64,000 nucleotides of DNA from the NCBI RefSeq assembly GCF_000426705.1, contig NZ_KE384557.1, positions 199,758 to 263,757 of the forward strand, read 5' to 3'. Positions 1-64,000 of this stretch are shown here, one piece after another; positions within the stretch are counted from its first letter, which is position 1; every line of letters starts with the position of its first letter. Both the position numbers and the translations under genes were made by a program. Under the pieces are notes generated by a model. It ran no database searches, was not told the origin of the DNA, and saw only the letters and a program-made list of their open reading frames with translations. This DNA is from Spirochaeta cellobiosiphila DSM 17781 (GTDB lineage Bacteria > Spirochaetota > Spirochaetia > DSM-17781).

Positions 1-902
1 TCATAATTATTCCTTTCATAATAAGTTCTATAGGAATTACATGGGTAAAGCCTTCTATAGTCAAGATGGACTTGGTTCGATCAGTAGTCTGTTTAACTCC
101 TTGGGATTTGAATCATAGAGCTATGATTATGATGCCTTTGGTCAGGCTATTAATGGTAGTTTTGTAGGTCAGAACCAGATGGGATATAATGGTAAAAGAG
201 TCGATAGCTTTACTGGTAAATATGATTATGGTTTCCGAGATTATGATCCTATGAGGATGAGATGGATGACGATAGATCCGATTAAAGATGGGGTTAATTG
301 GTATGTGTATGTTGGGAATGATCCAATTAATTTTATTGATTTGTGGGGGGTGGAAGATATAGTTGTCATAAATATGATAGATAGAGATAATAATTTTAAC
401 AATAGGGCATATAACTTACTCGTTGATACTTCGTTTGATGATATTATTGGAGGTGATGAGGCAACTGCTGAAAACTTAATTAATAATGAATTGACAAATG
501 ATGAATCAAAAAAGAATAGTTGTTGTAGTCCATGGAGATAAAGATGGAAACTTGTATGATACAAACGGGGAGAAAATAGCTCCCAATTCTTTTGAATCAA
601 GTAATACAGGTAGTAACTTAGAAACTATAGATCTTGTAGGATGTTATGCATCAGAAGATGCTGAAACTTAGAAAAAAGCAACTGAGGTATCTGATGTAAG
701 AACTTATAATCCTACTATACCAGATGCTTCTACCATACATTGGAATCAGACTAATGATGCGCTTCAAGATTTGATTCCAGAATCCATAGAAAAAGGAGTG
801 GATAATTCTGGTGAACCTATAAATAAGCCAAATCCTATAACTAGTTGGCTGTCTGATATTGTTGGTAGTGAAGACGGGGGGAGTTTGAATTCTGAAGATT
901 AA
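1..902 (+). pseudogene. Rhs core tip plus caspase-like CT domain, broken (copy 1)
   Basis: The frame is already open at the left window edge. The first part is the conserved end of an Rhs/YD-repeat protein: QDGLGSISSL, YDYDAFGQAI, then YGFRDYDPMRMRW and NDPINFIDLWG, equivalent to the family's RYYDP...NPINFIDPxGL block that ends the Rhs shell. The variable CT toxin domain follows. An in-frame TAG at 116-118 replaces the Glu codon found in copy 2. A one-base shift in the A-run near 509 and a TAG at 669-671 break the CT. Read through these lesions, it gives RIVVVVHG and IDLVGCYAS, the His and Cys motifs of a clan CD (caspase-like) peptidase, and ends with TAA at 900. About 13 residues present in the homologous CT at 9283-9751 are missing after FDDII. 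Family assignment is strong for the Rhs part; protease activity is inference. Confidence 0.85.
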
Positions 903-1833
903 GAGCATTTTACTTTTGTTATTTGTTGCTAGAGTTTCTCTTTTTGCCAGTGGGATATCTGATAATAAATTTGTTTCTAAATTAAATGATCGTTATAACA
1001 TAGATGTAATTACTACATTAAAAGATAGATCTCTTAGTTATACATTTATATCCGATCATGAGTACGTGTATGCAACTTCTAAAAGTTTATGTTTTCTGAA
1101 CTTACTAACTTCAGAAAAAAAACAAATTTCTATTCCCTCTGTAATGTTGGAAAAGAGAATATTAAGTATAAAGAATTTAGATTATGACCATGTGAATAAT
1201 TACTTGTATATGAATTTCATTATCGATGGAAATAAAGATATACACTCTTTTCTTTATAGATACTCTTTAAAGAATAGTAAGTGGGAAGAACTAAAAGAGC
1301 TTTATGATAATGTATACAAATTTAAAAGCCATAATAGTTCTCTAATTTTAACTACGATGAAAGATTCTTATTATTATTTATATAATATTTCAACTGGTTC
1401 TATGGATAATCTAAAAATAGAAAAGCAGAATGGAAGGTTTTTAAATCATGTTCTATCTTTTAATAAATCCACTAATGATTTATTATCTAAATTTATTTTT
1501 GACGATGATAGAGAAATGTATTGTCTATACAATCTTGATTCAGAAGATATAAGATTCTTTGATGCTAGTTGTACCAAGCGTAAAATATCTTTTGAAGATT
1601 ACGCATTGTACGATAACTTTTTTATAGCTCTTAACAAAGTGTACCAATATACTTCAGATATCTATATGTATTCCTTTGCCACATCATCATATAAAGAAAT
1701 ATTAACAGATTTGCCTTTTAGCATTTATTCCTTAAAAAAATACAATCAGGATAAAGTAGTTTTCTTAGCTGTAAATGAACGAACTGATAATATGTTTCTT
1801 TGTACTAAGAAAATTGTTGAAGAAGGTGATTGA
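892..1833 (+). CDS. Secreted candidate immunity protein for caspase-like Rhs CT (copy 1)
   Basis: About 313 residues with no recognised family. It begins with a hydrophobic signal-like segment ending LFASGISD and then shows repeated beta-strand blocks rich in Tyr, Asp and Leu that look propeller-like. Its homologue at 9808 starts with GTG. The aligned codon here is CTG at 892, so initiation may occur at CTG or from TTG at 916, which would lose the charged n-region of the signal peptide. It overlaps the last bases of the CT frame, as toxin-immunity pairs usually do, and it is conserved beside a homologous CT in the other cassette. Role as an immunity protein acting in the periplasm is inferred from this linkage. 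Confidence 0.6.
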   Translation: MKIKSILLLLFVARVSLFASGISDNKFVSKLNDRYNIDVITTLKDRSLSYTFISDHEYVYATSKSLCFLNLLTSEKKQISIPSVMLEKRILSIKNLDYDHVNNYLYMNFIIDGNKDIHSFLYRYSLKNSKWEELKELYDNVYKFKSHNSSLILTTMKDSYYYLYNISTGSMDNLKIEKQNGRFLNHVLSFNKSTNDLLSKFIFDDDREMYCLYNLDSEDIRFFDASCTKRKISFEDYALYDNFFIALNKVYQYTSDIYMYSFATSSYKEILTDLPFSIYSLKKYNQDKVVFLAVNERTDNMFLCTKKIVEEGD

Positions 1834-2131
1834 TGATTAACTGTCCCTTCCCAAAATCTGATCGCATTTTTTCCCAAATTAAATGTGTATGGATTTCCGT
1901 TTAAATCATAAGATTCCCGAATTACAGTAGGATTAGGGTACTCATTTCCAGGTGATATTACAGAAAATCAGATTAGACAAGAGAATGGTTTATGTCAAAG
2001 GGCGGCATATTGATGAAAAATAACTTTCCACTCCAGGAAGAGAAAAATTGTTGAACACTCTAATATACCACTAGTGAAATTAAATACCGTTCCCTTATTA
2101 TCTAAAGAACTAATATCGTTCTTGAATATCA
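1834..2131. other. Degraded intergenic DNA with a possible reverse-strand coding remnant
   Basis: No intact gene. On the minus strand about 1840-1960 one frame stays open and reads PGNEYPNPTVIRESYDLNGN followed by PYTFNLG, which has the flavour of a YD-repeat-like peptide. It has no start and no neighbours in frame. It is probably debris from another Rhs-type or CT sequence; identity is not established. Confidence 0.25.
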
Positions 2132-2662
2132 GTAAGCGTCAAAAAAACATCATAAAAGCTAATATATCAAGTTAAACATTATCTTTACAGTTCCAAGGCA
2201 GAAGTTTTTCCATTCTGTTTTATCAGTAATCAAAGGCACCTGGTTAAAAATATAGGCTAAATACAAATGTGGATTAAGTCCATTCTGTTTTGCGATTTCT
2301 ATCAAGGAGTAGTAAAAACAAGAAGCCTCTGCTCCCTTAGGACTTCCAGAAAATAACCAATTCTTACGACCAACGACAAATGGTCTAATAGCATTTTCAG
2401 CTCCATTATTGTCTGGGGTTAACTGGGTACAATCTATATACTTCATTATCTTACTCCATTGTCCAAGGGCATATGATATGGCTTCTCCTGTTCTACTTGA
2501 ATCTCTAACCGTTAAGGATTTTTTAGCTAGCCATTGTTTTAACTCCTTTAGTAACGGTAGAATCTTAATCTTTCTTTGTTCTAAGAACTCTTCTTGTGAG
2601 GAAGCTAATTCTCTAAGTTCTTTCTCAGTTTTATGGTGGCCGGAAATTCCTAGCGCACGATA
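2132..2662 (-). mobile_element. IS66-family transposase (TnpC) 3' fragment with terminal GTAAGCG
   Basis: The minus-strand frame ending at 2159 contains the diagnostic IS66 C-terminal block: DNNGAENAIRPFVVGRKNWL, then FSGSPKGAEAS, SLIEIAKQNGLNP and YLAYIFNQVP. Just outside the stop, at 2132-2138, lies GTAAGCG, the typical end of IS66 inverted repeats, so the element's 3' boundary is visible. The fragment is cut at about 2662, where IS30 sequence begins in the opposite orientation. Only the last roughly 160 residues remain of a protein normally near 500, so it cannot transpose itself. Confidence 0.85.
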
Positions 2663-3216
2663 ATAAGTGTAATAGCAGAGTATGATCATCTGAAGCAACG
2701 TCGCTATCAATGTCCTAAGCTTAAAATAACAAAAGAAGATTGGAAGCGTATTATACCAAAACTTGAATTGAGATGGTCTCCAAATCAAATTGCTGAATTG
2801 TTTAAAAGGGATTATCCTACTCAAAGTATGAGCGGGAAAACCATTTATAACTGTATCCACTTTCATATGCATGGGGAACTGAAAAGGCTTGCTCTAAAAG
2901 ATCTGTGCCAAAGAGGGACACAACATAAAACCTCAATAAATAGAGATAAACGTGGCAAAATCAAGAGTATGACGTTAATAGATGATCGCCCAACTGAAGT
3001 AGAGTCCAGAGAAGTACCAGGCCATTGGGAAGGAGATCTAATCATAGTAAATGTGTCATTGTAGAAAGACAAAACCGTTACATTCAATTAGAACTTTTAA
3101 CAAAATATGATGCCACAACAGTAAGAAAAACAATTGAAAAACGCTTCAAGAGAATTGAACCACACCTGAGAAAAACCTTGACCTTAGATCAGGGAACGGA
3201 AATCCAGATTCTCTAA
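2663..3216 (+). mobile_element. IS30-family transposase remnant, frameshifted
   Basis: The plus-strand frame from about 2663 reads LRWSPNQIAELFKRDYP, SGKTIYNCI and then GHWEGDLI, the order expected in IS30 transposases (helix-turn-helix, then the first DDE Asp in the GHWEGD block). A small deletion near 3049 shifts the frame. Downstream, KCVIVERQNRYIQLELL and RKTLTLDQGTE follow in another frame and correspond to the second catalytic region. The N-terminus and the last third are missing. The remnant abuts the IS66 fragment on one side and a CT-like tail on the other. Confidence 0.85.
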
Positions 3217-3248
3217 AAGTAACGATTGAAGATAAGGAAACAAATTAG
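3205..3248 (+). pseudogene. Possible tail of a lost Rhs CT module
   Basis: After the IS30 homology ends, one frame reads NGNPDSLKVTIEDKETN and stops at TAG 3246-3248, directly against the ATG of the next gene. The same stop-against-start arrangement is seen at the other CT/immunity junctions, so this may be the surviving end of a CT whose front was replaced by the IS. This is positional inference from a very short stretch. Confidence 0.25.
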
Positions 3249-4019
3249 ATGAAAAAGGTTATGTTATTTATATCTCTAATTCCACTAGTTAGCTGTCTCT
3301 GGGCAAATGACCTTATCGGTAAAAAATATAATAGTCGAACAGGATACATCTCCTTTTCTGATTCAAAACTTGAATATGTTGCTATAAATTTAGAAGATAG
3401 GTCAAAGACAGAAATAAGGGCTGATTATGAAGTTCAAAAAAAAGATGGATTGAGTTACCTAGTATTTACCTTAAACCAAGAAGAACAGAAATGGTTGATG
3501 CTTTATTCTGAAGATATTTTGATCTTATATTCAAATGAAACTGATTACCCTTTTTTTATTGGGATTCCATCAAAACCATCAAAATTGGAAGGACTTTATA
3601 TTGATCCAGATATTTTTAGTGCCACTAGTGAATTGAAAAAAGGGGAGACCATTTTTTCTCCCAAAAATCTTGGTTTGGTGAAGCTAGATACACCATGGGT
3701 GGAGGGTGTGAACTCTGTTGGTATTGGAGAAAGCATCGAAATAAATTCTTACAATGCTAATTCTTTTATTTTAAGTAATGGTTTTGTCAGTTACCGCAAA
3801 CCTCATCTTTTCAGAATGAATTCAAGATTGAAGATGGTTTTGATTGAAGATTTAGAGAATAATACTTCTAAAGAATATTCTATTCCTGATTCTCCAGATC
3901 CTGTTACAATAAGACTTGAAAAAGCATCAACTAAGGTTCGTATTTCAATATTAGATGTTTATCCAGGTGAGAAATGGGAGGATACCTGTGTTAACTTCAT
4001 TCTCATAAAGGCATTCTAA
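3249..4019 (+). CDS. Secreted protein with C-terminal NADase-type glycan-binding (discoidin-like) domain
   Basis: 256 residues. Residues 1-20 form a signal peptide (MKKVMLFISLIPLVSCLWA); the Ser-Cys could be a loose lipobox, so it may be a lipoprotein. The middle has no recognisable domain. Residues about 150-256 carry PWVEGVNSVGIGE, ILSNGFVSYRKPHLF, NSRLKMVLI and ISILDVYPGEKWEDTCVNFI, the pattern of the F5/8-type (discoidin-like) domain first described at the translocation end of NAD glycohydrolases. The gene at 4980 has the same C-terminal domain. It sits where candidate immunity genes sit in this region, but no function can be shown. Confidence 0.75.
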   Translation: MKKVMLFISLIPLVSCLWANDLIGKKYNSRTGYISFSDSKLEYVAINLEDRSKTEIRADYEVQKKDGLSYLVFTLNQEEQKWLMLYSEDILILYSNETDYPFFIGIPSKPSKLEGLYIDPDIFSATSELKKGETIFSPKNLGLVKLDTPWVEGVNSVGIGESIEINSYNANSFILSNGFVSYRKPHLFRMNSRLKMVLIEDLENNTSKEYSIPDSPDPVTIRLEKASTKVRISILDVYPGEKWEDTCVNFILIKAF

Positions 4020-4319
4020 TCGATAAGCTCATCAGATAAACCAAGGTTTATGGGTACTTGTTAGCTTACTTAGCTAGACTCCTATTGGCTTGTTCTCCTC
4101 CGATAATTTAGGTGTCTTTAAAATATATCCAAAAGATATGGAAGCATAAGAATTGATAATGTCGAATATACCTGAACTTGTAAATGATGTTATAGTTACC
4201 GGTGGACATGGTAGTGATGCTTTTAATTTAATAGAACCAGCTTTTATAGTGCCCCTAAAAAGTTGTACATCTTGCTGTGTAATGGACAGCAGAAGGAGTA
4301 CAACAGCTGCAAAAGAAGT
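4020..4319. other. Degraded spacer between secreted-protein gene and IS3 remnant
   Basis: No intact gene. One plus-strand frame reads LGVFKIYPKDMEA, a stop, then SNIPELVNDVIVTGGHGSDA, suggesting the end of a decayed protein, possibly another CT fragment. No RNA structure or repeat was recognised. Confidence 0.3.
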
Positions 4320-4650
4320 GGAGTGATTCAGAAAAAGCCAGAATAGCACTATGGCAATTCGAGAAGAGAAACCTATCATCGAAATAGCTCAAGAAACTGG
4401 AGCTCATCCCAACATGATTTCAAAGTGGAAAAGGGAACTTCTCTATGAAGCAGATTCGGCCTTTAGAAATGGGAAATTTGTTCAGGAACAGGACCTTGAA
4501 AAAGTGTGGGATGCGCTTTTCAAACAGATTTGAAGACTCCGTGCAGAGAATGATTTCCTAAAAAAATTTGAAGAAAATGGGACTCCTATGAAGTCCATGA
4601 TTGAACCAGAGCGTGAAGACCTTCAGATCGTCTTTTTCATCATGCACATA
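4320..4650 (+). mobile_element. IS3-family OrfA and start of OrfB, decayed
   Basis: The frame around 4351-4533 gives IIEIAQETGAHPNMISKWKR, the helix-turn-helix of IS3-type OrfA proteins. After a TGA at 4531-4533 the same frame continues RLRAENDFLKK, the OrfA C-terminal leucine-zipper end. Then KSMIEPEREDLQI follows, matching the usual start of OrfB (MIDPEHxxLSIRRQ). A TGA near 4327 also interrupts the front. Only about 300 bases remain and no inverted repeats are visible. Confidence 0.8.
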
Positions 4651-4979
4651 AATTAGCTTAAAGGGTGATTCCTATAGAATTACGCTTTAGTTGATGGCTT
4701 AGATTTTCTTGAATGTGTTTTGGAATCTGATTTTAATAAAAAGGATTCTTTATGGAATCCTATATTAATATTAGACCATTAGAAATAGTAATGATTCTCT
4801 AGATCAGGTGTACATTGACTATCAAGGTAGATATTCTCACAAAGTTTATGTAATCGATGAGAATAAAGAGTTTAATACCTCATTACATTAATTCTTATAT
4901 ATCAGATCAAAGAATGATAGAATAAACAATCAGGTATTGTTATTATTTATTTAGTAAAAATAGTTAATAAGGTAATGAA
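4651..4979. other. Non-coding or decayed sequence upstream of the 4980 gene
   Basis: Two short open stretches occur (VDGLDFLECVLESDFNKKDS, and SLDQVYIDYQGRYSHKVYVI), each closed by stops. They look like pieces of former genes. No strong promoter or terminator was recognised, and there is no clear Shine-Dalgarno before 4980 beyond AAGGTAATGAA. Confidence 0.3.
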
Positions 4980-6191
4980 ATGAAAAGGTTTTTCTGGGTA
5001 ATGACAATCTTTCTTTCTTTTAATACTGTATATGCAGAGGACCAAAGTGCTCTCATAATATATACATATACTCCCATAACTAGAGCAATTAATACTATTT
5101 ATGAAGTAGATTTTTATAGTGATGGCTTAGTAAAAGAAATCAGAAAATATCTTAACCCACAAGATAGAACTATACCTACCTCAGAATTGAATAAATTAAA
5201 TGATATAAGACTATTAGAAACAATCAGTGTTAGCAGATCAGATTCTAGAATATCTGTGTATAAGAAATCGAAGAACGCAACAAAAGAATTGATTGAATAT
5301 TATGATTATCTAAATAGCGGAATGATTCAACGAATGAAAGTGAATGATTTGCAAACAAGCAGATTAATAGAGATTTATGATAACTATGGTAGCTTTAATT
5401 ATAATTACAAAAATGAACTTACTTTTTCTTTTAGTAATGAAAAAAACAAAATGACTTGGGAATACCCTACCCATAAAAGTATTACTAGCTATTTAATTAG
5501 TGATAATGCTAGTCTTGAAAAAATCATAATAGATGAACCCAAAAATATTAGTTGGATTAATATTACTCATTCTAAGTCAAATGAATACCAAATCGAAAAC
5601 CGTGATGATGAATTTGAGCCTTTTATATCAAAGTATGACATTTTTAATTCTGGGGATTATGAGATATCTCCCATGACAGTCCCAATAAATTTATTTTTAT
5701 GTCCCAATGATACAACTAATAAAATAACAGCTTTCTTTATTAGAAATGTATTTGATAGGAATAGAGATGTTCTACGTGCTGGAAAAACGTATGAATCATC
5801 TTCCATTCTTGTAGAAGGAACTATTAACTATAAAGCTAGTAATCTAGGAAATTCTCTTTTTGCAAAACCTTGGGTAGAAGGAGTTAATGGGTATGGTATC
5901 GGTGAAACTATAACAATTAGTGATGATAGGGAATTTACTGAATTAATTCTATCCAATGGATATAAATCCTATGATAATCCAACACTATATGAAAAGAATA
6001 GTCGATTAAAAAAGATTCAAATAAAAGGAATGGATACGGAAACTGTTCTTGATGTTGACATTAAGGATTCCTCTGGGCCTCAGAGTATCAAACTACCAAA
6101 ATCTGAGACTAAAGTTGTGATTACTATTTTAGATATCTATCCTGGTTCAACGTGGGAAGATACATGTGTGAACTATATTTTGGTTAGATAG
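4980..6191 (+). CDS. Secreted protein with C-terminal NADase-type glycan-binding (discoidin-like) domain
   Basis: 403 residues. A clear signal peptide covers residues 1-19 (FFWVMTIFLSFNTVYA, then EDQ). The central about 270 residues are rich in Tyr, Asn and Ser and have no recognisable family. Residues about 295-403 contain KPWVEGVNGYGIGE, LILSNGYKSYDNPTLY, NSRLKKIQI and VITILDIYPGSTWEDTCVNY, closely parallel to the domain ending the gene at 3249. The two genes therefore share a tail and differ in front. Export is likely; ligand and role are unknown. It precedes a Rhs tip copy and may be a former cassette partner. Confidence 0.75.
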   Translation: MKRFFWVMTIFLSFNTVYAEDQSALIIYTYTPITRAINTIYEVDFYSDGLVKEIRKYLNPQDRTIPTSELNKLNDIRLLETISVSRSDSRISVYKKSKNATKELIEYYDYLNSGMIQRMKVNDLQTSRLIEIYDNYGSFNYNYKNELTFSFSNEKNKMTWEYPTHKSITSYLISDNASLEKIIIDEPKNISWINITHSKSNEYQIENRDDEFEPFISKYDIFNSGDYEISPMTVPINLFLCPNDTTNKITAFFIRNVFDRNRDVLRAGKTYESSSILVEGTINYKASNLGNSLFAKPWVEGVNGYGIGETITISDDREFTELILSNGYKSYDNPTLYEKNSRLKKIQIKGMDTETVLDVDIKDSSGPQSIKLPKSETKVVITILDIYPGSTWEDTCVNYILVR

Positions 6192-6265
6192 GTATATTTT
6201 GAAAACAAAATTTAAAGCTCGTTATATAACTATTTAGTTATGAGATAGAAAAGAATAGAGTCTAA

Positions 6266-7206
6266 GAGGTCAAAACTAATAGGGTTTTTAATCTCACTAG
6301 TGAATATCTAAGAACTAATGGTCATTTCGTAAGTCGAACAGATTCTACCAATCATAATTATTCCTTTCATAATAAGTTCTATAGGAATTACATGAGAAAA
6401 GCTTTTTATTGTCAAGATGGCCTTGGTTCGATCAGTAGTCTGTTTAACTCCTTGGGATTTGAATCAGAAAGCTATGATTATGATGCCTTCGGTCAGGCCA
6501 TTAATGGTAGTTTTGTAGGACAGAACCAGATGGGATATAATGGTAAAAGAGTCGATAGCTTTACTGGTAAATATGATTATGGCTTCCGAGATTATGACCC
6601 TATGAGAATGAGATGGACGACAATAGATCCTATTAAAGATGGTTCTAATTGGTATGTGTATGTTAGGAATAATCCTATTAATTTTATTGATTTGTGGAGG
6701 TTGAGCGCTACTACTGAGAATGATGGAATTCAAATTGACTCTCAAACGGCTATTCAGGTTGGTGCACAAGTAGGCGCAAATATAATTGAATCAGAGTTAA
6801 ATCATGTAAAAAATATTATTGATCCTAGTCGAAATATTGTACAGAAAGGTATTGAGGCAAATCTAATAAATCTAGATTTACATACCCAAAATATTGATGA
6901 TACCATGGAGATACTGGAAGGAACAGGTAGTAAGACTACAAATTTTCCAGAACAAATTCAGGTGATTATACTGATGTGTATGTCAATAAGTCTATATCTA
7001 CAGCAACTGAGGGATCTGTAAAATCTCTTATTCGACCAGATGTAATGGGTAAGAAAGAAGATGCTACTATAGATGTAGTAGAGGTTGCAAGTACAAAAAC
7101 ACAGACAGAGACAATGCTTGAAGCTAAGGTCGCGATTATTGAAATGAGATTAGGTGATTTATCGGGGGATAGCTCTGTTCTTATACCAGAAGGAACAAGT
7201 AAATGA
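6266..7206 (+). pseudogene. Rhs core tip plus nuclease-like CT domain, frameshifted (copy 2)
   Basis: The frame is open from about 6266 and holds the longest Rhs tip of the window: KFYRNYMRKAFYCQDGLGSI, YDYDAFGQAI, DYDPMRMRWTTIDPIKDG and NPINFIDLW. Bases 6352-6700 are nearly identical to 1-350. The CT then runs through SATTENDGIQID and a helical stretch. A one-base shift near 6955-6961 breaks it. In the next frame it continues as DVYVNKSISTATEGSV, LIRPDVMGKKEDATIDVVEV and ASTKTQTETMLEAK, ending 7206. RPDV...IDVVEV followed by a Ser/Thr/Gln run resembles restriction-endonuclease-fold polymorphic toxins with a degenerate PD-(D/E)XK motif. The nuclease call is moderate inference. Confidence 0.8.
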
Positions 7207-8003
7207 AAAGAAATGTGTCGCTAGTTACCTATGTTGAAAAGTCAGTAAATAGTCAAAGCATTGAAACATTTTTTCCAATTATAGATAGCTTTAAGAAGTG
7301 CTTCAAAAGTAATGAATTTAACTATACGCGAATATCTGGTTTTGATTTAAGAGATGATTTAGCGATATTAAATGCATTAAGTAATCCTCCAGTTTATAAA
7401 TTTGATTTGTTTGATGAGAAAGCTATTAAAGATAGTTTATCATGTACAATTGAAGAAGATCTATTCATTTACTCAATCACCTCGGCTTCTAAGAGTTTAA
7501 AAAATGACTTTGTGTTTAGTTATATGAATCAGGAAATGGTAAAAAAGTCGAGATATAAACGGATTTATTTACAGTTTCCATTTAAAATTAATAATATTGA
7601 TTTTGATGAAGTTTTAAGCCACTTGAATAGCGAATTTGTATTGAAAAATGCATTTATTGAAGTAATGGATGGGGATATTTTAGCAAGTTCCTATTTTAAT
7701 GAAATCTTAACACCAAATATTACTGTGGAGCAAAAAGATGATCTTAGACAATGGAAAAAAAACCTTAAGAAGTTAGATTCAATTTTTAGGAATGTTTTTT
7801 ATGGTAATATTATTACTAATTCAATGATAACAGAAGTGAATGGACTAAAACGAATATCTACTTCACTAGATAGATTAAACATATATAACAGATTTATTGA
7901 TAAAAATATTTTATATTTTGAATGGCAGCAAAAAGAAGATATTGTGCCTAAGTCAGAACTTATACATCTCTTGAGGGAATCTGGTGTGCACTTTTCTAAT
8001 TAG
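7203..8003 (+). CDS. Candidate cytoplasmic immunity protein for the nuclease-like CT
   Basis: 266 residues, starting at an ATGA overlap with the stop of the preceding CT, the classic toxin-immunity coupling. It has no signal peptide and no membrane segment. It is rich in Asp, Asn, Phe and Lys, with a helical pattern and no family that I recognise. A cytoplasmic location would fit a toxin acting on nucleic acid, in contrast to the exported partners of the other CTs here. The reading frame is intact although the upstream toxin is frameshifted. The immunity role is inferred only from position. Confidence 0.65.
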   Translation: MKRNVSLVTYVEKSVNSQSIETFFPIIDSFKKCFKSNEFNYTRISGFDLRDDLAILNALSNPPVYKFDLFDEKAIKDSLSCTIEEDLFIYSITSASKSLKNDFVFSYMNQEMVKKSRYKRIYLQFPFKINNIDFDEVLSHLNSEFVLKNAFIEVMDGDILASSYFNEILTPNITVEQKDDLRQWKKNLKKLDSIFRNVFYGNIITNSMITEVNGLKRISTSLDRLNIYNRFIDKNILYFEWQQKEDIVPKSELIHLLRESGVHFSN

Positions 8004-8113
8004 AATATTGTAAGCCAATATTACAGGTGATTTGTATGTAGATACTTATTTTGCTTTTTCTATTAATTATAGGAATCATGACGGACACATTGAATAAATA
8101 TTCATAATCATAC

Positions 8114-9268
8114 CTGTCCAAAATAAATCACTTCAATAAACAGGACCTAACTGTCCAGTATTTCTTTCACTAAAATCATCGATTAATTTAGGCTTATTTA
8201 GCCATATCCATATATCTTGTTTTATGAATAGTAAAGTAGATATTATGACCATTAAAGATTGTACGGTCCAATTTCGATTCGCTTCTTTTGCTATATATTT
8301 TAATAACAAACTGGTTATCATACATATCAAGATTTGTGTCATGACGGCGTTTTGACTAGTACCGAGAAAGCTTTTAATCTTTAGATTCTGCTTAATTGTC
8401 TTAAAGAGGATTTCTATTTGCCATCTATCCTTGTAAATTGCTGCTATTGTCTTGGCAGACCATGTCAATTGATTTGTTAATAGGCGTATGGTCTTGTTTG
8501 TATCAGGATCATAACTTTCTACAATCCTTATAGGTAGAATATCCAGCCATTTTTATATCCTGATCACAATTTATATTTTCATAATGATCAACATCATAGT
8601 CTTCAAGTATGTCAAAGACTGAATTGGATTTTAACCTAGTCACAAAATAAATACCTCTAGCGCAATAGTTTGAAAAGATCTTAAAGCTATTGTAGCCTCT
8701 ATCAAATACTAAACTGTCACCGGATTGAACCTTCATTTGTGTTAACTGATTTACTTCATGTTCTTTAGCGTCTGTCATGGTTAAAACAGAAGGAATATAT
8801 CCTGAGTGATTGCGTTTGACATGGAGTTTAATTCCTCCTTTCTTTTTTCTAAAAGAAGCCCAAGGAAACATATTCAAACATAAGTCTATCGTGGTTTCAT
8901 CAATACTATTCATAGATTTTAGAATCACGGTTCTTATTAGCATAGGATAGTGTAGATCTTTTGACTTTGGATAATCCCATATGATAGAGCTTGCTATTAT
9001 TGACTTCTAGTCCTTTTTGTCCTGAAAGATGAGCAAACAGCATTGCAGTAAATTGGTTCCTACAGCTAAATCCTTTGGAGTGAAAGTCTCCTTTATACTT
9101 TTTAACTAACTTAGCAAAATCATGTCTTGGAATAAATTGAAGAAGTTGTGAAAAAGTGGTATTTGATGTCTTATTAGCCGATTCCCTTTTATAGTAATCT
9201 TTTAGTCAATTTTATTTTAATTGGAGATCGATTTTTATAATACACTTTTTAGTATTTATTTTGGACAG
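8114..9268 (-). mobile_element. IS4-family insertion sequence with 14-bp inverted repeats, transposase broken
   Basis: CTGTCCAAAATAAA at 8114-8127 is the exact inverted complement of 9255-9268, giving an element of about 1.15 kb. The minus strand encodes an IS4-type transposase. Its N-terminal part (about 9210-8950) reads QLLQFIPRHDFAKLVKKYKG then SGQKGLEVNNSKLYHMGLSK. The middle holds DETTIDLCLNMFPWASFR and VFDRGYNSFKIF, and the end holds YKDRWQIEILFKTIKQNLKI, the DDE Glu block. Frame breaks near 8943 and 8500 separate these, so it is inactive. No target-site duplication is visible, suggesting later rearrangement. Its right end cuts into a CT gene. Confidence 0.88.
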
Positions 9269-9751
9269 CTGTGGGCATATAACTTATTTGTTGATACTAC
9301 GTTTGATGATATTATTGAAGCTGCTGAAAGTAAAGGAGAAACTGTAAGAGTCGTTGGAGGTGATGAGGCAACTGCTGAAAACTTAACTAATAATGAATTG
9401 ACAAATGATGATACACAACGTTTAATTGTTGTAGCTCACGGCGGAAGCTCAGGAAGCTTTTATGATACAAATGATGACCCAATTGACTTATCTTCATTTG
9501 ACTTAAGTAATACAGGAAGTATTATGACAACAATTGATCTTGTAGGATGCTATGCGTCTACTGGTTCAGGATATTGGGAAACTCAAACAGGATTATCAGA
9601 TATAAGGACATATAATCCTTCTTCCCCTTCTTCTCCAATTCATTGGAATCAGACCAATGATACTCTTCAGGATTTGATTCCAGAATCCATAGAAACAGGA
9701 GTCGATAATTCTGGTGAACCAATTAATAAGCCATATATGATTTATATCTAA
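9221..9751 (+). CDS. Orphan caspase-like Rhs CT domain truncated by IS4
   Basis: The first 18 codons come from the IS4 end; homology with copy 1 starts at AYNLFVDTTFDDII (about 9280). The domain retains EAAESKGETVRVV and GGDEATAENL, then TQRLIVVAHGGSSG and TIDLVGCYASTG. This order, an AT-x-x-NL helix, a beta strand ending in HG, and a strand ending in GC, is that of caspase/C14-like peptidases, with His about 72 and Cys about 108 as the likely dyad. A shift near 9750 replaces the original C-terminus, whose stop would lie at about 9816, overlapping the next gene. The Rhs shell is absent, so it is probably not delivered or expressed normally. Confidence 0.7.
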   Translation: MEIDFYNTLFSIYFGQLWAYNLFVDTTFDDIIEAAESKGETVRVVGGDEATAENLTNNELTNDDTQRLIVVAHGGSSGSFYDTNDDPIDLSSFDLSNTGSIMTTIDLVGCYASTGSGYWETQTGLSDIRTYNPSSPSSPIHWNQTNDTLQDLIPESIETGVDNSGEPINKPYMIYI

Positions 9752-9807
9752 TGTAATAAAATTTGTTTCTGAGATCGTAGGATCTAAAGAAGAGGGAAGC
9801 TTGAATT

Positions 9808-10696
9808 GTGAGAGTTAAGATCAGTATACTTTTGTTATCGATTGGTTTACTTCCCCTTTGTGCCAGTGGAATATCTGATAATAAGTTTGTGTATAAATTA
9901 AATGATCGTTATAGGATAGATGTAATAAGTACCTTAAACGATAGTCCTAATACACATGAGTTTATATCTGATCATGAGTATGTGTATGCGACTCATTCAA
10001 ATGAAAAGATATTATTGGATTTACCAATTAGATTAAAAGAGGAAGTGATTTTAAGTATTAATAATCTTAATTACGATAATATAAGCAAGACTATTTGGTT
10101 ATCAGTTATTGTAAAAGGTGATAAGGAAATTCTTATGTTACTTTTTTATTATTCATTAGAACATAATGAATGGAAAGAAGTTCCTGATTTATATGATACT
10201 GTATATAAGTTTGTAGTTAATAATAATTTTTTAATTATAAGCGCACAAAGAGAACCATATTATCGTACCTATGATATTTTAAATCAGTCAGTGAAGGATC
10301 TTAATATAGAAAGAGATACGGGAAGATTTTTCAATTCCATTCTATCTTTTAACATAGAAAATCAGAATATATTGTTAAAGTTTATTTCTAATGATGGTAG
10401 AGAAAAATATTGTCTATATAATTGGTATTCACAAGATATGAATTTCTATGATGATCCTTTTTATGATCGCAGAGTATCTTTTGATGATTACACATTGTTC
10501 GATAACTTTTTTATAGCGGTAAACAGACAACACCAATATACCTCAGATATTTATTTGAAACCTCATCATATAAAGAAATATTAACAGATTTACCTTTTGA
10601 AGTATATTCTTTAAAAAAGTACGATCAAGATAGAGTGGTTTTCTTAGTTGTAAATGATGTAACAAATCATGCATTTCTTTGTACTAAAAAATTTTG
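9808..10696 (+). pseudogene. Secreted candidate immunity protein (copy 2), frameshifted
   Basis: It starts at GTG 9808 inside the end of the CT frame. The signal peptide is MRVKISILLLSIGLLPLCAS, possibly a lipoprotein through LPLC. The rest is clearly homologous to the 892-1833 protein: ISDHEYVYAT, LYDTVYKF, and DNFFIAVNRQHQYTSDIY. A 10-base deletion at about 10553, relative to copy 1, shifts the frame after SDIY. The lost end LTDLPFEVYSLKKYDQDR continues in another frame to a TGA at about 10694-10696. About 10 residues near EYVYAT are also missing relative to copy 1. Confidence 0.75.
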
Positions 10697-10819
10697 ATGA
10701 CATATAATAATCCCCCAAGAGTTAAGAGTCGATATTTGTAGAAAATTCGTAGATGTCAAAATCTTCACTCCTACAATTGCTTAAGTTAAATCTAGTGTCA
10801 TCTTTGTAGAGGGGCAATC

Positions 10820-10879
10820 ATGAAAAGAACAGGAAAGCAGATGACTGAACATCTTGAAACATGGAAAAGATCTGGTTGA
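10820..10879 (+). pseudogene. IS66 TnpA-like N-terminal fragment
   Basis: ATG opens MKRTGKQMTEHLETWKRSG then TGA. This matches the usual start of the IS66 accessory protein TnpA (KxGKEWxEHLxxWxxSGL). A ribosome-binding-like AGAGGGG precedes it. Only 19 codons remain; it may come from the same IS66 family whose TnpC end lies at 2132-2662. Confidence 0.55.
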
Positions 10880-10953
10880 AATGAATCAAGTGTTACTAAC
10901 GCGTTTTTTCCCTGGACTTGGGGAAGGACTTTGTCCAGATAGATAATTCCTAA

Positions 10954-11753
10954 CTGTTCTATCAATCACTCTATTCTTGGAAACGAACTTATGACGAGCA
11001 TGGTCGATTGTCTATAGAAACAGATCCCATGAATAATGAAACACAATATACCTATGATGCCTTCGGTCAGGCCATTAATGGTAGTTTTGTAGGACAGAAC
11101 CAGATGGGATATAATGGTAAAAGAGTCGATAGCTTTACTGGTAAATATGATTATGGCTTCCGTGATTATGACCCTATGAGAATGAGATGGACGACGATAG
11201 ATCCTATTAAAGATGGGGCTAATTGGTATGTGTATGTTGGGAATGATCCTATTAATTTTATTGATTTGTGGGGGTTGGATACACTGACAACCTACAATAA
11301 GGATCCAACTCCTGGAAGTGATATAATAGTTGATGAGTATGGTAATCCTGGCCATACATGGATTTGTATAGATACCGATGAAGATGATGATAAATGGTTT
11401 GGATAGGGACATCCTAATAATGAAGATCCATCTATTGATGGAGTGAACAAGTTAATGAGGGTTCAGGCCATAACTATGGTGGAAGCCAGTCTGATGAAGA
11501 GGCAATGATGTGTTCAGAGGCGGTCGCTGATTGTTTAAAAGAGACAGATACTTTGACAAGCGAATAGGAAGCTATAATAGATGATGGATTGGATGAATGG
11601 AGTAATCATTTTCCTGATCCTGTACCAGAATCTTTAGAAGAAATAGCAAAGAAAGTCGGTGAAGATACTAATCCAAATCCTAGTAGTATGGAAGATATTA
11701 TAAGCGAATTAAATGAGTCAAAAGGAGCCTGTGTTGGAAAAAGTAAAAATTAA
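10954..11753 (+). pseudogene. Recombinant Rhs tip plus decayed CT domain (copy 3)
   Basis: The frame opens at 10954 with a genuine YD repeat (RTYDEHGRLSIETDPMNNET, then QYTYD) fused directly to DAFGQAINGSF. The DGLGSISSL segment seen in copies 1 and 2 is skipped, so a deletion between two TATGATGCC-like sites probably made this joint. DYDPMRMRWTTIDPIKDG and NPINFIDLWGL follow. The CT starts DTLTTYNKDPTPGSDIIVDE and GNPGHTWICIDTD. A TAG at 11404, a shift near 11450 and a TAG at 11565 break it before TAA near 11751. GHTWI is typical of several papain-like or hydrolase toxin domains, but the class is not secure. Confidence 0.8.
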
Positions 11754-12780
11754 AAGTAGATACTCTATACTTTTTCTTTTTATCTACTTAGTAATGGCTC
11801 CAAGTTTAAGTGCAGACAATTTCAAGGTCTTTCAAAAATTGGAACCAGAAGTAGATAACATGGAATTAGAACTTAATCCAGAGCGTACTCTATTCTTTTA
11901 TGATCTAAGTGGTTCTAACAGACAAAAGGAAAATATTTTACAAGTAACTCTTCCCACAATGGAAGAGTCTTTAGCTCACACTGATTCAAAACTTAATCCT
12001 GCGGAGGTATTATATGGCTTTTATAATCCAAATACAAACGAGTCTTATTGCTATCTGATGCCAGTTGATACTTCTGATTATCCGCAAGGTTGGTATAAAC
12101 TTCACTATGTTAACGAAGTATTAAGTTTTGTTAAAAATAAAGCTATGCTAAAATATTTCCATCGCTATCGAAGCCAAACTATCTTTTCGATTCCTGGTAC
12201 TAATGATTTACTTAGCTCTCAATATGAAATTAATATAAATGGTGATAAATTAAAACATGAGAGTATTCGCATTATTTCCCAAGTAGGGCAAAAAGTAATA
12301 TGGAGTTTATCTCCTGATCCAAAGGAATTAAAAGAATACCATAACGCTTTGTGGATTAAGGATACTTGGTTGCTCATAGAGGATCTAGGTATTATCAAAA
12401 CTGATGAAACATATGTTGATACTTTGGTGAATTATAAAAATGGTCAGGTAAAATCTTTTGCTCCTGATATAATCATTGGAAATGGAAATAAAAATATAAT
12501 TACAACATCTAAGGATCTAATGGGAATTAATGTACAAGATCCCTATGGGAATATAGAATATAAAGATAGCAATTTAGATCTCATTCAACCAATTCGTGAT
12601 AAATTCGGATATGATGGCTTTCTATACTTTGCCTATTATGATCCTCCGTACCTATATTATGAAGTTTATGATGGGTTCGGTTTTTATGCTCCTATTTTCA
12701 GTGTTATAATAGATCTCATTAACAAAAAATCTTACTACAATATGGGTAGTAGATACTCTTCTATTCTTGGTGTTTTTTAG
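11734..12780 (+). CDS. Secreted candidate immunity protein for CT copy 3
   Basis: About 348 residues. ATG 11713, GTG 11731 and TTG 11734 are all in frame; GGAG at 11724-11727 is ideally spaced for TTG 11734, so I place the start there, still overlapping the CT frame. A signal peptide follows (YSILFLFIYLVMAPSLSA, then DNF). The mature protein is rich in Tyr, Asn and Asp, with beta-strand-like repeats such as LWIKDTWLLIEDLG and YDGFLYFAYYDPP. No known domain was recognised. The frame is intact while the adjoining CT is decayed, as with most candidate immunity genes here. The function is inferred from linkage. Confidence 0.6.
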   Translation: MEKVKIKSRYSILFLFIYLVMAPSLSADNFKVFQKLEPEVDNMELELNPERTLFFYDLSGSNRQKENILQVTLPTMEESLAHTDSKLNPAEVLYGFYNPNTNESYCYLMPVDTSDYPQGWYKLHYVNEVLSFVKNKAMLKYFHRYRSQTIFSIPGTNDLLSSQYEININGDKLKHESIRIISQVGQKVIWSLSPDPKELKEYHNALWIKDTWLLIEDLGIIKTDETYVDTLVNYKNGQVKSFAPDIIIGNGNKNIITTSKDLMGINVQDPYGNIEYKDSNLDLIQPIRDKFGYDGFLYFAYYDPPYLYYEVYDGFGFYAPIFSVIIDLINKKSYYNMGSRYSSILGVF

Positions 12781-12802
12781 TTTGAGAGAGTAGTAAAACT
12801 TT

Positions 12803-12907
12803 ATGTCAATGTTTAATATGAATACAATAAGAAATGCACTATTTGAGTTCTATGACGTGGTTATAGTTAAAAGTGAGAAATATACTAAAAAACCTGATTT
12901 ATTTTAA
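12803..12907 (+). CDS. Possible 34-residue ORF, unknown
   Basis: ATG to TAA encodes MSMFNMNTIRNALFEFYDVV followed by a Lys-rich end. It has no clear ribosome-binding site and no recognised family. It could equally be a remnant; it is listed because it fills the gap between the immunity candidate and the Yip1-like gene. Confidence 0.15.
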   Translation: MSMFNMNTIRNALFEFYDVVIVKSEKYTKKPDLF

Positions 12908-12936
12908 CTCGGGTAAAAATACTGGTAGGTCCCAAA

Positions 12937-13503
12937 ATGATTAAAGATATAATTTTAGCTCCTTTCTTAATACTAATACAACCAAAGACTAATTGGGAAA
13001 AGTTAAAGAGTCTTGATATTAATAAGTTTGGTCTAATAATTTATTACTTTTCTACATCAATAGTAATAACTTTGTTCACTACTCTATTAGCAGTATGGGG
13101 TAGGCCATTATGGGGCGTTGGATCAGCTCTACACAGTTTCCTTTTTGTTTCTGAACTTACTCTGATAATGATCCTAACTGACCTAGCATTATTTCTCAGT
13201 CTAAATATCATACTCAAAGTTTTTGATATAAAACCAGAAGAAATTGATATTATGAAGCTAGTTTGTTTTTCAAAAATGCCATTTCTAATATCTAAGCTCA
13301 TAAATGTATTTTTTTCTCTCGGCTCTTTTGTCTTCGTACCATTTTTATATAACCTTGTATTAATCTTATTTGGAGTAAAGGTTTTATGGGAACTAACATC
13401 GAAGGATTCCTTTTTGGTATCTGTTAGCTGTTATGCAATATATTTAACATCTTATATTCCATTAACATTTTTCCTTAAGTGGTTGTTGTTGACTACAATT
13501 TAG
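12937..13503 (+). CDS. Yip1-like integral membrane protein
   Basis: 188 residues with about five hydrophobic helices (about 30-50, 68-90, 115-140, 143-155, 163-185). The opening IILAPFLILIQPKTNWEKLK is typical of bacterial Yip1/YIP-domain proteins (xPxxxFxxIxxxPxxxW). The role of bacterial members is not known. A shortened second copy of part of this gene lies at about 14640-14740. It is flanked by Rhs debris on both sides and could be a cassette passenger or an immunity protein against a membrane-active CT; neither is shown. Confidence 0.65.
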   Translation: MIKDIILAPFLILIQPKTNWEKLKSLDINKFGLIIYYFSTSIVITLFTTLLAVWGRPLWGVGSALHSFLFVSELTLIMILTDLALFLSLNIILKVFDIKPEEIDIMKLVCFSKMPFLISKLINVFFSLGSFVFVPFLYNLVLILFGVKVLWELTSKDSFLVSVSCYAIYLTSYIPLTFFLKWLLLTTI

Positions 13504-13583
13504 CTTGTTCGCAATATTTATTCAGTTTAATTGAATACAAAATTGTAGTTGTATTGTTTATATTGTGGTAGCACAATGAACAG

Positions 13584-13948
13584 AGAAGTTATGATTATGA
13601 TCCCATGAGGATGAGATGGAGGACGATAGATCCTATTAAGGATGGGGCTAATTGGTATATGTATGTTGGGAATGATCCTATTAATTTTATTGATCCTTTT
13701 GGATTAGCTGAAGTAGAGGAAAATGATGTAGATCCACAGGTAGTTGATGATCTTTTCGATTTCCATTTTGATATTATGTCTTGGAACACAGCGTTAGAAA
13801 ATGAAAAAAAACAACAGGACAGAATGGCGAATCCTGGGATAGCACTGATGGGATACAAGATCCTCCCGAACAAGAAGTGCGTTCTATTGATAATCCACTA
13901 AATAATAATTGGACTTATGTTCCATTACCAGATTTGTATAGGAGTTAG
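13584..13948 (+). pseudogene. Shortened Rhs tip plus CT remnant (copy 4)
   Basis: The tip reads RSYDYDPMRMRWRTIDPIKD then NDPINFIDPFGL. SYDY from the YDYDAFG motif is joined directly to DPMRMRW, omitting the roughly 40 residues between them in copies 1 and 2, so it was probably produced by deletion across a short repeat. The CT begins AEVEENDVDPQVVDDLFDFH. A one-base shift near 13838 breaks it. In the next frame it ends DPPEQEVRSIDNPLNNNWTY with TAG at 13946, two bases before the following ATG. The CT class is not recognised. Confidence 0.75.
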
Positions 13949-13950
13949 CC

Positions 13951-14607
13951 ATGAAAAAAATTATATTTTGTGTATACATTCTTTTAATATCAACAGCTTG
14001 GTCTGAAACGGTATCCTTAGAACTCATAGGATTGAATCAATCAAAGACTATACATGTTAATAGTGATATTGTAGAACTTAAACTTACCAAGCCGGATATG
14101 ATAGTGCCTAACTTAGTCAGTATCAGAGGATTGGACTCTCTTAAACGGTTAGATAGCTTAAGTATAGAGTTTTCTAATTTAACTAATTTTGAAAATATAT
14201 GGAGACATTTTAATGGAATAACTGAACTTCACTTGGGGTTTGTTACATTACAAGATTTAAATTTTCTTAAAGAATTGACTTCATTAAAAAGGTTGCATTT
14301 GTATGAAGGAATTAATATTCAAAATATGAACATTAACTTAAATAGCTCAAGTAAATTAGAGTATATTCAAATATGGGGATATACATTAGATATGATTCCC
14401 ACTATTAACAATCCTCCATCTAGTTTCGGATATTTAGATATTGCTTGGAGTAAATTACCTGTTGGATTTAGTTATACCGATTTTTCAAATAACATAATGT
14501 ATGTCATAAATGATGATGACTATGAAAAATTAAATAGAAGTTTAGATAATGTAATGGGATATGGTAATGCAAAAAAACTACTATCATATTATCAATATTT
14601 AGAATGA
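13951..14607 (+). CDS. Secreted leucine-rich-repeat-like protein, candidate immunity protein
   Basis: 218 residues. It has a signal peptide of about 18 residues (IIFCVYILLISTAWS). Residues about 60-150 show irregular leucine-rich repeats: LDSLKRLDSLSIEFSNLTNF, ITELHLGFVTLQDLNFLKEL and TSLKRLHLYEG. It starts two bases after the stop of the fourth CT and has GGAG upstream, so it is positioned as that CT's partner. LRR-like folds commonly bind proteins, which would suit an immunity role, but that is inference. Confidence 0.65.
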   Translation: MKKIIFCVYILLISTAWSETVSLELIGLNQSKTIHVNSDIVELKLTKPDMIVPNLVSIRGLDSLKRLDSLSIEFSNLTNFENIWRHFNGITELHLGFVTLQDLNFLKELTSLKRLHLYEGINIQNMNINLNSSSKLEYIQIWGYTLDMIPTINNPPSSFGYLDIAWSKLPVGFSYTDFSNNIMYVINDDDYEKLNRSLDNVMGYGNAKKLLSYYQYLE

Positions 14608-14810
14608 TTGGAATTCCATTAGGACATTATGGAGAGTTGGATAAGTTTTACAGAGCTTTCTCTTTGTTTCTGAACTTACTTTTATCATGATCCTAACTGT
14701 TATGCAGTACATTTAACATCCTTTACTCCATTAACTTATTTGGTGATAATCCCCATTTTTAATATTTTAAAAATATTTTTTTTATGGTTTATTTATCAAA
14801 GGAGTAAAAA
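14608..14810. repeat. Truncated partial duplicate of the Yip1-like gene
   Basis: About 14640-14700 repeats the Yip1-like gene around 13130-13185 (TTTCTCTTTGTTTCTGAACTTACTT compared with TTCCTTTTTGTTTCTGAACTTACTC within the parent), then jumps to the equivalent of 13425-13470 (TGTTATGCAGTACATTTAAC). An internal deletion of about 240 bases removed the middle. The sequence is non-coding now. The last 20 bases contain AAAGGAG, the ribosome-binding site of the next gene. Confidence 0.6.
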
Positions 14811-15320
14811 GTGAAAAAATTAATTTTCTTTATTATTGCTATATTATTAGTATTATCAAGTTGTGATATCATCGATGAGGAAGATGTAGATGATACCCCC
14901 TCGTATATAGGAACATGGATATCTACTAACAGTGGAAAGTATGCAAATGGTGATAAATTTAAAGCAACTACCACGTTAAAAATATCGAAGAATGAGATTA
15001 CCAAAATATATGTAATTAATCGTACATCCAGTGAAGGAACAATCGTTAACACACATAAAGATGAAAATAAATATTCTTTTAGATCCGAAGGATCTAATAA
15101 GTTGATATTAACACCAGCGGAAATGACAATTGGTGACAGATGGTATGATATTAGTGATGAGAGAGCATTACGGACTGCCTTTGAAGCATATGATGAGTAT
15201 AAATATCCTGATGATGAGTGGGCTAGTAGGTACAAAGGTATTACTGATGTTAAATCATGGGAGTATTCAATATCTGGTGATATTATAACAATCTATGAGA
15301 TAAAATACACTAAACAATAA
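14811..15320 (+). CDS. Lipoprotein, lipocalin-like fold possible
   Basis: 169 residues with a GTG start placed 7 bases after AAAGGAG. The signal peptide ends LVLSSCDII, a good lipobox with Cys about 18, so the protein is membrane-anchored. An acidic linker is followed by YIGTWISTNSGKYANGD, a GTW motif common at the start of small lipocalin-like beta-barrels, and then alternating strands. Function unknown. It closes the Rhs-rich region and is followed by a convergent gene and a shared hairpin terminator. Confidence 0.75.
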   Translation: MKKLIFFIIAILLVLSSCDIIDEEDVDDTPSYIGTWISTNSGKYANGDKFKATTTLKISKNEITKIYVINRTSSEGTIVNTHKDENKYSFRSEGSNKLILTPAEMTIGDRWYDISDERALRTAFEAYDEYKYPDDEWASRYKGITDVKSWEYSISGDIITIYEIKYTKQ

Positions 15321-15363
15321 GTGGACTACCTAATAACCGTTTCTATGATTAAATTTCAAAAAC

Positions 15364-15395
15364 AAAAAAGCCAGAGCTATTGCAATGGCTTTTTT
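15364..15395. terminator. Bidirectional intrinsic terminator
   Basis: AAAAAAGCCA at 15364-15373 and TGGCTTTTTT at 15386-15395 are exact complements around a 12-base loop. The A-run and T-run give a U-tract on both strands, suiting the convergent genes at 14811 and 15899. Confidence 0.85.
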
Positions 15396-15413
15396 AATAT
15401 TTAGTTATCTTAC

Positions 15414-15899
15414 TTATTCTGCTGTTTGTACTTGTAGAGGAACAGTTACATTCAAGGATTTCCCTTCTGCATCAGTAAGATAGACAGATACATTCATTGA
15501 GTTATTTTCATCAAAAGCTAATGGAATAGATAAACTTGCTTTTTGATCATACTTCTTTGTATTATCCCAAAAATAATGATGAATAATCATTTTAAGTTCA
15601 ATTTCTCGAAAATTAATATCCACATTACCTGCTTTTTGAAGATCTTCATAATCTGTAGCATTTAGGTCTACATCATAGTTCTCTAACAAATGTTTTTGTA
15701 CAATATCTAATATATTTGGTATTTGCTCGTCAAAAAACTTTTGTCCCTGTTTTCCTTCGTCTACTTCTTCAGTTACCACTACAGATATTCCAGTCAAATG
15801 AAATTCTTTGTTTTCTAATGTTGATAAATCTAAGGGGGGGGTAGAAGCACAACTGAACAATAAAGACGATAGAAACGCTAAAACTAATATCTTTTTCAT
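15414..15899 (-). CDS. Lipoprotein of unknown function
   Basis: 161 residues. The signal peptide ends SSLLFSCAST, giving a lipobox Cys at about 17. The mature part has FHLTGISVVVTEEV, an amphipathic helix (IPNILDIVQKHLLENYDVDL) and beta strands toward the end. No domain is recognised. It stands alone, convergent with the preceding lipoprotein and divergent from the MarR gene. ATG is preceded by GGAGAAAA, a reasonable ribosome-binding site. Confidence 0.7.
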   Translation of the reverse strand: MKKILVLAFLSSLLFSCASTPPLDLSTLENKEFHLTGISVVVTEEVDEGKQGQKFFDEQIPNILDIVQKHLLENYDVDLNATDYEDLQKAGNVDINFREIELKMIIHHYFWDNTKKYDQKASLSIPLAFDENNSMNVSVYLTDAEGKSLNVTVPLQVQTAE

Positions 15900-16037
15900 T
15901 TTTTCTCCATATTTTGTTATTGTTATGTGAAGTCTAGCACGGTATTAATTCTTAATCTATTGGGAAAACCATGGAAAATGGTAACTGACTCTCTTGATAA
16001 AAGTCCGAATAAGGACTATATGTGTCGGGAGGTGTCT

Positions 16038-16478
16038 ATGAATACTAAACGAAAACAACAAATCCAGGCGATCAACTCATCCATGAGTCGTGCTAATGAA
16101 CTATATGGTAGATGGGCTAAGCAACATGGTTTGAATTATAACGCCTTATTGATTTTTTATATCCTTCACGAAAAGAAAGAATATTCCCAAAAGAGGATCT
16201 GTGAGGAGTGGTTGTTACCCAAGCAAACAGTAAATACTGTATGTAAAAGTCTTGAAAAGTCAGGTTATATAACAACGGAAACCAACAAAGAGGATAGAAG
16301 AAGTAAAACAATCAGATTAACCGAAAAGGGGCAGGAATATACCAATGATGTTATATCAAAACTCTATAAAATAGAAGAAAGAGTTATGGAGCATATGGGT
16401 AATGATCTATGTGAAATGTTTGTTAAGACTAACGAATTATTTGCTCACTATTTGAGTATTGAGGTAAATAATGATTAG
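16038..16478 (+). CDS. MarR-family transcriptional regulator
   Basis: 146 residues. I place the start at ATG 16038 because GGGAGGTG lies just upstream; an earlier in-frame ATG adds an unrelated tail. The winged helix-turn-helix spans about 30-100: ALLIFYILHE, ICEEWLLPKQTVNTVCKSLE, GYITTETNKEDRRSKTIRLT (the DxRxK wing). It overlaps the MATE transporter gene by 8 bases and is probably its autoregulated repressor. Such MarR/MATE pairs typically respond to small toxic compounds. Confidence 0.88.
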   Translation: MNTKRKQQIQAINSSMSRANELYGRWAKQHGLNYNALLIFYILHEKKEYSQKRICEEWLLPKQTVNTVCKSLEKSGYITTETNKEDRRSKTIRLTEKGQEYTNDVISKLYKIEERVMEHMGNDLCEMFVKTNELFAHYLSIEVNND

Positions 16479-17802
16479 TGTTTTCCAAAGGAAGCAATCC
16501 TTTGTCAGATTAATTTCTTATGCCTTTCCTAATATCATTATGATGTTAGTTTTATCATTGTATACGATCATAGATGGTATATATATTTCCCGTTATATTG
16601 GTACGACAGCATTGTCCGCCATGAATATGCTCATTCCATTGTTAAATACGGAATTGGCCATTTCTATTATGTTTGCCTCTGGTGGAAGCGCTATCATTGC
16701 TCGAAAGCTTGGGGAAAATAAAGAGGCAGAGGCTGTTAATGATTTTTCATTAATTGTTATTGCTGTTGGTGTTTTGTCAATTGTTTTCGCGGTAACGGGA
16801 AGTTTGTTTCTTAGAAACATTATTACTATGTTGGGAGCTAATGAAGAGCAATATGAATTAAGTCTGGAATATGGAAGAATCTTAGTATTCTTTTCACCAT
16901 TCTTTTTCTTACAAACACTATTCCAGGTTATCTTTGTAACAGCCGGAAAGCCAAAGGTTGGATTGTTTCTGACCTTAATGGCAGGTATTACTAATATCAT
17001 TCTCGATTATGTATTTGTTGCAAAATTACAATTAGGTCTTAGTGGTGCTGCCTTGGCCACGGGGATAGGGGCTTGTATCCCTTCCCTGGCAGGACTATTT
17101 TATTTTGGAGTCATTAGGAACAATACTTTAAAATTAGTTAAACCCTATAGGAATATACCTATGTTGATCAAAGCTTGTTATAATGGATCTTCTGAGATGG
17201 TTACTAATTTTTCTAATGCTATAACGACCTATTTGTTCAATTATTCTTTTTTAAAATATTTTGGTGTTGATGGTGTCGCTTCTATCACTATCGTTCTTTA
17301 TTATCAGTTTATCTTCAGTGCTGTTTATATTGGATTTTCTATGGGGGTAGCTCCCATCATCAGTTATAACTTTGGTTCCAGAGATTTTCCTCAATTGAAA
17401 CGAATCTTGTTAAATAGCTTCCTGTTCCTTTTTGTGAGTGCTTTAATATCCTACGGTGGATCAAGAATTATTTTTGTTAATACTCTGAAAGTCTTTACTC
17501 AGGTCGGGACTCAAGTCTTCAATATTACTTTAGAGGGTTTCAATATATTTGCTTTTTCATTGTTCTTGATGGGATTTAGTATTTTTGCCTCGGCCCTATT
17601 TACAGCATTGTCGAATGGGAAAGCCTCATTAGTCATTTCCTTTTCAAGAACTTTTCTCTTTTTGGCAAGTGCTATCATTATTATTCCCCAATTAATAGGG
17701 GGACAGGGGTTGTGGCTTGCCGTTCCTGTAGCAGAAGTTCTGGGAATTGGTGTTTCTGGCTATATATTATTGTTGTACAGAAAAAAGTATCATTACTTTT
17801 AA
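16471..17802 (+). CDS. MATE-family multidrug/Na+ antiporter
   Basis: 443 residues with twelve predicted helices and the two-fold repeated MATE layout: PNIIMMLVLSLYTIIDGIYI near the start, GTTALSAMNMLIPLLN, FQVIFVTAGKPKVGLFLTL, then NFSNAITTYLFN opening the second half. Proteins of this family export cationic drugs or metabolites using Na+ or H+ gradients. It is co-transcribed with the MarR gene by overlap and ends at a strong hairpin. The substrate cannot be read from sequence. Confidence 0.9.
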   Translation: MISVFQRKQSFVRLISYAFPNIIMMLVLSLYTIIDGIYISRYIGTTALSAMNMLIPLLNTELAISIMFASGGSAIIARKLGENKEAEAVNDFSLIVIAVGVLSIVFAVTGSLFLRNIITMLGANEEQYELSLEYGRILVFFSPFFFLQTLFQVIFVTAGKPKVGLFLTLMAGITNIILDYVFVAKLQLGLSGAALATGIGACIPSLAGLFYFGVIRNNTLKLVKPYRNIPMLIKACYNGSSEMVTNFSNAITTYLFNYSFLKYFGVDGVASITIVLYYQFIFSAVYIGFSMGVAPIISYNFGSRDFPQLKRILLNSFLFLFVSALISYGGSRIIFVNTLKVFTQVGTQVFNITLEGFNIFAFSLFLMGFSIFASALFTALSNGKASLVISFSRTFLFLASAIIIIPQLIGGQGLWLAVPVAEVLGIGVSGYILLLYRKKYHYF

Positions 17803-17804
17803 GT

Positions 17805-17834
17805 ATCTCTTCAGCTCATAAGAGCTGAAGAGAT
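17805..17834. terminator. Intrinsic terminator between convergent MATE and GH3 genes
   Basis: A perfect 13-bp stem (17805-17817 with 17822-17834) encloses an ATAA loop. Weak T/A tracts on both sides mean it can serve both convergent genes. Confidence 0.8.
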
Positions 17835-17841
17835 CTTATAT

Positions 17842-20799
17842 CTAGAATAACTTAATTTTGATTAGTCCTAATAGAGCAACAATACAGAGTAGATCCCCGA
17901 TCATTAATCCAATAAACCAAGGTGAAGGGGTATACTTGATCAGCGTACCTGGAGCCGCTCCTTCCATTAGGTTACTATTAGCATATGCGTAACTTATGTG
18001 CTTTATGGCATTTCTATAAGTCCATTTTGCTGTAGCACTATTAAGGTCGTTTGCTTTTGTCGGTAAGAACCACATTTTTAAGTCTGAACCAGCTCTAAAA
18101 ACCTTATCTGTGATATTGGGTGAGTTCTGAAGGAACATATCTGTTGATACAACACCTTGATATCCCCATTCACCTCGTAAAACTTCCGTTATGAGAGGGT
18201 AGTTTGCGGCATTCCATTCCCCATTTACCATATTGGCTGCTGCCATCATCCCTGTAGCAGCTCTCATTCGCTTGGTTTTCATTTCCCCTTCAGTGTCATC
18301 AATGAACTTTAAATTCATCCTGGCTTCTTTTACCGCTATCTCGAATGGTTTTAAATATATCTCTCGAATGGTTTGTTCTGTAGCCCAAACTTGTAATGCT
18401 GTCGCAGGGCCTTCATAATCATTAAGGGCAAAATGTTTCATATAAGAGATCACACCCTGATCCCCAGCGCCTGATACTACTTGTGCTGCTAATTTTCCAG
18501 ACAATAAAGGATCTTCAGAGTAATACTCAAAGTTTCTACCATTAAAGGCTGATCGGTGAAGATTCAATCCTGGACCGTACCAACCTGTATATCCCAATAC
18601 CAATGCCTCTTGTCCAATCGCAACACCATATTCATAGGCCAAGTCCACATTCCATGTTGAAGCCACTATCACTTCACTGGCAAAAGCTGTTGTGTCTGGG
18701 CCTCCATCAGCACCTGTCAAGCCCCAACCTTGCGGACCGTCATGATCTACAGATTCTGGCTTTCCTATGGAAGTTAATGCTCCTGTTCGAAAGGCTGCCA
18801 TAAAAAGTGTATTTGTTAGTTCATTACTATCATAATCAATTTGATCTAGTAGTGTATCCCATGATTCATCAGAATAGGATTTGCCTCGCATATCGCTAAG
18901 TGTTAATCCATTTTTTATTTTGGATTTTGGTTCTTCGGAGTGATAGATAAGACTTTCTTCGTGGTTTCCTAATAGACGATCTGTTTCTATGTCAAAGGAT
19001 GATGCTTTTTGTAGACGGGATTCGGATAGACTTTTCTCTTCTGGTGTTGATGGTTGTGTATTTACCCAGTTAGCTCGGCTTAAAGGAGTTGTTTCTTCTG
19101 CCATATACTGATTACTATCTTCAAATTTATTACTTGCTGCTACAAAGTTGACAGTCCCCGTTTCTGGTATATAGGTAGGATTCCCTTTGTCATCTAATTC
19201 TGACTGACTTCTTTTTTCACTATCTCTTGGATTGTCATTATTATACCAGATCGTAGATGCTAGATTAACACTCTTCTCTTCCCAAGAGTCATGACTGTTT
19301 TTTCCGAGGAACAACGAATAATCACCTTCTTCTAGCATATAACTTCCTATTGTACCATCTGAGTTTTTAACTAGATAATTATAGGACGCCATGTCCTCCC
19401 AGTTAATACTTATGGTTTTGCTTACGCTTTCACCTGCTGGAACAAAGATTTTATCAAAGGCAATTAAATTCTTGGTGGGCTTCTCCACTTTCATCTCAAC
19501 ATCTAATCTGGTATAAGGTGCTGAATAATAAATCTGTATAGTCTCTTTGCCATCCAGGCTTCCTATATTGTTTACCTTGATTGTCAAATCGATACTATCT
19601 CTATTTTGCTTAATTTTGGTAATCTCTTGAGTGAAGTTACTATAGGATAACCCATATCCGAAGGGGTAATTCACCGACTTATTATAATCAATAAATCCAA
19701 GATCTGATGCTGTTTCAAAGAATCTATATCCATAATACATGCCTTCTTCATATTCAATAAAATACAAACCTTTGTAGTTACTTGCTATTTGGGTTGATTC
19801 CGTATTCGAGTAGGTTCGATCAGGTAGGAAGTTTGCCGTTGTTGGATTTGCTAAAATATGACGATCCCAGATGTCAGAAGTACGACCTGAAGGATTTACC
19901 TCTCCAGAAAAAATATCTGATAGTGAATCAAAACCAGTTCCTCCTGGGCCTCCTATCCAAACAATGCTATCCACTTCCAATTCGCCTTCCATGATAGGTT
20001 GGACTTCCATAACATTTGAGGTGTTTAGAACAACAATAACAGCTTTGCTATACTTCTTTGCTATGGTTATCATGCTTTTCTCATAGTCCGTTAATTGAAG
20101 TTCGTGTTCAGTACCGTCAACATAAGCATTATCCTGAAGATTTCCTCCTTCTCCTCCAACACGTCCTATATAGATAATAGCTGTGGTATCTTTTAGGGAC
20201 TTGACAATATCAGTGTAAATACTTGGCTCATATTCAACAATACTAGTTGTAACACCTGAAAATCCTTTGAAACCACTTGTATCTTCGACTTTCAAGTCTT
20301 TTATCGCTGTACTGGTAATCTCTTTTGGTTTGGCCTCTTTAAGAACTTTGACAATTTGCTCATTGAGAACAAAATATTTCTTTAAAGATTCTTCTGGGGT
20401 TTTAATATACTCTTTACTTGGATCTACGGATCCAGATCCTGTTCCCCCATAGACAGGAGTTATAAAGCGATATCCAAAAGGTGATACTTTGCTGTTTTTT
20501 TCAAGAGGCAACACACCATTATTCTTAAGAAGAACAATTCCTTCATCTGTCACTTTTTTACTAATTTTCATCCCAAAACCGACAGAACCAGTTACAGAAT
20601 CTGTATTGGTAAACATTTGGTTGTAATACTCTGGTTTGCTTGATGATTCATCAAAACTTTCATAGACTCTTTTACCCTGTCCAAGGTAGGTATCCAATGA
20701 GTGGGAAAAGTATAGAGCTACTCCGTTCAGTATTGCCACTATTGCTACAATACCTAGGATGACAATTAACCATATGGTTTTATTTTTCTTATTGTTCAT
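17842..20799 (-). CDS. Membrane-anchored, domain-permuted GH3 beta-glucosidase-like glycosidase
   Basis: 985 residues. A transmembrane helix near 9-31 and another at the C-terminus (FIGLMIGDLLCIVALLGLIK) bracket the enzyme. The usual GH3 order is reversed: residues about 75-400 form the C-terminal-type alpha/beta sandwich (KVTDEGIVLLKNNGVLPLEK, then FGYGLSYSNF), then a fibronectin-III-like domain (about 400-510). The TIM-barrel-type domain comes last (VDHDGPQGWG, GLNLHRSAFNGRNFEYYSED, GVISYMKHFALND). The expected nucleophile Asp is residue 887 in GVVSTDMF. Reversed GH3 enzymes are known from Ruminococcus and related gut bacteria. AGGAGG lies 5 bases before ATG. It probably acts on beta-linked oligosaccharides at the cell surface, next to a two-component system. 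Confidence 0.9.
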   Translation of the reverse strand: MNNKKNKTIWLIVILGIVAIVAILNGVALYFSHSLDTYLGQGKRVYESFDESSSKPEYYNQMFTNTDSVTGSVGFGMKISKKVTDEGIVLLKNNGVLPLEKNSKVSPFGYRFITPVYGGTGSGSVDPSKEYIKTPEESLKKYFVLNEQIVKVLKEAKPKEITSTAIKDLKVEDTSGFKGFSGVTTSIVEYEPSIYTDIVKSLKDTTAIIYIGRVGGEGGNLQDNAYVDGTEHELQLTDYEKSMITIAKKYSKAVIVVLNTSNVMEVQPIMEGELEVDSIVWIGGPGGTGFDSLSDIFSGEVNPSGRTSDIWDRHILANPTTANFLPDRTYSNTESTQIASNYKGLYFIEYEEGMYYGYRFFETASDLGFIDYNKSVNYPFGYGLSYSNFTQEITKIKQNRDSIDLTIKVNNIGSLDGKETIQIYYSAPYTRLDVEMKVEKPTKNLIAFDKIFVPAGESVSKTISINWEDMASYNYLVKNSDGTIGSYMLEEGDYSLFLGKNSHDSWEEKSVNLASTIWYNNDNPRDSEKRSQSELDDKGNPTYIPETGTVNFVAASNKFEDSNQYMAEETTPLSRANWVNTQPSTPEEKSLSESRLQKASSFDIETDRLLGNHEESLIYHSEEPKSKIKNGLTLSDMRGKSYSDESWDTLLDQIDYDSNELTNTLFMAAFRTGALTSIGKPESVDHDGPQGWGLTGADGGPDTTAFASEVIVASTWNVDLAYEYGVAIGQEALVLGYTGWYGPGLNLHRSAFNGRNFEYYSEDPLLSGKLAAQVVSGAGDQGVISYMKHFALNDYEGPATALQVWATEQTIREIYLKPFEIAVKEARMNLKFIDDTEGEMKTKRMRAATGMMAAANMVNGEWNAANYPLITEVLRGEWGYQGVVSTDMFLQNSPNITDKVFRAGSDLKMWFLPTKANDLNSATAKWTYRNAIKHISYAYANSNLMEGAAPGTLIKYTPSPWFIGLMIGDLLCIVALLGLIKIKLF

Positions 20800-20878
20800 G
20801 CCTTCCTCCTAAATAATATTCGCTATAAAGAGTAGGGAAGGACTGAATAATGACAATTGTTTTGTTCTAGTTTACCTA
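20800..20878 (-). promoter_or_regulatory. Leader of the GH3 gene with strong ribosome-binding site
   Basis: On the minus strand TTAGGAGGAAGGC precedes the GH3 ATG. Upstream TTGTCA followed 16 bases later by TACTCT could be a weak sigma-70 promoter. Whether the neighbouring LytTR regulator binds here cannot be decided; no clear paired LytTR boxes were seen. Confidence 0.4.
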
Positions 20879-22171
20879 TTAATCGACGTAATTTACAGGA
20901 AGTGGAAATAGAATATCAAGAATAAATGTGTGATTTTCCTGGTATAGACTGAGAGCTCCTTTATATTGGGAGACAATGTATTTGATGGAAGGAAGTCCAT
21001 ATCCATGATTATATAAATCGGATTTTGTGGAAACTGGTAAACCATTTATAAAATTAGCTTCTTCTGTGGTGTAGTTTTCCATATGAATAGATATAAAATT
21101 GTGTTTTTGACTAATGGATAAAGACATAGCACGGTCTTCCGTTTTTACATTTTTCTCCAGGGCTTCTATGGCATTATCTATTATATTACCAAAAAGGGTG
21201 TATAGATCTAAGGGTTGTATAAAATCCAGGAGTGAACCTTTAGCCACAATAGAGAAGCTAATGTTTTTTGTGACACATATTAGCTTTTTCCTCGTTAGTA
21301 TCGTATCGAGGGTTTTATTGCCGGATTTAATATAGGAATCATAATGTGATATACCTTTGTTGAGATCTTGGAATACGATCTCTGTGTCATCTTGAATATT
21401 ATTAAGTAAATAGCTTAGTTGATATTTCAAATCATGTGCTTTGTAATTGATATAATCCATACTCTTAGAGTGCATTGTCGTAAAAAGGTCTTTCTCTAGA
21501 AGAATGTTGTTCAGTATCTTCAGTGATACAGTATTAAATAATAAATACAAAGCCATAATAGATGAGGTCAAATTGTAGAATAAAATGACCAGAACATAGT
21601 AATTATCAGGTCTATCATCATCGTACACTACTAAAAAAGAACTCAAAACTATGCTTACTAAGAGAATTATAAGGGATATTAAGAAGACAAGTTTATTCTT
21701 AATGTCAAAATCGTATATCCCATTAAGGTGTTTGGGGAATGCCTTATAACATAAACCATAGGTTAGGAGTAGTGTTAGTATCAGGATTAACGTTCTAATA
21801 TAGATAAGATTAGAGCCACTATAGATGTATTGATTTATGATCCAGGTACACATGGAATCTAGAGCACTAGCAATGTGCTCTATTCCATAACTAGCCAATC
21901 CTAATAGAATGGCTGCCTTCAATTTTATTTGAAAACAACTAAGTAGATATAGATTTAATAATATAAAAATCAAAAAGTAATATAAAATGATTTGATAGTA
22001 ACTATTTCTAATCGGGTAGTATTGCACGAATAGAAAGAAAATACTCAAACTAAAAAGAAGTCTAAATGCGAAATTCCTTCTCAGAGGGATATTAGGTGTA
22101 AAAAATAAACTTGCTATGTATAATTTTGCTATAATAAATAAGTTGATAGCTTGGACTGGGATATGAGGCAT
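20879..22171 (-). CDS. Agr-type sensor histidine kinase (GHKL ATPase)
   Basis: 430 residues. Six or seven hydrophobic helices fill residues 1-215, as in AgrC/peptide-sensing kinases. The kinase part starts with KAHDLKYQLSYL (phospho-acceptor His about 248), then GNIIDNAIEALEKN (N box) and YNHGYGLPSIKYIV (G box), the GHKL class. The gene starts 3 bases after the LytTR regulator ends, so they form one pair. It probably senses an extracellular ligand; no small peptide gene resembling AgrD is visible nearby, so the signal is unknown. Confidence 0.88.
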   Translation of the reverse strand: MPHIPVQAINLFIIAKLYIASLFFTPNIPLRRNFAFRLLFSLSIFFLFVQYYPIRNSYYQIILYYFLIFILLNLYLLSCFQIKLKAAILLGLASYGIEHIASALDSMCTWIINQYIYSGSNLIYIRTLILILTLLLTYGLCYKAFPKHLNGIYDFDIKNKLVFLISLIILLVSIVLSSFLVVYDDDRPDNYYVLVILFYNLTSSIMALYLLFNTVSLKILNNILLEKDLFTTMHSKSMDYINYKAHDLKYQLSYLLNNIQDDTEIVFQDLNKGISHYDSYIKSGNKTLDTILTRKKLICVTKNISFSIVAKGSLLDFIQPLDLYTLFGNIIDNAIEALEKNVKTEDRAMSLSISQKHNFISIHMENYTTEEANFINGLPVSTKSDLYNHGYGLPSIKYIVSQYKGALSLYQENHTFILDILFPLPVNYVD

Positions 22172-22174
22172 TAT

Positions 22175-22885
22175 CTACATAGTCCCTAAGAATCTGGCCA
22201 TAACTACCTTAAAAGCTTCTTTTCTTTTTCGACTGATGGATATTTGGAGGCCTGTATTCAATGTTATCGAATTACTTGTCATGGACCTTACATTATTGAG
22301 ATTAACAATATAACTGTTATTTATTCGGAAAAAATGATTAGGTGGGAGACGTGGTTCCCAATCTCTTAATTTTCCTCGAATACTTATGATTCGTTGAGGC
22401 ATATGGAAGTCTAAATTGTGATTAATAACTTCTACATATTGGACATCACCCATATTAACTATATGTGACCCAGAGCGAGATGGAAGTTTGATTTTTTGAT
22501 TTATATTACTATTTTGTCGTCGTATAAATTTATCCATTTTAAGGAAGAAATCTCCTGACTTAATGGGTTTTAACATATAATCAAGAGCCTCGACTTCATA
22601 TCCCTTGATAGCAAATTGAGCTAGATTAGTAACAAATATAATATCGATATGGGAATTTTGATTTCTTAATACTCTTGCAGCTTCCATTCCGTTGATGCCC
22701 GGTAGATCAATATCCATAATAGCGAGATCATAGGAACGACTATCCTCTATTAAAAAATCATGGGCATTGTTATATGTGTCAATATGAAAATCCAGACTAT
22801 TACTAATCTGATACTTGTCTAAAATATCATGTATATGGACAACTTCCATCGGTTCATCTTCAATAATTGCAATCCCGATTTTCAT
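22175..22885 (-). CDS. LytTR-family response regulator
   Basis: 236 residues. The receiver domain (1-120) has IIEDEP, phospho-acceptor Asp58 in LAIMDIDLPG, and LKPIK. The C-terminal LytTR DNA-binding domain (about 135-236) shows VQYVEVINHNLDFHM, RGKLRDWEPRLPPNHFFRIN and NSYIVNLNNVRSM, diagnostic of the AgrA/LytR fold. It is paired with the AgrC-like kinase downstream and followed by the GH3 gene on the same strand, so regulation of surface glycan use is a reasonable hypothesis. Such regulators bind paired short repeats near promoters. Confidence 0.9.
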   Translation of the reverse strand: MKIGIAIIEDEPMEVVHIHDILDKYQISNSLDFHIDTYNNAHDFLIEDSRSYDLAIMDIDLPGINGMEAARVLRNQNSHIDIIFVTNLAQFAIKGYEVEALDYMLKPIKSGDFFLKMDKFIRRQNSNINQKIKLPSRSGSHIVNMGDVQYVEVINHNLDFHMPQRIISIRGKLRDWEPRLPPNHFFRINNSYIVNLNNVRSMTSNSITLNTGLQISISRKRKEAFKVVMARFLGTM

Positions 22886-22986
22886 GAATCAGATATTATT
22901 ATGAATAAAGGAAATTAACAATCGTCGAGAAAGCCATGGTGATGTTATTACAGCTTGTAAACTTACTTTTTAAACAAGGACTATAA

Positions 22987-23014
22987 AGCTCTAAGGAAGC
23001 TCTTCCTTAGAGCT
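22987..23014. terminator. Intrinsic terminator after the ABC transporter operon
   Basis: A perfect 12-bp stem, AGCTCTAAGGAA with TTCCTTAGAGCT, surrounds a GCTC loop 10 bases beyond the stop of the minus-strand ATPase gene. T-rich sequence follows on the minus strand (TTTATAG). Confidence 0.8.
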
Positions 23015-23023
23015 AAATAAATA

Positions 23024-24052
23024 TTAACGATTCAGAACGCAGATATGTTCCTTGGGGAAATGGAGATGCATCATATCTCCTCTGTGATAGACATCCTTAT
23101 CGCTAGTATGAACGACGATATCACCGATTTCGGTTTCTAGTTCATACTGATAACTGTCTCCCAGATAAGTACGCACCTTAACTTGTCCACTAACTAAGGC
23201 TTTGTTTTCTTCTGTTAGGACAATTTCCTGAGGACGGATGGCGATCTTAAGAGCGCCCTCTAGCTGAACAGAGTCTATTCTCTTACCATTCTTCAGAGTA
23301 TAGCTTCCTTCGTTGCTAAGATTGATGTCCAGTAGATTCTTAAATCCGATAAAGTCCGCTACAAAAATTGAGCTAGGATTATGATATATGGTTTCAGGAC
23401 TGTCATACTGTTCAATCTTCCCATTGTTCATGATGGCTACCTTATCAGAGATGGAGAAGCACTCTTCCTGATCATGGGTGATGAGAATGGTGGTGATATT
23501 GAACTTTTGCTGCATTCTTTTAATGAGGGATCTCATCTCAATTCGCAGTTTGGCATCCAGGTTCGATAAGGGTTCATCCAGCAATAGAAGTTTGGGGGAT
23601 ATCACTAGCGCCCGGGCCAGAGCTACCCTCTGTTGTTGACCACCACTTAGATTTTCTGGCTTTCTATCTTTTAAGGATGTTAGACCAACCGCTTCGAGAA
23701 GTTCAGTGACTCTGTCTTGAATTTCCTCTTTTGACATGCCTCTAAGCTTCAGTCCGTAGGCCACATTTTGAAACACCGTCATATTGGGGAACAAGGCATA
23801 GGACTGGAAGACAATACCAAAGTTACGTTTGTTAATAGGGGTATGGGAAAAGTCCTCATTATCAATAAGGATCTGTCCGTCCCGGGCTTCTAGAAATCCC
23901 GCTATGGCTTTGAGGGTTGTTGTTTTCCCACAACCTGAAGGACCTAGGATGGAGACTAACTGGCCTTCATCGATATCCAGATTATAGTCTTCCAGGACAT
24001 TTGTTTTTCCATCATAGGATACTTTTAAGTTATTAAGTTCTAATCGTGCCAT
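23024..24052 (-). CDS. potA: Spermidine/putrescine-type ABC transporter ATPase
   Basis: 342 residues from the preferred ATG, which has GGAAGGTAAC upstream; an earlier in-frame start would overlap the permease gene. Motifs: GPSGCGKTT (Walker A), LSGGQQQRVALARAL (signature), LLLLDEPLSNLDAKLR (Walker B) and ITHDQEECF (switch His). A C-terminal TOBE-like domain (about 265-342, IAIRPQEIVL) marks the PotA/FbpC/thiamine subgroup. It energises the two permeases encoded immediately upstream. The specific substrate is not determined by this subunit. Confidence 0.88.
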   Translation of the reverse strand: MARLELNNLKVSYDGKTNVLEDYNLDIDEGQLVSILGPSGCGKTTTLKAIAGFLEARDGQILIDNEDFSHTPINKRNFGIVFQSYALFPNMTVFQNVAYGLKLRGMSKEEIQDRVTELLEAVGLTSLKDRKPENLSGGQQQRVALARALVISPKLLLLDEPLSNLDAKLRIEMRSLIKRMQQKFNITTILITHDQEECFSISDKVAIMNNGKIEQYDSPETIYHNPSSIFVADFIGFKNLLDINLSNEGSYTLKNGKRIDSVQLEGALKIAIRPQEIVLTEENKALVSGQVKVRTYLGDSYQYELETEIGDIVVHTSDKDVYHRGDMMHLHFPKEHICVLNR

Positions 24053-24053
24053 G

Positions 24054-24848
24054 TTACCTTCCATAATTTTCAAGACCAAGAGTCTTCTCTATGATCCATG
24101 TGAGTAGTATTGTCACTAGCAGTAGTAAAACAGAAACCGCCGCAACTCCCGGATCTCCATACTTTTCCACATCTTGCATCATGATGATAGGCAAGGGTGT
24201 GGCCCCTCTTCCGTATAAGAACATAGAAATAGGGATGTTGTTAAATGAAGTTATGAAAGACAGTACCGAAGCGGAAAGGATAGCTGGTGTGATACAGGGA
24301 AGTAGAATGTGGAGGATAAAGTCCTTCCTACTGGCGCCGAGGCTGGTAGCGGCATCTTCAATGACGAAGTTAAACTTATCAAAGGCTCCTCCTACCACAC
24401 GGATCGTATAAGGAAAAAGAATAATAATGTGGGCCAGCATTAAAATCAGCACCTTAGGTAGCTTTGTATCCCATTGTCTGGCAATAAAGACCCAACCTAG
24501 AAAAAGGGCATAACTCAATACAATACCCGGGATAAGAACGGGGGTAAAAAAGATATTCTTAATGAGTCCCGTACTTCTGTCATTATATTTGGCTAGTCCA
24601 TAGGCTACAGGAACACCAAAACAGAGAGATATAAAAGTAGCCAGAATGCCCACTTGAAAGCTAATGGCGAATCCAGATAGATAATTGCTACTAAAGGCAA
24701 CCTTGTACCATTTGAGAGAAAATCCCTCGATGGGATAGGTCAGACTCTCTTTTCCATTAAAGGAGGCAATGATTGTAATCAACAAGGGATAAAGGAGAAA
24801 AAAGAATACCAGACAAACAAAGATGATCAGGATCTTACTTTTTTTCAT
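24054..24848 (-). CDS. potC: ABC transporter permease, PotC-like
   Basis: 264 residues, six helices. The EAA loop that contacts the ATPase reads EDAATSLGASRKDFILHILL then PCITPAILSA. The gene overlaps the PotB-like permease by 14 bases and ends one base before the ATPase start, so translation is coupled. The first helix (ILIIFVCLVFFFLLYPLLI) and the SLTYPIEGFSLKWY periplasmic region are usual for PotC. It forms the channel with the other permease. Confidence 0.88.
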   Translation of the reverse strand: MKKSKILIIFVCLVFFFLLYPLLITIIASFNGKESLTYPIEGFSLKWYKVAFSSNYLSGFAISFQVGILATFISLCFGVPVAYGLAKYNDRSTGLIKNIFFTPVLIPGIVLSYALFLGWVFIARQWDTKLPKVLILMLAHIIILFPYTIRVVGGAFDKFNFVIEDAATSLGASRKDFILHILLPCITPAILSASVLSFITSFNNIPISMFLYGRGATPLPIIMMQDVEKYGDPGVAAVSVLLLLVTILLTWIIEKTLGLENYGR

Positions 24849-25668
24849 GATTTCCTCCTACGAGATCAGCGCCTTTGTTTATCAGATTGATAACTATTAC
24901 AGTCAAGACAAACATAAATATTGAGATAGAGGATACCAGTTCCCATCTCCCTAGAGTATTTCCATATTGTTGTACCAGGGTTGCTAGGACGACTGTCTTA
25001 GTTCCCCCTAGGATACTAGGCGTTGTATAGGCGGTTAAGGTGGCGGTAAAAACCAGAACCATTCCCACAATGATACCGCTGAGGGAATTAGGGATGATGA
25101 TTGTAAAAAAAGTCTTCAGACGAGATGCTCCGAGACTAATGGAGGCATTCTCCAACTCTTCTGAGATATTATCCATGACCCCAATCAAGGATACGATCAT
25201 TAGTGGTAAGAAAATATAGGTTGAACCAATGATGACCGCAAATCGGGAATACATGAAACTTATCGGTTCAGACAGGAGTCCCAAGCGATTGAGAAAACGG
25301 CTTAAAATGCCGTCATAGCCCAGGATTATCATCCAGGAAATGCTTCTAACCACAGCATTAGTGAGTAAGGGAAACATTACCAGAAGCATGAGTATATTTT
25401 TCGTCCTTCCCCGGGTACGAGAGATAAAGTATGAAGTAGGTAGCCCAAGGACGAGGGTCGACAATACGACATAAAAGGATATGGTGAAGGTGTTTTTTAT
25501 TGCCTTCTGAAAGGTTGAATCTATAAATAACTCACGGTAATTGTTAAAATTAAAAGCATCACCTACTTCTAGGGATTTATACGCCAGCATAATTAAAGGA
25601 ATAAAAACCAATAGGCTGACTAAAAACAGGCTGGGTATAAAAAGGATTCCTTTTTCTTTATTCATCAT
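24835..25668 (-). CDS. potB: ABC transporter permease, PotB-like
   Basis: 277 residues, six helices. The EAA motif ELENASISLGASRLKTFFTI lies at about 190, and the N-terminal FIPSLFLVSLLVFIPLIMLA helix and YFISRTRGR loop are PotB-like. It overlaps the amidohydrolase gene by 11 bases at its front and PotC by 14 at its end. It forms the heterodimeric channel with PotC. Confidence 0.88.
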   Translation of the reverse strand: MMNKEKGILFIPSLFLVSLLVFIPLIMLAYKSLEVGDAFNFNNYRELFIDSTFQKAIKNTFTISFYVVLSTLVLGLPTSYFISRTRGRTKNILMLLVMFPLLTNAVVRSISWMIILGYDGILSRFLNRLGLLSEPISFMYSRFAVIIGSTYIFLPLMIVSLIGVMDNISEELENASISLGASRLKTFFTIIIPNSLSGIIVGMVLVFTATLTAYTTPSILGGTKTVVLATLVQQYGNTLGRWELVSSISIFMFVLTVIVINLINKGADLVGGNHEKK

Positions 25669-26983
25669 CTTGTACCATCTGCAATAGCTCCAAGCTCCTG
25701 TTGTTCACAACATTACAAGCTTCGGTGAATTGGTGGAGTACTTCAGCTTCTGTAATGTTGACTAGTTTACTCTGTTCTACCACCAAATTCCCATTCACAA
25801 AAACAGATTCCACGTTATTCGTTTGCATGGCATACACGATGGCCGCATAGTAATCGTAAAGGGGCAGCATATTAATGGTCTGGGGATTGATGATCACCAA
25901 ATCAGCCTTCTTTCCTTCTTCTATACTACCTACGAGATGATCGATATTCAGTGCTTTAGCCCCATTGATGGTGGCCATCTTCATGACCTCCCTGGCTGGA
26001 CAAAGGCTGCGGTCTTGGTATTTGACCTTCTGCATCTTGGGAGTCATATTCATCACGCTCATCATATCCATATGATTGCCACTCATCGGGCCATCAGTGG
26101 CCAAGCTAACATTCACTCCCAGCTCTATATATTCTGTCACAGGGGCAATGGCTCTTCCACTTTTACTATTCCCGGCGGGACAATGGGATAGGGAAGCTCC
26201 ATGCTTGGACAGGATCTCCATATCTTCTTTGTCTACCAATATCCCATGGGCGCCGATGAAGCGTTCATTAAGAGCTCCGATATTTTCCAGATATTTAACT
26301 ACCGAACCATGTTTCTCCTGATAGGGCTCAGCTTCCCAGACCTGTTCAGCTAAATGCAATAACAAAGGAACCTTGTGGCTATCGGATAATTCCCGACACT
26401 TTTTTAATAACGGTTCTGATGCCATGTAGACAGAATGAGGTGCCAGAGCTCCATTAATCAGAGGATTATCTTTGTGAGTCTCAAGGAATTGCTCAAAGAG
26501 TTCAAAGCCGTGTTCGCCGTTCTTCTGCTCACCGCTAGGGGCATCTGTTATGCCCTGTCCTATAAATGACCGGATTCCTAATTGCTTCGCCGCTTTGGCT
26601 GTACCATTTATGTAAGTATACATATCGGCAAAGCATGTGGTTCCTGATAGTAGCATCTCCGATAGACAAGCTAAGGATGATTGGTAGACGATATCTTCAT
26701 TGAGACAGTCATTTTCCAAAGGAAGCAAAAGGCGAGTGAGCCTGTCTTTCATATCATCCCCTAAACCTCTGAATACGGTCATAGGGACATGGGTATGGGT
26801 GTTAATAAATCCGGGGATTAGTAATTTGCCTGTACCATCTATTATCTTGTCATAATCCTCTGATACTTCATTAAAAAAAATGCGAGATATCTCATCATTA
26901 TCGATGAAGATATTCGCATTTTCTAAAATATCAAGAGTATTATTCATTGTAATAATGGTAATATTCTTAATTAATGTTTTCAC
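25658..26983 (-). CDS. Amidohydrolase, MTA/SAH deaminase-like (TRZ/ATZ family)
   Basis: 441 residues. Metal ligands of the class appear in order: His63 and His65 in PGFINTHTH, His in LLHLAEQVWE (about 208), His in GAHGILVD, and Asp in SLATDGPMSGN (about 296). ALAPHSVYMASE is typical of 5'-methylthioadenosine/S-adenosylhomocysteine deaminases, which make the inosine forms and ammonia, though related members deaminate other N-heterocycles. It overlaps the binding-protein gene by one base and PotB by 11, so it is within the uptake operon. This suggests the transported compound or a by-product of polyamine synthesis is its substrate. Substrate is inference. Confidence 0.82.
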   Translation of the reverse strand: MKTLIKNITIITMNNTLDILENANIFIDNDEISRIFFNEVSEDYDKIIDGTGKLLIPGFINTHTHVPMTVFRGLGDDMKDRLTRLLLPLENDCLNEDIVYQSSLACLSEMLLSGTTCFADMYTYINGTAKAAKQLGIRSFIGQGITDAPSGEQKNGEHGFELFEQFLETHKDNPLINGALAPHSVYMASEPLLKKCRELSDSHKVPLLLHLAEQVWEAEPYQEKHGSVVKYLENIGALNERFIGAHGILVDKEDMEILSKHGASLSHCPAGNSKSGRAIAPVTEYIELGVNVSLATDGPMSGNHMDMMSVMNMTPKMQKVKYQDRSLCPAREVMKMATINGAKALNIDHLVGSIEEGKKADLVIINPQTINMLPLYDYYAAIVYAMQTNNVESVFVNGNLVVEQSKLVNITEAEVLHQFTEACNVVNNRSLELLQMVQDDE

Positions 26984-27981
26984 TATTTTGTGAACAACTC
27001 ATTCCACTTGTTTACCCAAGCGGCTCTGTTCTCATTCACTACGGTGATATCCGATAGGATTACATTGGGGAAAGCAGCCAAATTGGTCTTGCTATCACCT
27101 TGGCTCTCTTCGAATACAACGGTTTTATTGACAGGAGAGTCTATTCCCCGATTTAATGCTTCTTTTTGAACCTCTTCGGAGAGAAGAAAGTCTATAAATT
27201 TCATCGCGAGTTCTTTGTTCTTAGAACCTTTAACGATATTGGCCGTATTTCCATTTAGTAAAACTCTGTCCAAATCCCCCCAATTCAGATCGGGTGTGTA
27301 TCCGAAATCCGCAAGTAGGGCATAGTCATATTCACCGTTGGCTACGGCTGTTCTGGTCCCAAAGGTACTTACATAGGCATCAACCTTTCCAGCTTTAACC
27401 CAGTTTTCTACTATTGAGATAGCTTCAGATCCGTCACCTGTGACGTCTCCTGTTCCCCACAATAAAATAGGACCAAAGGTGGAAGTCATGTGAGGAATGG
27501 CAATTTTGCTATCTGTGTCTGCAAAAATCTCCGCCCAGGTAGTAGGGAGGTTTTTGGACTTGCTGGCTACTCTCAAACGGTTAACTGTGTAGCTTACACC
27601 ATAATTGGCTCCATTTGGATTCTTGGCAATGTCGTAAAGATTGGCGTAATTGCTTAATTTAGATTTGTCCTGAGTTTCAAACAATCCGTCAGCAATCGCT
27701 TTCTGTGCAGTGGCTTGAGTTGCTAGAAAAACATCAATGTCTGAGATATCTCTTTCATTTGATAATTTTGTGTAACGATCACTGTCTCTTCCCAGATCCA
27801 ATTCAATAGTTACATTATATTGTTCTTCGAAAGGCTTGAATAAAAATTCTTGAAATTGATCAATGTTACTGTCCCAAGTTGAAATAACAAGTGTGGTCGG
27901 TTTCGTCTCACTAGTTCCGTTTGCAAATAATTGTGGTAGAGCTAGTATAGTGATTATGGCTACAAAAAAACCTTTTCTCAT
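26983..27981 (-). CDS. ABC transporter substrate-binding protein, spermidine/Fe(III)-type
   Basis: 332 residues from ATG 27981, preceded by GGAG six bases away; an earlier TTG start would include that site. The signal peptide is GFFVAIITILALPQLFA. The mature protein has LVISTWDSNIDQFQEFLFKP, FLATQATAQKAIADGL and SYTVNRLRVASKSKNLPTTW, the layout of PotD-like extracytoplasmic binding proteins. It is the first gene of the operon with an MTA/SAH-deaminase-like enzyme, two permeases and an ATPase. The ligand is unknown; polyamine or nucleoside-like compounds are candidates. Confidence 0.82.
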   Translation of the reverse strand: MRKGFFVAIITILALPQLFANGTSETKPTTLVISTWDSNIDQFQEFLFKPFEEQYNVTIELDLGRDSDRYTKLSNERDISDIDVFLATQATAQKAIADGLFETQDKSKLSNYANLYDIAKNPNGANYGVSYTVNRLRVASKSKNLPTTWAEIFADTDSKIAIPHMTSTFGPILLWGTGDVTGDGSEAISIVENWVKAGKVDAYVSTFGTRTAVANGEYDYALLADFGYTPDLNWGDLDRVLLNGNTANIVKGSKNKELAMKFIDFLLSEEVQKEALNRGIDSPVNKTVVFEESQGDSKTNLAAFPNVILSDITVVNENRAAWVNKWNELFTK

Positions 27982-28122
27982 TTTAATCTCCAATATAAAA
28001 ATTATGAAAATAGTAATGGTAAATAAAATGGGCTGTCAACTAGAGGGCCAAGGTGTATATTGCTGTGATTCAAGGAATATTATGAAGAAATTAGCTTTTA
28101 TCAATAGAAGAGAAGGATAAAT

Positions 28123-28989
28123 ATGAAAGTACTACACTATGATGCTTTTACTACTGTACCTAATAAAGGAAACCCTGCGGGAGTCGTATTAGATGCTCCT
28201 CGTCTGAGTGATTCAGAGATGCAAAAAATTGCTGCCAAAGTTGGATTTAATGAAACGGCTTTTATTTGTCCTTCTGATAAGGCAGATCTTAAGTTGAAAT
28301 ACTTTACTCCTGGACATGAAATGAATTTATGTGGACATGGCACGGTTGGTGCTTTAGTCGCTGCTTATGAAAACAAATTGTTGACGCAGATTCATACTAT
28401 TGAAACCAAGGCTGGTATCTTAAATATAAGTTTAGAATCCCATGATGGAACAGCTTATATAAGAATGGCTCAGAGTCCAGCTCACTTTGTTGATTTTACA
28501 GGGGATGTAATAAAATTGGCTAAAGCTATAGGAATAGGTGTCCCTGATATAGATGATTCCTATCCCATTGTTTATGGTAATACAGGTATATGGACATTGT
28601 TAGTTCCTATTAAACATTTAAGTACATTTAAAAGGATGAAACCTAGTAATAAAGATTTTCCTTCGATTTTAAATCAATATGATCATGCCTCTATCCATCC
28701 CTTTTGTCTAGACACTTATCATAAAGTGGAAATGCATGGTCGACATTTTTCTTCAGCCTATTCTGGTACGATTGAAGATCCTGCTACAGGAACTGCCTCA
28801 GGTGTTATGGGAGCCTATTGGCTGAAATATATTGACCAAAAAGATTCCATCAATATGAGAATCGAACAAGGACAGGAAATAGATAAAGATGCCATTATTG
28901 ATGTAATGGTACAAAAGTCTGGTGAAAAGTATTTAGTAGAGATTGGTGGTACCGCGATCTATGTGAAGGACATAGAAATAAGGCTATAG
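28123..28989 (+). CDS. PhzF-family epimerase/isomerase
   Basis: 288 residues with the two-lobed PhzF pattern: NKGNPAGVVLD near the start, VGFNETAFI containing the catalytic-type Glu, MNLCGHGTVGALVA, and in the second lobe TGTASGVMGAYWLKY. Members isomerise or epimerise small metabolites, and most are of unknown substrate. GAAGGATAAAT precedes ATG. It lies 6 bases upstream of a radical SAM gene and is divergent from the ABC operon. Confidence 0.9.
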   Translation: MKVLHYDAFTTVPNKGNPAGVVLDAPRLSDSEMQKIAAKVGFNETAFICPSDKADLKLKYFTPGHEMNLCGHGTVGALVAAYENKLLTQIHTIETKAGILNISLESHDGTAYIRMAQSPAHFVDFTGDVIKLAKAIGIGVPDIDDSYPIVYGNTGIWTLLVPIKHLSTFKRMKPSNKDFPSILNQYDHASIHPFCLDTYHKVEMHGRHFSSAYSGTIEDPATGTASGVMGAYWLKYIDQKDSINMRIEQGQEIDKDAIIDVMVQKSGEKYLVEIGGTAIYVKDIEIRL

Positions 28990-28995
28990 GGTCGT

Positions 28996-29865
28996 ATGCA
29001 TTTTAAAGAATATAAAGGAATATTATCCTCTACAAATGGTATGAATCTCAGTCGCGGATGTACCCATGGTTGTATTTATTGTGATTCTCGTAGTGAAGTC
29101 TATGGAATGGATCATGACTTTGAAGATGTGGAAATCAAGATCAATGCTCCTGAATTATTAGAACAGAAGTTACGATCCAAACGAAGCAAATGTATGATAG
29201 GGACAGGGGCTATGTCTGATCCCTATATTCCCATTAAGGAAAACTTATCCAACTTAAGATCCTGTCTTGAGATCATCGATAAGTACGAGTATGGAATATC
29301 ACTGACCACGAAATCCAGCTTGGTCCTACGGGACTTGGATATCCTTACCTCTATCAACAAGAAATCCAAGTGTGTCGTTCAAATGACCTTAACGACCTAT
29401 GATGAGGATCTCTGTCGTATTATTGAGCCTAGAGTATCAACTACGAAGAAGAGATTTGAAACTCTGAAAGTCCTGAAAGAAAATGGGATAGAAACGGTCG
29501 TTTGGTTGTGTCCTATATTGCCTTATATTAACGACACCAGGGAAAACATTGAGGGAATACTTAACTACTGCATAGAGGCTGGGGTGAAGGGAATTCTGTG
29601 CTTTGAGATGGGCGTCACTTTGCGAGAAGGGAATCGTGCTTACTTCTATGAGCAACTGGATGCACATTTTCCTGGTCTAAAGTCCAGATATCAAAGACGT
29701 TATGGTAATAGCTATGGCTTGCCAAGTGATCATAATCGGGAACTGATGGATATATTTCATAGGACATGTGAGAAGCATAGTATTATGCATGACAATGATG
29801 AGATCTTTCGGTATTTGAATGAGTATCCGTATAGAAAGGATGAGGGGCAGTTGAAGTTGTTTTGA
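28996..29865 (+). CDS. Radical SAM protein, SPL-like family
   Basis: 289 residues. The cluster-binding motif is CTHGCIYC (Cys about 22, 26, 29), preceded by NGMNLSRG. CMIGTGAMSDPYIP and SLTTKSSLVLRDLDIL are characteristic of the spore-photoproduct-lyase-like/Rv2578c group of radical SAM proteins. The reaction is unknown. It is tightly linked to the PhzF gene and probably co-transcribed. The C-terminus YRKDEGQLKLF is also usual for the group. Confidence 0.88.
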   Translation: MHFKEYKGILSSTNGMNLSRGCTHGCIYCDSRSEVYGMDHDFEDVEIKINAPELLEQKLRSKRSKCMIGTGAMSDPYIPIKENLSNLRSCLEIIDKYEYGISLTTKSSLVLRDLDILTSINKKSKCVVQMTLTTYDEDLCRIIEPRVSTTKKRFETLKVLKENGIETVVWLCPILPYINDTRENIEGILNYCIEAGVKGILCFEMGVTLREGNRAYFYEQLDAHFPGLKSRYQRRYGNSYGLPSDHNRELMDIFHRTCEKHSIMHDNDEIFRYLNEYPYRKDEGQLKLF

Positions 29866-30433
29866 TAAGAGCCACCACGGAATCAACCTGAATCTGAGTG
29901 CCTCCAGCGAGCTCAAGAATCATCTGGAAAATGAATGCCCTTTTGGGAAACTGCGCCATCAAGTAAGAATCCCTCGATTTGTCTGCTATGTTTTAGAGAA
30001 CCTTTCCTGCCTTCAAAAATCAGCTTAAAAGCAGTATAGACTCGGTCAAGTTATGCGCAACCTTTCACCAGGCTATCGGGAGTTCTTCTTCTGTATCCTC
30101 GTATTTTCATTTCCGATTCAAATTTTTCTGTGTATTTAAGCATACTAAGTCCTCTATAGTTAATAGGAAGTCTTTTAGTCGTTTATGGCGTGAAATTAAG
30201 AAACAAGAGTATTACTTTTCAGGAGAGGGGAAAATCGTTTAATATGAGTTACAAGCAATAATGGTGAATATTTTGTAATTAAGTCCGATTTGCTAAGGTA
30301 AGACGTATATTATGATAATAATTATTTCCTTGTAAATGAGTCTGTAATCATAATAAAAAACAAATAATCCATATTTAAACTGTAACCGCTCGACATTGTG
30401 TCTTGCTAATCGAAAAAATCCGCCACTTACTGC
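29866..30433. other. Long intergenic region with gene remnants, possible old integron platform
   Basis: No intact gene. The plus strand at about 29880-30035 has one open frame (GINLNLSASSELKNHLENEC, continuing to SCLQKSA) with no recognisable family. The minus strand at 30051-30143 holds a recombinase-like fragment, listed separately. From 30379 the sequence (CTGTAACCGCTCGACAT) matches the lead-in of the attC-like site near 32540, so cassette-associated DNA begins there. No terminator was recognised after the radical SAM gene. Confidence 0.5.
30051..30143 (-). pseudogene. Tyrosine-recombinase N-terminal remnant
   Basis: ATG at 30143 opens MLKYTEKFESEMKIRGYRRR and continues TPDSLVKGCA before TAA. 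The pattern KFxxEMxIRGYxxxT is that of the SAM-like core-binding domain beginning tyrosine recombinases (IntI, Xer and phage types). It runs away from the attC-like array that begins 290 bases to its right, the layout of a classical integron. Only 30 codons remain, so IntI identity is inference. Confidence 0.4.
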
Positions 30434-30529
30434 ATGTAACAGCGAATAACTGGTTCGCCTTCAGCTCTCCCAAATTGTTCAAGCCCACAAGGGGCCGAAG
30501 CAACTTCAGTTATTCGCGAAACGTTAGGA
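30434..30529 (+). repeat. attC-like recombination site A
   Basis: Spans ATGTAAC (R''-like) to GTTAGGA (R'-like), 96 bases. GCGAATAACTG at 30442-30452 is the exact inverted complement of 30507-30517, giving the long imperfect hairpin expected of integron attC sites; the 3' end GAAACGTTAGG matches the conserved CGTTAG end. It shares length and central sequence (TCTCCCA...TCAAGCCC) with site D. Confidence 0.6.
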
Positions 30530-30559
30530 GCCTTTTTTAGCTTTTTTCTGAAGAAAACA

Positions 30560-31040
30560 ATGTTGAAATTATATAAAAGAACAAAAAATGAATTTAAATA
30601 TTTGGAAACCTGGGATGAATCAGACAAAGTTGGAATTATTCATTGTGGTGAAGTTGGGACACGAGGAAAAGATAAGAAAATAAAATCAACACTAATTTCT
30701 GATCATCATAAACTCATACAAAAAGAAATTGATACTATGGTCCAAGATGGTTGAACCAATTGAACTTGATCAACATTTCATTTTGCTAATTGAATATGAA
30801 ATTAATGGAATAGGAAACGATACAGACCTTCAAAAGAGACACAATCTTGAGAATAGAATGAATGAAACTTTAGGATGACCTGACCTTGGACACTGTGATG
30901 GTGGAAGTATTGGGAATGGAACTATGGAAGTATGTTTCTTTTTTGTTGATTTTGATATTGCAAAAACCATAATTAAAGAAGATTGAAAGAATACACTCTA
31001 TTCTGATTACAGCAGAGTTTATGAAGAAAACGCTGAGTAA
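30560..31040 (+). pseudogene. Cassette gene 1, conserved hypothetical protein, decayed
   Basis: ATG opens LKLYKRTKNEFKYLETW and IIHCGEVGTRGKDKK, which has a WGR-domain flavour (VGTRGK). A small deletion near 30750 shifts the frame. It resumes EPIELDQHFILLIEYEI, then LG, TGA, PDLGHCDGGSIGNGTMEV and FVDFDIAKTIIKED, TGA, KNTLYSDYSRVYEENAE, ending at 31040. The TGA codons stand where Trp and Leu are expected, so they are mutations rather than recoding. The gene lies between two attC-like sites. It is not functional as read. Confidence 0.6.
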
Positions 31041-31136
31041 AATGACTACTAATAGGAAATATGTGCTGCGTCCTGTGGACTTGGTCTTGAGCAAATGTGG
31101 CGTGGCCGTACTTCACATATTTCTGAAACGTTATAT
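31041..31136 (+). repeat. attC-like recombination site B
   Basis: AAATATGTG (31057-31065) pairs exactly with CACATATTT (31114-31122), and the site ends CTGAAACGTTATATG, close to the other sites' AACGTTAG. The 5' R''-like box is degenerate (ACTACTAA), so this is the weakest of the four by motif but has a clear palindrome and the expected length. Confidence 0.5.
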
Positions 31137-31175
31137 GTAATGCTTATTTTCAAAAGCATTTTTTAGGAGAAGTAA

Positions 31176-31644
31176 ATGGAAGAGATATACATTCCACAGT
31201 AATAATCAAAACTCTCTCGATTTATATTAGATTGGGCACCAACTATATGGCTAACTTATGCAGAAGAGCTAATGGATTCTGCAGAATTATTATGGAATAA
31301 AAATGATCAATCAATTCGATTTGAAGTTAGTGGCGTCCGCTCATCTCAGAACGGAATAGTCCCGCAAAATATAAATAAAGTATCAGGGATTTCGCGTACA
31401 TATTTTTTGCTTGTTGGTTATTCTATTGAGAACTTACTAAAAGGTTTTATTGTTAATAATGATCCTTCAACGATTACCGATGGTAAACAAAAAAATAATC
31501 TCATAAAATTATTTACTATCGTTATTTAATAGACTTTCAAAAAAATTGCATGATAAATTGATAGATGGTAGGGAATCAGGTCGAGGTGAAAAAGTTATGT
31601 CGTATAAAAGTGCGAGATATGGAGATCTTATTGATCCAAAATAA
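31176..31644 (+). pseudogene. Cassette gene 2, HEPN-like protein, decayed
   Basis: ATG has AGGAG upstream. MEEIYIPQ is followed at once by two TAA codons (31200-31205). The same frame then gives RFILDWAPTIWLTYAEELMD, SRTYFLLVGYSIENLLKGF and NNDPSTITDGK before TAA near 31529. A final piece, LHDKLIDGRESGRGEKVMSY then RYGDLIDPK, appears in another frame. The YFLLxGYxxENLLKGx helix and following SxITDGK resemble HEPN-like helical proteins often found in defence or mobile contexts. Internal deletions leave it inactive. Confidence 0.55.
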
Positions 31645-31728
31645 ACACTTCTCTAACACTTGAAAATGAGCACTACATATATCAGCTAATATGCGGCTCC
31701 GCTTCGCTCCGGCCTAAATTGAGCTTTT

Positions 31729-31830
31729 GTCTAACAACTTTTTATGGTAGAATAGGCAAGGAGAAAAGCCGCAAGTTGTTCATCAATACCTACGGGCCAA
31801 TCAGTTTCACATGTTCTGGAAACGTTAGAT
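31729..31830 (+). repeat. attC-like recombination site C
   Basis: The clearest site. GTCTAAC (31729-31735, matching RYYYAAC) and GTTAGAT (31824-31830, matching GTTRRRY) are near-complementary outer boxes, exactly as in class 1 integron attC sites (GTCTAACAA...CGTTAGATG). An inner repeat AACAACTT/AAGTTGTT is also present. Just upstream, GCGGCTCCGCTTCGCTCC resembles the centre of a further decayed attC. Confidence 0.7.
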
Positions 31831-31898
31831 GAAATAAAACCATGTTTTTTAAGAAAAGAAAAATCAGAATTTCTGTTGGATAAGGGGATAATACAATT

Positions 31899-32528
31899 AT
31901 GAAATTAAAAATGATAATATTCCTATTGGTTATTGTGGACTTCTCTATTTTTTCTACTAATCAAGAATATGATTTAATAACTTTGGAAAACAGAACTGGT
32001 TTTCTTGAAACCAATTTAAATGTTCAAACTCCTCTTGAGGATTATTACTACAATAAAAATATTCCGTATCCATTTGTTAGTAATAGTTCTGCAAACCATA
32101 GAGGTCATATCGCAGAATGGGAAATTGTAGATAAAAAGCTATACTTAATTAAAATTTCCATTAATGGCCAAGATTTTGATAAAAGTACTATATTCCCCGG
32201 AGCTGAAGAAAGTGTTCCATTGTTTGCAGATTTTTTTACTGGATATCTTCTTGTAAAGTATGATCAATTTCTTCGCCCGTATGATGACATAAGCATCATA
32301 GATTTTAAGGAATATGAAATCATAAAAGTTGAAAATGGAGTTGTATGTAAAGAGTACATATTTTCATACAAGGAATACTGGAAAATAAAATATAAGTATG
32401 AAAATGACATGATTTTGCCTGAGAATATTGAAATGATATTTGATGAATTATACAGATTTACGAAGCCAGATCTGTATTCAGAGATATTTACAGATGAAAG
32501 TCTATCTCTTGATTTATCCTCCGAATAA
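31899..32528 (+). CDS. Cassette gene 3, secreted protein of unknown function
   Basis: 209 residues, intact, flanked by attC-like sites C and D. A signal peptide covers about residues 1-20 (MKLKMIIFLLVIVDFSIFST). The rest shows HRGHIAEWEIVDKKLYLIKI, FPGAEESVPLFADFFTGYLL and YEIIKVENGVV, a beta-rich pattern with no family that I recognise for certain. GGGGATAATACAATT precedes ATG. As the only intact gene of the array it is the best passenger candidate for function. Confidence 0.65.
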   Translation: MKLKMIIFLLVIVDFSIFSTNQEYDLITLENRTGFLETNLNVQTPLEDYYYNKNIPYPFVSNSSANHRGHIAEWEIVDKKLYLIKISINGQDFDKSTIFPGAEESVPLFADFFTGYLLVKYDQFLRPYDDISIIDFKEYEIIKVENGVVCKEYIFSYKEYWKIKYKYENDMILPENIEMIFDELYRFTKPDLYSEIFTDESLSLDLSSE

Positions 32529-32592
32529 TTTTTTTACTGTAAGCGTTCGACATCCTTGTCTAGCTACTTGGTTACACTCTGGTACTTACTTT

Positions 32593-32688
32593 ACCTAAAA
32601 ACAAATAAGTGATATAGCCTTCGACTTCTCCCAGTTTCTCAAGCCCGCTAGGAGCGGGACAACTTCGTATATTCCCAGAACGTTAGGT
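32593..32688 (+). repeat. attC-like recombination site D
   Basis: Runs from ACCTAAA (R''-like, one base off) to GTTAGGT (matches GTTRRRY), 96 bases, the same length as site A. It shares with site A the central CTTC...TCTCCCA...TCAAGCCC and the lead-in ACTGTAAGCGTTCGACAT at 32535. The inner hairpin is less perfect than in A. Confidence 0.6.
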
Positions 32689-32779
32689 GTAATAATAAGT
32701 TTGCCCAACCAAGACATGGTTAACGGTTTAACTTCAGGACATAGTAGCACTTTACCAGGAATTATTCCGAATCCTTACA

Positions 32780-32898
32780 TATACAGAAGGAAAGAAATAC
32801 CCTGGAAGGAGTCTTATGTAATGGATCAAAGTGAAGAATTTGTATTAAAAGCCATGGAATCCTCACTGCAATTTCACACATCCAAAAAAATAGCATGA
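32780..32898 (+). mobile_element. IS481-like transposase N-terminal fragment
   Basis: The frame reads KEIPWKESYVMDQSEEFVLK then AMESSLQFHTSKKIA before TGA. PWKE-x-x-VMDQ-x-x-EFVLKAMESS is the usual opening of IS481/IS3-type transposases, just before the helix-turn-helix, which is missing. AAGGAG stands upstream of the likely ATG at 32821. It lies immediately after site D and is non-functional. Confidence 0.5.
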
Positions 32899-33459
32899 AT
32901 CTTCTGGTCTGTTATTTCACTTAAAATAGTTTCCTCCATACATCCTATAAGAAATGCACTTGCCTTCAGTTAGGGGGTAGGTATAGTATGCTCGTATACG
33001 TGAGTGATTATAGAAGATGACTATATCATTAGCTCTAGATGAGATGAATTCTAATATTATTGCAAGACATCTCTTAAATTGGAACACAAGATCGCCTGGT
33101 ACCGATGTAAATATAAAAGATTTTTTTAACACAGATAAATTGAAGATTTATCAGAGTGGTAATTGTTTTTATGGAAAAATGCCTTATACAGGAAAAAGGA
33201 TTCCTCCATTCATGTATTTGTCATTAAATTATATCTATAATCCGTTATTCAATTAAAATACATGTACAATAATCTATTTTCTCATATATTTAAGAAGATA
33301 AAGTCAAAATCGTGATAGAAACCTTCAAGGATGGTTTCTTCTGGAATAAGACAGTACATTCAGAGACCTGTTCGTAGAAATCTTCTTGCTTAAAGCATAC
33401 GGTAGGTATACTATATTTGCCATATTAGAATTTTCTTGATAATTCAAAAGGAATATTTA
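32899..33459. other. Intergenic region, one doubtful small ORF
   Basis: A 79-codon frame at 33017-33256 (MTISLALDEMNSNIIARHLL, ending NYIYNPLFN) has no recognised family and a poor ribosome-binding site; the peptide DVNIKDFFNTDKLKIYQSGN could be the end of a former secreted protein. The remaining sequence shows no attC-like site or terminator. Confidence 0.3.
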
Positions 33460-34365
33460 ATGGCATCTACAACGGGGGAAGAGAATCTTTCTAATTTTAA
33501 ATTTATTATTAGTATAATAATAGGATTTTTCATCTTTATGTTTTCTGGTGAGCCTGGAACCACTATAGTTAATCTAATAGTAAAATATACAAAATTTGAT
33601 AATCATGCCTTTTTTATTATACTACACTCTGTCCTAAAAATATCTGTATTCTTAATCTTGCTTAAATTATATACTTCAAAAATATTACATGTAAAGTTGA
33701 GCTATTTTCGAGTAGGGAAACCTAATGTAGATCTATTTATTATCATACAAGCTCTATTATTACCTGTCTTAGTGATTGCTTTTTATTTATTCTTTCTTGA
33801 TGGAAAAATAGATTTCCTAGAAAAAGATAAGATTCCTCTATCTCTGGCTTTTGTCGTAAAAACTGGACTAGTAGCTGGAATAACAGAAGAGATCTTTTTT
33901 CGTGGCTTTTTAATGAAATTACTTGAGAATAAATGGAATGAAAAAATAGCCATACTACTACCTTCTTTTCTATTTGCATTATTACATATTTTTAAAGGCA
34001 TGGGACTAATAAGTACCATACTACTTGTCTCAGCAGGCACACTAGTAGCAATAATGTTTTCATTAGTAACTTATTGTTCAAATAATGTATGGAATTCCGT
34101 AGTATTTCATGTATTATGGAATACTATAATATTAAGAATATTCACCATAACTCCAGAAGTGAAACTAAGAGGAATATTTAATTATTCACTCGATCATAAA
34201 TCTGTGCTTTTAACAGGTGGAAACTTTGGTATAGAGTCAGGAATACCTGCAATAATAGCCTATCTTCTGATAATTCTAATAACAATAATTCGATATAAAA
34301 GAAATAGAAAAACAGGAAATTCTACATTCAATAAGCACTCTCATGTAATGAATCAAAAGGTATAG
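33460..34365 (+). CDS. CPBP-family intramembrane metalloprotease
   Basis: 301 residues from ATG 33460, with AAGGA seven bases upstream (an earlier in-frame TTG lacks a site). Seven or eight helices. The glutamyl protease motifs are AGITEEIFFRGFLMKLL (EExxxR), LPSFLFALLHIF (FxxxH) and VVFHVLWN (HxxxN/B). Family members cleave prenylated or membrane proteins, or protect bacteriocin producers (Abi/Rce1-like). Its neighbours give no clue to the substrate. An 85-base AT-rich tail follows. Confidence 0.85.
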   Translation: MASTTGEENLSNFKFIISIIIGFFIFMFSGEPGTTIVNLIVKYTKFDNHAFFIILHSVLKISVFLILLKLYTSKILHVKLSYFRVGKPNVDLFIIIQALLLPVLVIAFYLFFLDGKIDFLEKDKIPLSLAFVVKTGLVAGITEEIFFRGFLMKLLENKWNEKIAILLPSFLFALLHIFKGMGLISTILLVSAGTLVAIMFSLVTYCSNNVWNSVVFHVLWNTIILRIFTITPEVKLRGIFNYSLDHKSVLLTGGNFGIESGIPAIIAYLLIILITIIRYKRNRKTGNSTFNKHSHVMNQKV

Positions 34366-34493
34366 AGGTAATCACAAGATTAAAATGAGATTAAAATAAT
34401 TCTAAATTTAGAACTATAAATAATAAAATAATTGTAGAGCGATTTATCCCTAATATTCTTAAATCGTTATAGAAAAATTTATAAACATTGATT

Positions 34494-35000
34494 ATGAGTA
34501 AGAAAGAACGAAAAGAAACATTCATAGAGGCGCAATTTTTTGAAACAGGATTTGAGAAGTCCATTGAATGGGCAATATCTCAAATAGAAGCTGGATGTGA
34601 TGATAGGAATATAAATATCTTAGCGGGTTTAGAGTCCAAAAATCATTTTGAAATAAAAGTATATATTGAAAAAATACTTGAGGAAGAATTGACAGTTTCT
34701 AAAGTGGATTTGGAAGAGTGGGCTGGACAATTAATTATAGAACTAAAGACGCTTTTTACTGATCAAGCTATCGATATTTGGAAATTTGATGAAAAAATAT
34801 CAAGACTCTACTATAAACTGGATTATCCCAATTGGATGGTTATGCTTGCTAGAAATTGTGAATACGCAACGGACATTGATCCAAGACCATTTGAAGACGA
34901 GTTAGAGTATATAACGGAACTTTGGTCAAAATACCCTAAGTATTCAGACTTCATTAAGCACTATAATAGCGTGATTTCAAACACTCATGATTTTAAATAA
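34494..35000 (+). CDS. Conserved hypothetical cytoplasmic protein
   Basis: 168 residues from ATG 34494. It is acidic and helical with no signal peptide. FEKSIEWAISQIEAGCDDRN and INILAGLESKNHFEIKVYIE recall small helical proteins often found as immunity proteins beside polymorphic toxins, but no toxin adjoins it here. DFIKHYNSVISNTHDFK ends the protein. Unknown function; the frame is clean and the composition is that of a real protein. Confidence 0.55.
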   Translation: MSKKERKETFIEAQFFETGFEKSIEWAISQIEAGCDDRNINILAGLESKNHFEIKVYIEKILEEELTVSKVDLEEWAGQLIIELKTLFTDQAIDIWKFDEKISRLYYKLDYPNWMVMLARNCEYATDIDPRPFEDELEYITELWSKYPKYSDFIKHYNSVISNTHDFK

Positions 35001-35092
35001 CTTAGAAAAGATATTAATATTTTGTTCAGCCTGAGCATCTAAGCCATTCACACACATCAATATCCAGGAGGCCCTCCCGGACCAACAACACC

Positions 35093-35697
35093 ATCAATCA
35101 ATTAAGCAAATCACTAAACAGAAATCGAATCCCCCTAGAGTACTTCAAAACTCCAGAAGCCTTACTGTCCTACCTAACGAATTTCCTCACTTCAACTACT
35201 ACTGTAGGAGTAGTCGACTCTAAAACCATAGAACAATTAGGCCTTTACGACCTGTTAAGGAATGCTCCCTGTCAGTTCCTAGATAAATACAAACCTGATA
35301 TTACCAAAGAAGAAAAGGCCAAACTCTATCGCGACAATTTTTCAACTGATATCTTCTTAAGTGGGATAAATGCTATAACATTAGAAGGGAAGATATTTAA
35401 TCTGGATGGTAATGGTAGTCGGGTAGCCCCCATCATCTTTGGTCCTACCAAAGTATTCCTAATAACTGGTACCAATAAAATAGTAGCAGATAGTAAATAG
35501 GCCATTAAAAGAATCAAAGAAATAGCTGCTCCTATAGATGCTAAGCGTCTTGGAAAGAAGACTCCCTGTGTCAAAACAGGAGTCTGTATGAATTGTAAGT
35601 CTCGTGATAAGATATGTAATTACTATTCTATCATTCCAGGACAATTTGATTCTCAAAGGATCAAAGTTTACTAGTAGTAGGAGAATATGGATTTTAG
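35093..35697 (+). pseudogene. LUD-domain protein (lactate-utilisation type), decayed duplicate
   Basis: Clear homologue of the intact gene at 38341-38955: INQLSKSLNRNRIPLEYFKT, LRNAPCQFLDKYKPDITKEE and SGINAITLEGKIFNLDGNGS. A TAG at about 35498-35500 interrupts it in place of a Glu codon, and a one-base deletion near 35668 shifts the end so that the shared GEYGF tail is out of frame. No ATG/GTG/TTG starts the homologous region. It is followed by the C39-like peptidase gene in the same way that the intact copy is followed by a remnant of that gene, showing a segmental duplication. Confidence 0.82.
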
Positions 35698-35716
35698 CAC
35701 AACGAAGGGAGCATCA

Positions 35717-36349
35717 TTGAAAGACAAAATACTTCTCTCTGACATACCTTTTTACTCCCAATGGATATCCAGCGAATTAGTTGGTGATATCGTGACAGGA
35801 TCTTTTGATCCCATCAATGATCCCCTATGGCAACTCTCAGGAGCTGACACTCCAGCAGATTATGATTTCTGGGCGAAGAATATATGTGGTATGGCTTGTC
35901 TTAAGATGGTACTTGATTACTGGCAAATCGACTCTGACCCTTTGATTCCTATGGCAAAGGAATGCGCCAGCTATGGCGGCTATAAAATACAAGCTGATCA
36001 TGTGGATGGCTTGTATTATGTTCCCTTTACTCAGTATGTACAGGAACGATTCCAAATCTCATCCCATTCCTTATCACCTTTAAGCACAGAGCAAATTGTT
36101 GAGGAGACCCTAAAAGGAAATCTTCTTATTACTTCCGTTCATTGTACCATAAGAGAAGCGTCTCCGACCTATGAAGGAAGTAGGGGAGGACATCTTGTTC
36201 TCATCACAGGAGTCGATACCTCCCAACAATGTTTCTACATCAATAACCCTTCTGGAATATCCGTTGAAACTCAAAGAAACTTCAAGATTCCTTTTGACAT
36301 ATTTGAAAGGTATTTTGCGGGAAGAGGAATATTACTATGTTGCACGTAA
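35717..36349 (+). CDS. C39-like cysteine peptidase family protein
   Basis: About 210 residues from TTG 35717, which has GGGAG five bases upstream; an earlier in-frame ATG overlaps the end of the LUD frame. Catalytic-type residues are visible: Cys in NICGMACLKMVLDYW, His in RGGHLVLITGVD and Asn in YINNPSG, matching Peptidase_C39-like domains. IPFYSQW at the start is the usual IPxxxQ opening (Gln of the oxyanion hole). It overlaps the M23-type gene by 13 bases. There is no signal peptide, so it may act in the cytoplasm or be exported otherwise. Confidence 0.78.
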   Translation: MKDKILLSDIPFYSQWISSELVGDIVTGSFDPINDPLWQLSGADTPADYDFWAKNICGMACLKMVLDYWQIDSDPLIPMAKECASYGGYKIQADHVDGLYYVPFTQYVQERFQISSHSLSPLSTEQIVEETLKGNLLITSVHCTIREASPTYEGSRGGHLVLITGVDTSQQCFYINNPSGISVETQRNFKIPFDIFERYFAGRGILLCCT

Positions 36350-37011
36350 CTTTTCCATTACAGGGGAAATGCATGACCCCCAACACTCCTGGATCGAATG
36401 TTCCCAGTCATGGTACAGATCTCTTTGGTGAGACTTATGCTATTGATTTTATTATGATAGGTGAGAAAGGGAAGCTCCCCTATAAAAGTTCTTTTCTTAG
36501 ATATTTATTAAAAGGTTTACCCCTTGGGAACTTTTATGGATGGGGGCAAAAGATCTATTCACCCGTTGAAGGTGAAGTAGTGGATATAGAGAATAATATT
36601 GAAGAAAGAAATCCTGTTAATATCTTCCATGATTATCGTAATACCATGAGAGTAACAAAACAATTTATGGAAGGTTCGATCTCTCATAAACTTATTACGG
36701 GCAATTATGTGACCATCAAGATAAGTGATAAACAGTACGCTCTGCTGGCTCATTTGAAGCAGAACTCAATAGCAGTCGAAGTAGGTCAGAAGGTTCGGGT
36801 GAATGATATCATTGGAGAACTAGGCCACTCGGGTAATTCCACTATGCCCCATTTACATATGCAGTTCATGGATTCCTTAGATTACAAGCATGCCCAAGGA
36901 ATCCCCTTTGTGTTTAACCATTATGAATGTAAGAAAAAGGGTAAATGGATAAAAGTATCGAATTCTCTTCCTTTAAAAACTGATATTATTAGAAGTGATA
37001 GAGAAGAATAG
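36337..37011 (+). CDS. M23-family (LytM) peptidase
   Basis: 224 residues. Zn ligands of the LytM fold: His in SHGTDLFGETYAIDF (H-x3-D-like), and HLH in MPHLHMQFMD at about 168-170, with LAHLKQNSIAVEVGQKVRVN and GELGHSGNST between. SPVEGEVVDIENN is the usual beta-strand before the site. M23 enzymes cut Gly-rich or cell-wall peptides, or act as scaffolds. It overlaps the C39-like gene, so the two are made together, but there is no export signal. Confidence 0.8.
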   Translation: MLHVTFPLQGKCMTPNTPGSNVPSHGTDLFGETYAIDFIMIGEKGKLPYKSSFLRYLLKGLPLGNFYGWGQKIYSPVEGEVVDIENNIEERNPVNIFHDYRNTMRVTKQFMEGSISHKLITGNYVTIKISDKQYALLAHLKQNSIAVEVGQKVRVNDIIGELGHSGNSTMPHLHMQFMDSLDYKHAQGIPFVFNHYECKKKGKWIKVSNSLPLKTDIIRSDREE

Positions 37012-37133
37012 AGGGGCCGGAATTAAAAGTACTCCCAGGGATGTATTAAAATTAGCATCTTTGTTCATTAATAAGGGAACATTTAATGGGGTTAGGTTAT
37101 TATTTTATAATACACTGATGTGAGGTCTTAATT

Positions 37134-38077
37134 TTGGAAGTATCTTTATTTACAAGAATATTAGGACTTGGAGGTGAAGATTTAACCACTGAGGTCCTTG
37201 TGTATTTATTACATAATGAACACTATACAACTCTTAAGAAAGAGGTCTTAACCAGAATCTTTCATATAAGTATTCTATTACGACTCAAAAGACTTTTAGC
37301 TTAGGACGACCAGATATTGTTCTTAACTATAATGAAAATGTGATAATTATTGAAAACAAATTTTTTGCTGACTTTTCAAAAGGTGATCAAATAAAAAGAT
37401 ATCTAGAAATACTTGAAAATGATTCTGAACATCAGAATAAAAGTCTATTTTTACTAACTATCAAAAATAGAAAGGATTACCTGGAAAATAAGATAAAAGA
37501 ACAGTTAGGCTCTTCAAATTTAAAGGTATACTTCCAGGATAAAAATGTTAAATATGAAACAGTCTTTTGGGATGATATCTTTAAGTTATTTCAATCAGAA
37601 GATATATTTTTATCAGAACTAAGCAAGTTTGTTAGAGAAAATTATATTGTGAATTCAAAAATAGGAGCAGAAGAGGTGGAGCTCATCAATAGTATAAAAA
37701 TACCAAATCTATTAAAACAGATTAATGAGGCAATCGTTATTAACAGAGATTATATGGCGAATCATGGGTATAAGGTTACCAGGATGACTAGAGCTAAAGA
37801 TTGTCTGTACTATTTAGAATTCAGCTGGGGGCTCGTCTGTGTAGAATATTTTCAAGATTTTTGGCATGAGTATCACACGCCATTTTCTCTTCAGTTAATG
37901 GACGTATGGAATAAAAAAATATTGAATTTAAACAAACTACGTGAATTGGAATTTATTGAAAATAAGACTTATGGATACATCCTTCCCATTTCTATATCTG
38001 GTGAAGACATTAATGATTCATTTAACGATCAGGTTCTTCATAAGGTAATGATGATTCAAGAATTATTTGGTTCATAA
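37134..38077 (+). pseudogene. PD-(D/E)XK nuclease-family protein, frameshifted
   Basis: It starts at TTG 37134, with GAGG upstream: LEVSLFTRILGLGGEDLTTE and VLVYLLHNEHY, the usual front of PDDEXK_4-type proteins. A one-base shift near 37270-37285 breaks the frame after FHIS. It then continues YSITTQKTFSLGRPDIVLNY and NVIIIENKFFADFSKGDQIK, whose GRPDI...IIENK is the PD-(D/E)XK active site. The remaining 245 codons are clean to 38077, so the lesion is recent or a sequencing error. Such proteins often occur with restriction or defence genes. Confidence 0.75.
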
Positions 38078-38340
38078 TAAAGTATGTAATATATTTTTTA
38101 GATAGTTATTGGTTTCAATCCATATCATTTTCAAAAGTCTGATACCTAGGGTTCTATTGGCGCTGAAGGTAGATAGTTGTCTCTTAGGTACTGTTTTTTT
38201 TCTTCTCTTCAATTCACTTTTTTATTATTTTTGTGAGAGCCTAAGTTTGTAGGTCTATCCCGTATTACGAACTTACGGGATGCGAAAGAGTAGGAAAGAT
38301 ATCTATAGATTGATCTAAGAAATAAGAAAGAGGTAGAAAA
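38078..38340. other. Intergenic region with a hairpin
   Basis: Contains an exact 8-bp hairpin (ATCCCGTA 38257-38264, TACGGGAT 38274-38281) without a T-run, so a structured leader is as likely as a terminator. AAAGAGGT at 38327-38334 is a good ribosome-binding site for the next gene. Confidence 0.4.
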
Positions 38341-38955
38341 ATCAATAATATTAATCAACTAAGTAAGGCTCTAAACAGAAATCGAATCGGCTTGGAATAC
38401 TTTGAAAGCCCAGAGAGTCTTCTGGATTACTTGAAGGAGCTGTTCTCCTCAGATAGTACTATAGGTGTGGGTGACTCTAAAACCTTAGAAAAATTAGGAA
38501 TTTATGATCTTCTCAGGAATAGTAATTGTCACTTCCTGGATAAATACAGGCCTGACATCACAAAAGAAGAAAAAGCCAAGCTCTATCGAGATAATTTTTC
38601 TGCTGATATCTTCTTGAGTGGTATAAATGCCATTACTTTAGAAGGACGGATATTAAATCTCGATGGCAATGGGAGCCGGGTAGCTCCCATTATTTTTGGA
38701 CCGGACAAAGTATTTCTCATAACTGGTACTAATAAAATTGTTGCTAATGATGAAGAAGCCATTAAGAGAATAAAAGAGATAGCCGCTCCCCTTGATGCTA
38801 AGCGCCTGGCAAAGAAAACTCCCTGTGTGAAAACAGGAACATGCAGGGATTGTAAATCCAGTGACAAAATCTGTAATTACTACTCTATCATTCAAGGACA
38901 GTTTGATTCTCAAAGGATCAAAGTCTTATTAGTAGAGGGAGAATATGGATTTTAG
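38341..38955 (+). CDS. LUD-domain protein (LutC/LutB-like), intact copy
   Basis: About 204 residues if counted from the point where family homology starts (38341, codon ATC, with AGAGG seven bases upstream); the first conventional start is TTG 38392, which would cut the first helix. Motifs: TIGVGDSKTLEKLGIYDLL, DITKEEKAKLYRDNFSADIF, NAITLEGRILNLDGNGSRVA and PCVKTGTCRDCKSSDKICNY (Cys pairs). LUD proteins serve lactate oxidation or act as uncharacterised redox proteins. The decayed twin is at 35093. The copy is followed by the broken start of a second C39-like gene. Confidence 0.82.
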   Translation: MNNINQLSKALNRNRIGLEYFESPESLLDYLKELFSSDSTIGVGDSKTLEKLGIYDLLRNSNCHFLDKYRPDITKEEKAKLYRDNFSADIFLSGINAITLEGRILNLDGNGSRVAPIIFGPDKVFLITGTNKIVANDEEAIKRIKEIAAPLDAKRLAKKTPCVKTGTCRDCKSSDKICNYYSIIQGQFDSQRIKVLLVEGEYGF

Positions 38956-39238
38956 ACAGGGAAGAGAGCTCTATTGAAAGATAAAGTACTACACTCTGAT
39001 ATCCTCAATTTTTCCCAATGGATATCTAGTGACCTTTACCCCCTCTGGTGTATCAGTTTAAGAGCATACTCGGGTAGTGGGTGTATACCGTCCCTTCTCT
39101 TCACAAAAAGACTGATTTGCCTATGGTAATGAGTATGATTGAATAACAGATATAAAAAGTCCTTTTTTTACCCGTTTATTTGTGCCCACTGTGATAAAAT
39201 CCTAGACCAGTTAAAAGTTCAGTAACAACAAGGAGACT
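38956..39238 (+). repeat. Remnant of duplicated C39-like gene start and spacer
   Basis: 38965-39040 matches the beginning of the C39-like gene (ATTGAAAGATAAAGTACTAC compared with ATTGAAAGACAAAATACTTC; then CCCAATGGATATCTAGTGA against CCCAATGGATATCCAGCGA) and then diverges. The duplication of the LUD-peptidase unit thus ends here. The rest is non-coding, with AAGGAG at 39230-39235 serving the next gene. Confidence 0.65.
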
Positions 39239-39241
39239 GTG

Positions 39242-41650
39242 GTGTACAACAAGTTCATCAAAGAGGATAACTACAAGACCCTCTCTATTATGCAAGGTAT
39301 ATCATCAAGTGATGCTGATTTTATGAAGCTTGATGTTCTAATCAATCGCATACATGCAAATAGCGAATTCAGTGATCTGGAATATCAAAGTTATGATGAG
39401 GATTCTGCTCACTTAAATTTTGTGTACCGAGGGCAGAAGTTTAGCGCTGATATTCTCAGCGAAAAGCCCCAGTTCAATGAAATGCTTATCGTTAAACACG
39501 ACCTAACTTCTATTGAGCATAAGCGACTGCAAAGTGCAGGCTTAGCCCTGACAGTAAAAATGCTTTTTGGTGAGGACAATCTTATGTCTTTTCACCTACA
39601 AGTTAAATTAATCTATACAATGCTTCCTAACATATGTGGAATCGTAGATCATGCTTCCTTTAGTATCTTATCAGGAAGATGGGTTCGTCTAACCTCACAA
39701 TCTTCCATTCCTCCAGCTCCTAGTTATTTATATCGTATTCATGCTGTAAATGATGAGGATTCTGTTTGGCTTCATACTCATGGTTTGAACCGCTGTGGCA
39801 GTATAGAGTTAGAAATCATAGATGCTTTTCTAGAAGATAACTCTTATAGAACCCTTGGTACTTTGATGGAAATTCTAGCGACCAGGGCTATTGATGGTAA
39901 TCTTAAGACTGAACCAGAAGAGCCTATACCTGTTGGAGCAGGTATTGTAGTCACTTGGAAAAAATGGGAGGAGGCTATCAAAGAGTTTGATGGTTTGGGA
40001 ACAACTGATAAGGATAGGGATAGTCATAGATATCCTTCAGGTGTGCTCTATCTGTATATGGAAGAGGAAGGAACTAATAAAAAGCTCTTCTTCCACCCTA
40101 ATCAAGCGGTTAAACACATACAGGATAATCCCCTCTTCTATCTTTCTAACAAAGAAACAAAGCGAATGTCTGATCTGGCCAAAGAACGTCTTGAGTATTT
40201 TAAAGCTCATTGTCTGATGGAAGGTAATAAGGGTTTAATTAAAGCGGGCTTACTAGTGGATGAGGAATATCAACAGGAGGATGAGGCTAATAAAGAACAT
40301 CTGTGGTTTGAGATCACCGACCAAAGTGAAGGCCTGTTTAAAGGAATTCTGCTGAACCAACCTTATCATATTGCCGCTTTAAATGAAGGTGATGAACTTA
40401 ATATCAAAGTTGACGATATAAGTGACTGGATCATTTATACCCAAGAGGAATCTATAACTCCTGATAGGGTTTACCTCTTGGAGCAGGATAAGGGCGTCCC
40501 TCAGAAATTCCTGGAAGACAGAGAGGCTCTTATAGCTCTTCTGGATGATTGGCATGACAAAAACCATCCTGACAAGGTTATTGAAATTTGTTCCCAACTG
40601 GAGAATCCTGATTATGAGATTGTCTCCAGCTATGCCAGAGCTTTAAATAACCTGGGGGATTTTCAAGGTGCCATTGATAAGCTTATGGAGGTGGAAGAGG
40701 AAGGCCTTAAGGATGCTCGATGGCATTATAAACTGGCCTATGCCTATGATTCCTTGAATGATCATGATAAATGTCTTGCTTGTTTAAATAAAGCCTTGGC
40801 CATAGATCCTCATTATGCTCCGATCTATATCCAAATGGGGTTCGTTCAGGACAAATATGGTCACTATCAGGAAGCTTATGATGCTATTCGAAAAGGTTTA
40901 GAGGTTGATGCTGACCAAGTTAACTATAGTGGTGATGAAAGGGAATACTTACGGGAATGTATGAAAGATTGGGAGAACAAGATCCACCATGAGGAACAGG
41001 TCAAGCTGTATCACTCGATGGTGGAACGGTTCGAACAAGCTGATTATACCGGGGTTATTTCCTGTTTCGAAGCGATTAGTGATCCCTATTATCAACAGGC
41101 CATGTTAACAGTTGAAGCTCATATCCATTTAGGAGCCTGGAAGGCCGCTTTCCGCCTGCTAAAGGAATGGGAAGAGTCAGGTAAAGGGAACAGTCAATGG
41201 CATTTCCTTATAGCCCAGGTCTATGAAGGTGAAGGATTGGATGCCAATGCTGTTGAATCTAGGCAAAAGGCCTTTGAGCTTAAAGAAAAGGAAGACAGTT
41301 ATATACAAGTTCTGGAGTCTGATGACAATATCAGCCTCTGCTTTTATATTGAAAAAGACAAAATCATGGCTATTGGTAAAAAAATGGGTGAAATCAATGA
41401 CCAGGCTTATATGAATGGGTATAACTGGGAAGCTTTCTTTAGGTATTACCTGGTAAAAGTGGATAAGGATTTAGCAGATAACATAGAGCATGATCCGGAA
41501 GCTGGTATGTATGCTGCTTATTTTACTCCTGATGAGAATGGTCAAAATCGTGCTAAACGTTTTGAGGCGATTATTACCGATTTGATTGAGAATGAAAACA
41601 AACTTTTCACTTTAATAGAAGTGGATGGTGACAAGATTGAATGGGATTAA
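39242..41650 (+). CDS. TPR-repeat protein with DUF4026/DUF2314-like domains
   Basis: About 802 residues. Two GTG codons (39239, 39242) follow AGGAG; the second is better spaced. The N-terminal half resembles DUF4026 proteins (LTVKMLFGEDNLMSFHLQVK, LYRIHAVNDEDSVWLHTHGL). Residues about 350-415 contain KEHLWFEITDQSEGLFKGIL and DISDWIIYTQE, like DUF2314. From about 450 to 670 run TPR-like helical pairs (YARALNNLGDFQGAIDKLME, HYKLAYAYDSLNDHDKCLAC, YAPIYIQMGFVQDKYGHYQE). It is cytoplasmic. It probably mediates protein contacts; nothing shows an enzyme. Confidence 0.75.
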   Translation: MYNKFIKEDNYKTLSIMQGISSSDADFMKLDVLINRIHANSEFSDLEYQSYDEDSAHLNFVYRGQKFSADILSEKPQFNEMLIVKHDLTSIEHKRLQSAGLALTVKMLFGEDNLMSFHLQVKLIYTMLPNICGIVDHASFSILSGRWVRLTSQSSIPPAPSYLYRIHAVNDEDSVWLHTHGLNRCGSIELEIIDAFLEDNSYRTLGTLMEILATRAIDGNLKTEPEEPIPVGAGIVVTWKKWEEAIKEFDGLGTTDKDRDSHRYPSGVLYLYMEEEGTNKKLFFHPNQAVKHIQDNPLFYLSNKETKRMSDLAKERLEYFKAHCLMEGNKGLIKAGLLVDEEYQQEDEANKEHLWFEITDQSEGLFKGILLNQPYHIAALNEGDELNIKVDDISDWIIYTQEESITPDRVYLLEQDKGVPQKFLEDREALIALLDDWHDKNHPDKVIEICSQLENPDYEIVSSYARALNNLGDFQGAIDKLMEVEEEGLKDARWHYKLAYAYDSLNDHDKCLACLNKALAIDPHYAPIYIQMGFVQDKYGHYQEAYDAIRKGLEVDADQVNYSGDEREYLRECMKDWENKIHHEEQVKLYHSMVERFEQADYTGVISCFEAISDPYYQQAMLTVEAHIHLGAWKAAFRLLKEWEESGKGNSQWHFLIAQVYEGEGLDANAVESRQKAFELKEKEDSYIQVLESDDNISLCFYIEKDKIMAIGKKMGEINDQAYMNGYNWEAFFRYYLVKVDKDLADNIEHDPEAGMYAAYFTPDENGQNRAKRFEAIITDLIENENKLFTLIEVDGDKIEWD

Positions 41651-41713
41651 AGTTCTTAGTATTTGAGTAACTTAGTCTTTCCAAACTATCTACCATAGAG
41701 TATAAGTTTCTTT

Positions 41714-43423
41714 ATGAAAAACAAACAGAAACTTATACTCAGCATTCTTATTATAGAAGTGATCTCTCTTGGTGTGGCTCTACCATTACTAGGGGCCAGT
41801 CATTTAGCATTATGGGCCTTGATTAACGCCATTCCTCTCATCTGTATAAGTATATTTTATTATGTCTTTCTCTTCCGCCCTATGGATAAAGGGACAGCCC
41901 CTTCAGGATTTAAATCTTCAAATAAACTCTTTACCAAGATAAGTCAGGGATCAGAATCGTATGATAGCTTCAGACAGGATGTTAGACAAGCCACCCAACA
42001 GAATTATCAGGTAGGTGAGGCCCTTAGCATTAATACATTATCTTCCTTGGAGTTGGTTAAGGATATTACCGGCCAAATTGACTTGATGGAAGATGGGGTT
42101 AAAAACCTTGATGAAAATGTTACCCAGAACACCCAAGCTGTTAAAGATATCTTTAAAGCTATTCAAGAATTAGCCAGTCAGTTAGAACAGCAAAGCAAAT
42201 CTCTTGAATCCTCTTCCTCAGCTGTAGAGGAAATGACCTCCTCATCGGATAATATTGCGCGTATCACAAAAAGCCGTAAGGATTTAACAGATTCTCTGGT
42301 TGATTTAACGAGAACAGGTGAACAAAGGTTAAATGAAACCATTCGCTTTGTAAAAGATATAGCTGGACAAACAGGGGATATATTACAGATGACTTCTGTG
42401 ATTAATGATTTGGCTAGCAGAACGAATTTGCTGGCCATTAATGCTTCCATCGAGGCTGCCCATGCTGGAGAATCAGGTAAGGGATTTGGTGTTGTAGCTA
42501 ATGAGATTCGTTCCCTGGCTATCAACTCAGCTCAGAATGCCAATAACATAACAGAAGTTCTTGAAGATATAGCTGATCGTATTAAGAATGCGGAAGACTC
42601 CAGTAGTCAAACTCTTAATACTTTTAAAGAGATCTCTGACAAAACCAGAGAAGTGGCCGCAGGCCTTAATGAAGTATCTGCAGGAATGGAAGAGCTGGTT
42701 GTCGGAGAAAGGGAAATTCTCAATTCTACTTCGGAACTCCTTAATTCTAGCAATACTATCAATTCTGTTAGTAGAGATATAAAGACTCAAACAGGGACTA
42801 TAGAACAGACTATGGAAACGTTAAACCAAATATCTCATTCAACGAGTAGTCGTTTTAGGCAAGTCGTCCAAAGCACGGAAAAACTCAACAACCTATTTAT
42901 GCAATTCTCTACTTATGTCAGTCAGAACTTGATTAATATGGATGATCTTGTTCGTAAGTATGGCAGAGGCAAGGTCCTTAAAGGCCAGGGGGCCGTAGAT
43001 ATTGGAATCAAATGGTCCACTACCTTATCTGTTCTGAATAATATAATTGATGAACAGCATCAAGGTTTATTCGATACTCTTAATAAATTCCTTAAGGGAA
43101 TGTTAGAGGGAATGACGAAGGACCGGTTAGAAAAAGTAATAAGCGATCTAGGGGATTATGTGGTAAAACACTTCAATGATGAAGAGGATTTTCTTAAGAA
43201 GAATCACTACCCTGATCTACAGAAACACCATGAAATACACCAGCAGTATATTAAGAGAATGAATGAACTTATCCAAGAATTCCGTAATGATGGAGCTTCT
43301 CCTTCTTTAGCCGCAAAGGTTCAAAAGGACATTGGCTTAGGTCTTATCAGGCATATCTATCATGTTGATATGCGATATAAGGAATATTTTGTGGAACAAG
43401 GGATCTTTTCAGACCCCCATTAG
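41714..43423 (+). CDS. Methyl-accepting chemotaxis protein with C-terminal hemerythrin domain
   Basis: 569 residues. Two N-terminal helices (about 8-28 and 33-50) with almost no periplasmic loop, then a cytoplasmic coiled-coil signalling domain whose tip reads ASIEAAHAGESGKGFGVVAN then EIRSLA. Residues about 435-565 form a bacteriohemerythrin: IDEQHQGLFDTLNKFLKG (HQ), VVKHFNDEEDFLKKNHYPDL, KHHEIHQQYIKR and IRHIYHVDMRYKEYF, supplying the His/Glu/Asp ligands of a di-iron oxygen site. It probably senses oxygen or a related gas in the cytoplasm and signals to CheA. It ends at a hairpin terminator. Confidence 0.92.
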   Translation: MKNKQKLILSILIIEVISLGVALPLLGASHLALWALINAIPLICISIFYYVFLFRPMDKGTAPSGFKSSNKLFTKISQGSESYDSFRQDVRQATQQNYQVGEALSINTLSSLELVKDITGQIDLMEDGVKNLDENVTQNTQAVKDIFKAIQELASQLEQQSKSLESSSSAVEEMTSSSDNIARITKSRKDLTDSLVDLTRTGEQRLNETIRFVKDIAGQTGDILQMTSVINDLASRTNLLAINASIEAAHAGESGKGFGVVANEIRSLAINSAQNANNITEVLEDIADRIKNAEDSSSQTLNTFKEISDKTREVAAGLNEVSAGMEELVVGEREILNSTSELLNSSNTINSVSRDIKTQTGTIEQTMETLNQISHSTSSRFRQVVQSTEKLNNLFMQFSTYVSQNLINMDDLVRKYGRGKVLKGQGAVDIGIKWSTTLSVLNNIIDEQHQGLFDTLNKFLKGMLEGMTKDRLEKVISDLGDYVVKHFNDEEDFLKKNHYPDLQKHHEIHQQYIKRMNELIQEFRNDGASPSLAAKVQKDIGLGLIRHIYHVDMRYKEYFVEQGIFSDPH

Positions 43424-43447
43424 GGTAAATATCTTGATTGATTCTTT

Positions 43448-43473
43448 ATGGCTTCCCCCGAGAGGGAAGCCAT
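43448..43473. terminator. Intrinsic terminator between convergent genes
   Basis: ATGGCTTCCC and GGGAAGCCAT form an exact 10-bp stem with a CCGAGA loop, between the chemotaxis receptor and the convergent hydrolase gene. T-rich sequence follows on both strands. Confidence 0.82.
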
Positions 43474-43479
43474 CAGTTA

Positions 43480-44328
43480 TTATTTGTAAAATCTACCAAT
43501 TAACTTCTTGAAGTCTTCTGGATCCTGAATCCAGGGTAAGTGGCCGGCATTACTGAATTCATAATATTCCCCATTGGCAAGGCGTTCAATATTATCTTTT
43601 CTTGTCTTTCCATAGATGTCATAGGCTCCGTAAGTAATCATAAAAGGGATAGTCATGTTGATTATCTTTTGAACAATATCGTTGTAGTTTAGTTTCAACA
43701 CTTCTTTTCTCGTTTTATTAATAGCTGCACTCCGAACTCCTTTTAGCCATTCCGTATCGACTTCAGGAGCTTCGCTAGGTTTTTTAAAATAATTTTTCCA
43801 TACTTGGGCAAAAACCCGTTGGTAAGAACTATTATGTCCTAATGCTCCAAACAAAGAGTTCAAACCCAAGCGCAGCCATTCTATATTAGAGCACTGGCTT
43901 CTATTATGCTCCATTACTTCCCTTTCCATAAGCTGCCATATTGTACCTGTTCCAGAGGATGGACTGCATTGGAACAAGCTTTTTACACGTTTTGGTCGGG
44001 AGGATGTATAGATTAGTGCTAATAAACCTCCCCAGGAATGGCCAAAAACATGAACTTTATCCACGTTTAGAAAGTCGATAACAGCATCAATATCGCTTAT
44101 ATAATCCTTCATAGAATATTGATTGTTAATGGCTTTAGATTGGCCCACTCCTCTTTGATCAAATCGTACAGTCTTAAATTGGGGGGTGAGCATACGAGAT
44201 ACTTCTTCAAGATAATCAGGGACACCGGGGCCTCCATGCAGTAATAAGATGACTTCTGTACTATCTCCTTCAACAGTCATGGCCAGTTTTGATGTTGTTG
44301 TTTCTAACGTAAATTTATCGATGGTCAT
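43480..44328 (-). CDS. Alpha/beta hydrolase, proline-iminopeptidase-like
   Basis: 282 residues. LLLHGGPGVPDYLEE is the HGGPG oxyanion motif of the proline iminopeptidase subfamily. FGHSWGGLLALIYTSSRP carries the nucleophile Ser (about 97). The Asp in YGAYDIYGKT and His in FSNAGHLPWIQDPE complete the triad. Cytoplasmic; it releases N-terminal residues or hydrolyses small amides/esters. GGAGA precedes ATG by six bases. It is monocistronic and convergent with the chemotaxis gene. Confidence 0.88.
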   Translation of the reverse strand: MTIDKFTLETTTSKLAMTVEGDSTEVILLLHGGPGVPDYLEEVSRMLTPQFKTVRFDQRGVGQSKAINNQYSMKDYISDIDAVIDFLNVDKVHVFGHSWGGLLALIYTSSRPKRVKSLFQCSPSSGTGTIWQLMEREVMEHNRSQCSNIEWLRLGLNSLFGALGHNSSYQRVFAQVWKNYFKKPSEAPEVDTEWLKGVRSAAINKTRKEVLKLNYNDIVQKIINMTIPFMITYGAYDIYGKTRKDNIERLANGEYYEFSNAGHLPWIQDPEDFKKLIGRFYK

Positions 44329-44388
44329 TAAGTTCTCCTACGAAGTATAACAACCTATATAGTAATAAAGATCACAAAAAAAATCATA

Positions 44389-44628
44389 TTAATAATTTAT
44401 TCCGGCTCTCACCACATTCTCTGCAGAATCAGCATGGCAGGGGGTAACCCCATATACTTGTCCACAGTCACAATGCGACTCAAAGGTTCTCATGATAAAG
44501 GATTGGCCGCAATGAGAACATTCCAGTACCAGGGGAATGGGTAAGTTTTGATCTGAGAAGCCCATCATTCTGATTTTATCAATGACCTGTGATCCTTCTT
44601 TAAATTGTCCTGTACATCCTTCATGCAT
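44389..44628 (-). CDS. Small zinc-ribbon-like protein
   Basis: 79 residues with three Cys sets: LECSHCGQSF, SHCDCGQVYG and a late TPCHADSAE, plus Cys5. The spacing suggests one metal-binding ribbon. It starts 12 bases after the ABC-type ATPase gene and shares its strand, so it is probably the last gene of the four-gene cluster beginning at 47521. Its family is not recognised; a metal- or sulfur-handling role fits the Cys-rich GTPase upstream. Confidence 0.65.
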   Translation of the reverse strand: MHEGCTGQFKEGSQVIDKIRMMGFSDQNLPIPLVLECSHCGQSFIMRTFESHCDCGQVYGVTPCHADSAENVVRAGINY

Positions 44629-44640
44629 TGTTCTAACTCC

Positions 44641-45606
44641 TTATTGTAATGTGTCACCAAGTCTGAGCTTGTGTCTTAATGTATTTAATCTTCTATCTAT
44701 ATCCTCCAATTCATCCAGGAGGGTTCTTTCTTCTGTTGTTGTGTTTATAACCTTATGGATACCACCATTTTTAATAACTATCCTTCTGTCCCCCAACAGG
44801 GCCAATACGGGATCATGGGTAGCCATTAGGATTATCTTGTCCTTTTTGATGAGAAGTTCTAGAGCTTTCTTCCTGTCAATGCCTGCATTCTCGATCTCAT
44901 CGATAAGGATGACAGGAGATTGGCTTAAGATCGCCGTATCAGCGATCATAAGAGCTCGACTCTGACCTCCACTCAGGCTTGTAATTGGTGTATTAAGGGT
45001 AAAGGGTTCACCTGCCAGGGCTATCGCTTGTTCCCATATGTCTTGAACGACCTTATCCAGATCGTTTACAAGACGGCTTTCTCCATGGAGGCGCAGGAAC
45101 TCTTCTACACTCATGTCCATAACAAAGTTCATATTTTGGGATAGTTGGGCCACCAGTTTATTGGATAGGGAGAAGCGCCATTTACTGTCAGGTATCTCCC
45201 CATTTATCATGATGCGTCTGGAAGTTGGTGTATCCCCCTGGGCTACCCATTCTATATCTCCCAGCAATCGGCTTTTACCAGAACCTGTAGGCCCTACCAA
45301 ACAGGTAACTTCACCAGCTTTGAGTACTAATTTTTCAAAGGTTTCTGTCTCGCCTGCTTTATTTGTTCCGGGATAAATCGTTATGGATTGTACTTCTTCT
45401 TGATCTTCCTTAAGAAAAGATTCCATTTCCTGTAGGAAGTTGTGGAGCTTTTCCATAGTAGTAGGGGCGTCATGTCCTGATTGTTGAATTAGATCTTCCA
45501 GTATTAGGTTGTCATTGTCCTCTATACTAATGTCATGTTCTAGAAAGAAACTATCTATATAAGGATAGCGATCACGAATATCTACTAGTTTGGTCTTGTC
45601 TATCAT
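44641..45606 (-). CDS. ABC-type ATPase with N-terminal DUF1858-like domain
   Basis: 321 residues. Residues about 1-65 are helical (IRDRYPYIDSFFLEHDISI, LILEDLIQQSGHDAPTTMEK) and resemble DUF1858/ScdA_N domains, an unusual addition to an ABC protein. Next come GPTGSGKSRLLGDIEW (Walker A), SLSGGQSRALMIADTAILSQ (signature) and VILIDEIENAGIDRKKALEL (Walker B), then MATHDPVLALLG. There is no permease in the cluster, so it need not be a transporter. It overlaps the GTPase gene by four bases (ATGA). Function unknown. Confidence 0.75.
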   Translation of the reverse strand: MIDKTKLVDIRDRYPYIDSFFLEHDISIEDNDNLILEDLIQQSGHDAPTTMEKLHNFLQEMESFLKEDQEEVQSITIYPGTNKAGETETFEKLVLKAGEVTCLVGPTGSGKSRLLGDIEWVAQGDTPTSRRIMINGEIPDSKWRFSLSNKLVAQLSQNMNFVMDMSVEEFLRLHGESRLVNDLDKVVQDIWEQAIALAGEPFTLNTPITSLSGGQSRALMIADTAILSQSPVILIDEIENAGIDRKKALELLIKKDKIILMATHDPVLALLGDRRIVIKNGGIHKVINTTTEERTLLDELEDIDRRLNTLRHKLRLGDTLQ

Positions 45607-46301
45607 TGGTTTGACTCCAGTTTGATTTTACGAACATTGCCCATTTGATAGGATTCGCCTATTCGGGTTTCTCCTAGACAGTAGGAACAGAGGGCACTGG
45701 GCATGCTAAAGCGTAACTTGTAGCCCTTTAGACTTGTGAGGGATTCCTTTTGGGAATAGAGAAGGGTGCCTAATTCATAACATCCCTGACCAGTTAAGCC
45801 ATTTACATTAAGAATAATGGCTTTGGGATTAACCACCTGAACCCGGGCGGCAAAGACTTCCCTTTCTGCCTGGCTCACGATATCTCCCTTTGTGATGACA
45901 ACAATATCCGCTGTCTTTAGCATGGGGCCTATCTTTTTAGGTGTGTTGATTCCACTTAGGTTGTCAATAACACAAATTGCTTTGATATCCTTTATATAGG
46001 GTGAGCATCGATTACAGAGTCCAGCAGATTCACTGACTAGAAGATCGTACTGTCCTTCAAGTCCCCAGTTAACTACATCTTCTATGTTGCTAATGAAGTA
46101 ATGGTCTGGACAGAGAGAGCCTGATAAGCCTTTTCGTACGGGAATTCCTGCTTTCTGATAGAGAAGATCATCATCTGTATACAAACAATCGAATTTTACC
46201 ACACCCGGTTTGATACCTTGCTTCTGGAGAGTTTCCAAGGTTTTGAGGATAACCGATGTTTTTCCCGAAGATGGGGGACCTGAGAAGGTGACAAGGTTCA
46301 T
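45603..46301 (-). CDS. HypB/CobW-like GTPase with CxxC motifs
   Basis: 232 residues. Walker A GPPSSGKTSVILKTLETL near the N-terminus, KFDCLYTDDDLLYQ (switch region), VVITKGDIVSQAER (NKxD-like: TKGD), which place it among SIMIBI GTPases such as HypB and UreG. Extra Cys motifs LCPDHYFI, LCNRCSPYI and CSYCLGETR suggest bound metal or an Fe-S cluster. It overlaps both flanking genes by four bases. It probably inserts or moves a metal or cofactor using nucleotide hydrolysis, but the target protein is unknown. Confidence 0.75.
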   Translation of the reverse strand: MNLVTFSGPPSSGKTSVILKTLETLQKQGIKPGVVKFDCLYTDDDLLYQKAGIPVRKGLSGSLCPDHYFISNIEDVVNWGLEGQYDLLVSESAGLCNRCSPYIKDIKAICVIDNLSGINTPKKIGPMLKTADIVVITKGDIVSQAEREVFAARVQVVNPKAIILNVNGLTGQGCYELGTLLYSQKESLTSLKGYKLRFSMPSALCSYCLGETRIGESYQMGNVRKIKLESNQ

Positions 46302-47521
46302 GAGGCCCTCCCTGATGTCTTATTGAAATGTTCTGTACATAGTTCTATGGTTTCTGTCAAATCGTGGTCATAGATAAAATCCCATCCTACCCATTGAAAT
46401 CCTTTTCCTTCTGGGATTTTGTTATCCACATGAGGATTCACGACAGGAAAATACCCTCGGTCTCTCATCAGTCTACCAACTTCTTCACTTTCAAAATACC
46501 TGATTATCTCCTTGAGCTTTGCTTCTTTCTTTCTTTTTCCAGCCACAAATATGGGGCTCAGAATCGCACCATCCTCAGGCCAAATCATTTCAAGAGCTGT
46601 ACCGGGGAGTATCATCTTTGTGAAGAACCAGGGGAGTACTGTAACAGCCGGCTTCTCTGAGTGATTATTCTTAACCATTTGGGCTGGATGTAGAGAGGAC
46701 AGTAGATTCCTTCCTAAAGCTTCAATACTTTGAGTCCCTTTCTTATGGTAGAGTGTAAGAATAACAGCATTAAATAGGTCAAGATCTTCAATGGGAAGAC
46801 TAATCGAACCTGTAAATTCTTCAGATAGGAGTTCATCCCATGTACGGGGGGCTTTTCTATCTCCTAATTGCTGATGATCAACTAAGAATACTGCAGGGAC
46901 ACCGGCTATAATAGAGTAATTACCTCTAGAATCCTTTAAGTCCAATTCGTCAAAACAGGAGTTGAATTGCTTGAGGGAACTCATATCTTTAAAGGTCTTC
47001 TGGTCACGAAAACGACCTATGAGATCCTTATCGAAGAATAACTCAAATCCAGCAGAAATAAATAGATCGGGAATATCCTTTTCTTCCTGGGCTAGTTTGA
47101 CTTCCTCTTCTAACCAGTTGATCCCTCCTGAGGCGGATTGGAGCCTATAGCTAATCTTTTCCTGAGTCTTTGATCCATATTCTTTAACGAAGGTTTCGAA
47201 TCCTTCTATCAAAGGGATTTTGACTGGACAAGGGAGGACGCCTGCTACTTCCAGGGAAGCTTTTTTTGATGGGGATTGGTATATTTCTTTTTCATCTGAA
47301 TTCTGTTTGATGACTTCATTTAGAAGTTCTGAGAAGACTTGTACATTCTTATTCTTCATCTTCATCGCTGCTTCAAAGCTTAATCGCGAGCCTAAGCTTT
47401 CGAGTTTGGAAGCCTCTTTAAATTGGGGATATCCATTGGCAATGAAGATATCTAAGGTCATAGGATACTGGCTTATGATCTGATGTACCGAATCGGTAAT
47501 GCTAAAATATTCATTATTCAT
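46298..47521 (-). CDS. Cytoplasmic binding-protein-like protein with N-terminal DUF1858-like domain
   Basis: 407 residues. No signal peptide: it opens MNNEYFSITDSVHQIISQY then PMTLDIFIANGYPQF and LSFEAAMKMKNKNVQVFSEL, a DUF1858-like helical domain (about 1-70). From about 95 it looks like a periplasmic binding protein of the Fe(III)/ABC type (PDLFISAGFELFFDKDLIGR, VAGKRKKEAKLKEIIRYFES, EEVGRLMRDRGYFPVVNP). A binding-protein fold in the cytoplasm beside a GTPase and an ABC ATPase is odd. It heads the cluster. The ligand is unknown. Confidence 0.72.
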   Translation of the reverse strand: MNNEYFSITDSVHQIISQYPMTLDIFIANGYPQFKEASKLESLGSRLSFEAAMKMKNKNVQVFSELLNEVIKQNSDEKEIYQSPSKKASLEVAGVLPCPVKIPLIEGFETFVKEYGSKTQEKISYRLQSASGGINWLEEEVKLAQEEKDIPDLFISAGFELFFDKDLIGRFRDQKTFKDMSSLKQFNSCFDELDLKDSRGNYSIIAGVPAVFLVDHQQLGDRKAPRTWDELLSEEFTGSISLPIEDLDLFNAVILTLYHKKGTQSIEALGRNLLSSLHPAQMVKNNHSEKPAVTVLPWFFTKMILPGTALEMIWPEDGAILSPIFVAGKRKKEAKLKEIIRYFESEEVGRLMRDRGYFPVVNPHVDNKIPEGKGFQWVGWDFIYDHDLTETIELCTEHFNKTSGRAS

Positions 47522-47705
47522 AGCCCTATCCTAGGGGAATTCCTATTTAGATTCTGTAACCAATGTTACGAAATAAGACTTTTTTTATATATATTTTTAC
47601 GAAAACACTCTCTTAATTTGTGGGATTGATAAGTCCTGTTTGTGTAGAATCAAAGAATAGCCAAAACACTGTATTCGGGCTATGATATGACCTTACGGAG
47701 TGTTT

Positions 47706-48278
47706 ATGCGATTAATTACTATTTCTGGTTTTGTTATTGTTTTATTGATGATTAGCGGGATGACTTTATTCGGCGATGATCATGATATAAGTTATAACAC
47801 AGTTATTGTTACTGACCCATTATCCACTTTGTTATTAGGAACAGAAGAGAAAATTTTATATCTACCCATAAGTATCGAACACAGAATTATGAGTTCCGTA
47901 TCTCTTCAGGCTGATTTTGCCTATATAAATACGCCAGAATTGCAGAAAGATGGGGGGAGTTATATTATAGATCTTATGGATGGAACAGAATCAAGTCATT
48001 ATTTTAATTGGGGGACAGGTTTTAATTTGTACCCTTTAAGTCTTGATTTAGATGGTCTATCAGTTGGATTACGCTATTATGGTAAACTTATCTATAATAA
48101 AGATTTTACTAAACAGAGATATGTCAGTAATGGTGCCATTACTACAGGTTTTAATTTTGTTCTTGATAATGGTTTAACCTGGCGGGTGAGAGGTGGATGG
48201 CCCTTCATTGGAGACGGTGATATAAAATTCCTGGAATTAGGTTTGGGATATGCCATCGGAGTGAAGAAAGAAATCTGA
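47706..48278 (+). CDS. Secreted/outer-membrane beta-barrel-like protein, paralogue of the next gene
   Basis: 190 residues from ATG 47706, with ACGGAG five bases upstream. A signal peptide of about 20 residues (LITISGFVIVLLMISGMTLF). The mature protein has VTDPLSTLLLGTEEKILYLP, HRIMSSVSLQADFAY and YGKLIYNK, repeated amphipathic strands like small outer-membrane barrels. It shares that pattern, in order, with the C-terminal half of the following gene. Two bases separate the genes, so they are co-transcribed. Function unknown. Confidence 0.7.
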   Translation: MRLITISGFVIVLLMISGMTLFGDDHDISYNTVIVTDPLSTLLLGTEEKILYLPISIEHRIMSSVSLQADFAYINTPELQKDGGSYIIDLMDGTESSHYFNWGTGFNLYPLSLDLDGLSVGLRYYGKLIYNKDFTKQRYVSNGAITTGFNFVLDNGLTWRVRGGWPFIGDGDIKFLELGLGYAIGVKKEI

Positions 48279-48280
48279 TT

Positions 48281-49279
48281 ATGAAGAGCTTTATTTCTGT
48301 ACTATTTATTATATGTATCCTTCCCCATTACTTATGGTCTGAAATAGTTGTGACAATTCAGAACGATAGTGATCGTCCTGTTCATGGTTTCTATGTTGAT
48401 AAAGTGGTTGATAACCGTGATCATTCCCTACTGGGAGAGATTGATAACGGGCCTCTGTATAAGAAGGAAGACATATATCTGGATACAGATCTCAATCAGA
48501 GCCTAGGTTCTTATTTTAATTCTAATAGTGCCTATTTATATCCCATTACTATTTCTGTCAGGGAACTTAAAGTTAAGCTGATAAAACAAAATAGTCATTA
48601 TCTTATCACCGGGGATATCATGATAGACTTTTTTAAGGATGGTTCTAAGTTATACACTTATTATACTCTTATAGAAAATGATACGTATAATGATGTAAAG
48701 ATTGAGGTCTCTCAAATTATTAAAACTCTTCTTGATTTGAGTACAGAACAGCTTATAGCAAGTGAAAGCAGTCATTCAAATCAATATACTGATAGTGATT
48801 CCTCCCAATGGAAGCCTAAAACTCAAGACAAAAGCCTTATTATCCTCATAAATCCAGTAGCCACTTTCGTATTAGCATATGATGAGGCTGTTCATTACTT
48901 TCCTTTATTATTTGAAAAAAAACTCAATAAACGGATCGCTGTAAAATTCGGCTTGTCTTATTTTGATATTCCTGAAGATAGCCCTTCTTCGAGTGGGACC
49001 TTTTATGATGATTCTGATATTGGGACAAGATTTCTTGAATATGAAACTGGCTTATTGTTCTATCCTCTTACTAATTATCTCGAAGGCCTGGGACTAGGTT
49101 TTAACTATCGTGGTCAGTTCTCTTGGAATGGGGAGTATGACTCTGATGGATTCTTAACTGTTGATTATCATTTTACCTTTAGCAACAACATTACCGTTGG
49201 ATCTCATGGTGATCTCTCTATTCTTGATGAGGGAAAAGCCATCTTCAGGGGTATCTATATTGGATATTCTTTTAATTAA
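48281..49279 (+). CDS. Secreted protein with N-terminal domain and barrel-like C-terminus
   Basis: 332 residues. A signal peptide (FISVLFIICILPHYLWS) is followed by about 150 residues with YPITISVRELKVKLIKQN and KDGSKLYTYYTLIENDTY that look like a separate soluble domain. From about 185, INPVATFVLAYDEAVHYFPL, FGLSYFDIPED and LEYETGLLFYPLTNYLEGLG parallel the preceding protein. It probably resides in the outer membrane or periplasm. The pair arose by duplication; function unknown. Confidence 0.7.
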   Translation: MKSFISVLFIICILPHYLWSEIVVTIQNDSDRPVHGFYVDKVVDNRDHSLLGEIDNGPLYKKEDIYLDTDLNQSLGSYFNSNSAYLYPITISVRELKVKLIKQNSHYLITGDIMIDFFKDGSKLYTYYTLIENDTYNDVKIEVSQIIKTLLDLSTEQLIASESSHSNQYTDSDSSQWKPKTQDKSLIILINPVATFVLAYDEAVHYFPLLFEKKLNKRIAVKFGLSYFDIPEDSPSSSGTFYDDSDIGTRFLEYETGLLFYPLTNYLEGLGLGFNYRGQFSWNGEYDSDGFLTVDYHFTFSNNITVGSHGDLSILDEGKAIFRGIYIGYSFN

Positions 49280-49319
49280 TTTTTTGCATTACAGATTCTG
49301 GCCCATTATCCTTTAAAGC

Positions 49320-51317
49320 ATGATTGATATTAAGTTGATGATCGTAGAGGATGACGCCATTCTTCGATTGCACTTGGATCGGATTCTGGGCCGTGAAGTC
49401 AAGGAAGTGACAAGCTATCCCAAACCCTCTGAGGCCTTAACGGCTATAAATGATAACACTCCGGACCTAATAATTACAGATATTAAAATGCCCGGCATGG
49501 ATGGCCTGTCCATGGTGCAGGTTATTAGAGAGACCTTTGGTGATATTCCTGTAATTGTGGCTTCTGCTTTTAGCCATCAGGATTATTTTTTAAGAGCTAT
49601 TCGGGCCAAGGTAGATCATTTTATAATCAAACCTATTGATGTAGAAGTTCTTTTGGAATACATCAAGGAGATCTCCAACGAATTGGTGGTTAAACGCGAA
49701 CGGGATGAACAAAAGAACCTATTAACTCAATACAAAAAGATTGTTGATAATAATTCCCTTGTGCTTATATCTAATAAGGATGGTGAAGTTGTTTATGTGA
49801 ATAAGCAGTTTAGTAATTTAACTGGCTACTCGTATCAAGAATGGGTTAGTCAGAAGTCTGTCTTACCCCAAAGTCTCCTAGAAGATGAATTATTATATAA
49901 GGATCTGATAGCTCATATTCGTAAAGGTCAAATATGGAAGGGGATTCTTAAGGGTGCTACTAAGGATCATAATCCATTCTATGTAGATACCACCATATCT
50001 CCTTTACTAACCCCTGAAGAAGAAATAAACGAATATCTGGTTCTCATGTATGATGTTACAGAGCTAATCAATAGTCGAACAAGTTTGGAACGCAGTATTG
50101 TAACTGATACTTTGACAGGATTATCCAATCGGATTGAATTACAAAGGGATCTTGAAAAAAAAGAAGTATCTACTGTGATGCTTTTAAATGTCGATCGTTT
50201 TAAAAGTATTAATATTCTCTTTGGTATCCATTTTGGAGATAGCGTTTTACGTTATCTGGCTAATGCTATTAGTTCTGTTTCTACACAAGAGCATGTTGAG
50301 GTCTATCGTATTGCAGCGGATGAGTTTGTTCTTGTCAAAGAAGGAGATGACCAAGAGGGGATGGTTAGGGTTGCTACCCTCCTTAAGAAATATACAGAAT
50401 CCCATCCTTTTTCTAAGGGGCAAGTGAGTTTTGAAGTAGATTTTAGCTTGGTCTATATGGTGTATAACAAAAAATATACACATCCTATTGAATCCATGCA
50501 AAATATTATGGAATCAGTAAAAAAGAGCCACAAATACTTGCAGTTCTACGATTATGAGCAGAATGCAGAGCGAAAGCATAGAGAAAACTTTCTCTGGACC
50601 CAAAAGATTAAGGAAGCCTTGCTGGATGATAGGATCAAAGTCTTCTTTCAACCCATATGTGATTTGAAAACAGGACAGATTCACAAATATGAGTCTCTTA
50701 TTCGCATGATAGATAAAGATGGTCAAATCATTGCTCCCCAATCCTTTCTTCCTGCTGCCAAGATGTCGCGGTATTACAAGGATCTAACTTATAGAGTTAT
50801 ATCCTTAGCTTGTGCCACTTTTGCTGCCCGTGATGATACGTTTTCCATTAATTTGTCTATAGAGGATTTGCTTGATAAAGAGACCCTTCAATATCTGATT
50901 GATGCAGTCCACAAATATCACCTTCAAGATCGACTGATCGTGGAGATTCTTGAGTCAGAAGGGATAGATAACTTTGAGTTTATACAGAAAGTTCTTCTTT
51001 CTTTAAGTGCTGAAGGAATCCAAATCGCTATCGATGATTTTGGAAGAGGTTATTCCAACTTTTCCTATCTTGTTAACTTACCCATAAAGTATCTTAAAAT
51101 TGATGGTTCTCTTATTAGTAATATAGTAGAGGACTATAGTGCCATGATTATAGTTCAATCAATCAGTATGTTTGCCAAGCAATTAGGGTTAACAACCATT
51201 GCTGAGTATGTATCTGATGATAAAATATTGGAAACCGTCAAACGTTTGAATATTGATTTTGCTCAAGGTTATGGTATATCTCCTCCTAAACCTGAGCTGT
51301 TGGCTCATTCTTTGTAG
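49320..51317 (+). CDS. Response regulator with PAS, degenerate GGDEF and EAL domains
   Basis: 665 residues. Receiver domain with Asp54 in LIITDIKMPGMDGLS and FIIKPID. PAS (about 140-245: ISNKDGEVVYVNKQFSNLTG). GGDEF-like domain about 258-410 in which the signature is AADEF, so cyclase activity is doubtful. EAL-type domain from about 425: YESLIRM (ESL for EAL), FSINLSIED, VEILESEG, AIDDFGRGYSNFSYL and LKIDGSLI, so most metal and substrate residues are kept and c-di-GMP phosphodiesterase activity is plausible. It is 10 bases upstream of a histidine kinase gene, its probable partner. Confidence 0.88.
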   Translation: MIDIKLMIVEDDAILRLHLDRILGREVKEVTSYPKPSEALTAINDNTPDLIITDIKMPGMDGLSMVQVIRETFGDIPVIVASAFSHQDYFLRAIRAKVDHFIIKPIDVEVLLEYIKEISNELVVKRERDEQKNLLTQYKKIVDNNSLVLISNKDGEVVYVNKQFSNLTGYSYQEWVSQKSVLPQSLLEDELLYKDLIAHIRKGQIWKGILKGATKDHNPFYVDTTISPLLTPEEEINEYLVLMYDVTELINSRTSLERSIVTDTLTGLSNRIELQRDLEKKEVSTVMLLNVDRFKSINILFGIHFGDSVLRYLANAISSVSTQEHVEVYRIAADEFVLVKEGDDQEGMVRVATLLKKYTESHPFSKGQVSFEVDFSLVYMVYNKKYTHPIESMQNIMESVKKSHKYLQFYDYEQNAERKHRENFLWTQKIKEALLDDRIKVFFQPICDLKTGQIHKYESLIRMIDKDGQIIAPQSFLPAAKMSRYYKDLTYRVISLACATFAARDDTFSINLSIEDLLDKETLQYLIDAVHKYHLQDRLIVEILESEGIDNFEFIQKVLLSLSAEGIQIAIDDFGRGYSNFSYLVNLPIKYLKIDGSLISNIVEDYSAMIIVQSISMFAKQLGLTTIAEYVSDDKILETVKRLNIDFAQGYGISPPKPELLAHSL

Positions 51318-51326
51318 GAGTATTGG

Positions 51327-53081
51327 ATGCGTAAGGTATATGCCCTCCTATTGATTATTGGCTTCATAGTATCAGTCATTTGTTTTTATTTGTTTGCTGT
51401 CTATAATTATCGATCGGGTATGAATAACATGCTTGGTGATATTGAGCAACAACATCAATTCATCAAAAAAGAGATAGAATTCCTCAAAGAAAAAGAGTCT
51501 AGTCTTATTAATATGTTGGCTTCTGATGAATATGTTCTAAGTGTTCTGGACAAGGGGACTACAGATTTTACAAGACATTTGTTTCTGGATTTGGTTCATA
51601 GCCAGGTTGAAATTATGCAACTAAGGCTTTTGTCTTCTAAAGGGATGGAGATTATTCGTGTTGACCGCCTTCGTAATGGTGACATTAAGATCATTCCTAA
51701 TAATGAGCTCCAGAATAAATCCAACCGCTATTATTTCTTAGATTTTATGAATTTACCTCCTAATGTAACGGGATATTCCCCTTTAGACCTGAATGTGGAG
51801 CAGGGGATGATTGAATATCCTTTTAATCCGACTTTGAGAGTAGGTACCAGAATACAATCAACAGGAGGAAGGGAAGGGGTTATTGTTGTCAATCTATACA
51901 TGGAAGAATGGATTAAACGTTTAACAAGCCTTCCTTCCTTTAAGTTTTATCTCTTGGATAAAGAGGGCTTTTATTTGATTCACCCCCAGTTAGATAAATC
52001 ATGGTCACGATACAGACAAAAACAGTTTACTGCAGAGGAATATTGGAATCTTCCCCATTTGATGGAAACATTGCAGGATAATAAAGAATTAGTTTGGGTC
52101 AATAAGCATTTGGCTGGTATTCCTATAGATATTTTAAATCATAGATATTATGCCGTATATGAACTAGATAGAAATTACCTATCTTTGTTGTTTCGAAGTT
52201 TGGCTGAGTTTGCCTTTATTACTGTTCTCACCCTTATTCTTATTCTTGGACCTATTATTTTGATCCTTGTTAATACTTATCATCGACTTATATCGGAGCA
52301 GAAAGGACGTCAGGAAGATAGTATTATCATGCTCAAATCAAAGTTAGAAGCTCAGGGGGAAATGTTAGGAGCTATTGCTCATCAATGGCGTCAACCTCTT
52401 AATTCTATTGGGTTAATTATTCAGGATTTGTTTTCGGCCTATAGACATAACAGTCTGGGGCCTGATTTATTTATCACATCGAAAAAGGAAATCTTTGAAC
52501 AACTTAATTTCCTGTCTGAGACTATTGATACGTTCCGTAATTTTTTCACTAAAGACATCTCTGTTCGTAAGGTAAACCTTTATGTACTGATTAATGAAAT
52601 CCTTCATTTGTATCAGCCCCAACTAAAAGCCCGAGAAATAGAAACCAATGTTATTGTTCAAGGTTTGGCAGAAGATGTGGAATGGGAGAATAATCCTAAT
52701 TTGGAGGTAATGACATTACCAGCAGATATAAAACAAATTGTCCTCATCTTTTTGTCCAATTCAAGAGATGCCATAAGTTCTATAAAAAGTGCCGATGAAA
52801 AACAGAGTTGCATTAATATTGAAATTAAAGTCAGTAACAGTTCTAGTTCTATAGCTTTCATCGATTGGGCTGGGGGCATTCCTGATTCTATAAAGGACAG
52901 GATCTTTGAACCTTATTTTACATCGAGAGAAATGGGTACCGGTCTTGGTTTATTTATCGCTCTAACCATGACCAAAAATAGATTAAAAGGCTCTCTGATT
53001 TATGAGAGCTTTGAAGATTCGGGATATAGGGGATCTAAATTTATTTTAGAAATTCCCAAGAATACCGAGTTAATTGATTAA
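51327..53081 (+). CDS. Sensor histidine kinase with extracytoplasmic Cache-like domain
   Basis: 584 residues. Transmembrane helix near 5-27, a periplasmic sensor (about 30-290: LDLVHSQVEIMQLRLLSSKG, GTRIQSTGGREGVIVVNLY, FKFYLLDKEGFYLIHP, a double-Cache/PAS-like layout), a second helix (about 290-315). The kinase core has AIAHQWRQPLNSIGLIIQDL with phospho-acceptor His352, then VLIFLSNSRDAI (N box), IDWAGGIPD (G1) and GTGLGLFIALTMTKN (G2). It follows the c-di-GMP-type response regulator and is probably its kinase. The gene is convergent with era. Confidence 0.9.
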   Translation: MRKVYALLLIIGFIVSVICFYLFAVYNYRSGMNNMLGDIEQQHQFIKKEIEFLKEKESSLINMLASDEYVLSVLDKGTTDFTRHLFLDLVHSQVEIMQLRLLSSKGMEIIRVDRLRNGDIKIIPNNELQNKSNRYYFLDFMNLPPNVTGYSPLDLNVEQGMIEYPFNPTLRVGTRIQSTGGREGVIVVNLYMEEWIKRLTSLPSFKFYLLDKEGFYLIHPQLDKSWSRYRQKQFTAEEYWNLPHLMETLQDNKELVWVNKHLAGIPIDILNHRYYAVYELDRNYLSLLFRSLAEFAFITVLTLILILGPIILILVNTYHRLISEQKGRQEDSIIMLKSKLEAQGEMLGAIAHQWRQPLNSIGLIIQDLFSAYRHNSLGPDLFITSKKEIFEQLNFLSETIDTFRNFFTKDISVRKVNLYVLINEILHLYQPQLKAREIETNVIVQGLAEDVEWENNPNLEVMTLPADIKQIVLIFLSNSRDAISSIKSADEKQSCINIEIKVSNSSSSIAFIDWAGGIPDSIKDRIFEPYFTSREMGTGLGLFIALTMTKNRLKGSLIYESFEDSGYRGSKFILEIPKNTELID

Positions 53082-53084
53082 GGC

Positions 53085-53963
53085 CTAACTCAATAAGTCT
53101 TTGACAAGATTATCCTTCCTACGCCATTTAGGATTCACTTTTACTCTTAAGTCCATATGGATACGTTGGGTAAATATTTTTCCCAGGGATTTTTGGCTGG
53201 ATTGACGTATTTCCTTAATTTGTTTACCCCCTTTTCCTACAACAATACCTTTTTGGGATTCTTTTTCTACTTGAATAAAAGCACGTATCCACATAATGTT
53301 TTTTTCTTCGTCTATTTCAATATCACTTACTTCTATGTAGACCGAGTGAGGGAGTTCCTGGGATAGACGATTAATGGTTTCTTCCCGAATGATTTCGGCT
53401 ATGCGGAATTCAGGCGTTTGATCTGTATAGTAATCTGGTGGGTATAAGTATTCTCCTTCCGGAGCTATATCAAATAATTGACCCATGAGTTCATCTAATC
53501 CTTTTTCTTTAGCGGCTGATACCTCAATAGTGTTTTGGATATTCTTGGACTCCAGCCATGTGTAGATCTCTTCTTTGGCAGATTTGGCTACATCCGATTT
53601 GTTTAAACAAAGTAATAGGGGAAGATTGGTTTTTAGAATCATAGATATTAACTCTTCCTCTTCTCTTCCTGGACTTCGGGTCATGTCTATGACATAAAGA
53701 ATGAGATCCGCGTCTTCTACTAGGGTCGAGTCAACGACTTCCATCATGTATTGGTTGAATTTCTTTTCAGAGTTGTGATAACCCGGAGTATCAATAAAAA
53801 CAATTTGTCCCTGTTCCTCCTTGGTTAATATTCCCCGTACTTTATTACGTGTTGTCTGGGGACTGGAGGAAGTAATACTAACCTTTTCACCAATGATCGC
53901 ATTTAATAAGGTGGATTTCCCTGCTGAAGGGCGGCCTACTATGGCACAAAAACCGGATTTCAC
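53085..53963 (-). CDS. era: GTPase Era
   Basis: 292 residues. G1 GRPSAGKSTLLNAI, G2 TTRNKVRG, G3 DTPGYHN, G4 NKSDVAKS, G5 SAAKEKG; then the KH RNA-binding domain with VGKGGKQIKEIRQSSQ near the C-terminus. Era binds the 3' end of 16S rRNA and helps 30S assembly. The size is usual. It is transcribed away from clpP and convergent with the kinase gene. Confidence 0.95.
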   Translation of the reverse strand: MKSGFCAIVGRPSAGKSTLLNAIIGEKVSITSSSPQTTRNKVRGILTKEEQGQIVFIDTPGYHNSEKKFNQYMMEVVDSTLVEDADLILYVIDMTRSPGREEEELISMILKTNLPLLLCLNKSDVAKSAKEEIYTWLESKNIQNTIEVSAAKEKGLDELMGQLFDIAPEGEYLYPPDYYTDQTPEFRIAEIIREETINRLSQELPHSVYIEVSDIEIDEEKNIMWIRAFIQVEKESQKGIVVGKGGKQIKEIRQSSQKSLGKIFTQRIHMDLRVKVNPKWRRKDNLVKDLLS

Positions 53964-54099
53964 TTCTTAAACTCCTCGAAAATTTTATTCAACATAGAAG
54001 AAATAGCCAGTGTTTTCAACCATTCTTAGTTGATGATTCAGAAGAAAAAGACTAACTTATAGCAAGGCTGAATAAGTCTGTCCAGCTATAGGTCTGGTA

Positions 54100-54135
54100 C
54101 TTATTGAATTATAATAATCCTTCAGGGAGTTTTGA
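54100..54135 (+). promoter_or_regulatory. Possible promoter and ribosome-binding site of the clpP operon
   Basis: TATAAT at 54110-54115, preceded by TTGAA without a well-spaced -35, then CAGGGAG six bases before the ATG. A -10-like promoter in the divergent era/clpP gap is plausible; the -35 is weak. Confidence 0.4.
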
Positions 54136-54729
54136 ATGAGATTTGAAGAAGAAAAAGATACGCAAAAAAAGGATCAGGAAAATAAAGATAATGTGATGGA
54201 TAAAATGCTTAAAACAAGAACCATCCTACTATCTGGAGAGGTTAACAAAGAACTGGCTGAGAAAGTTATCCGTCAACTATTATTGCTGGAAGCAGATGGG
54301 GATGATCCCATTAAGGTATTTATTGATTCTCCTGGAGGAGATGTTGATGCTGGTTATGCGATCTTTGATATGATCAGATTTGTAAAACCAGAAGTCTATA
54401 CAGTCGGAATGGGATTGGTAGCTAGTGCAGGTGCTTTGATCTTATTAGCCGCTCCCGCTGAAAGACGTTTAGGCCTTCCTAATAGTCATTACTTAATTCA
54501 CCAACCATTGAGTGGTATTAGGGGGGTGGCTACAGAAATTGAAATCCATGCTAAGGAACTGGAAAAACTAAGAGCTAAATTGAATAAGCTCATATCAGAT
54601 GAAACAGGCAAACCATTAGAACAAGTAGAAGTTGATACAGACAGAGACTTCTGGATGAGTGCTGATGAAGCCAAAGAATACAATTTGATTAATAAGATCG
54701 TTACAAATCGTAAGGATTTTGATTTCTAA
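54136..54729 (+). CDS. clpP: ATP-dependent Clp protease proteolytic subunit ClpP-like
   Basis: 197 residues. FIDSPGGDVDAGYAIFDMI is the conserved handle; catalytic Ser97 is in LVASAGALILL (the usual GQAASMGA is altered to GLVASAGA), His122 in HYLIHQPLSG, and Asp about 171 in VDTDRDFWMS. Like other ClpP proteins it should form the barrel-shaped serine protease, although the altered neighbourhood of Ser97 and the extra charged N-terminus (KKDQENKDN) suggest a ClpP paralogue. It overlaps purC by one base. Confidence 0.88.
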   Translation: MRFEEEKDTQKKDQENKDNVMDKMLKTRTILLSGEVNKELAEKVIRQLLLLEADGDDPIKVFIDSPGGDVDAGYAIFDMIRFVKPEVYTVGMGLVASAGALILLAAPAERRLGLPNSHYLIHQPLSGIRGVATEIEIHAKELEKLRAKLNKLISDETGKPLEQVEVDTDRDFWMSADEAKEYNLINKIVTNRKDFDF

Positions 54730-55673
54730 TGGACTCAAGTAAAACCATTCTTGATAAAACTTTCACCGGATATCAACCTGAGGATTTTGTAGATCCCAAG
54801 GTTCTTTATCAGGGGAAGGTAAGAGATGTGATAGACCTCGGTTCAGAACTGATTTTATCAGTTAGTGACCGAGTGTCCGCCTATGATTGTATTCTGGGTA
54901 CTATACCTCTAAAAGGACAGATACTAAATCAAATGGCTCTATACTGGTTTGAACAAACCAAGGATATTCTACAGAATCATTTGATAGAATCTCTTAGTCC
55001 TCGTGCGGTGAGGGTTAAGAAATGTGAGGTTCTTCCTGTAGAAATCATTGTCAGATCCTATTTAACAGGATCTGCATGGAGAGATTATACGAAGGGTAAG
55101 GCTGTCTCAGGTATTAAGATACCAGAAGGATTCAAGGCTGATCAAAAGTTTGACAAACCGATTATTACTCCTTCCACAAAAGCAGAGCAAGGATTCCACG
55201 ATGAGCCTATAAGTCGTGAGGAGATTATATCCCGGGGCTTGGTGTCAGAAAGCCTATGGCAGGATATAGAACAAAAAGCTTTGGCTTTGTTTCAACGAGG
55301 GACTGAACTGGCAGCAAAACAAGGTTTGATTCTTGTCGATACGAAGTATGAAATGGGATTGTATAATGGGGAATTGATTCTGGTAGACGAGATTCACACT
55401 CCTGATTCTAGTCGCTATTGGTTTGCCGATACTTATGAGTCATTGTTTGAGAAAGGTGAGAGCCAGAGAAAGCTTGATAAAGAATATCTACGTAAGTGGT
55501 TAGCTGATCAGGGTTTTATGGGCGACGGGAATCCTCCCGTCATTCCTGATGATGTTCGTTTGGAAGTGACTAATCGTTATAAAGAAGCTTTTGAACTACT
55601 GACAGGAAAAGAATTTTATCCGGAACAAGATGATATTGAAGTGGAGTTAAGTAAAATCAAGTCTTACCTTTAG
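54729..55673 (+). CDS. purC: Phosphoribosylaminoimidazole-succinocarboxamide synthase
   Basis: 314 residues. YQGKVRDVIDLGSELILSVS, SDRVSAYDCILG, EIIVRSYLTGSAWRDY, IITPSTKAEQGFHDEPIS and LVDTKYEMGLYNGELILVDE are the successive PurC blocks. It joins CAIR and aspartate using ATP in purine synthesis. Its length is that of the long (yeast-like) PurC form with a C-terminal extension. Start ATG shares a base with the clpP stop, and the next gene starts within its stop. Confidence 0.95.
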   Translation: MDSSKTILDKTFTGYQPEDFVDPKVLYQGKVRDVIDLGSELILSVSDRVSAYDCILGTIPLKGQILNQMALYWFEQTKDILQNHLIESLSPRAVRVKKCEVLPVEIIVRSYLTGSAWRDYTKGKAVSGIKIPEGFKADQKFDKPIITPSTKAEQGFHDEPISREEIISRGLVSESLWQDIEQKALALFQRGTELAAKQGLILVDTKYEMGLYNGELILVDEIHTPDSSRYWFADTYESLFEKGESQRKLDKEYLRKWLADQGFMGDGNPPVIPDDVRLEVTNRYKEAFELLTGKEFYPEQDDIEVELSKIKSYL

Positions 55674-56560
55674 TGGTTCGATATAAATTAATAATTGTTT
55701 TTACTTTTCTTATCTTCATATGTAGTTGCTCCCCTTCTTATGAGGGGAGTGTTGTTATACTCACATGGAATGTTAACAATCTATTCGATGACAGACTAAA
55801 CCATACTGAATATTCAGAGTATGTTCCCGGATCGGGATGGAATACTTCTACTATGTTAGCTAAAGTTCGCTCCTTGCAAACTGCCTTAGCTACTTTAGAT
55901 GGTTCTATTGATGTCTTATGTCTTCAAGAGGTCGAAACAGATATAGTAACAAATCTTCTTCGATGTTCTTCTCTGCAAGGTTATCCTTATCAAGTTTTTT
56001 TTAAGAATCATGATCAAGCCGTCGGATTGGCTGTAATTAGTCGTTTTCCTATTATAAAGCAGAATCAATGTCAAATCATACATCCAAAACAGGCCCTTCG
56101 TTCCATACAGAAAGTTAGAATAGCCTTGTCATCGGAAGATGAATTACTTATTTACAATAACCATTGGAAAAGTGCCTTAGGCCATATTCAGGACAATAAA
56201 ACCTATCGTTTACTATCTGCAGATTTATTATTAGAAGACAGTAGGCAGGAAAAGGAAGCAACTATTGTCATTGCTGTGGGAGATCTTAATGAAGATAGTT
56301 CTGGTGCCGCATATCAGTTATTAGAATCGGGAAACTTCTTTGAAGAACCTCCTGGACGTCTTGGAATTGGTAGTTACTACTACCATAAGGAATGGGAATG
56401 GATTGATCATATATTTGTTTCAAAACAGTTCAATAGGAAGACTGAGATCGTAGAATATCGCATTGTGAATGAACAACCTTTTAGTGATTGGAGGGGATAT
56501 CCCTCTCCTAGTGATCATTTTCCTGTATTAATCAAAATAAACGCTGGCTTGCAGAAATAG
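55673..56560 (+). CDS. Endonuclease/exonuclease/phosphatase-family lipoprotein
   Basis: 295 residues from a GTG start overlapping the purC stop. The signal peptide ends IFICSCSPSYE, giving a lipobox Cys. Catalytic motifs: TWNVNNLFDD (Asn), VLCLQEVET (Glu), YNNHWKSALG (His/Asn block), VAVGDLNEDSS (Asp-x-Asn) and SPSDHFPVLI (Asp-His). The fold is DNase I/phosphatase-like; a membrane-anchored outside location suggests nutrient scavenging from nucleic acids or phosphate esters. Substrate not known. Confidence 0.88.
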   Translation: MVRYKLIIVFTFLIFICSCSPSYEGSVVILTWNVNNLFDDRLNHTEYSEYVPGSGWNTSTMLAKVRSLQTALATLDGSIDVLCLQEVETDIVTNLLRCSSLQGYPYQVFFKNHDQAVGLAVISRFPIIKQNQCQIIHPKQALRSIQKVRIALSSEDELLIYNNHWKSALGHIQDNKTYRLLSADLLLEDSRQEKEATIVIAVGDLNEDSSGAAYQLLESGNFFEEPPGRLGIGSYYYHKEWEWIDHIFVSKQFNRKTEIVEYRIVNEQPFSDWRGYPSPSDHFPVLIKINAGLQK

Positions 56561-56587
56561 TCCTGCTGATATATAAAGAAGTGGACT

Positions 56588-57868
56588 ATGAAACTCTATC
56601 AATCAACAGACGACTATTGGAATGACCTAGGAGAACGAAGTCAGCTTCCTGAGGGTTTTCAAACTGCTGTTACCCAGTTGAAGTTCATTCCTAAAGAAAT
56701 GGTAACTAATGAACCCTTACCTATGAATCTTAACTTGATTCTATTAGATGAAGCCAGTACTGGATTTGCTGCTGTCTTTACTCAGAATGCCTTTCCTGGC
56801 TATCCCGTAATCATTGGGCGCAGACGCTTAAAAGAATCCACTGCTATACGGGGAATATTAATTAATAATAAAATTGCTAATGTTCTCTGTGCAGAAGGAG
56901 AGGAAAAGGCAAATACCTTATGCCGGGAGATAGCGCAATTAACAGGAGCTTCTGAAGAACAGTTCTTTCCTTCTTCAACAGGAATCATTGGCTGGGAACT
57001 CCCGTGCGATGACATTAAAAGGGCTCTTCCTTCTTTAGTAAAATCATTATCCAGGAAGGATGCTCGCTCTTTAGCGAAAGGTATTATGACTACTGATAGT
57101 TATCCCAAGGTTAGAAGTCTTTGTTATGGGAACTGTCGAATTACTGCTGTTGCCAAAGGTGCAGGTATGATTGAACCAAACATGGCTACTATGCTTTGTT
57201 TTATCATGACTGACGCTAATCATAGCAAAGAAGAATTACAGCAATGTCTACAGGACGCTGTAGGGGATAGTTTTAATTCTATTAGTGTAGATTCTGATCA
57301 GAGCACGAGTGATTCTGTGATAATCCTGTCATCTCAAAAGAAAAAAAGTAACCTTCAGGATTTTAAAGAGTGTTTAAATCGGCTATGCAAGGATTTGGCG
57401 CAAGATATTGTACGTAATGGTGAAGGGACTTCTCATGTGATAGAGTTAACCGTACAGGAAGCTTCCCACTTTGATATGGCAAAAGCCTTAGGAAAGAATG
57501 TTATTAATTCTCCTTTAGTTAAGACAGCTATTTATGGTAATGATCCGAATGTGGGGCGTATTGTGTCTTCCTTAGGTGATTGTGCTGGTAATGCCGGATT
57601 CCTTTTAGATGCTCAAAAGCTGACAATTAAAATTGGTGATATAACTGTGTATTCCCAGGGGAGTTTTCAGTTGACCCCGGACAAAGAAAAAGCTTTGAAT
57701 CAGTATCTTAGGGATTGCTCGTATGATGAGCATTCTTTGGGTTATCCCCAGCATGATAAAAAGGTAGAAATATTGGTAAAATTGGGATTGGGTATCCACA
57801 CAGCAACCGTGACCGGATCTGATTTAAGCCATCAATATATAAATGAAAATGCCGATTATCGGTCCTAA
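56588..57868 (+). CDS. argJ: Bifunctional glutamate N-acetyltransferase/ornithine acetyltransferase
   Basis: 426 residues. GAGMIEPNMATMLCFIMTDA contains the autocleavage Thr in the conserved ATM motif; SFNSISVDSDQSTSDSVI and GEGTSHVIELTV are typical ArgJ blocks, as is AIYGNDPNVGRIVSSLGD. ArgJ transfers acetyl groups from N-acetylornithine to glutamate in arginine synthesis. The N-terminal 60 residues are slightly divergent. GTGGACT precedes ATG; the moxR gene starts 18 bases later. Confidence 0.92.
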   Translation: MKLYQSTDDYWNDLGERSQLPEGFQTAVTQLKFIPKEMVTNEPLPMNLNLILLDEASTGFAAVFTQNAFPGYPVIIGRRRLKESTAIRGILINNKIANVLCAEGEEKANTLCREIAQLTGASEEQFFPSSTGIIGWELPCDDIKRALPSLVKSLSRKDARSLAKGIMTTDSYPKVRSLCYGNCRITAVAKGAGMIEPNMATMLCFIMTDANHSKEELQQCLQDAVGDSFNSISVDSDQSTSDSVIILSSQKKKSNLQDFKECLNRLCKDLAQDIVRNGEGTSHVIELTVQEASHFDMAKALGKNVINSPLVKTAIYGNDPNVGRIVSSLGDCAGNAGFLLDAQKLTIKIGDITVYSQGSFQLTPDKEKALNQYLRDCSYDEHSLGYPQHDKKVEILVKLGLGIHTATVTGSDLSHQYINENADYRS

Positions 57869-57886
57869 TTCGAATGAGGATATCAA

Positions 57887-58873
57887 ATGGATAAAAGAGA
57901 ACAGGAACGACAGTTATTAGAAGCAACCAAATTGCTTAATGAGGTTCGTGAAGAAATGTCACGAAGAGTTATAGGACAGGACCGCATGATTGATGGTTTG
58001 TTAATGGGAATTATTGCTGGGGGCCATGTCTTGATTGAAGGTGTCCCGGGTTTAGCAAAAACTTTAGCCGTAAAAACCTTTAGTGAAGTGATGGACGCTG
58101 GTTTTAAACGTATTCAGTTTACTCCTGACCTTCTTCCAGCCGATTTAATCGGTACTATGATCTTTAAGCAGCAAACGGGTGAGTTTATTCCCCGTAAAGG
58201 TCCTATTTTCAGTAATGTGATATTAGCTGATGAGATCAATAGAGCTCCTGCTAAGGTTCAATCGGCTTTATTAGAAGCGATGCAGGAAGGGCAGGTCACA
58301 ATTGGTGAAAATACTTTTAAACTCCCCAGTCCTTTCTTTGTACTAGCGACGCAAAACCCCATTGAACAAGAAGGTACTTATCAGTTACCTGAGGCTCAAT
58401 TAGATCGTTTTATATTAAAATTACGTATTGAATATCCCTCTCATCAGGAAGAATTGGAAATACTCCGTATGGTAGTGGATGAGCCTGCTATTCCTCCCAG
58501 GGTTAAGAAAGTCCTTAACAGCAGTACTTTAGCATCTATCAAGGAAGCCGTTAAGAATGTTACCGTTGATGAGCGTATAGAAGCTTATATTGTGTCCATA
58601 ATTGCAGCTACAAGAGAGAAAGATCGCAAGCAATATCCCTTTGCCCGCTTCCTGGAGTTTGGCGCTTCTCCCAGAGCCACCATTTATTTGTACCGTTGTG
58701 CAAGGATTCGAGCTGTATTTGAGGGCCGAACCTATGTTTTACCTGAAGATGTCAAAGCCGTATCTTATGATGTTTTGCGTCACCGAATTGTTTTAAGTTA
58801 TGAAGCCGAAGCGGAAGGAATGTCACCGGATGATGTCATCACACATCTATTGTCTGCTGTATCGGTACCCTAA
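57887..58873 (+). CDS. MoxR-family AAA ATPase
   Basis: 328 residues. GVPGLAKTLAVKTF (Walker A, with Ala in the usual GKT site: GLAKT), ILADEINRAPAKVQSALLEA (Walker B), ATQNPIEQEGTYQLPEAQLD (sensor 1) and the lid with ASPRATIYL. MoxR proteins act as chaperones for von Willebrand (VWA) proteins, several of which follow. GAGG lies 7 bases before ATG. It heads an overlapping operon. Confidence 0.93.
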   Translation: MDKREQERQLLEATKLLNEVREEMSRRVIGQDRMIDGLLMGIIAGGHVLIEGVPGLAKTLAVKTFSEVMDAGFKRIQFTPDLLPADLIGTMIFKQQTGEFIPRKGPIFSNVILADEINRAPAKVQSALLEAMQEGQVTIGENTFKLPSPFFVLATQNPIEQEGTYQLPEAQLDRFILKLRIEYPSHQEELEILRMVVDEPAIPPRVKKVLNSSTLASIKEAVKNVTVDERIEAYIVSIIAATREKDRKQYPFARFLEFGASPRATIYLYRCARIRAVFEGRTYVLPEDVKAVSYDVLRHRIVLSYEAEAEGMSPDDVITHLLSAVSVP

Positions 58874-59751
58874 TGGAAATAGATAGTCAAAGCATCCTTC
58901 AAAGAGTAAAAAATCTTGAATTGACTTCCCGTAAATTAGTGGATAGTCTTTTTGCTGGTAACTACCGTTCAGTTTTCAAGGGACCAGGATTGGAGTTCAA
59001 TGAAGTTCGAGGCTATGTTCCAGGAGATGATGTTAGGTTCCTGGATTGGAATGTGTCCAGTAGAATGGGGAGTCCTTATACTAAGACGTATCGCGAAGAA
59101 CGGGAGATGGTTCTTAACCTTGTACTAGATTTGTCTGCCAGTCTTAATTCCGGTTCCGGGAAACAAAGTAGAAGGGATGTGTCTGCTTTAATCTTTAGTT
59201 TGTTATCATATTCGGCTGTTGCCAACAATGACCGTGTTGGGGCTATTTTCTTTTCTGATAAAGTAGAAAGCTGGGTTCCTCCTTTAAAAGGGAAAAAACA
59301 CATTAGCCGATTGATACAGGAATGTTTGTCCATGTCTTCCTCTGGTAAAGGAACAGATCTTGCTTTAGCCTTGCGAACTAGTATTGAAACTATGAAGCGT
59401 CGTGGGATAGTTGTTATTATCTCTGATTTCAAGACTACTGGTTATTGGCGGGAATTGACCTTACTGGCTCGTAAACATGATGTTATTGCTATTAGAATCA
59501 CTGATCCTATAGAAGAAGATTTTCCTCCAGTAGGAGCTGTTTCTTTGGTCGACCCTGAATCTGGTCATTCCTTATTCAGTTGGGGCCGAAACAGAAAGTT
59601 CTGTAAGGAATACCATGATTATTGGGCTCTTAACACAATAAACTGGCAGAGAGAATGTCGAAAGCGCCGTGTTGATACAATGATTCTATCAACAGCCGAT
59701 GATCCTGCACAAAAGCTCATCCAATTCTTTGAACACCGGAGATCTAAGTGA
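58873..59751 (+). CDS. DUF58 protein
   Basis: 292 residues. SVFKGPGLEFNEVRGYVPGD is the DUF58 signature, followed by DVRFLDWNVSSRMGSPYTKT. A VWA-like MIDAS DLSASLNSGSG is at about 80, with Ser/Ser in DLSAS. It overlaps moxR by one base and the following gene by four. DUF58 and MoxR proteins commonly work together in cell-envelope stress or assembly; the precise role is unknown. Confidence 0.9.
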   Translation: MEIDSQSILQRVKNLELTSRKLVDSLFAGNYRSVFKGPGLEFNEVRGYVPGDDVRFLDWNVSSRMGSPYTKTYREEREMVLNLVLDLSASLNSGSGKQSRRDVSALIFSLLSYSAVANNDRVGAIFFSDKVESWVPPLKGKKHISRLIQECLSMSSSGKGTDLALALRTSIETMKRRGIVVIISDFKTTGYWRELTLLARKHDVIAIRITDPIEEDFPPVGAVSLVDPESGHSLFSWGRNRKFCKEYHDYWALNTINWQRECRKRRVDTMILSTADDPAQKLIQFFEHRRSK

Positions 59752-60602
59752 GAAAAGTATTCGTTGGGTGTCTATTCCTATGGGCTTGTTTGGGCGCTTT
59801 TGGTCAGGATTTAAATATCATTCGAAGCTATTTTTCCCCTTCTCAATATTATGTGGGAGATGAAGCCACCTTACATTTGGAAATCCTGAAGAAGGAGGAT
59901 GTAATCCTTTCTCCGGTAGTCGATATTCCCAAACATCCCTGGATCAATATTCGTGATGTTTTATTCAGTGAGGATGAAGACAGCTACAGGATTCAGATTA
60001 AATTTGTTTCCTATAATACAGGTAGCCAAACTTTGCCGGATATTACTATCGGTGGCCTTACTCTGAAAGGTCTCAAAATTTATACAGAAAGCTTAGTTGA
60101 TAATAACAACTCATCCATATCGGAACCGAAGGGGAATTTACTGGTTCCAGGCACAAGAACTTTCATAATTGCTGTTGTCTTTGTGATAATTCTTGTTCCT
60201 TTATTGTTCTTAGGTTTGATTCAACGTCTGTATCTCTTCTTTAAGAACAGTTTCCTTCTGTATAAGCATAAGAAAATCTATCGGAAACTTCAAAGTCAAT
60301 TGGATTTACTTCGACGGGATATTGCTGTGTTAGAGGATGCGCCCTTCTATGATGGTTTATTACAGGCCATTAGGGTTTACCTGCAAGATAGGCTTCAAGT
60401 TCCTTTATCATCAGCAACGACTGCTGAATTGGATTATTACATAGGTGATCGCATAGGGTTTCGTTATAAGACCTTCATTAGTGATTTATTTAGGTATGGG
60501 GATATGGTAAAGTTTGCCCATCATCCTGCTCCCCTTGGAGACCGACGTAATCACCTTGAAGGGGTTGATTCTCTAGTTCAGTCTTTGGAGGCAGATGAAT
60601 AA
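59748..60602 (+). CDS. BatD/DUF4381-like membrane protein
   Basis: 284 residues. A signal peptide (VFVGCLFLWACLGAFG) precedes an immunoglobulin-like domain (about 20-120: YFSPSQYYVGDEATLHLEIL), then a transmembrane helix (IIAVVFVIILVPLLFLGLIQ) and a cytoplasmic helical tail. This layout is common in the third gene of Bat operons. GTG start overlaps the previous stop. It probably scaffolds the VWA proteins encoded next. Confidence 0.75.
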   Translation: MRKVFVGCLFLWACLGAFGQDLNIIRSYFSPSQYYVGDEATLHLEILKKEDVILSPVVDIPKHPWINIRDVLFSEDEDSYRIQIKFVSYNTGSQTLPDITIGGLTLKGLKIYTESLVDNNNSSISEPKGNLLVPGTRTFIIAVVFVIILVPLLFLGLIQRLYLFFKNSFLLYKHKKIYRKLQSQLDLLRRDIAVLEDAPFYDGLLQAIRVYLQDRLQVPLSSATTAELDYYIGDRIGFRYKTFISDLFRYGDMVKFAHHPAPLGDRRNHLEGVDSLVQSLEADE

Positions 60603-61604
60603 ATGCTCATTTTTGAACGACCACTGGCTCTCTTTCTTTTTATTGCTTATTTCATTGCCATTTATCTAAGGTATCTATGGCCCCATAGGGGGGGACGCTT
60701 GATATATCCCTTCCATCCTTGGAAAGGACATATTACCTTATCAAAAAATATTTTTATGTCTGGAACAAAATTAATCATTGATCTGTGTTTTTGGATAGGT
60801 ATGGCTTCTTTAATTGTGACTTTGGCTGGTCCTGTTAAAACAGATCGTGAAAAGGTATATCTCTCCCAAGGTGTTGATATCATGATTGTTCTTGATGAAA
60901 GCCCCAGTATGGCCGGAAAAGATTTTCCTCCTGTTAATCGTTTTGAAGCAGCAAGGCAGACTATAAGAGAGTTCTTGTTAACAAGAGAAAATGATTCCTT
61001 TGGGCTTGTGAGTTTTGGTAAGAATGCTGCTTTACGTATACCTCCCACAAGGGATTATGATTTGTTTAAAGAGAGATTAAATAGCTTGCAAATCATGGAT
61101 CTAGGTGATGGTTCTGCTCTTGGTATGGGCATTGCACTCGCGGCACTACACCTGGAAAATACTTCTGGTTCAAATAAGGTTATCATTTTATTAACAGATG
61201 GAGCTAATAATGCGGGTATTATTCAACCGGAAACGGCTGCTGAGATCGCAGGTCGATCGGGAGTTAGAATATATACCATTGGTATTGGCACAGAAGGGGA
61301 AATCCCTATTGAGTTTACTAATCCCAAAACAGGGACTCTGATAAGCGCCTATAGCCGTGAAGGTTACGATGAGGACTTACTGAAAAAGCTTGCCAATATT
61401 ACTGGCGGAGAATACTTTAAGGCTGCCTCCCCTGGAACCCTAAACGCTATCTTTAAAGCCATTGATTCTGTGGAAACCATACAAAAACGAGTTAAAACTA
61501 AGGTTCATAGAGAGACTCTTCATAGGCAGTTTTTAATTACTGCCTTACTACTTCTTGGACTTTACCAGCTAGGCTCCTTAATAGTTCTCAAGGAGATTCT
61601 ATGA
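60603..61604 (+). CDS. batA: VWA-domain membrane protein, BatA-like
   Basis: 333 residues. Two N-terminal helices (about 5-22, 55-78), then a VWA domain with MIDAS DESPSMAGKDF (DxSxS), Thr in LLTDGANNAG and a later Asp. A final helix near 305-325. The pattern matches BatA (aerotolerance) proteins, known from Bacteroides and Leptospira. It starts immediately after the preceding stop and overlaps the next VWA gene by four bases. Confidence 0.88.
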   Translation: MLIFERPLALFLFIAYFIAIYLRYLWPHRGGRLIYPFHPWKGHITLSKNIFMSGTKLIIDLCFWIGMASLIVTLAGPVKTDREKVYLSQGVDIMIVLDESPSMAGKDFPPVNRFEAARQTIREFLLTRENDSFGLVSFGKNAALRIPPTRDYDLFKERLNSLQIMDLGDGSALGMGIALAALHLENTSGSNKVIILLTDGANNAGIIQPETAAEIAGRSGVRIYTIGIGTEGEIPIEFTNPKTGTLISAYSREGYDEDLLKKLANITGGEYFKAASPGTLNAIFKAIDSVETIQKRVKTKVHRETLHRQFLITALLLLGLYQLGSLIVLKEIL

Positions 61605-62590
61605 TTTTTATCTATCCTGAAAGTCTATGGTATCTATTCATTATTCCTGTATTGATCCTACTTTTTGTTGTTAATTACTACTTTGGTAAGAAGTCTTTAA
61701 TACAACTGATGGGGATGTGGCGTTCTCCCTCCTATGGAGAGTTGTATTTTATCAAAAAATCTCTGCGTGCCTTAACTTTTACTTTAGGTCTTGTTTTTAT
61801 CATTTTAGGGTTAGCTGAACATCCTATGGGGCAACAAACAATAGAAGAAGAACGGCAAGGTGTGGAAATTGCTTTTGTTGTAGACTTATCAAGATCCATG
61901 CTGGTGGAAGATGTTGGCTCTTCCCGTTTAGATAAGAGTCGTCAATTGATTCAGGGGATCATGAACCAGTTTCCTGATTATGAATATAGTCTGACTGGAT
62001 TTAAGGGGACAGGGTCCTTATTTATTCCTATGACAGAGGACAAATCCATTTTTAGTAGTCTCTTGGGGCAGCTATCAACGGATCTGATTACCACACCTGG
62101 TACAAATATTGAAGAGGGATTAGAAAAGGGTATCCAGTCATTTCCTGCCGGTCGTGATACTTATCGTGGCTTAGTCCTTTTTTCTGATGGAGAAGAGTTG
62201 TCAGGTAAATTAACGAGAGTTGTTAAAGATATTAAAGCCAAAGGGGTAGAAGTATTTGTTGTAGGAATTGGATCCCAAGAGGGCGGATATGTTCCGGATG
62301 ACAGTGGTGATTATGTTACGGATAGAACTGGTGATCGTGTTAAAAGTATGCTAGTGAGTTCCAATTTAATATCTCTCGCCAGGGATGCTGAGGGAGAATA
62401 TGTATCCGGTAAAGATATTGTCGTTTCTCAGGAATTAAGTAAGGCTCTAAACTTGGAAGATTCTGTTCAAGTAGCCAAAGGGGTTAGATTAGTCCAACGT
62501 TCCAGTTATCCCCTCTATGTCAGCCTAAGTCTACTTTGCTTTTTATTATTCTTACTAACAGGAGTGATTCGATGGAAAAACTTGTTTTAA
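61601..62590 (+). CDS. batB: VWA-domain membrane protein, BatB-like
   Basis: 329 residues. Helices near 8-25 and 55-78, then VWA with DLSRSMLVEDVG (MIDAS DxSxS) and LFSDGEELSG. A C-terminal helix (LYVSLSLLCFLLFLLTG). Paralogue of the preceding gene; tandem batA-batB is the usual order. The end overlaps the start of batC by 19 bases. Confidence 0.88.
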   Translation: MIFIYPESLWYLFIIPVLILLFVVNYYFGKKSLIQLMGMWRSPSYGELYFIKKSLRALTFTLGLVFIILGLAEHPMGQQTIEEERQGVEIAFVVDLSRSMLVEDVGSSRLDKSRQLIQGIMNQFPDYEYSLTGFKGTGSLFIPMTEDKSIFSSLLGQLSTDLITTPGTNIEEGLEKGIQSFPAGRDTYRGLVLFSDGEELSGKLTRVVKDIKAKGVEVFVVGIGSQEGGYVPDDSGDYVTDRTGDRVKSMLVSSNLISLARDAEGEYVSGKDIVVSQELSKALNLEDSVQVAKGVRLVQRSSYPLYVSLSLLCFLLFLLTGVIRWKNLF

Positions 62591-63156
62591 GTCTGTTGGT
62601 TTGTGTCCTCTTTGTGAGCTGTGGTCCAGTAAAAACTGGTTGGGATGTCCTTATTGGTAATTATGACTTTAATCGGGGTAAGTACCAAGAAGCGATTCTC
62701 AAATACAATGATGCTATGGACGATGGAGATTTGGCTCCCTGGATATCCTATAATCTTGGAAATGTTTATTTTGCTCTAGGGGAAGGAGAGACCTCTTTGG
62801 ATCTTTGGAACACTGTGGATAGTGATAATGAAATACAGTTACAATTTGTCGCTCATTTTAATAAGGGTGTTTATTTGTATGAGACAGGATTATATCAAAA
62901 GGCCTACGAGGAATTTCGTGCTGCTCTCGTACTTAATCCCTCTGATTTAGGGACAAAAAGGAATTTGGAATTGAGTCTTGATAAATCACAGGTAAACAAA
63001 AATATGGGAAGCGGAAGTAGTTCTGGACAGTCTCAATCCTTTGAAGGAGGAGATACCCATCCTATGATGGATTTTCTAAAACAGTTAGAAATAACCGATT
63101 GGTCTGAAAATGAGAAGGGGGATGTTAAATGGGACGAAAACGTTCAGGATTGGTAA
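62572..63156 (+). CDS. batC: TPR lipoprotein, BatC-like
   Basis: 194 residues from ATG 62572, with AGGAG nine bases upstream; an earlier in-frame start adds an unrelated tail. Signal peptide LSLLVCVLFVSCGPVK gives lipobox Cys about 17. TPR pairs follow: YQEAILKYNDAMDDGDLAPW, AHFNKGVYLYETGLYQKAYE, EFRAALVLNPSD. A Ser/Gly-rich linker precedes an acidic end with DFLKQLEITDWSENEKGD. It overlaps batD by 28 bases. Confidence 0.82.
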   Translation: MEKLVLSLLVCVLFVSCGPVKTGWDVLIGNYDFNRGKYQEAILKYNDAMDDGDLAPWISYNLGNVYFALGEGETSLDLWNTVDSDNEIQLQFVAHFNKGVYLYETGLYQKAYEEFRAALVLNPSDLGTKRNLELSLDKSQVNKNMGSGSSSGQSQSFEGGDTHPMMDFLKQLEITDWSENEKGDVKWDENVQDW

Positions 63157-64000
63157 TATTTGCTCTTCTTATGTTAGGCCCTTGTTTATGGTCTATAGAT
63201 TTTGATTATAATTTTAATGAAACAACCTTGGTCGTTGGTGAGCGTCTAAAGCTAGAGCTGACAATCCCCCATGACAAGGCTTCTGATATCATTGCTGATG
63301 AACCACCCACTCCAGACGGGCTTAGGTTGTACTATGGTCCTGACATGCGTCCTCGTACTAGGACTGATGAAAAAGGCGAGTTGGAAAAGTATGTTCTCAT
63401 TGTTTATGAATACAGAACTACTAAGAAAGGTGTTATAAATTTAGGTACTTTTCATTTCCATTTACGTGAAGGGGGTGAGGAATTTTCAACAACCCCAGAA
63501 GAGTTTATTTTGTTGGATAGGGACGAACGGAATTTATCTTATCCTATTGATGCTCAATGGGTATTGCCTGATGGGCGATATTACGAGAATCAATCCATTC
63601 CTGTTACACTGGAAGTGACCGGTGCCGGCCAAATGGCTTTTCCCACCAAAATCGATGTAAGTTCTCCTACAGGTGCTGTCTTTCAGGATATATCAGCATA
63701 CAGTGGTATCCAGACTATTCGTCATAAACGGGGACAGGCCTATAACATTCCTGCTGCCACTTACATGCTTAATCCTACTCGGTCTGGGCAAATACTATTA
63801 GACAGAGCCCGTGTTGATATCTTAGGAGTGAGACGAACAACCGATAGGGTTGTATTGAATATTCTTCCTCTCCCCAGTCAAGTAGCCAATACCAGAGCCA
63901 TTGGGCGTTTTGAACAAGAGTATGAATTAGCAACACCAGAAATATCAGAGGGTGGGGAAATCCTTCTTACCATAGCTATCAAAGGGACTGGAAATCTGTA
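63129..64000 (+). CDS. batD: BatD-like protein, incomplete at the right edge
   Basis: The frame is open from ATG 63129 to the window end (about 290 residues). A signal peptide of about 20 residues (LVIFALLMLGPCLWS) then Ig-like domains: FNETTLVVGERLKLELTI, YGPDMRPRTRTDEKGELEKY and FVLEVTG-like strands such as IPVTLEVTGAGQMAF. BatD proteins are large periplasmic, membrane-attached oxygen-tolerance proteins. The C-terminal membrane segment lies outside the window. Confidence 0.8.
   Translation, partial: MGRKRSGLVIFALLMLGPCLWSIDFDYNFNETTLVVGERLKLELTIPHDKASDIIADEPPTPDGLRLYYGPDMRPRTRTDEKGELEKYVLIVYEYRTTKKGVINLGTFHFHLREGGEEFSTTPEEFILLDRDERNLSYPIDAQWVLPDGRYYENQSIPVTLEVTGAGQMAFPTKIDVSSPTGAVFQDISAYSGIQTIRHKRGQAYNIPAATYMLNPTRSGQILLDRARVDILGVRRTTDRVVLNILPLPSQVANTRAIGRFEQEYELATPEISEGGEILLTIAIKGTGNL

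What the first reader, a model, noticed from the sequence alone, without database searches (positions are those of the whole stretch)
9283..9751. Caspase-like peptidase domain as an Rhs CT toxin, present twice
Seen: an AT-x-x-NL helix, a strand ending HG and a strand ending GC occur in this order in two homologous CTs (358-902 broken, and 9283-9751). Known: this is the layout of clan CD (caspase/C14/CHAT) peptidases with a His-Cys dyad. Inferred: the CT is a cysteine protease effector. Caspase-like CTs are uncommon among characterised Rhs toxins.
Basis: partly seen in the sequence, partly recalled or inferred. Interest (0 to 1): 0.65.

Follow-up and report, generated by a model that had tools for sequence, protein, structure and literature searches.

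The report
Decayed caspase-like Rhs toxin tip pair
Two decaying copies of a toxin-tip cassette in a bacterial chromosome carry what is probably a caspase-like protease domain next to its immunity gene, but neither copy still encodes a complete toxin and the fold is supported only by sequence pattern, so this is a modest find.

Summary
The ORF at 9221-9751 and the broken copy at 358-902 are homologous C-terminal Rhs-type tips that share a strand ending in His-Gly and a strand ending in Gly-Cys. They travel with homologous immunity-like genes. Divergence between the copies is mostly synonymous, so the domain was once a selected protein. A profile of clan CD peptidases (Peptidase_C14) from related genomes ranks this ORF first of 180 protein windows and above all 300 shuffles, with His on the catalytic His. 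The best Pfam match of the copy-1 core is Peptidase_C80, also clan CD, but below cut-off. Neither copy is an effector now. Copy 2 lost its 5' part and Rhs core to an IS4-family element; copy 1 lacks 13 codons, is frameshifted and has a stop. Caspase-like Rhs tips were already described (Tox-Caspase, Zhang et al. 2012). Verdict: probable, degenerate, orphan member of a known kind. The immunity-like genes start with signal-peptide-like stretches, hinting at a target outside the cytoplasm.

The parts
50..346 (+). end of an Rhs core, with an in-frame stop, directly in front of copy 1
   Evidence: tblastn 94% to the core at 6401-6697; TIGR03696 3e-17 on ORF 179-541
349..902 (+). copy 1 of the tip: keeps a first strand-like stretch (DIVVINMID), lacks 13 residues present in copy 2, changes frame near 503-510, stop TAG at 669-671
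   Evidence: translations; second frame also seen in the genome search with 1 TAG inside
510..668 (+). copy 1 His-Cys core (KRIVVVVHG...ETIDLVGCYAS)
   Evidence: ORF 498-671: Peptidase_C80 E 0.056, 14.2 bits, cut-off 23.8, profile 54-112/154; piece 510-668: E 0.18, profile 58-112
895..1833 (+). intact candidate immunity gene 1, overlapping the end of copy 1, signal-peptide-like N-terminus
   Evidence: open frame of 314 aa; hydrophobic N-terminus; 48% identity to gene 2
8109..9273 (-). IS4-family insertion element with split transposase frames; lies where the 5' part of copy 2 should be
   Evidence: 20-nt inverted ends, 90%; transpos_IS4_1 3e-18 and 6e-24
9275..9751 (+). copy 2 of the tip, 5'-truncated; predicted helix-strand-helix-strand, His codon 9437, Cys codon 9548
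9808..10691 (+). candidate immunity gene 2, broken by a frame change near 10530-10590
   Evidence: tblastn of gene 1 in two frames, 9862-10590 and 10527-10691

Best explanation
The feature is the remnant of a polymorphic-toxin cassette: an Rhs C-terminal tip of about 180 residues with a caspase-like (clan CD) cysteine-peptidase core, followed by its immunity gene. Inferred mechanism: an Rhs shell carried the tip to a neighbouring cell. There His55 activated Cys92 (P0001 numbering), at the ends of adjacent parallel strands, to cut target proteins. The downstream gene product, exported by a signal peptide, protected the producer, which points to a target in the periplasm or cell surface. Shown: two homologous copies, His and Cys conserved, past purifying selection, linkage to the Rhs core end (copy 1) and to the immunity-like gene (both), damage in both copies. 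Inferred: the fold, proteolysis, toxicity, target compartment. Today neither copy encodes the full domain.
For: C14 core profile built from 20 loci of related genomes: score 21.8, first of 180 protein windows, 0 of 300 shuffles as high, alignment of residues 5-60 with His55 on the catalytic His (earlier untrimmed runs). Peptidase_C80 is the only Pfam family hit by the copy-1 core. Motif rarity. dN/dS well below 1 in the middle and C-terminal pieces. Secondary structure in both poor models is helix 10-19, strand 23-27, helix 34-38/39, strand from 48; a strand 87-92 appears in the trimmed model only. The tip is the last domain of its protein with nothing after it but an immunity-like gene, the position that Zhang et al. 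read as a toxin rather than a releasing peptidase.
Against: No match passes a curated threshold; the C14 alignment covers only the N-terminal half and a global alignment is poor (score 9.9, Cys not aligned to Cys). The intact-ORF copy 2 itself gives no C80 or C14 Pfam hit. AlphaFold is uninformative (pLDDT 38-40) and the fold search found no caspase. Only two copies in one genome exist as an alignment. The immunity-like genes have no trusted Pfam match.
Confidence: 0.62

Rival explanations
1. The tip is some other alpha/beta enzyme or binding domain (for example a Rossmann-like or hydrolase-like toxin), and the HG and GC pairs are not a catalytic dyad.
For: No trusted family match; structure uninformative; strand-HG and strand-GC can occur in other parallel alpha/beta folds.
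Against: Motif is rare; both residues kept while this piece is only 58% identical; C14 profile rank 1 of 180.
Confidence: 0.25
2. A caspase-like releasing peptidase that cut the Rhs protein itself rather than a toxin, with the true toxin part lost.
For: Zhang et al. report most caspase domains of polymorphic toxins as releasing peptidases placed before a separate toxin domain.
Against: In copy 1 only 76 residues follow the stop and no further domain is seen (no Pfam hit); the immunity-like gene follows at once in both copies.
Confidence: 0.08
3. A divergent L,D-transpeptidase-like (YkuD) cell-wall toxin, like other tips of this genome, which also use a His and a GC motif.
For: YkuD-like tips occur on contig C1 of the same genome next to exported proteins (weak YkuD matches, E 0.09).
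Against: From general knowledge YkuD has SxGC within about 20 residues of HG; here 37 residues separate His and Cys and the motif is LVGC; no YkuD hit to either copy.
Confidence: 0.05

Closest known systems
Tox-Caspase polymorphic toxin domain (Zhang et al. 2012, PMC3482391)
   Same: caspase-like alpha/beta domain with H and C, C-terminal position, Rhs carrier, immunity gene downstream
   Different: the paper's phyletic list for Tox-Caspase does not name spirochaetes and its listed immunity is Imm36; here the immunity-like gene has no trusted family match and both tips are broken; no sequence-level comparison with that set could be made
Pfam Peptidase_C80 (PF11713), self-cutting peptidase of large secreted toxins
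   Same: strand-HG followed by a strand ending in GC; weak profile match spanning both
   Different: score 14.2 below the 23.8 cut-off; here the domain is terminal, not internal; copy 2 gives no match
Pfam Peptidase_C14 / metacaspases (PF00656)
   Same: co-linear helix-strand-T-helix-strand-HG order, His on His
   Different: shorter His-Cys spacing (37 residues, against about 45 or more in the C14 segments listed), LVGC instead of LDAC/LDSC, no hmmscan hit
DUF4347 (PF14252)
   Same: an example in a same-class genome has the order SHGG...WGC (L058)
   Different: no profile match to the window tip; comparison by eye only
Cpe1 interbacterial cysteine protease toxin (PMC12136450)
   Same: cysteine-protease toxin with immunity protein; relatives can be carried by Rhs
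   Different: papain-like, not clan CD; acts on the cytoplasmic topoisomerases GyrB and ParE

Membership tests
clan CD (caspase-like) peptidases | catalytic His after a hydrophobic strand (HG) and Cys after the next core strand ([AGS]C), His first | tested here: met
   H55-G56 and G91-C92, kept in both copies
clan CD (caspase-like) peptidases | alternating strand-helix order before the His strand | tested here: inconclusive
   C14 profile aligns residues 5-60 co-linearly, rank 1 of 180; predicted elements agree but confidence is very low; first strand present only in copy 1
clan CD (caspase-like) peptidases | caspase fold with His and Cys adjacent in space | tested here: inconclusive
   two AlphaFold runs too poor; fold search best E 1.2, no caspases
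Peptidase_C80 | match above the Pfam gathering score | tested here: not met
   14.2 against 23.8 bits for the copy 1 piece, none for copy 2
Peptidase_C14 | match above the Pfam gathering score | tested here: not met
   no hmmscan hit
Rhs polymorphic toxin tip | variable tip directly after the conserved Rhs core end | tested here: met
   copy 1: TIGR03696 then the tip; copy 2 has no core next to it, an IS lies there instead
Rhs polymorphic toxin tip | immunity gene directly downstream | tested here: inconclusive
   homologous genes follow both copies and move with them; protection not testable
Tox-Caspase | toxic and proteolytic activity | not testable with these tools
   needs experiment

The most novel reading that the evidence does not exclude
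An orphan clan CD toxin family with a new, exported immunity partner, acting outside the cytoplasm: a caspase-like protease toxin aimed at the periplasm or cell surface of competing bacteria.
Probability: 0.25. Interest if true: 0.5.

Novelty: new member of a known kind. Interest (0 to 1): 0.28.

Why it matters
Caspase-like domains have been predicted as C-terminal toxins of Rhs proteins (Zhang et al. 2012). If this one is real it adds an unrelated sequence family with an exported immunity partner, which would make the question of where such proteases act testable. Because both copies are damaged, the practical value lies in finding an intact relative.

Tried and rejected
Relatives of the tip were sought in plasmids and phages, IMG/VR, genome contigs with two conserved pieces, and 98 plus 393 genomes of the class and phylum: none found outside this genome. 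The collection scans need near-exact words of 7-8 residues, so distant relatives could be missed. Relatives were also sought through the immunity-like gene: only one weak 48-residue match. PDB sequence searches gave nothing. Other weak profile hits (Swi3, bMG3, SDR, PHROGs of unknown function) were rejected as chance: scattered and not shared by both copies. Imm51 and Kelch hits to immunity-like gene 1 are sub-threshold, and gene 2 has none. The untrimmed C14 profile was misled by signal peptides and was redone on the core. CHAT and DUF4347 were fetched, but no profile comparison was made with them. L022 and L023, called by Peptidase_C80 in other genomes, were weak and showed no clear motif.

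Full report
What is in the sequence. The frame 9275-9751 encodes 158 residues with a helix-like stretch FDDIIEAAESKGETVRVVGGDEATAENL, then RLIVVAHGG, then TTIDLVGCYAS. Copy 1 at 349-902 follows the end of an Rhs core (TIGR03696) and carries the same elements in broken form: 13 residues absent, a change of frame near 503-510 and a TAG at 669-671. The core in front of it also has a stop. The pieces of copy 1 were searched apart throughout.

Copy 2 is not an Rhs protein any more. An IS4-family element with 20-nt inverted ends lies at 8109-9273, and the homology to copy 1 starts at its inner edge. No Rhs core lies next to it. The TTG start listed for ORF 9221-9751 is inside the IS end. Copy 2 thus lacks what would be the first strand, which copy 1 still has (DIVVINMID). 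Neither copy holds the full domain.

The cassette. DNA homology of about 70% runs through the tip and the next gene (405-1823 against 9273-10700). That gene is intact after copy 1 (open frame of 314 aa) and frame-broken after copy 2. Both have a positively charged, then hydrophobic N-terminus ending in LFASG or LCASG, read here as a signal peptide by inspection only. The tips show dN/dS of about 0.34 overall and the next genes about 0.43, so both were once selected proteins. The first 32 aligned codons are nearly identical (dS 0.05) while the rest has dS of about 0.7-0.9, which suggests recombination between the copies near the tip's start.

Is it caspase-like? For: the strand-HG...strand-GC pattern was found in 0.05% of shuffles and in no other of 159 ORFs, although the pattern was written after seeing the sequence. 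Among the fetched loci it otherwise picked out mainly true C14 proteins. A C14 core profile from 20 loci of related genomes scored copy 2 first of 180 protein windows and above all 300 shuffles, aligning residues 5-60, mostly outside the motif used before, with His55 on the C14 His. Peptidase_C80, also clan CD, is the only Pfam hit of the copy-1 core, at 14.2 bits against a cut-off of 23.8, with a shorter piece at 12.5 bits. Against: nothing passes a threshold, the Cys half does not align in the global comparison, and copy 2 alone gives no C80 or C14 hit.

AlphaFold on copy 2 with the pieces of copy 1 as alignment gave pLDDT 38.2, and a trimmed version 39.7. Foldseek against the PDB gave a best E of 1.2 with unrelated folds. 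The likely cause is the lack of relatives: none in phages, plasmids, IMG/VR, genome contigs, or several hundred genomes of the class and phylum.

What is known. Zhang et al. 2012 (PMC3482391) list Tox-Caspase with H and C, Rhs carriers and Imm36. They state that most versions are releasing peptidases but that C-terminal versions are likely to act as toxins. Their phyletic list for it does not name spirochaetes. An Rhs-compatible cysteine-protease toxin with known targets, Cpe1, is papain-like (PMC12136450). The class is therefore known, and the sequence family appears new. The taxon of this genome was not established here; its gene content suggested a spirochaete to me, which is a guess.

Setting. 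The genome has 13 Rhs core ends but only one RHS_repeat match. It therefore seems to hold orphan tips rather than full Rhs proteins, unless the long genes fell into assembly gaps. Several tips elsewhere in the genome have weak YkuD matches, and exported proteins with a NADase_transloc domain occur in the same array, in line with toxins acting outside the cytoplasm.

Noticed in passing
whole genome G000; window 1-14000: 13 Rhs core-end matches but only one RHS_repeat match in a 96% complete assembly: apparently only orphan Rhs tips remain, or full-length genes fell into assembly gaps.
   Followed up: partly
L020 (G000:C1:298000-312000), 3756-4088, 5827-6192 and 10019-10564, minus strand: Three related-looking tips, two with weak YkuD (L,D-transpeptidase) matches; each is followed by an exported protein that by eye resembles L020:1158-1991, which matches NADase_transloc (PF25302, 1.7e-25): a possible immunity family.
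   Followed up: partly
3249-4019 and 4980-6191: Two exported proteins with the NADase_transloc F5/8 type C domain (3e-15, 2e-19) and no toxin tip in front: possibly immunity genes that outlived their toxins.
   Followed up: no
407-502 against 9275-9409: First 32 aligned codons of the two tips nearly identical while the rest is far diverged: sign of recombination between cassettes.
   Followed up: partly
3249-14607: Most genes that look like partners of Rhs tips here begin with a signal-peptide-like stretch; 7203-8003 does not.
   Followed up: no
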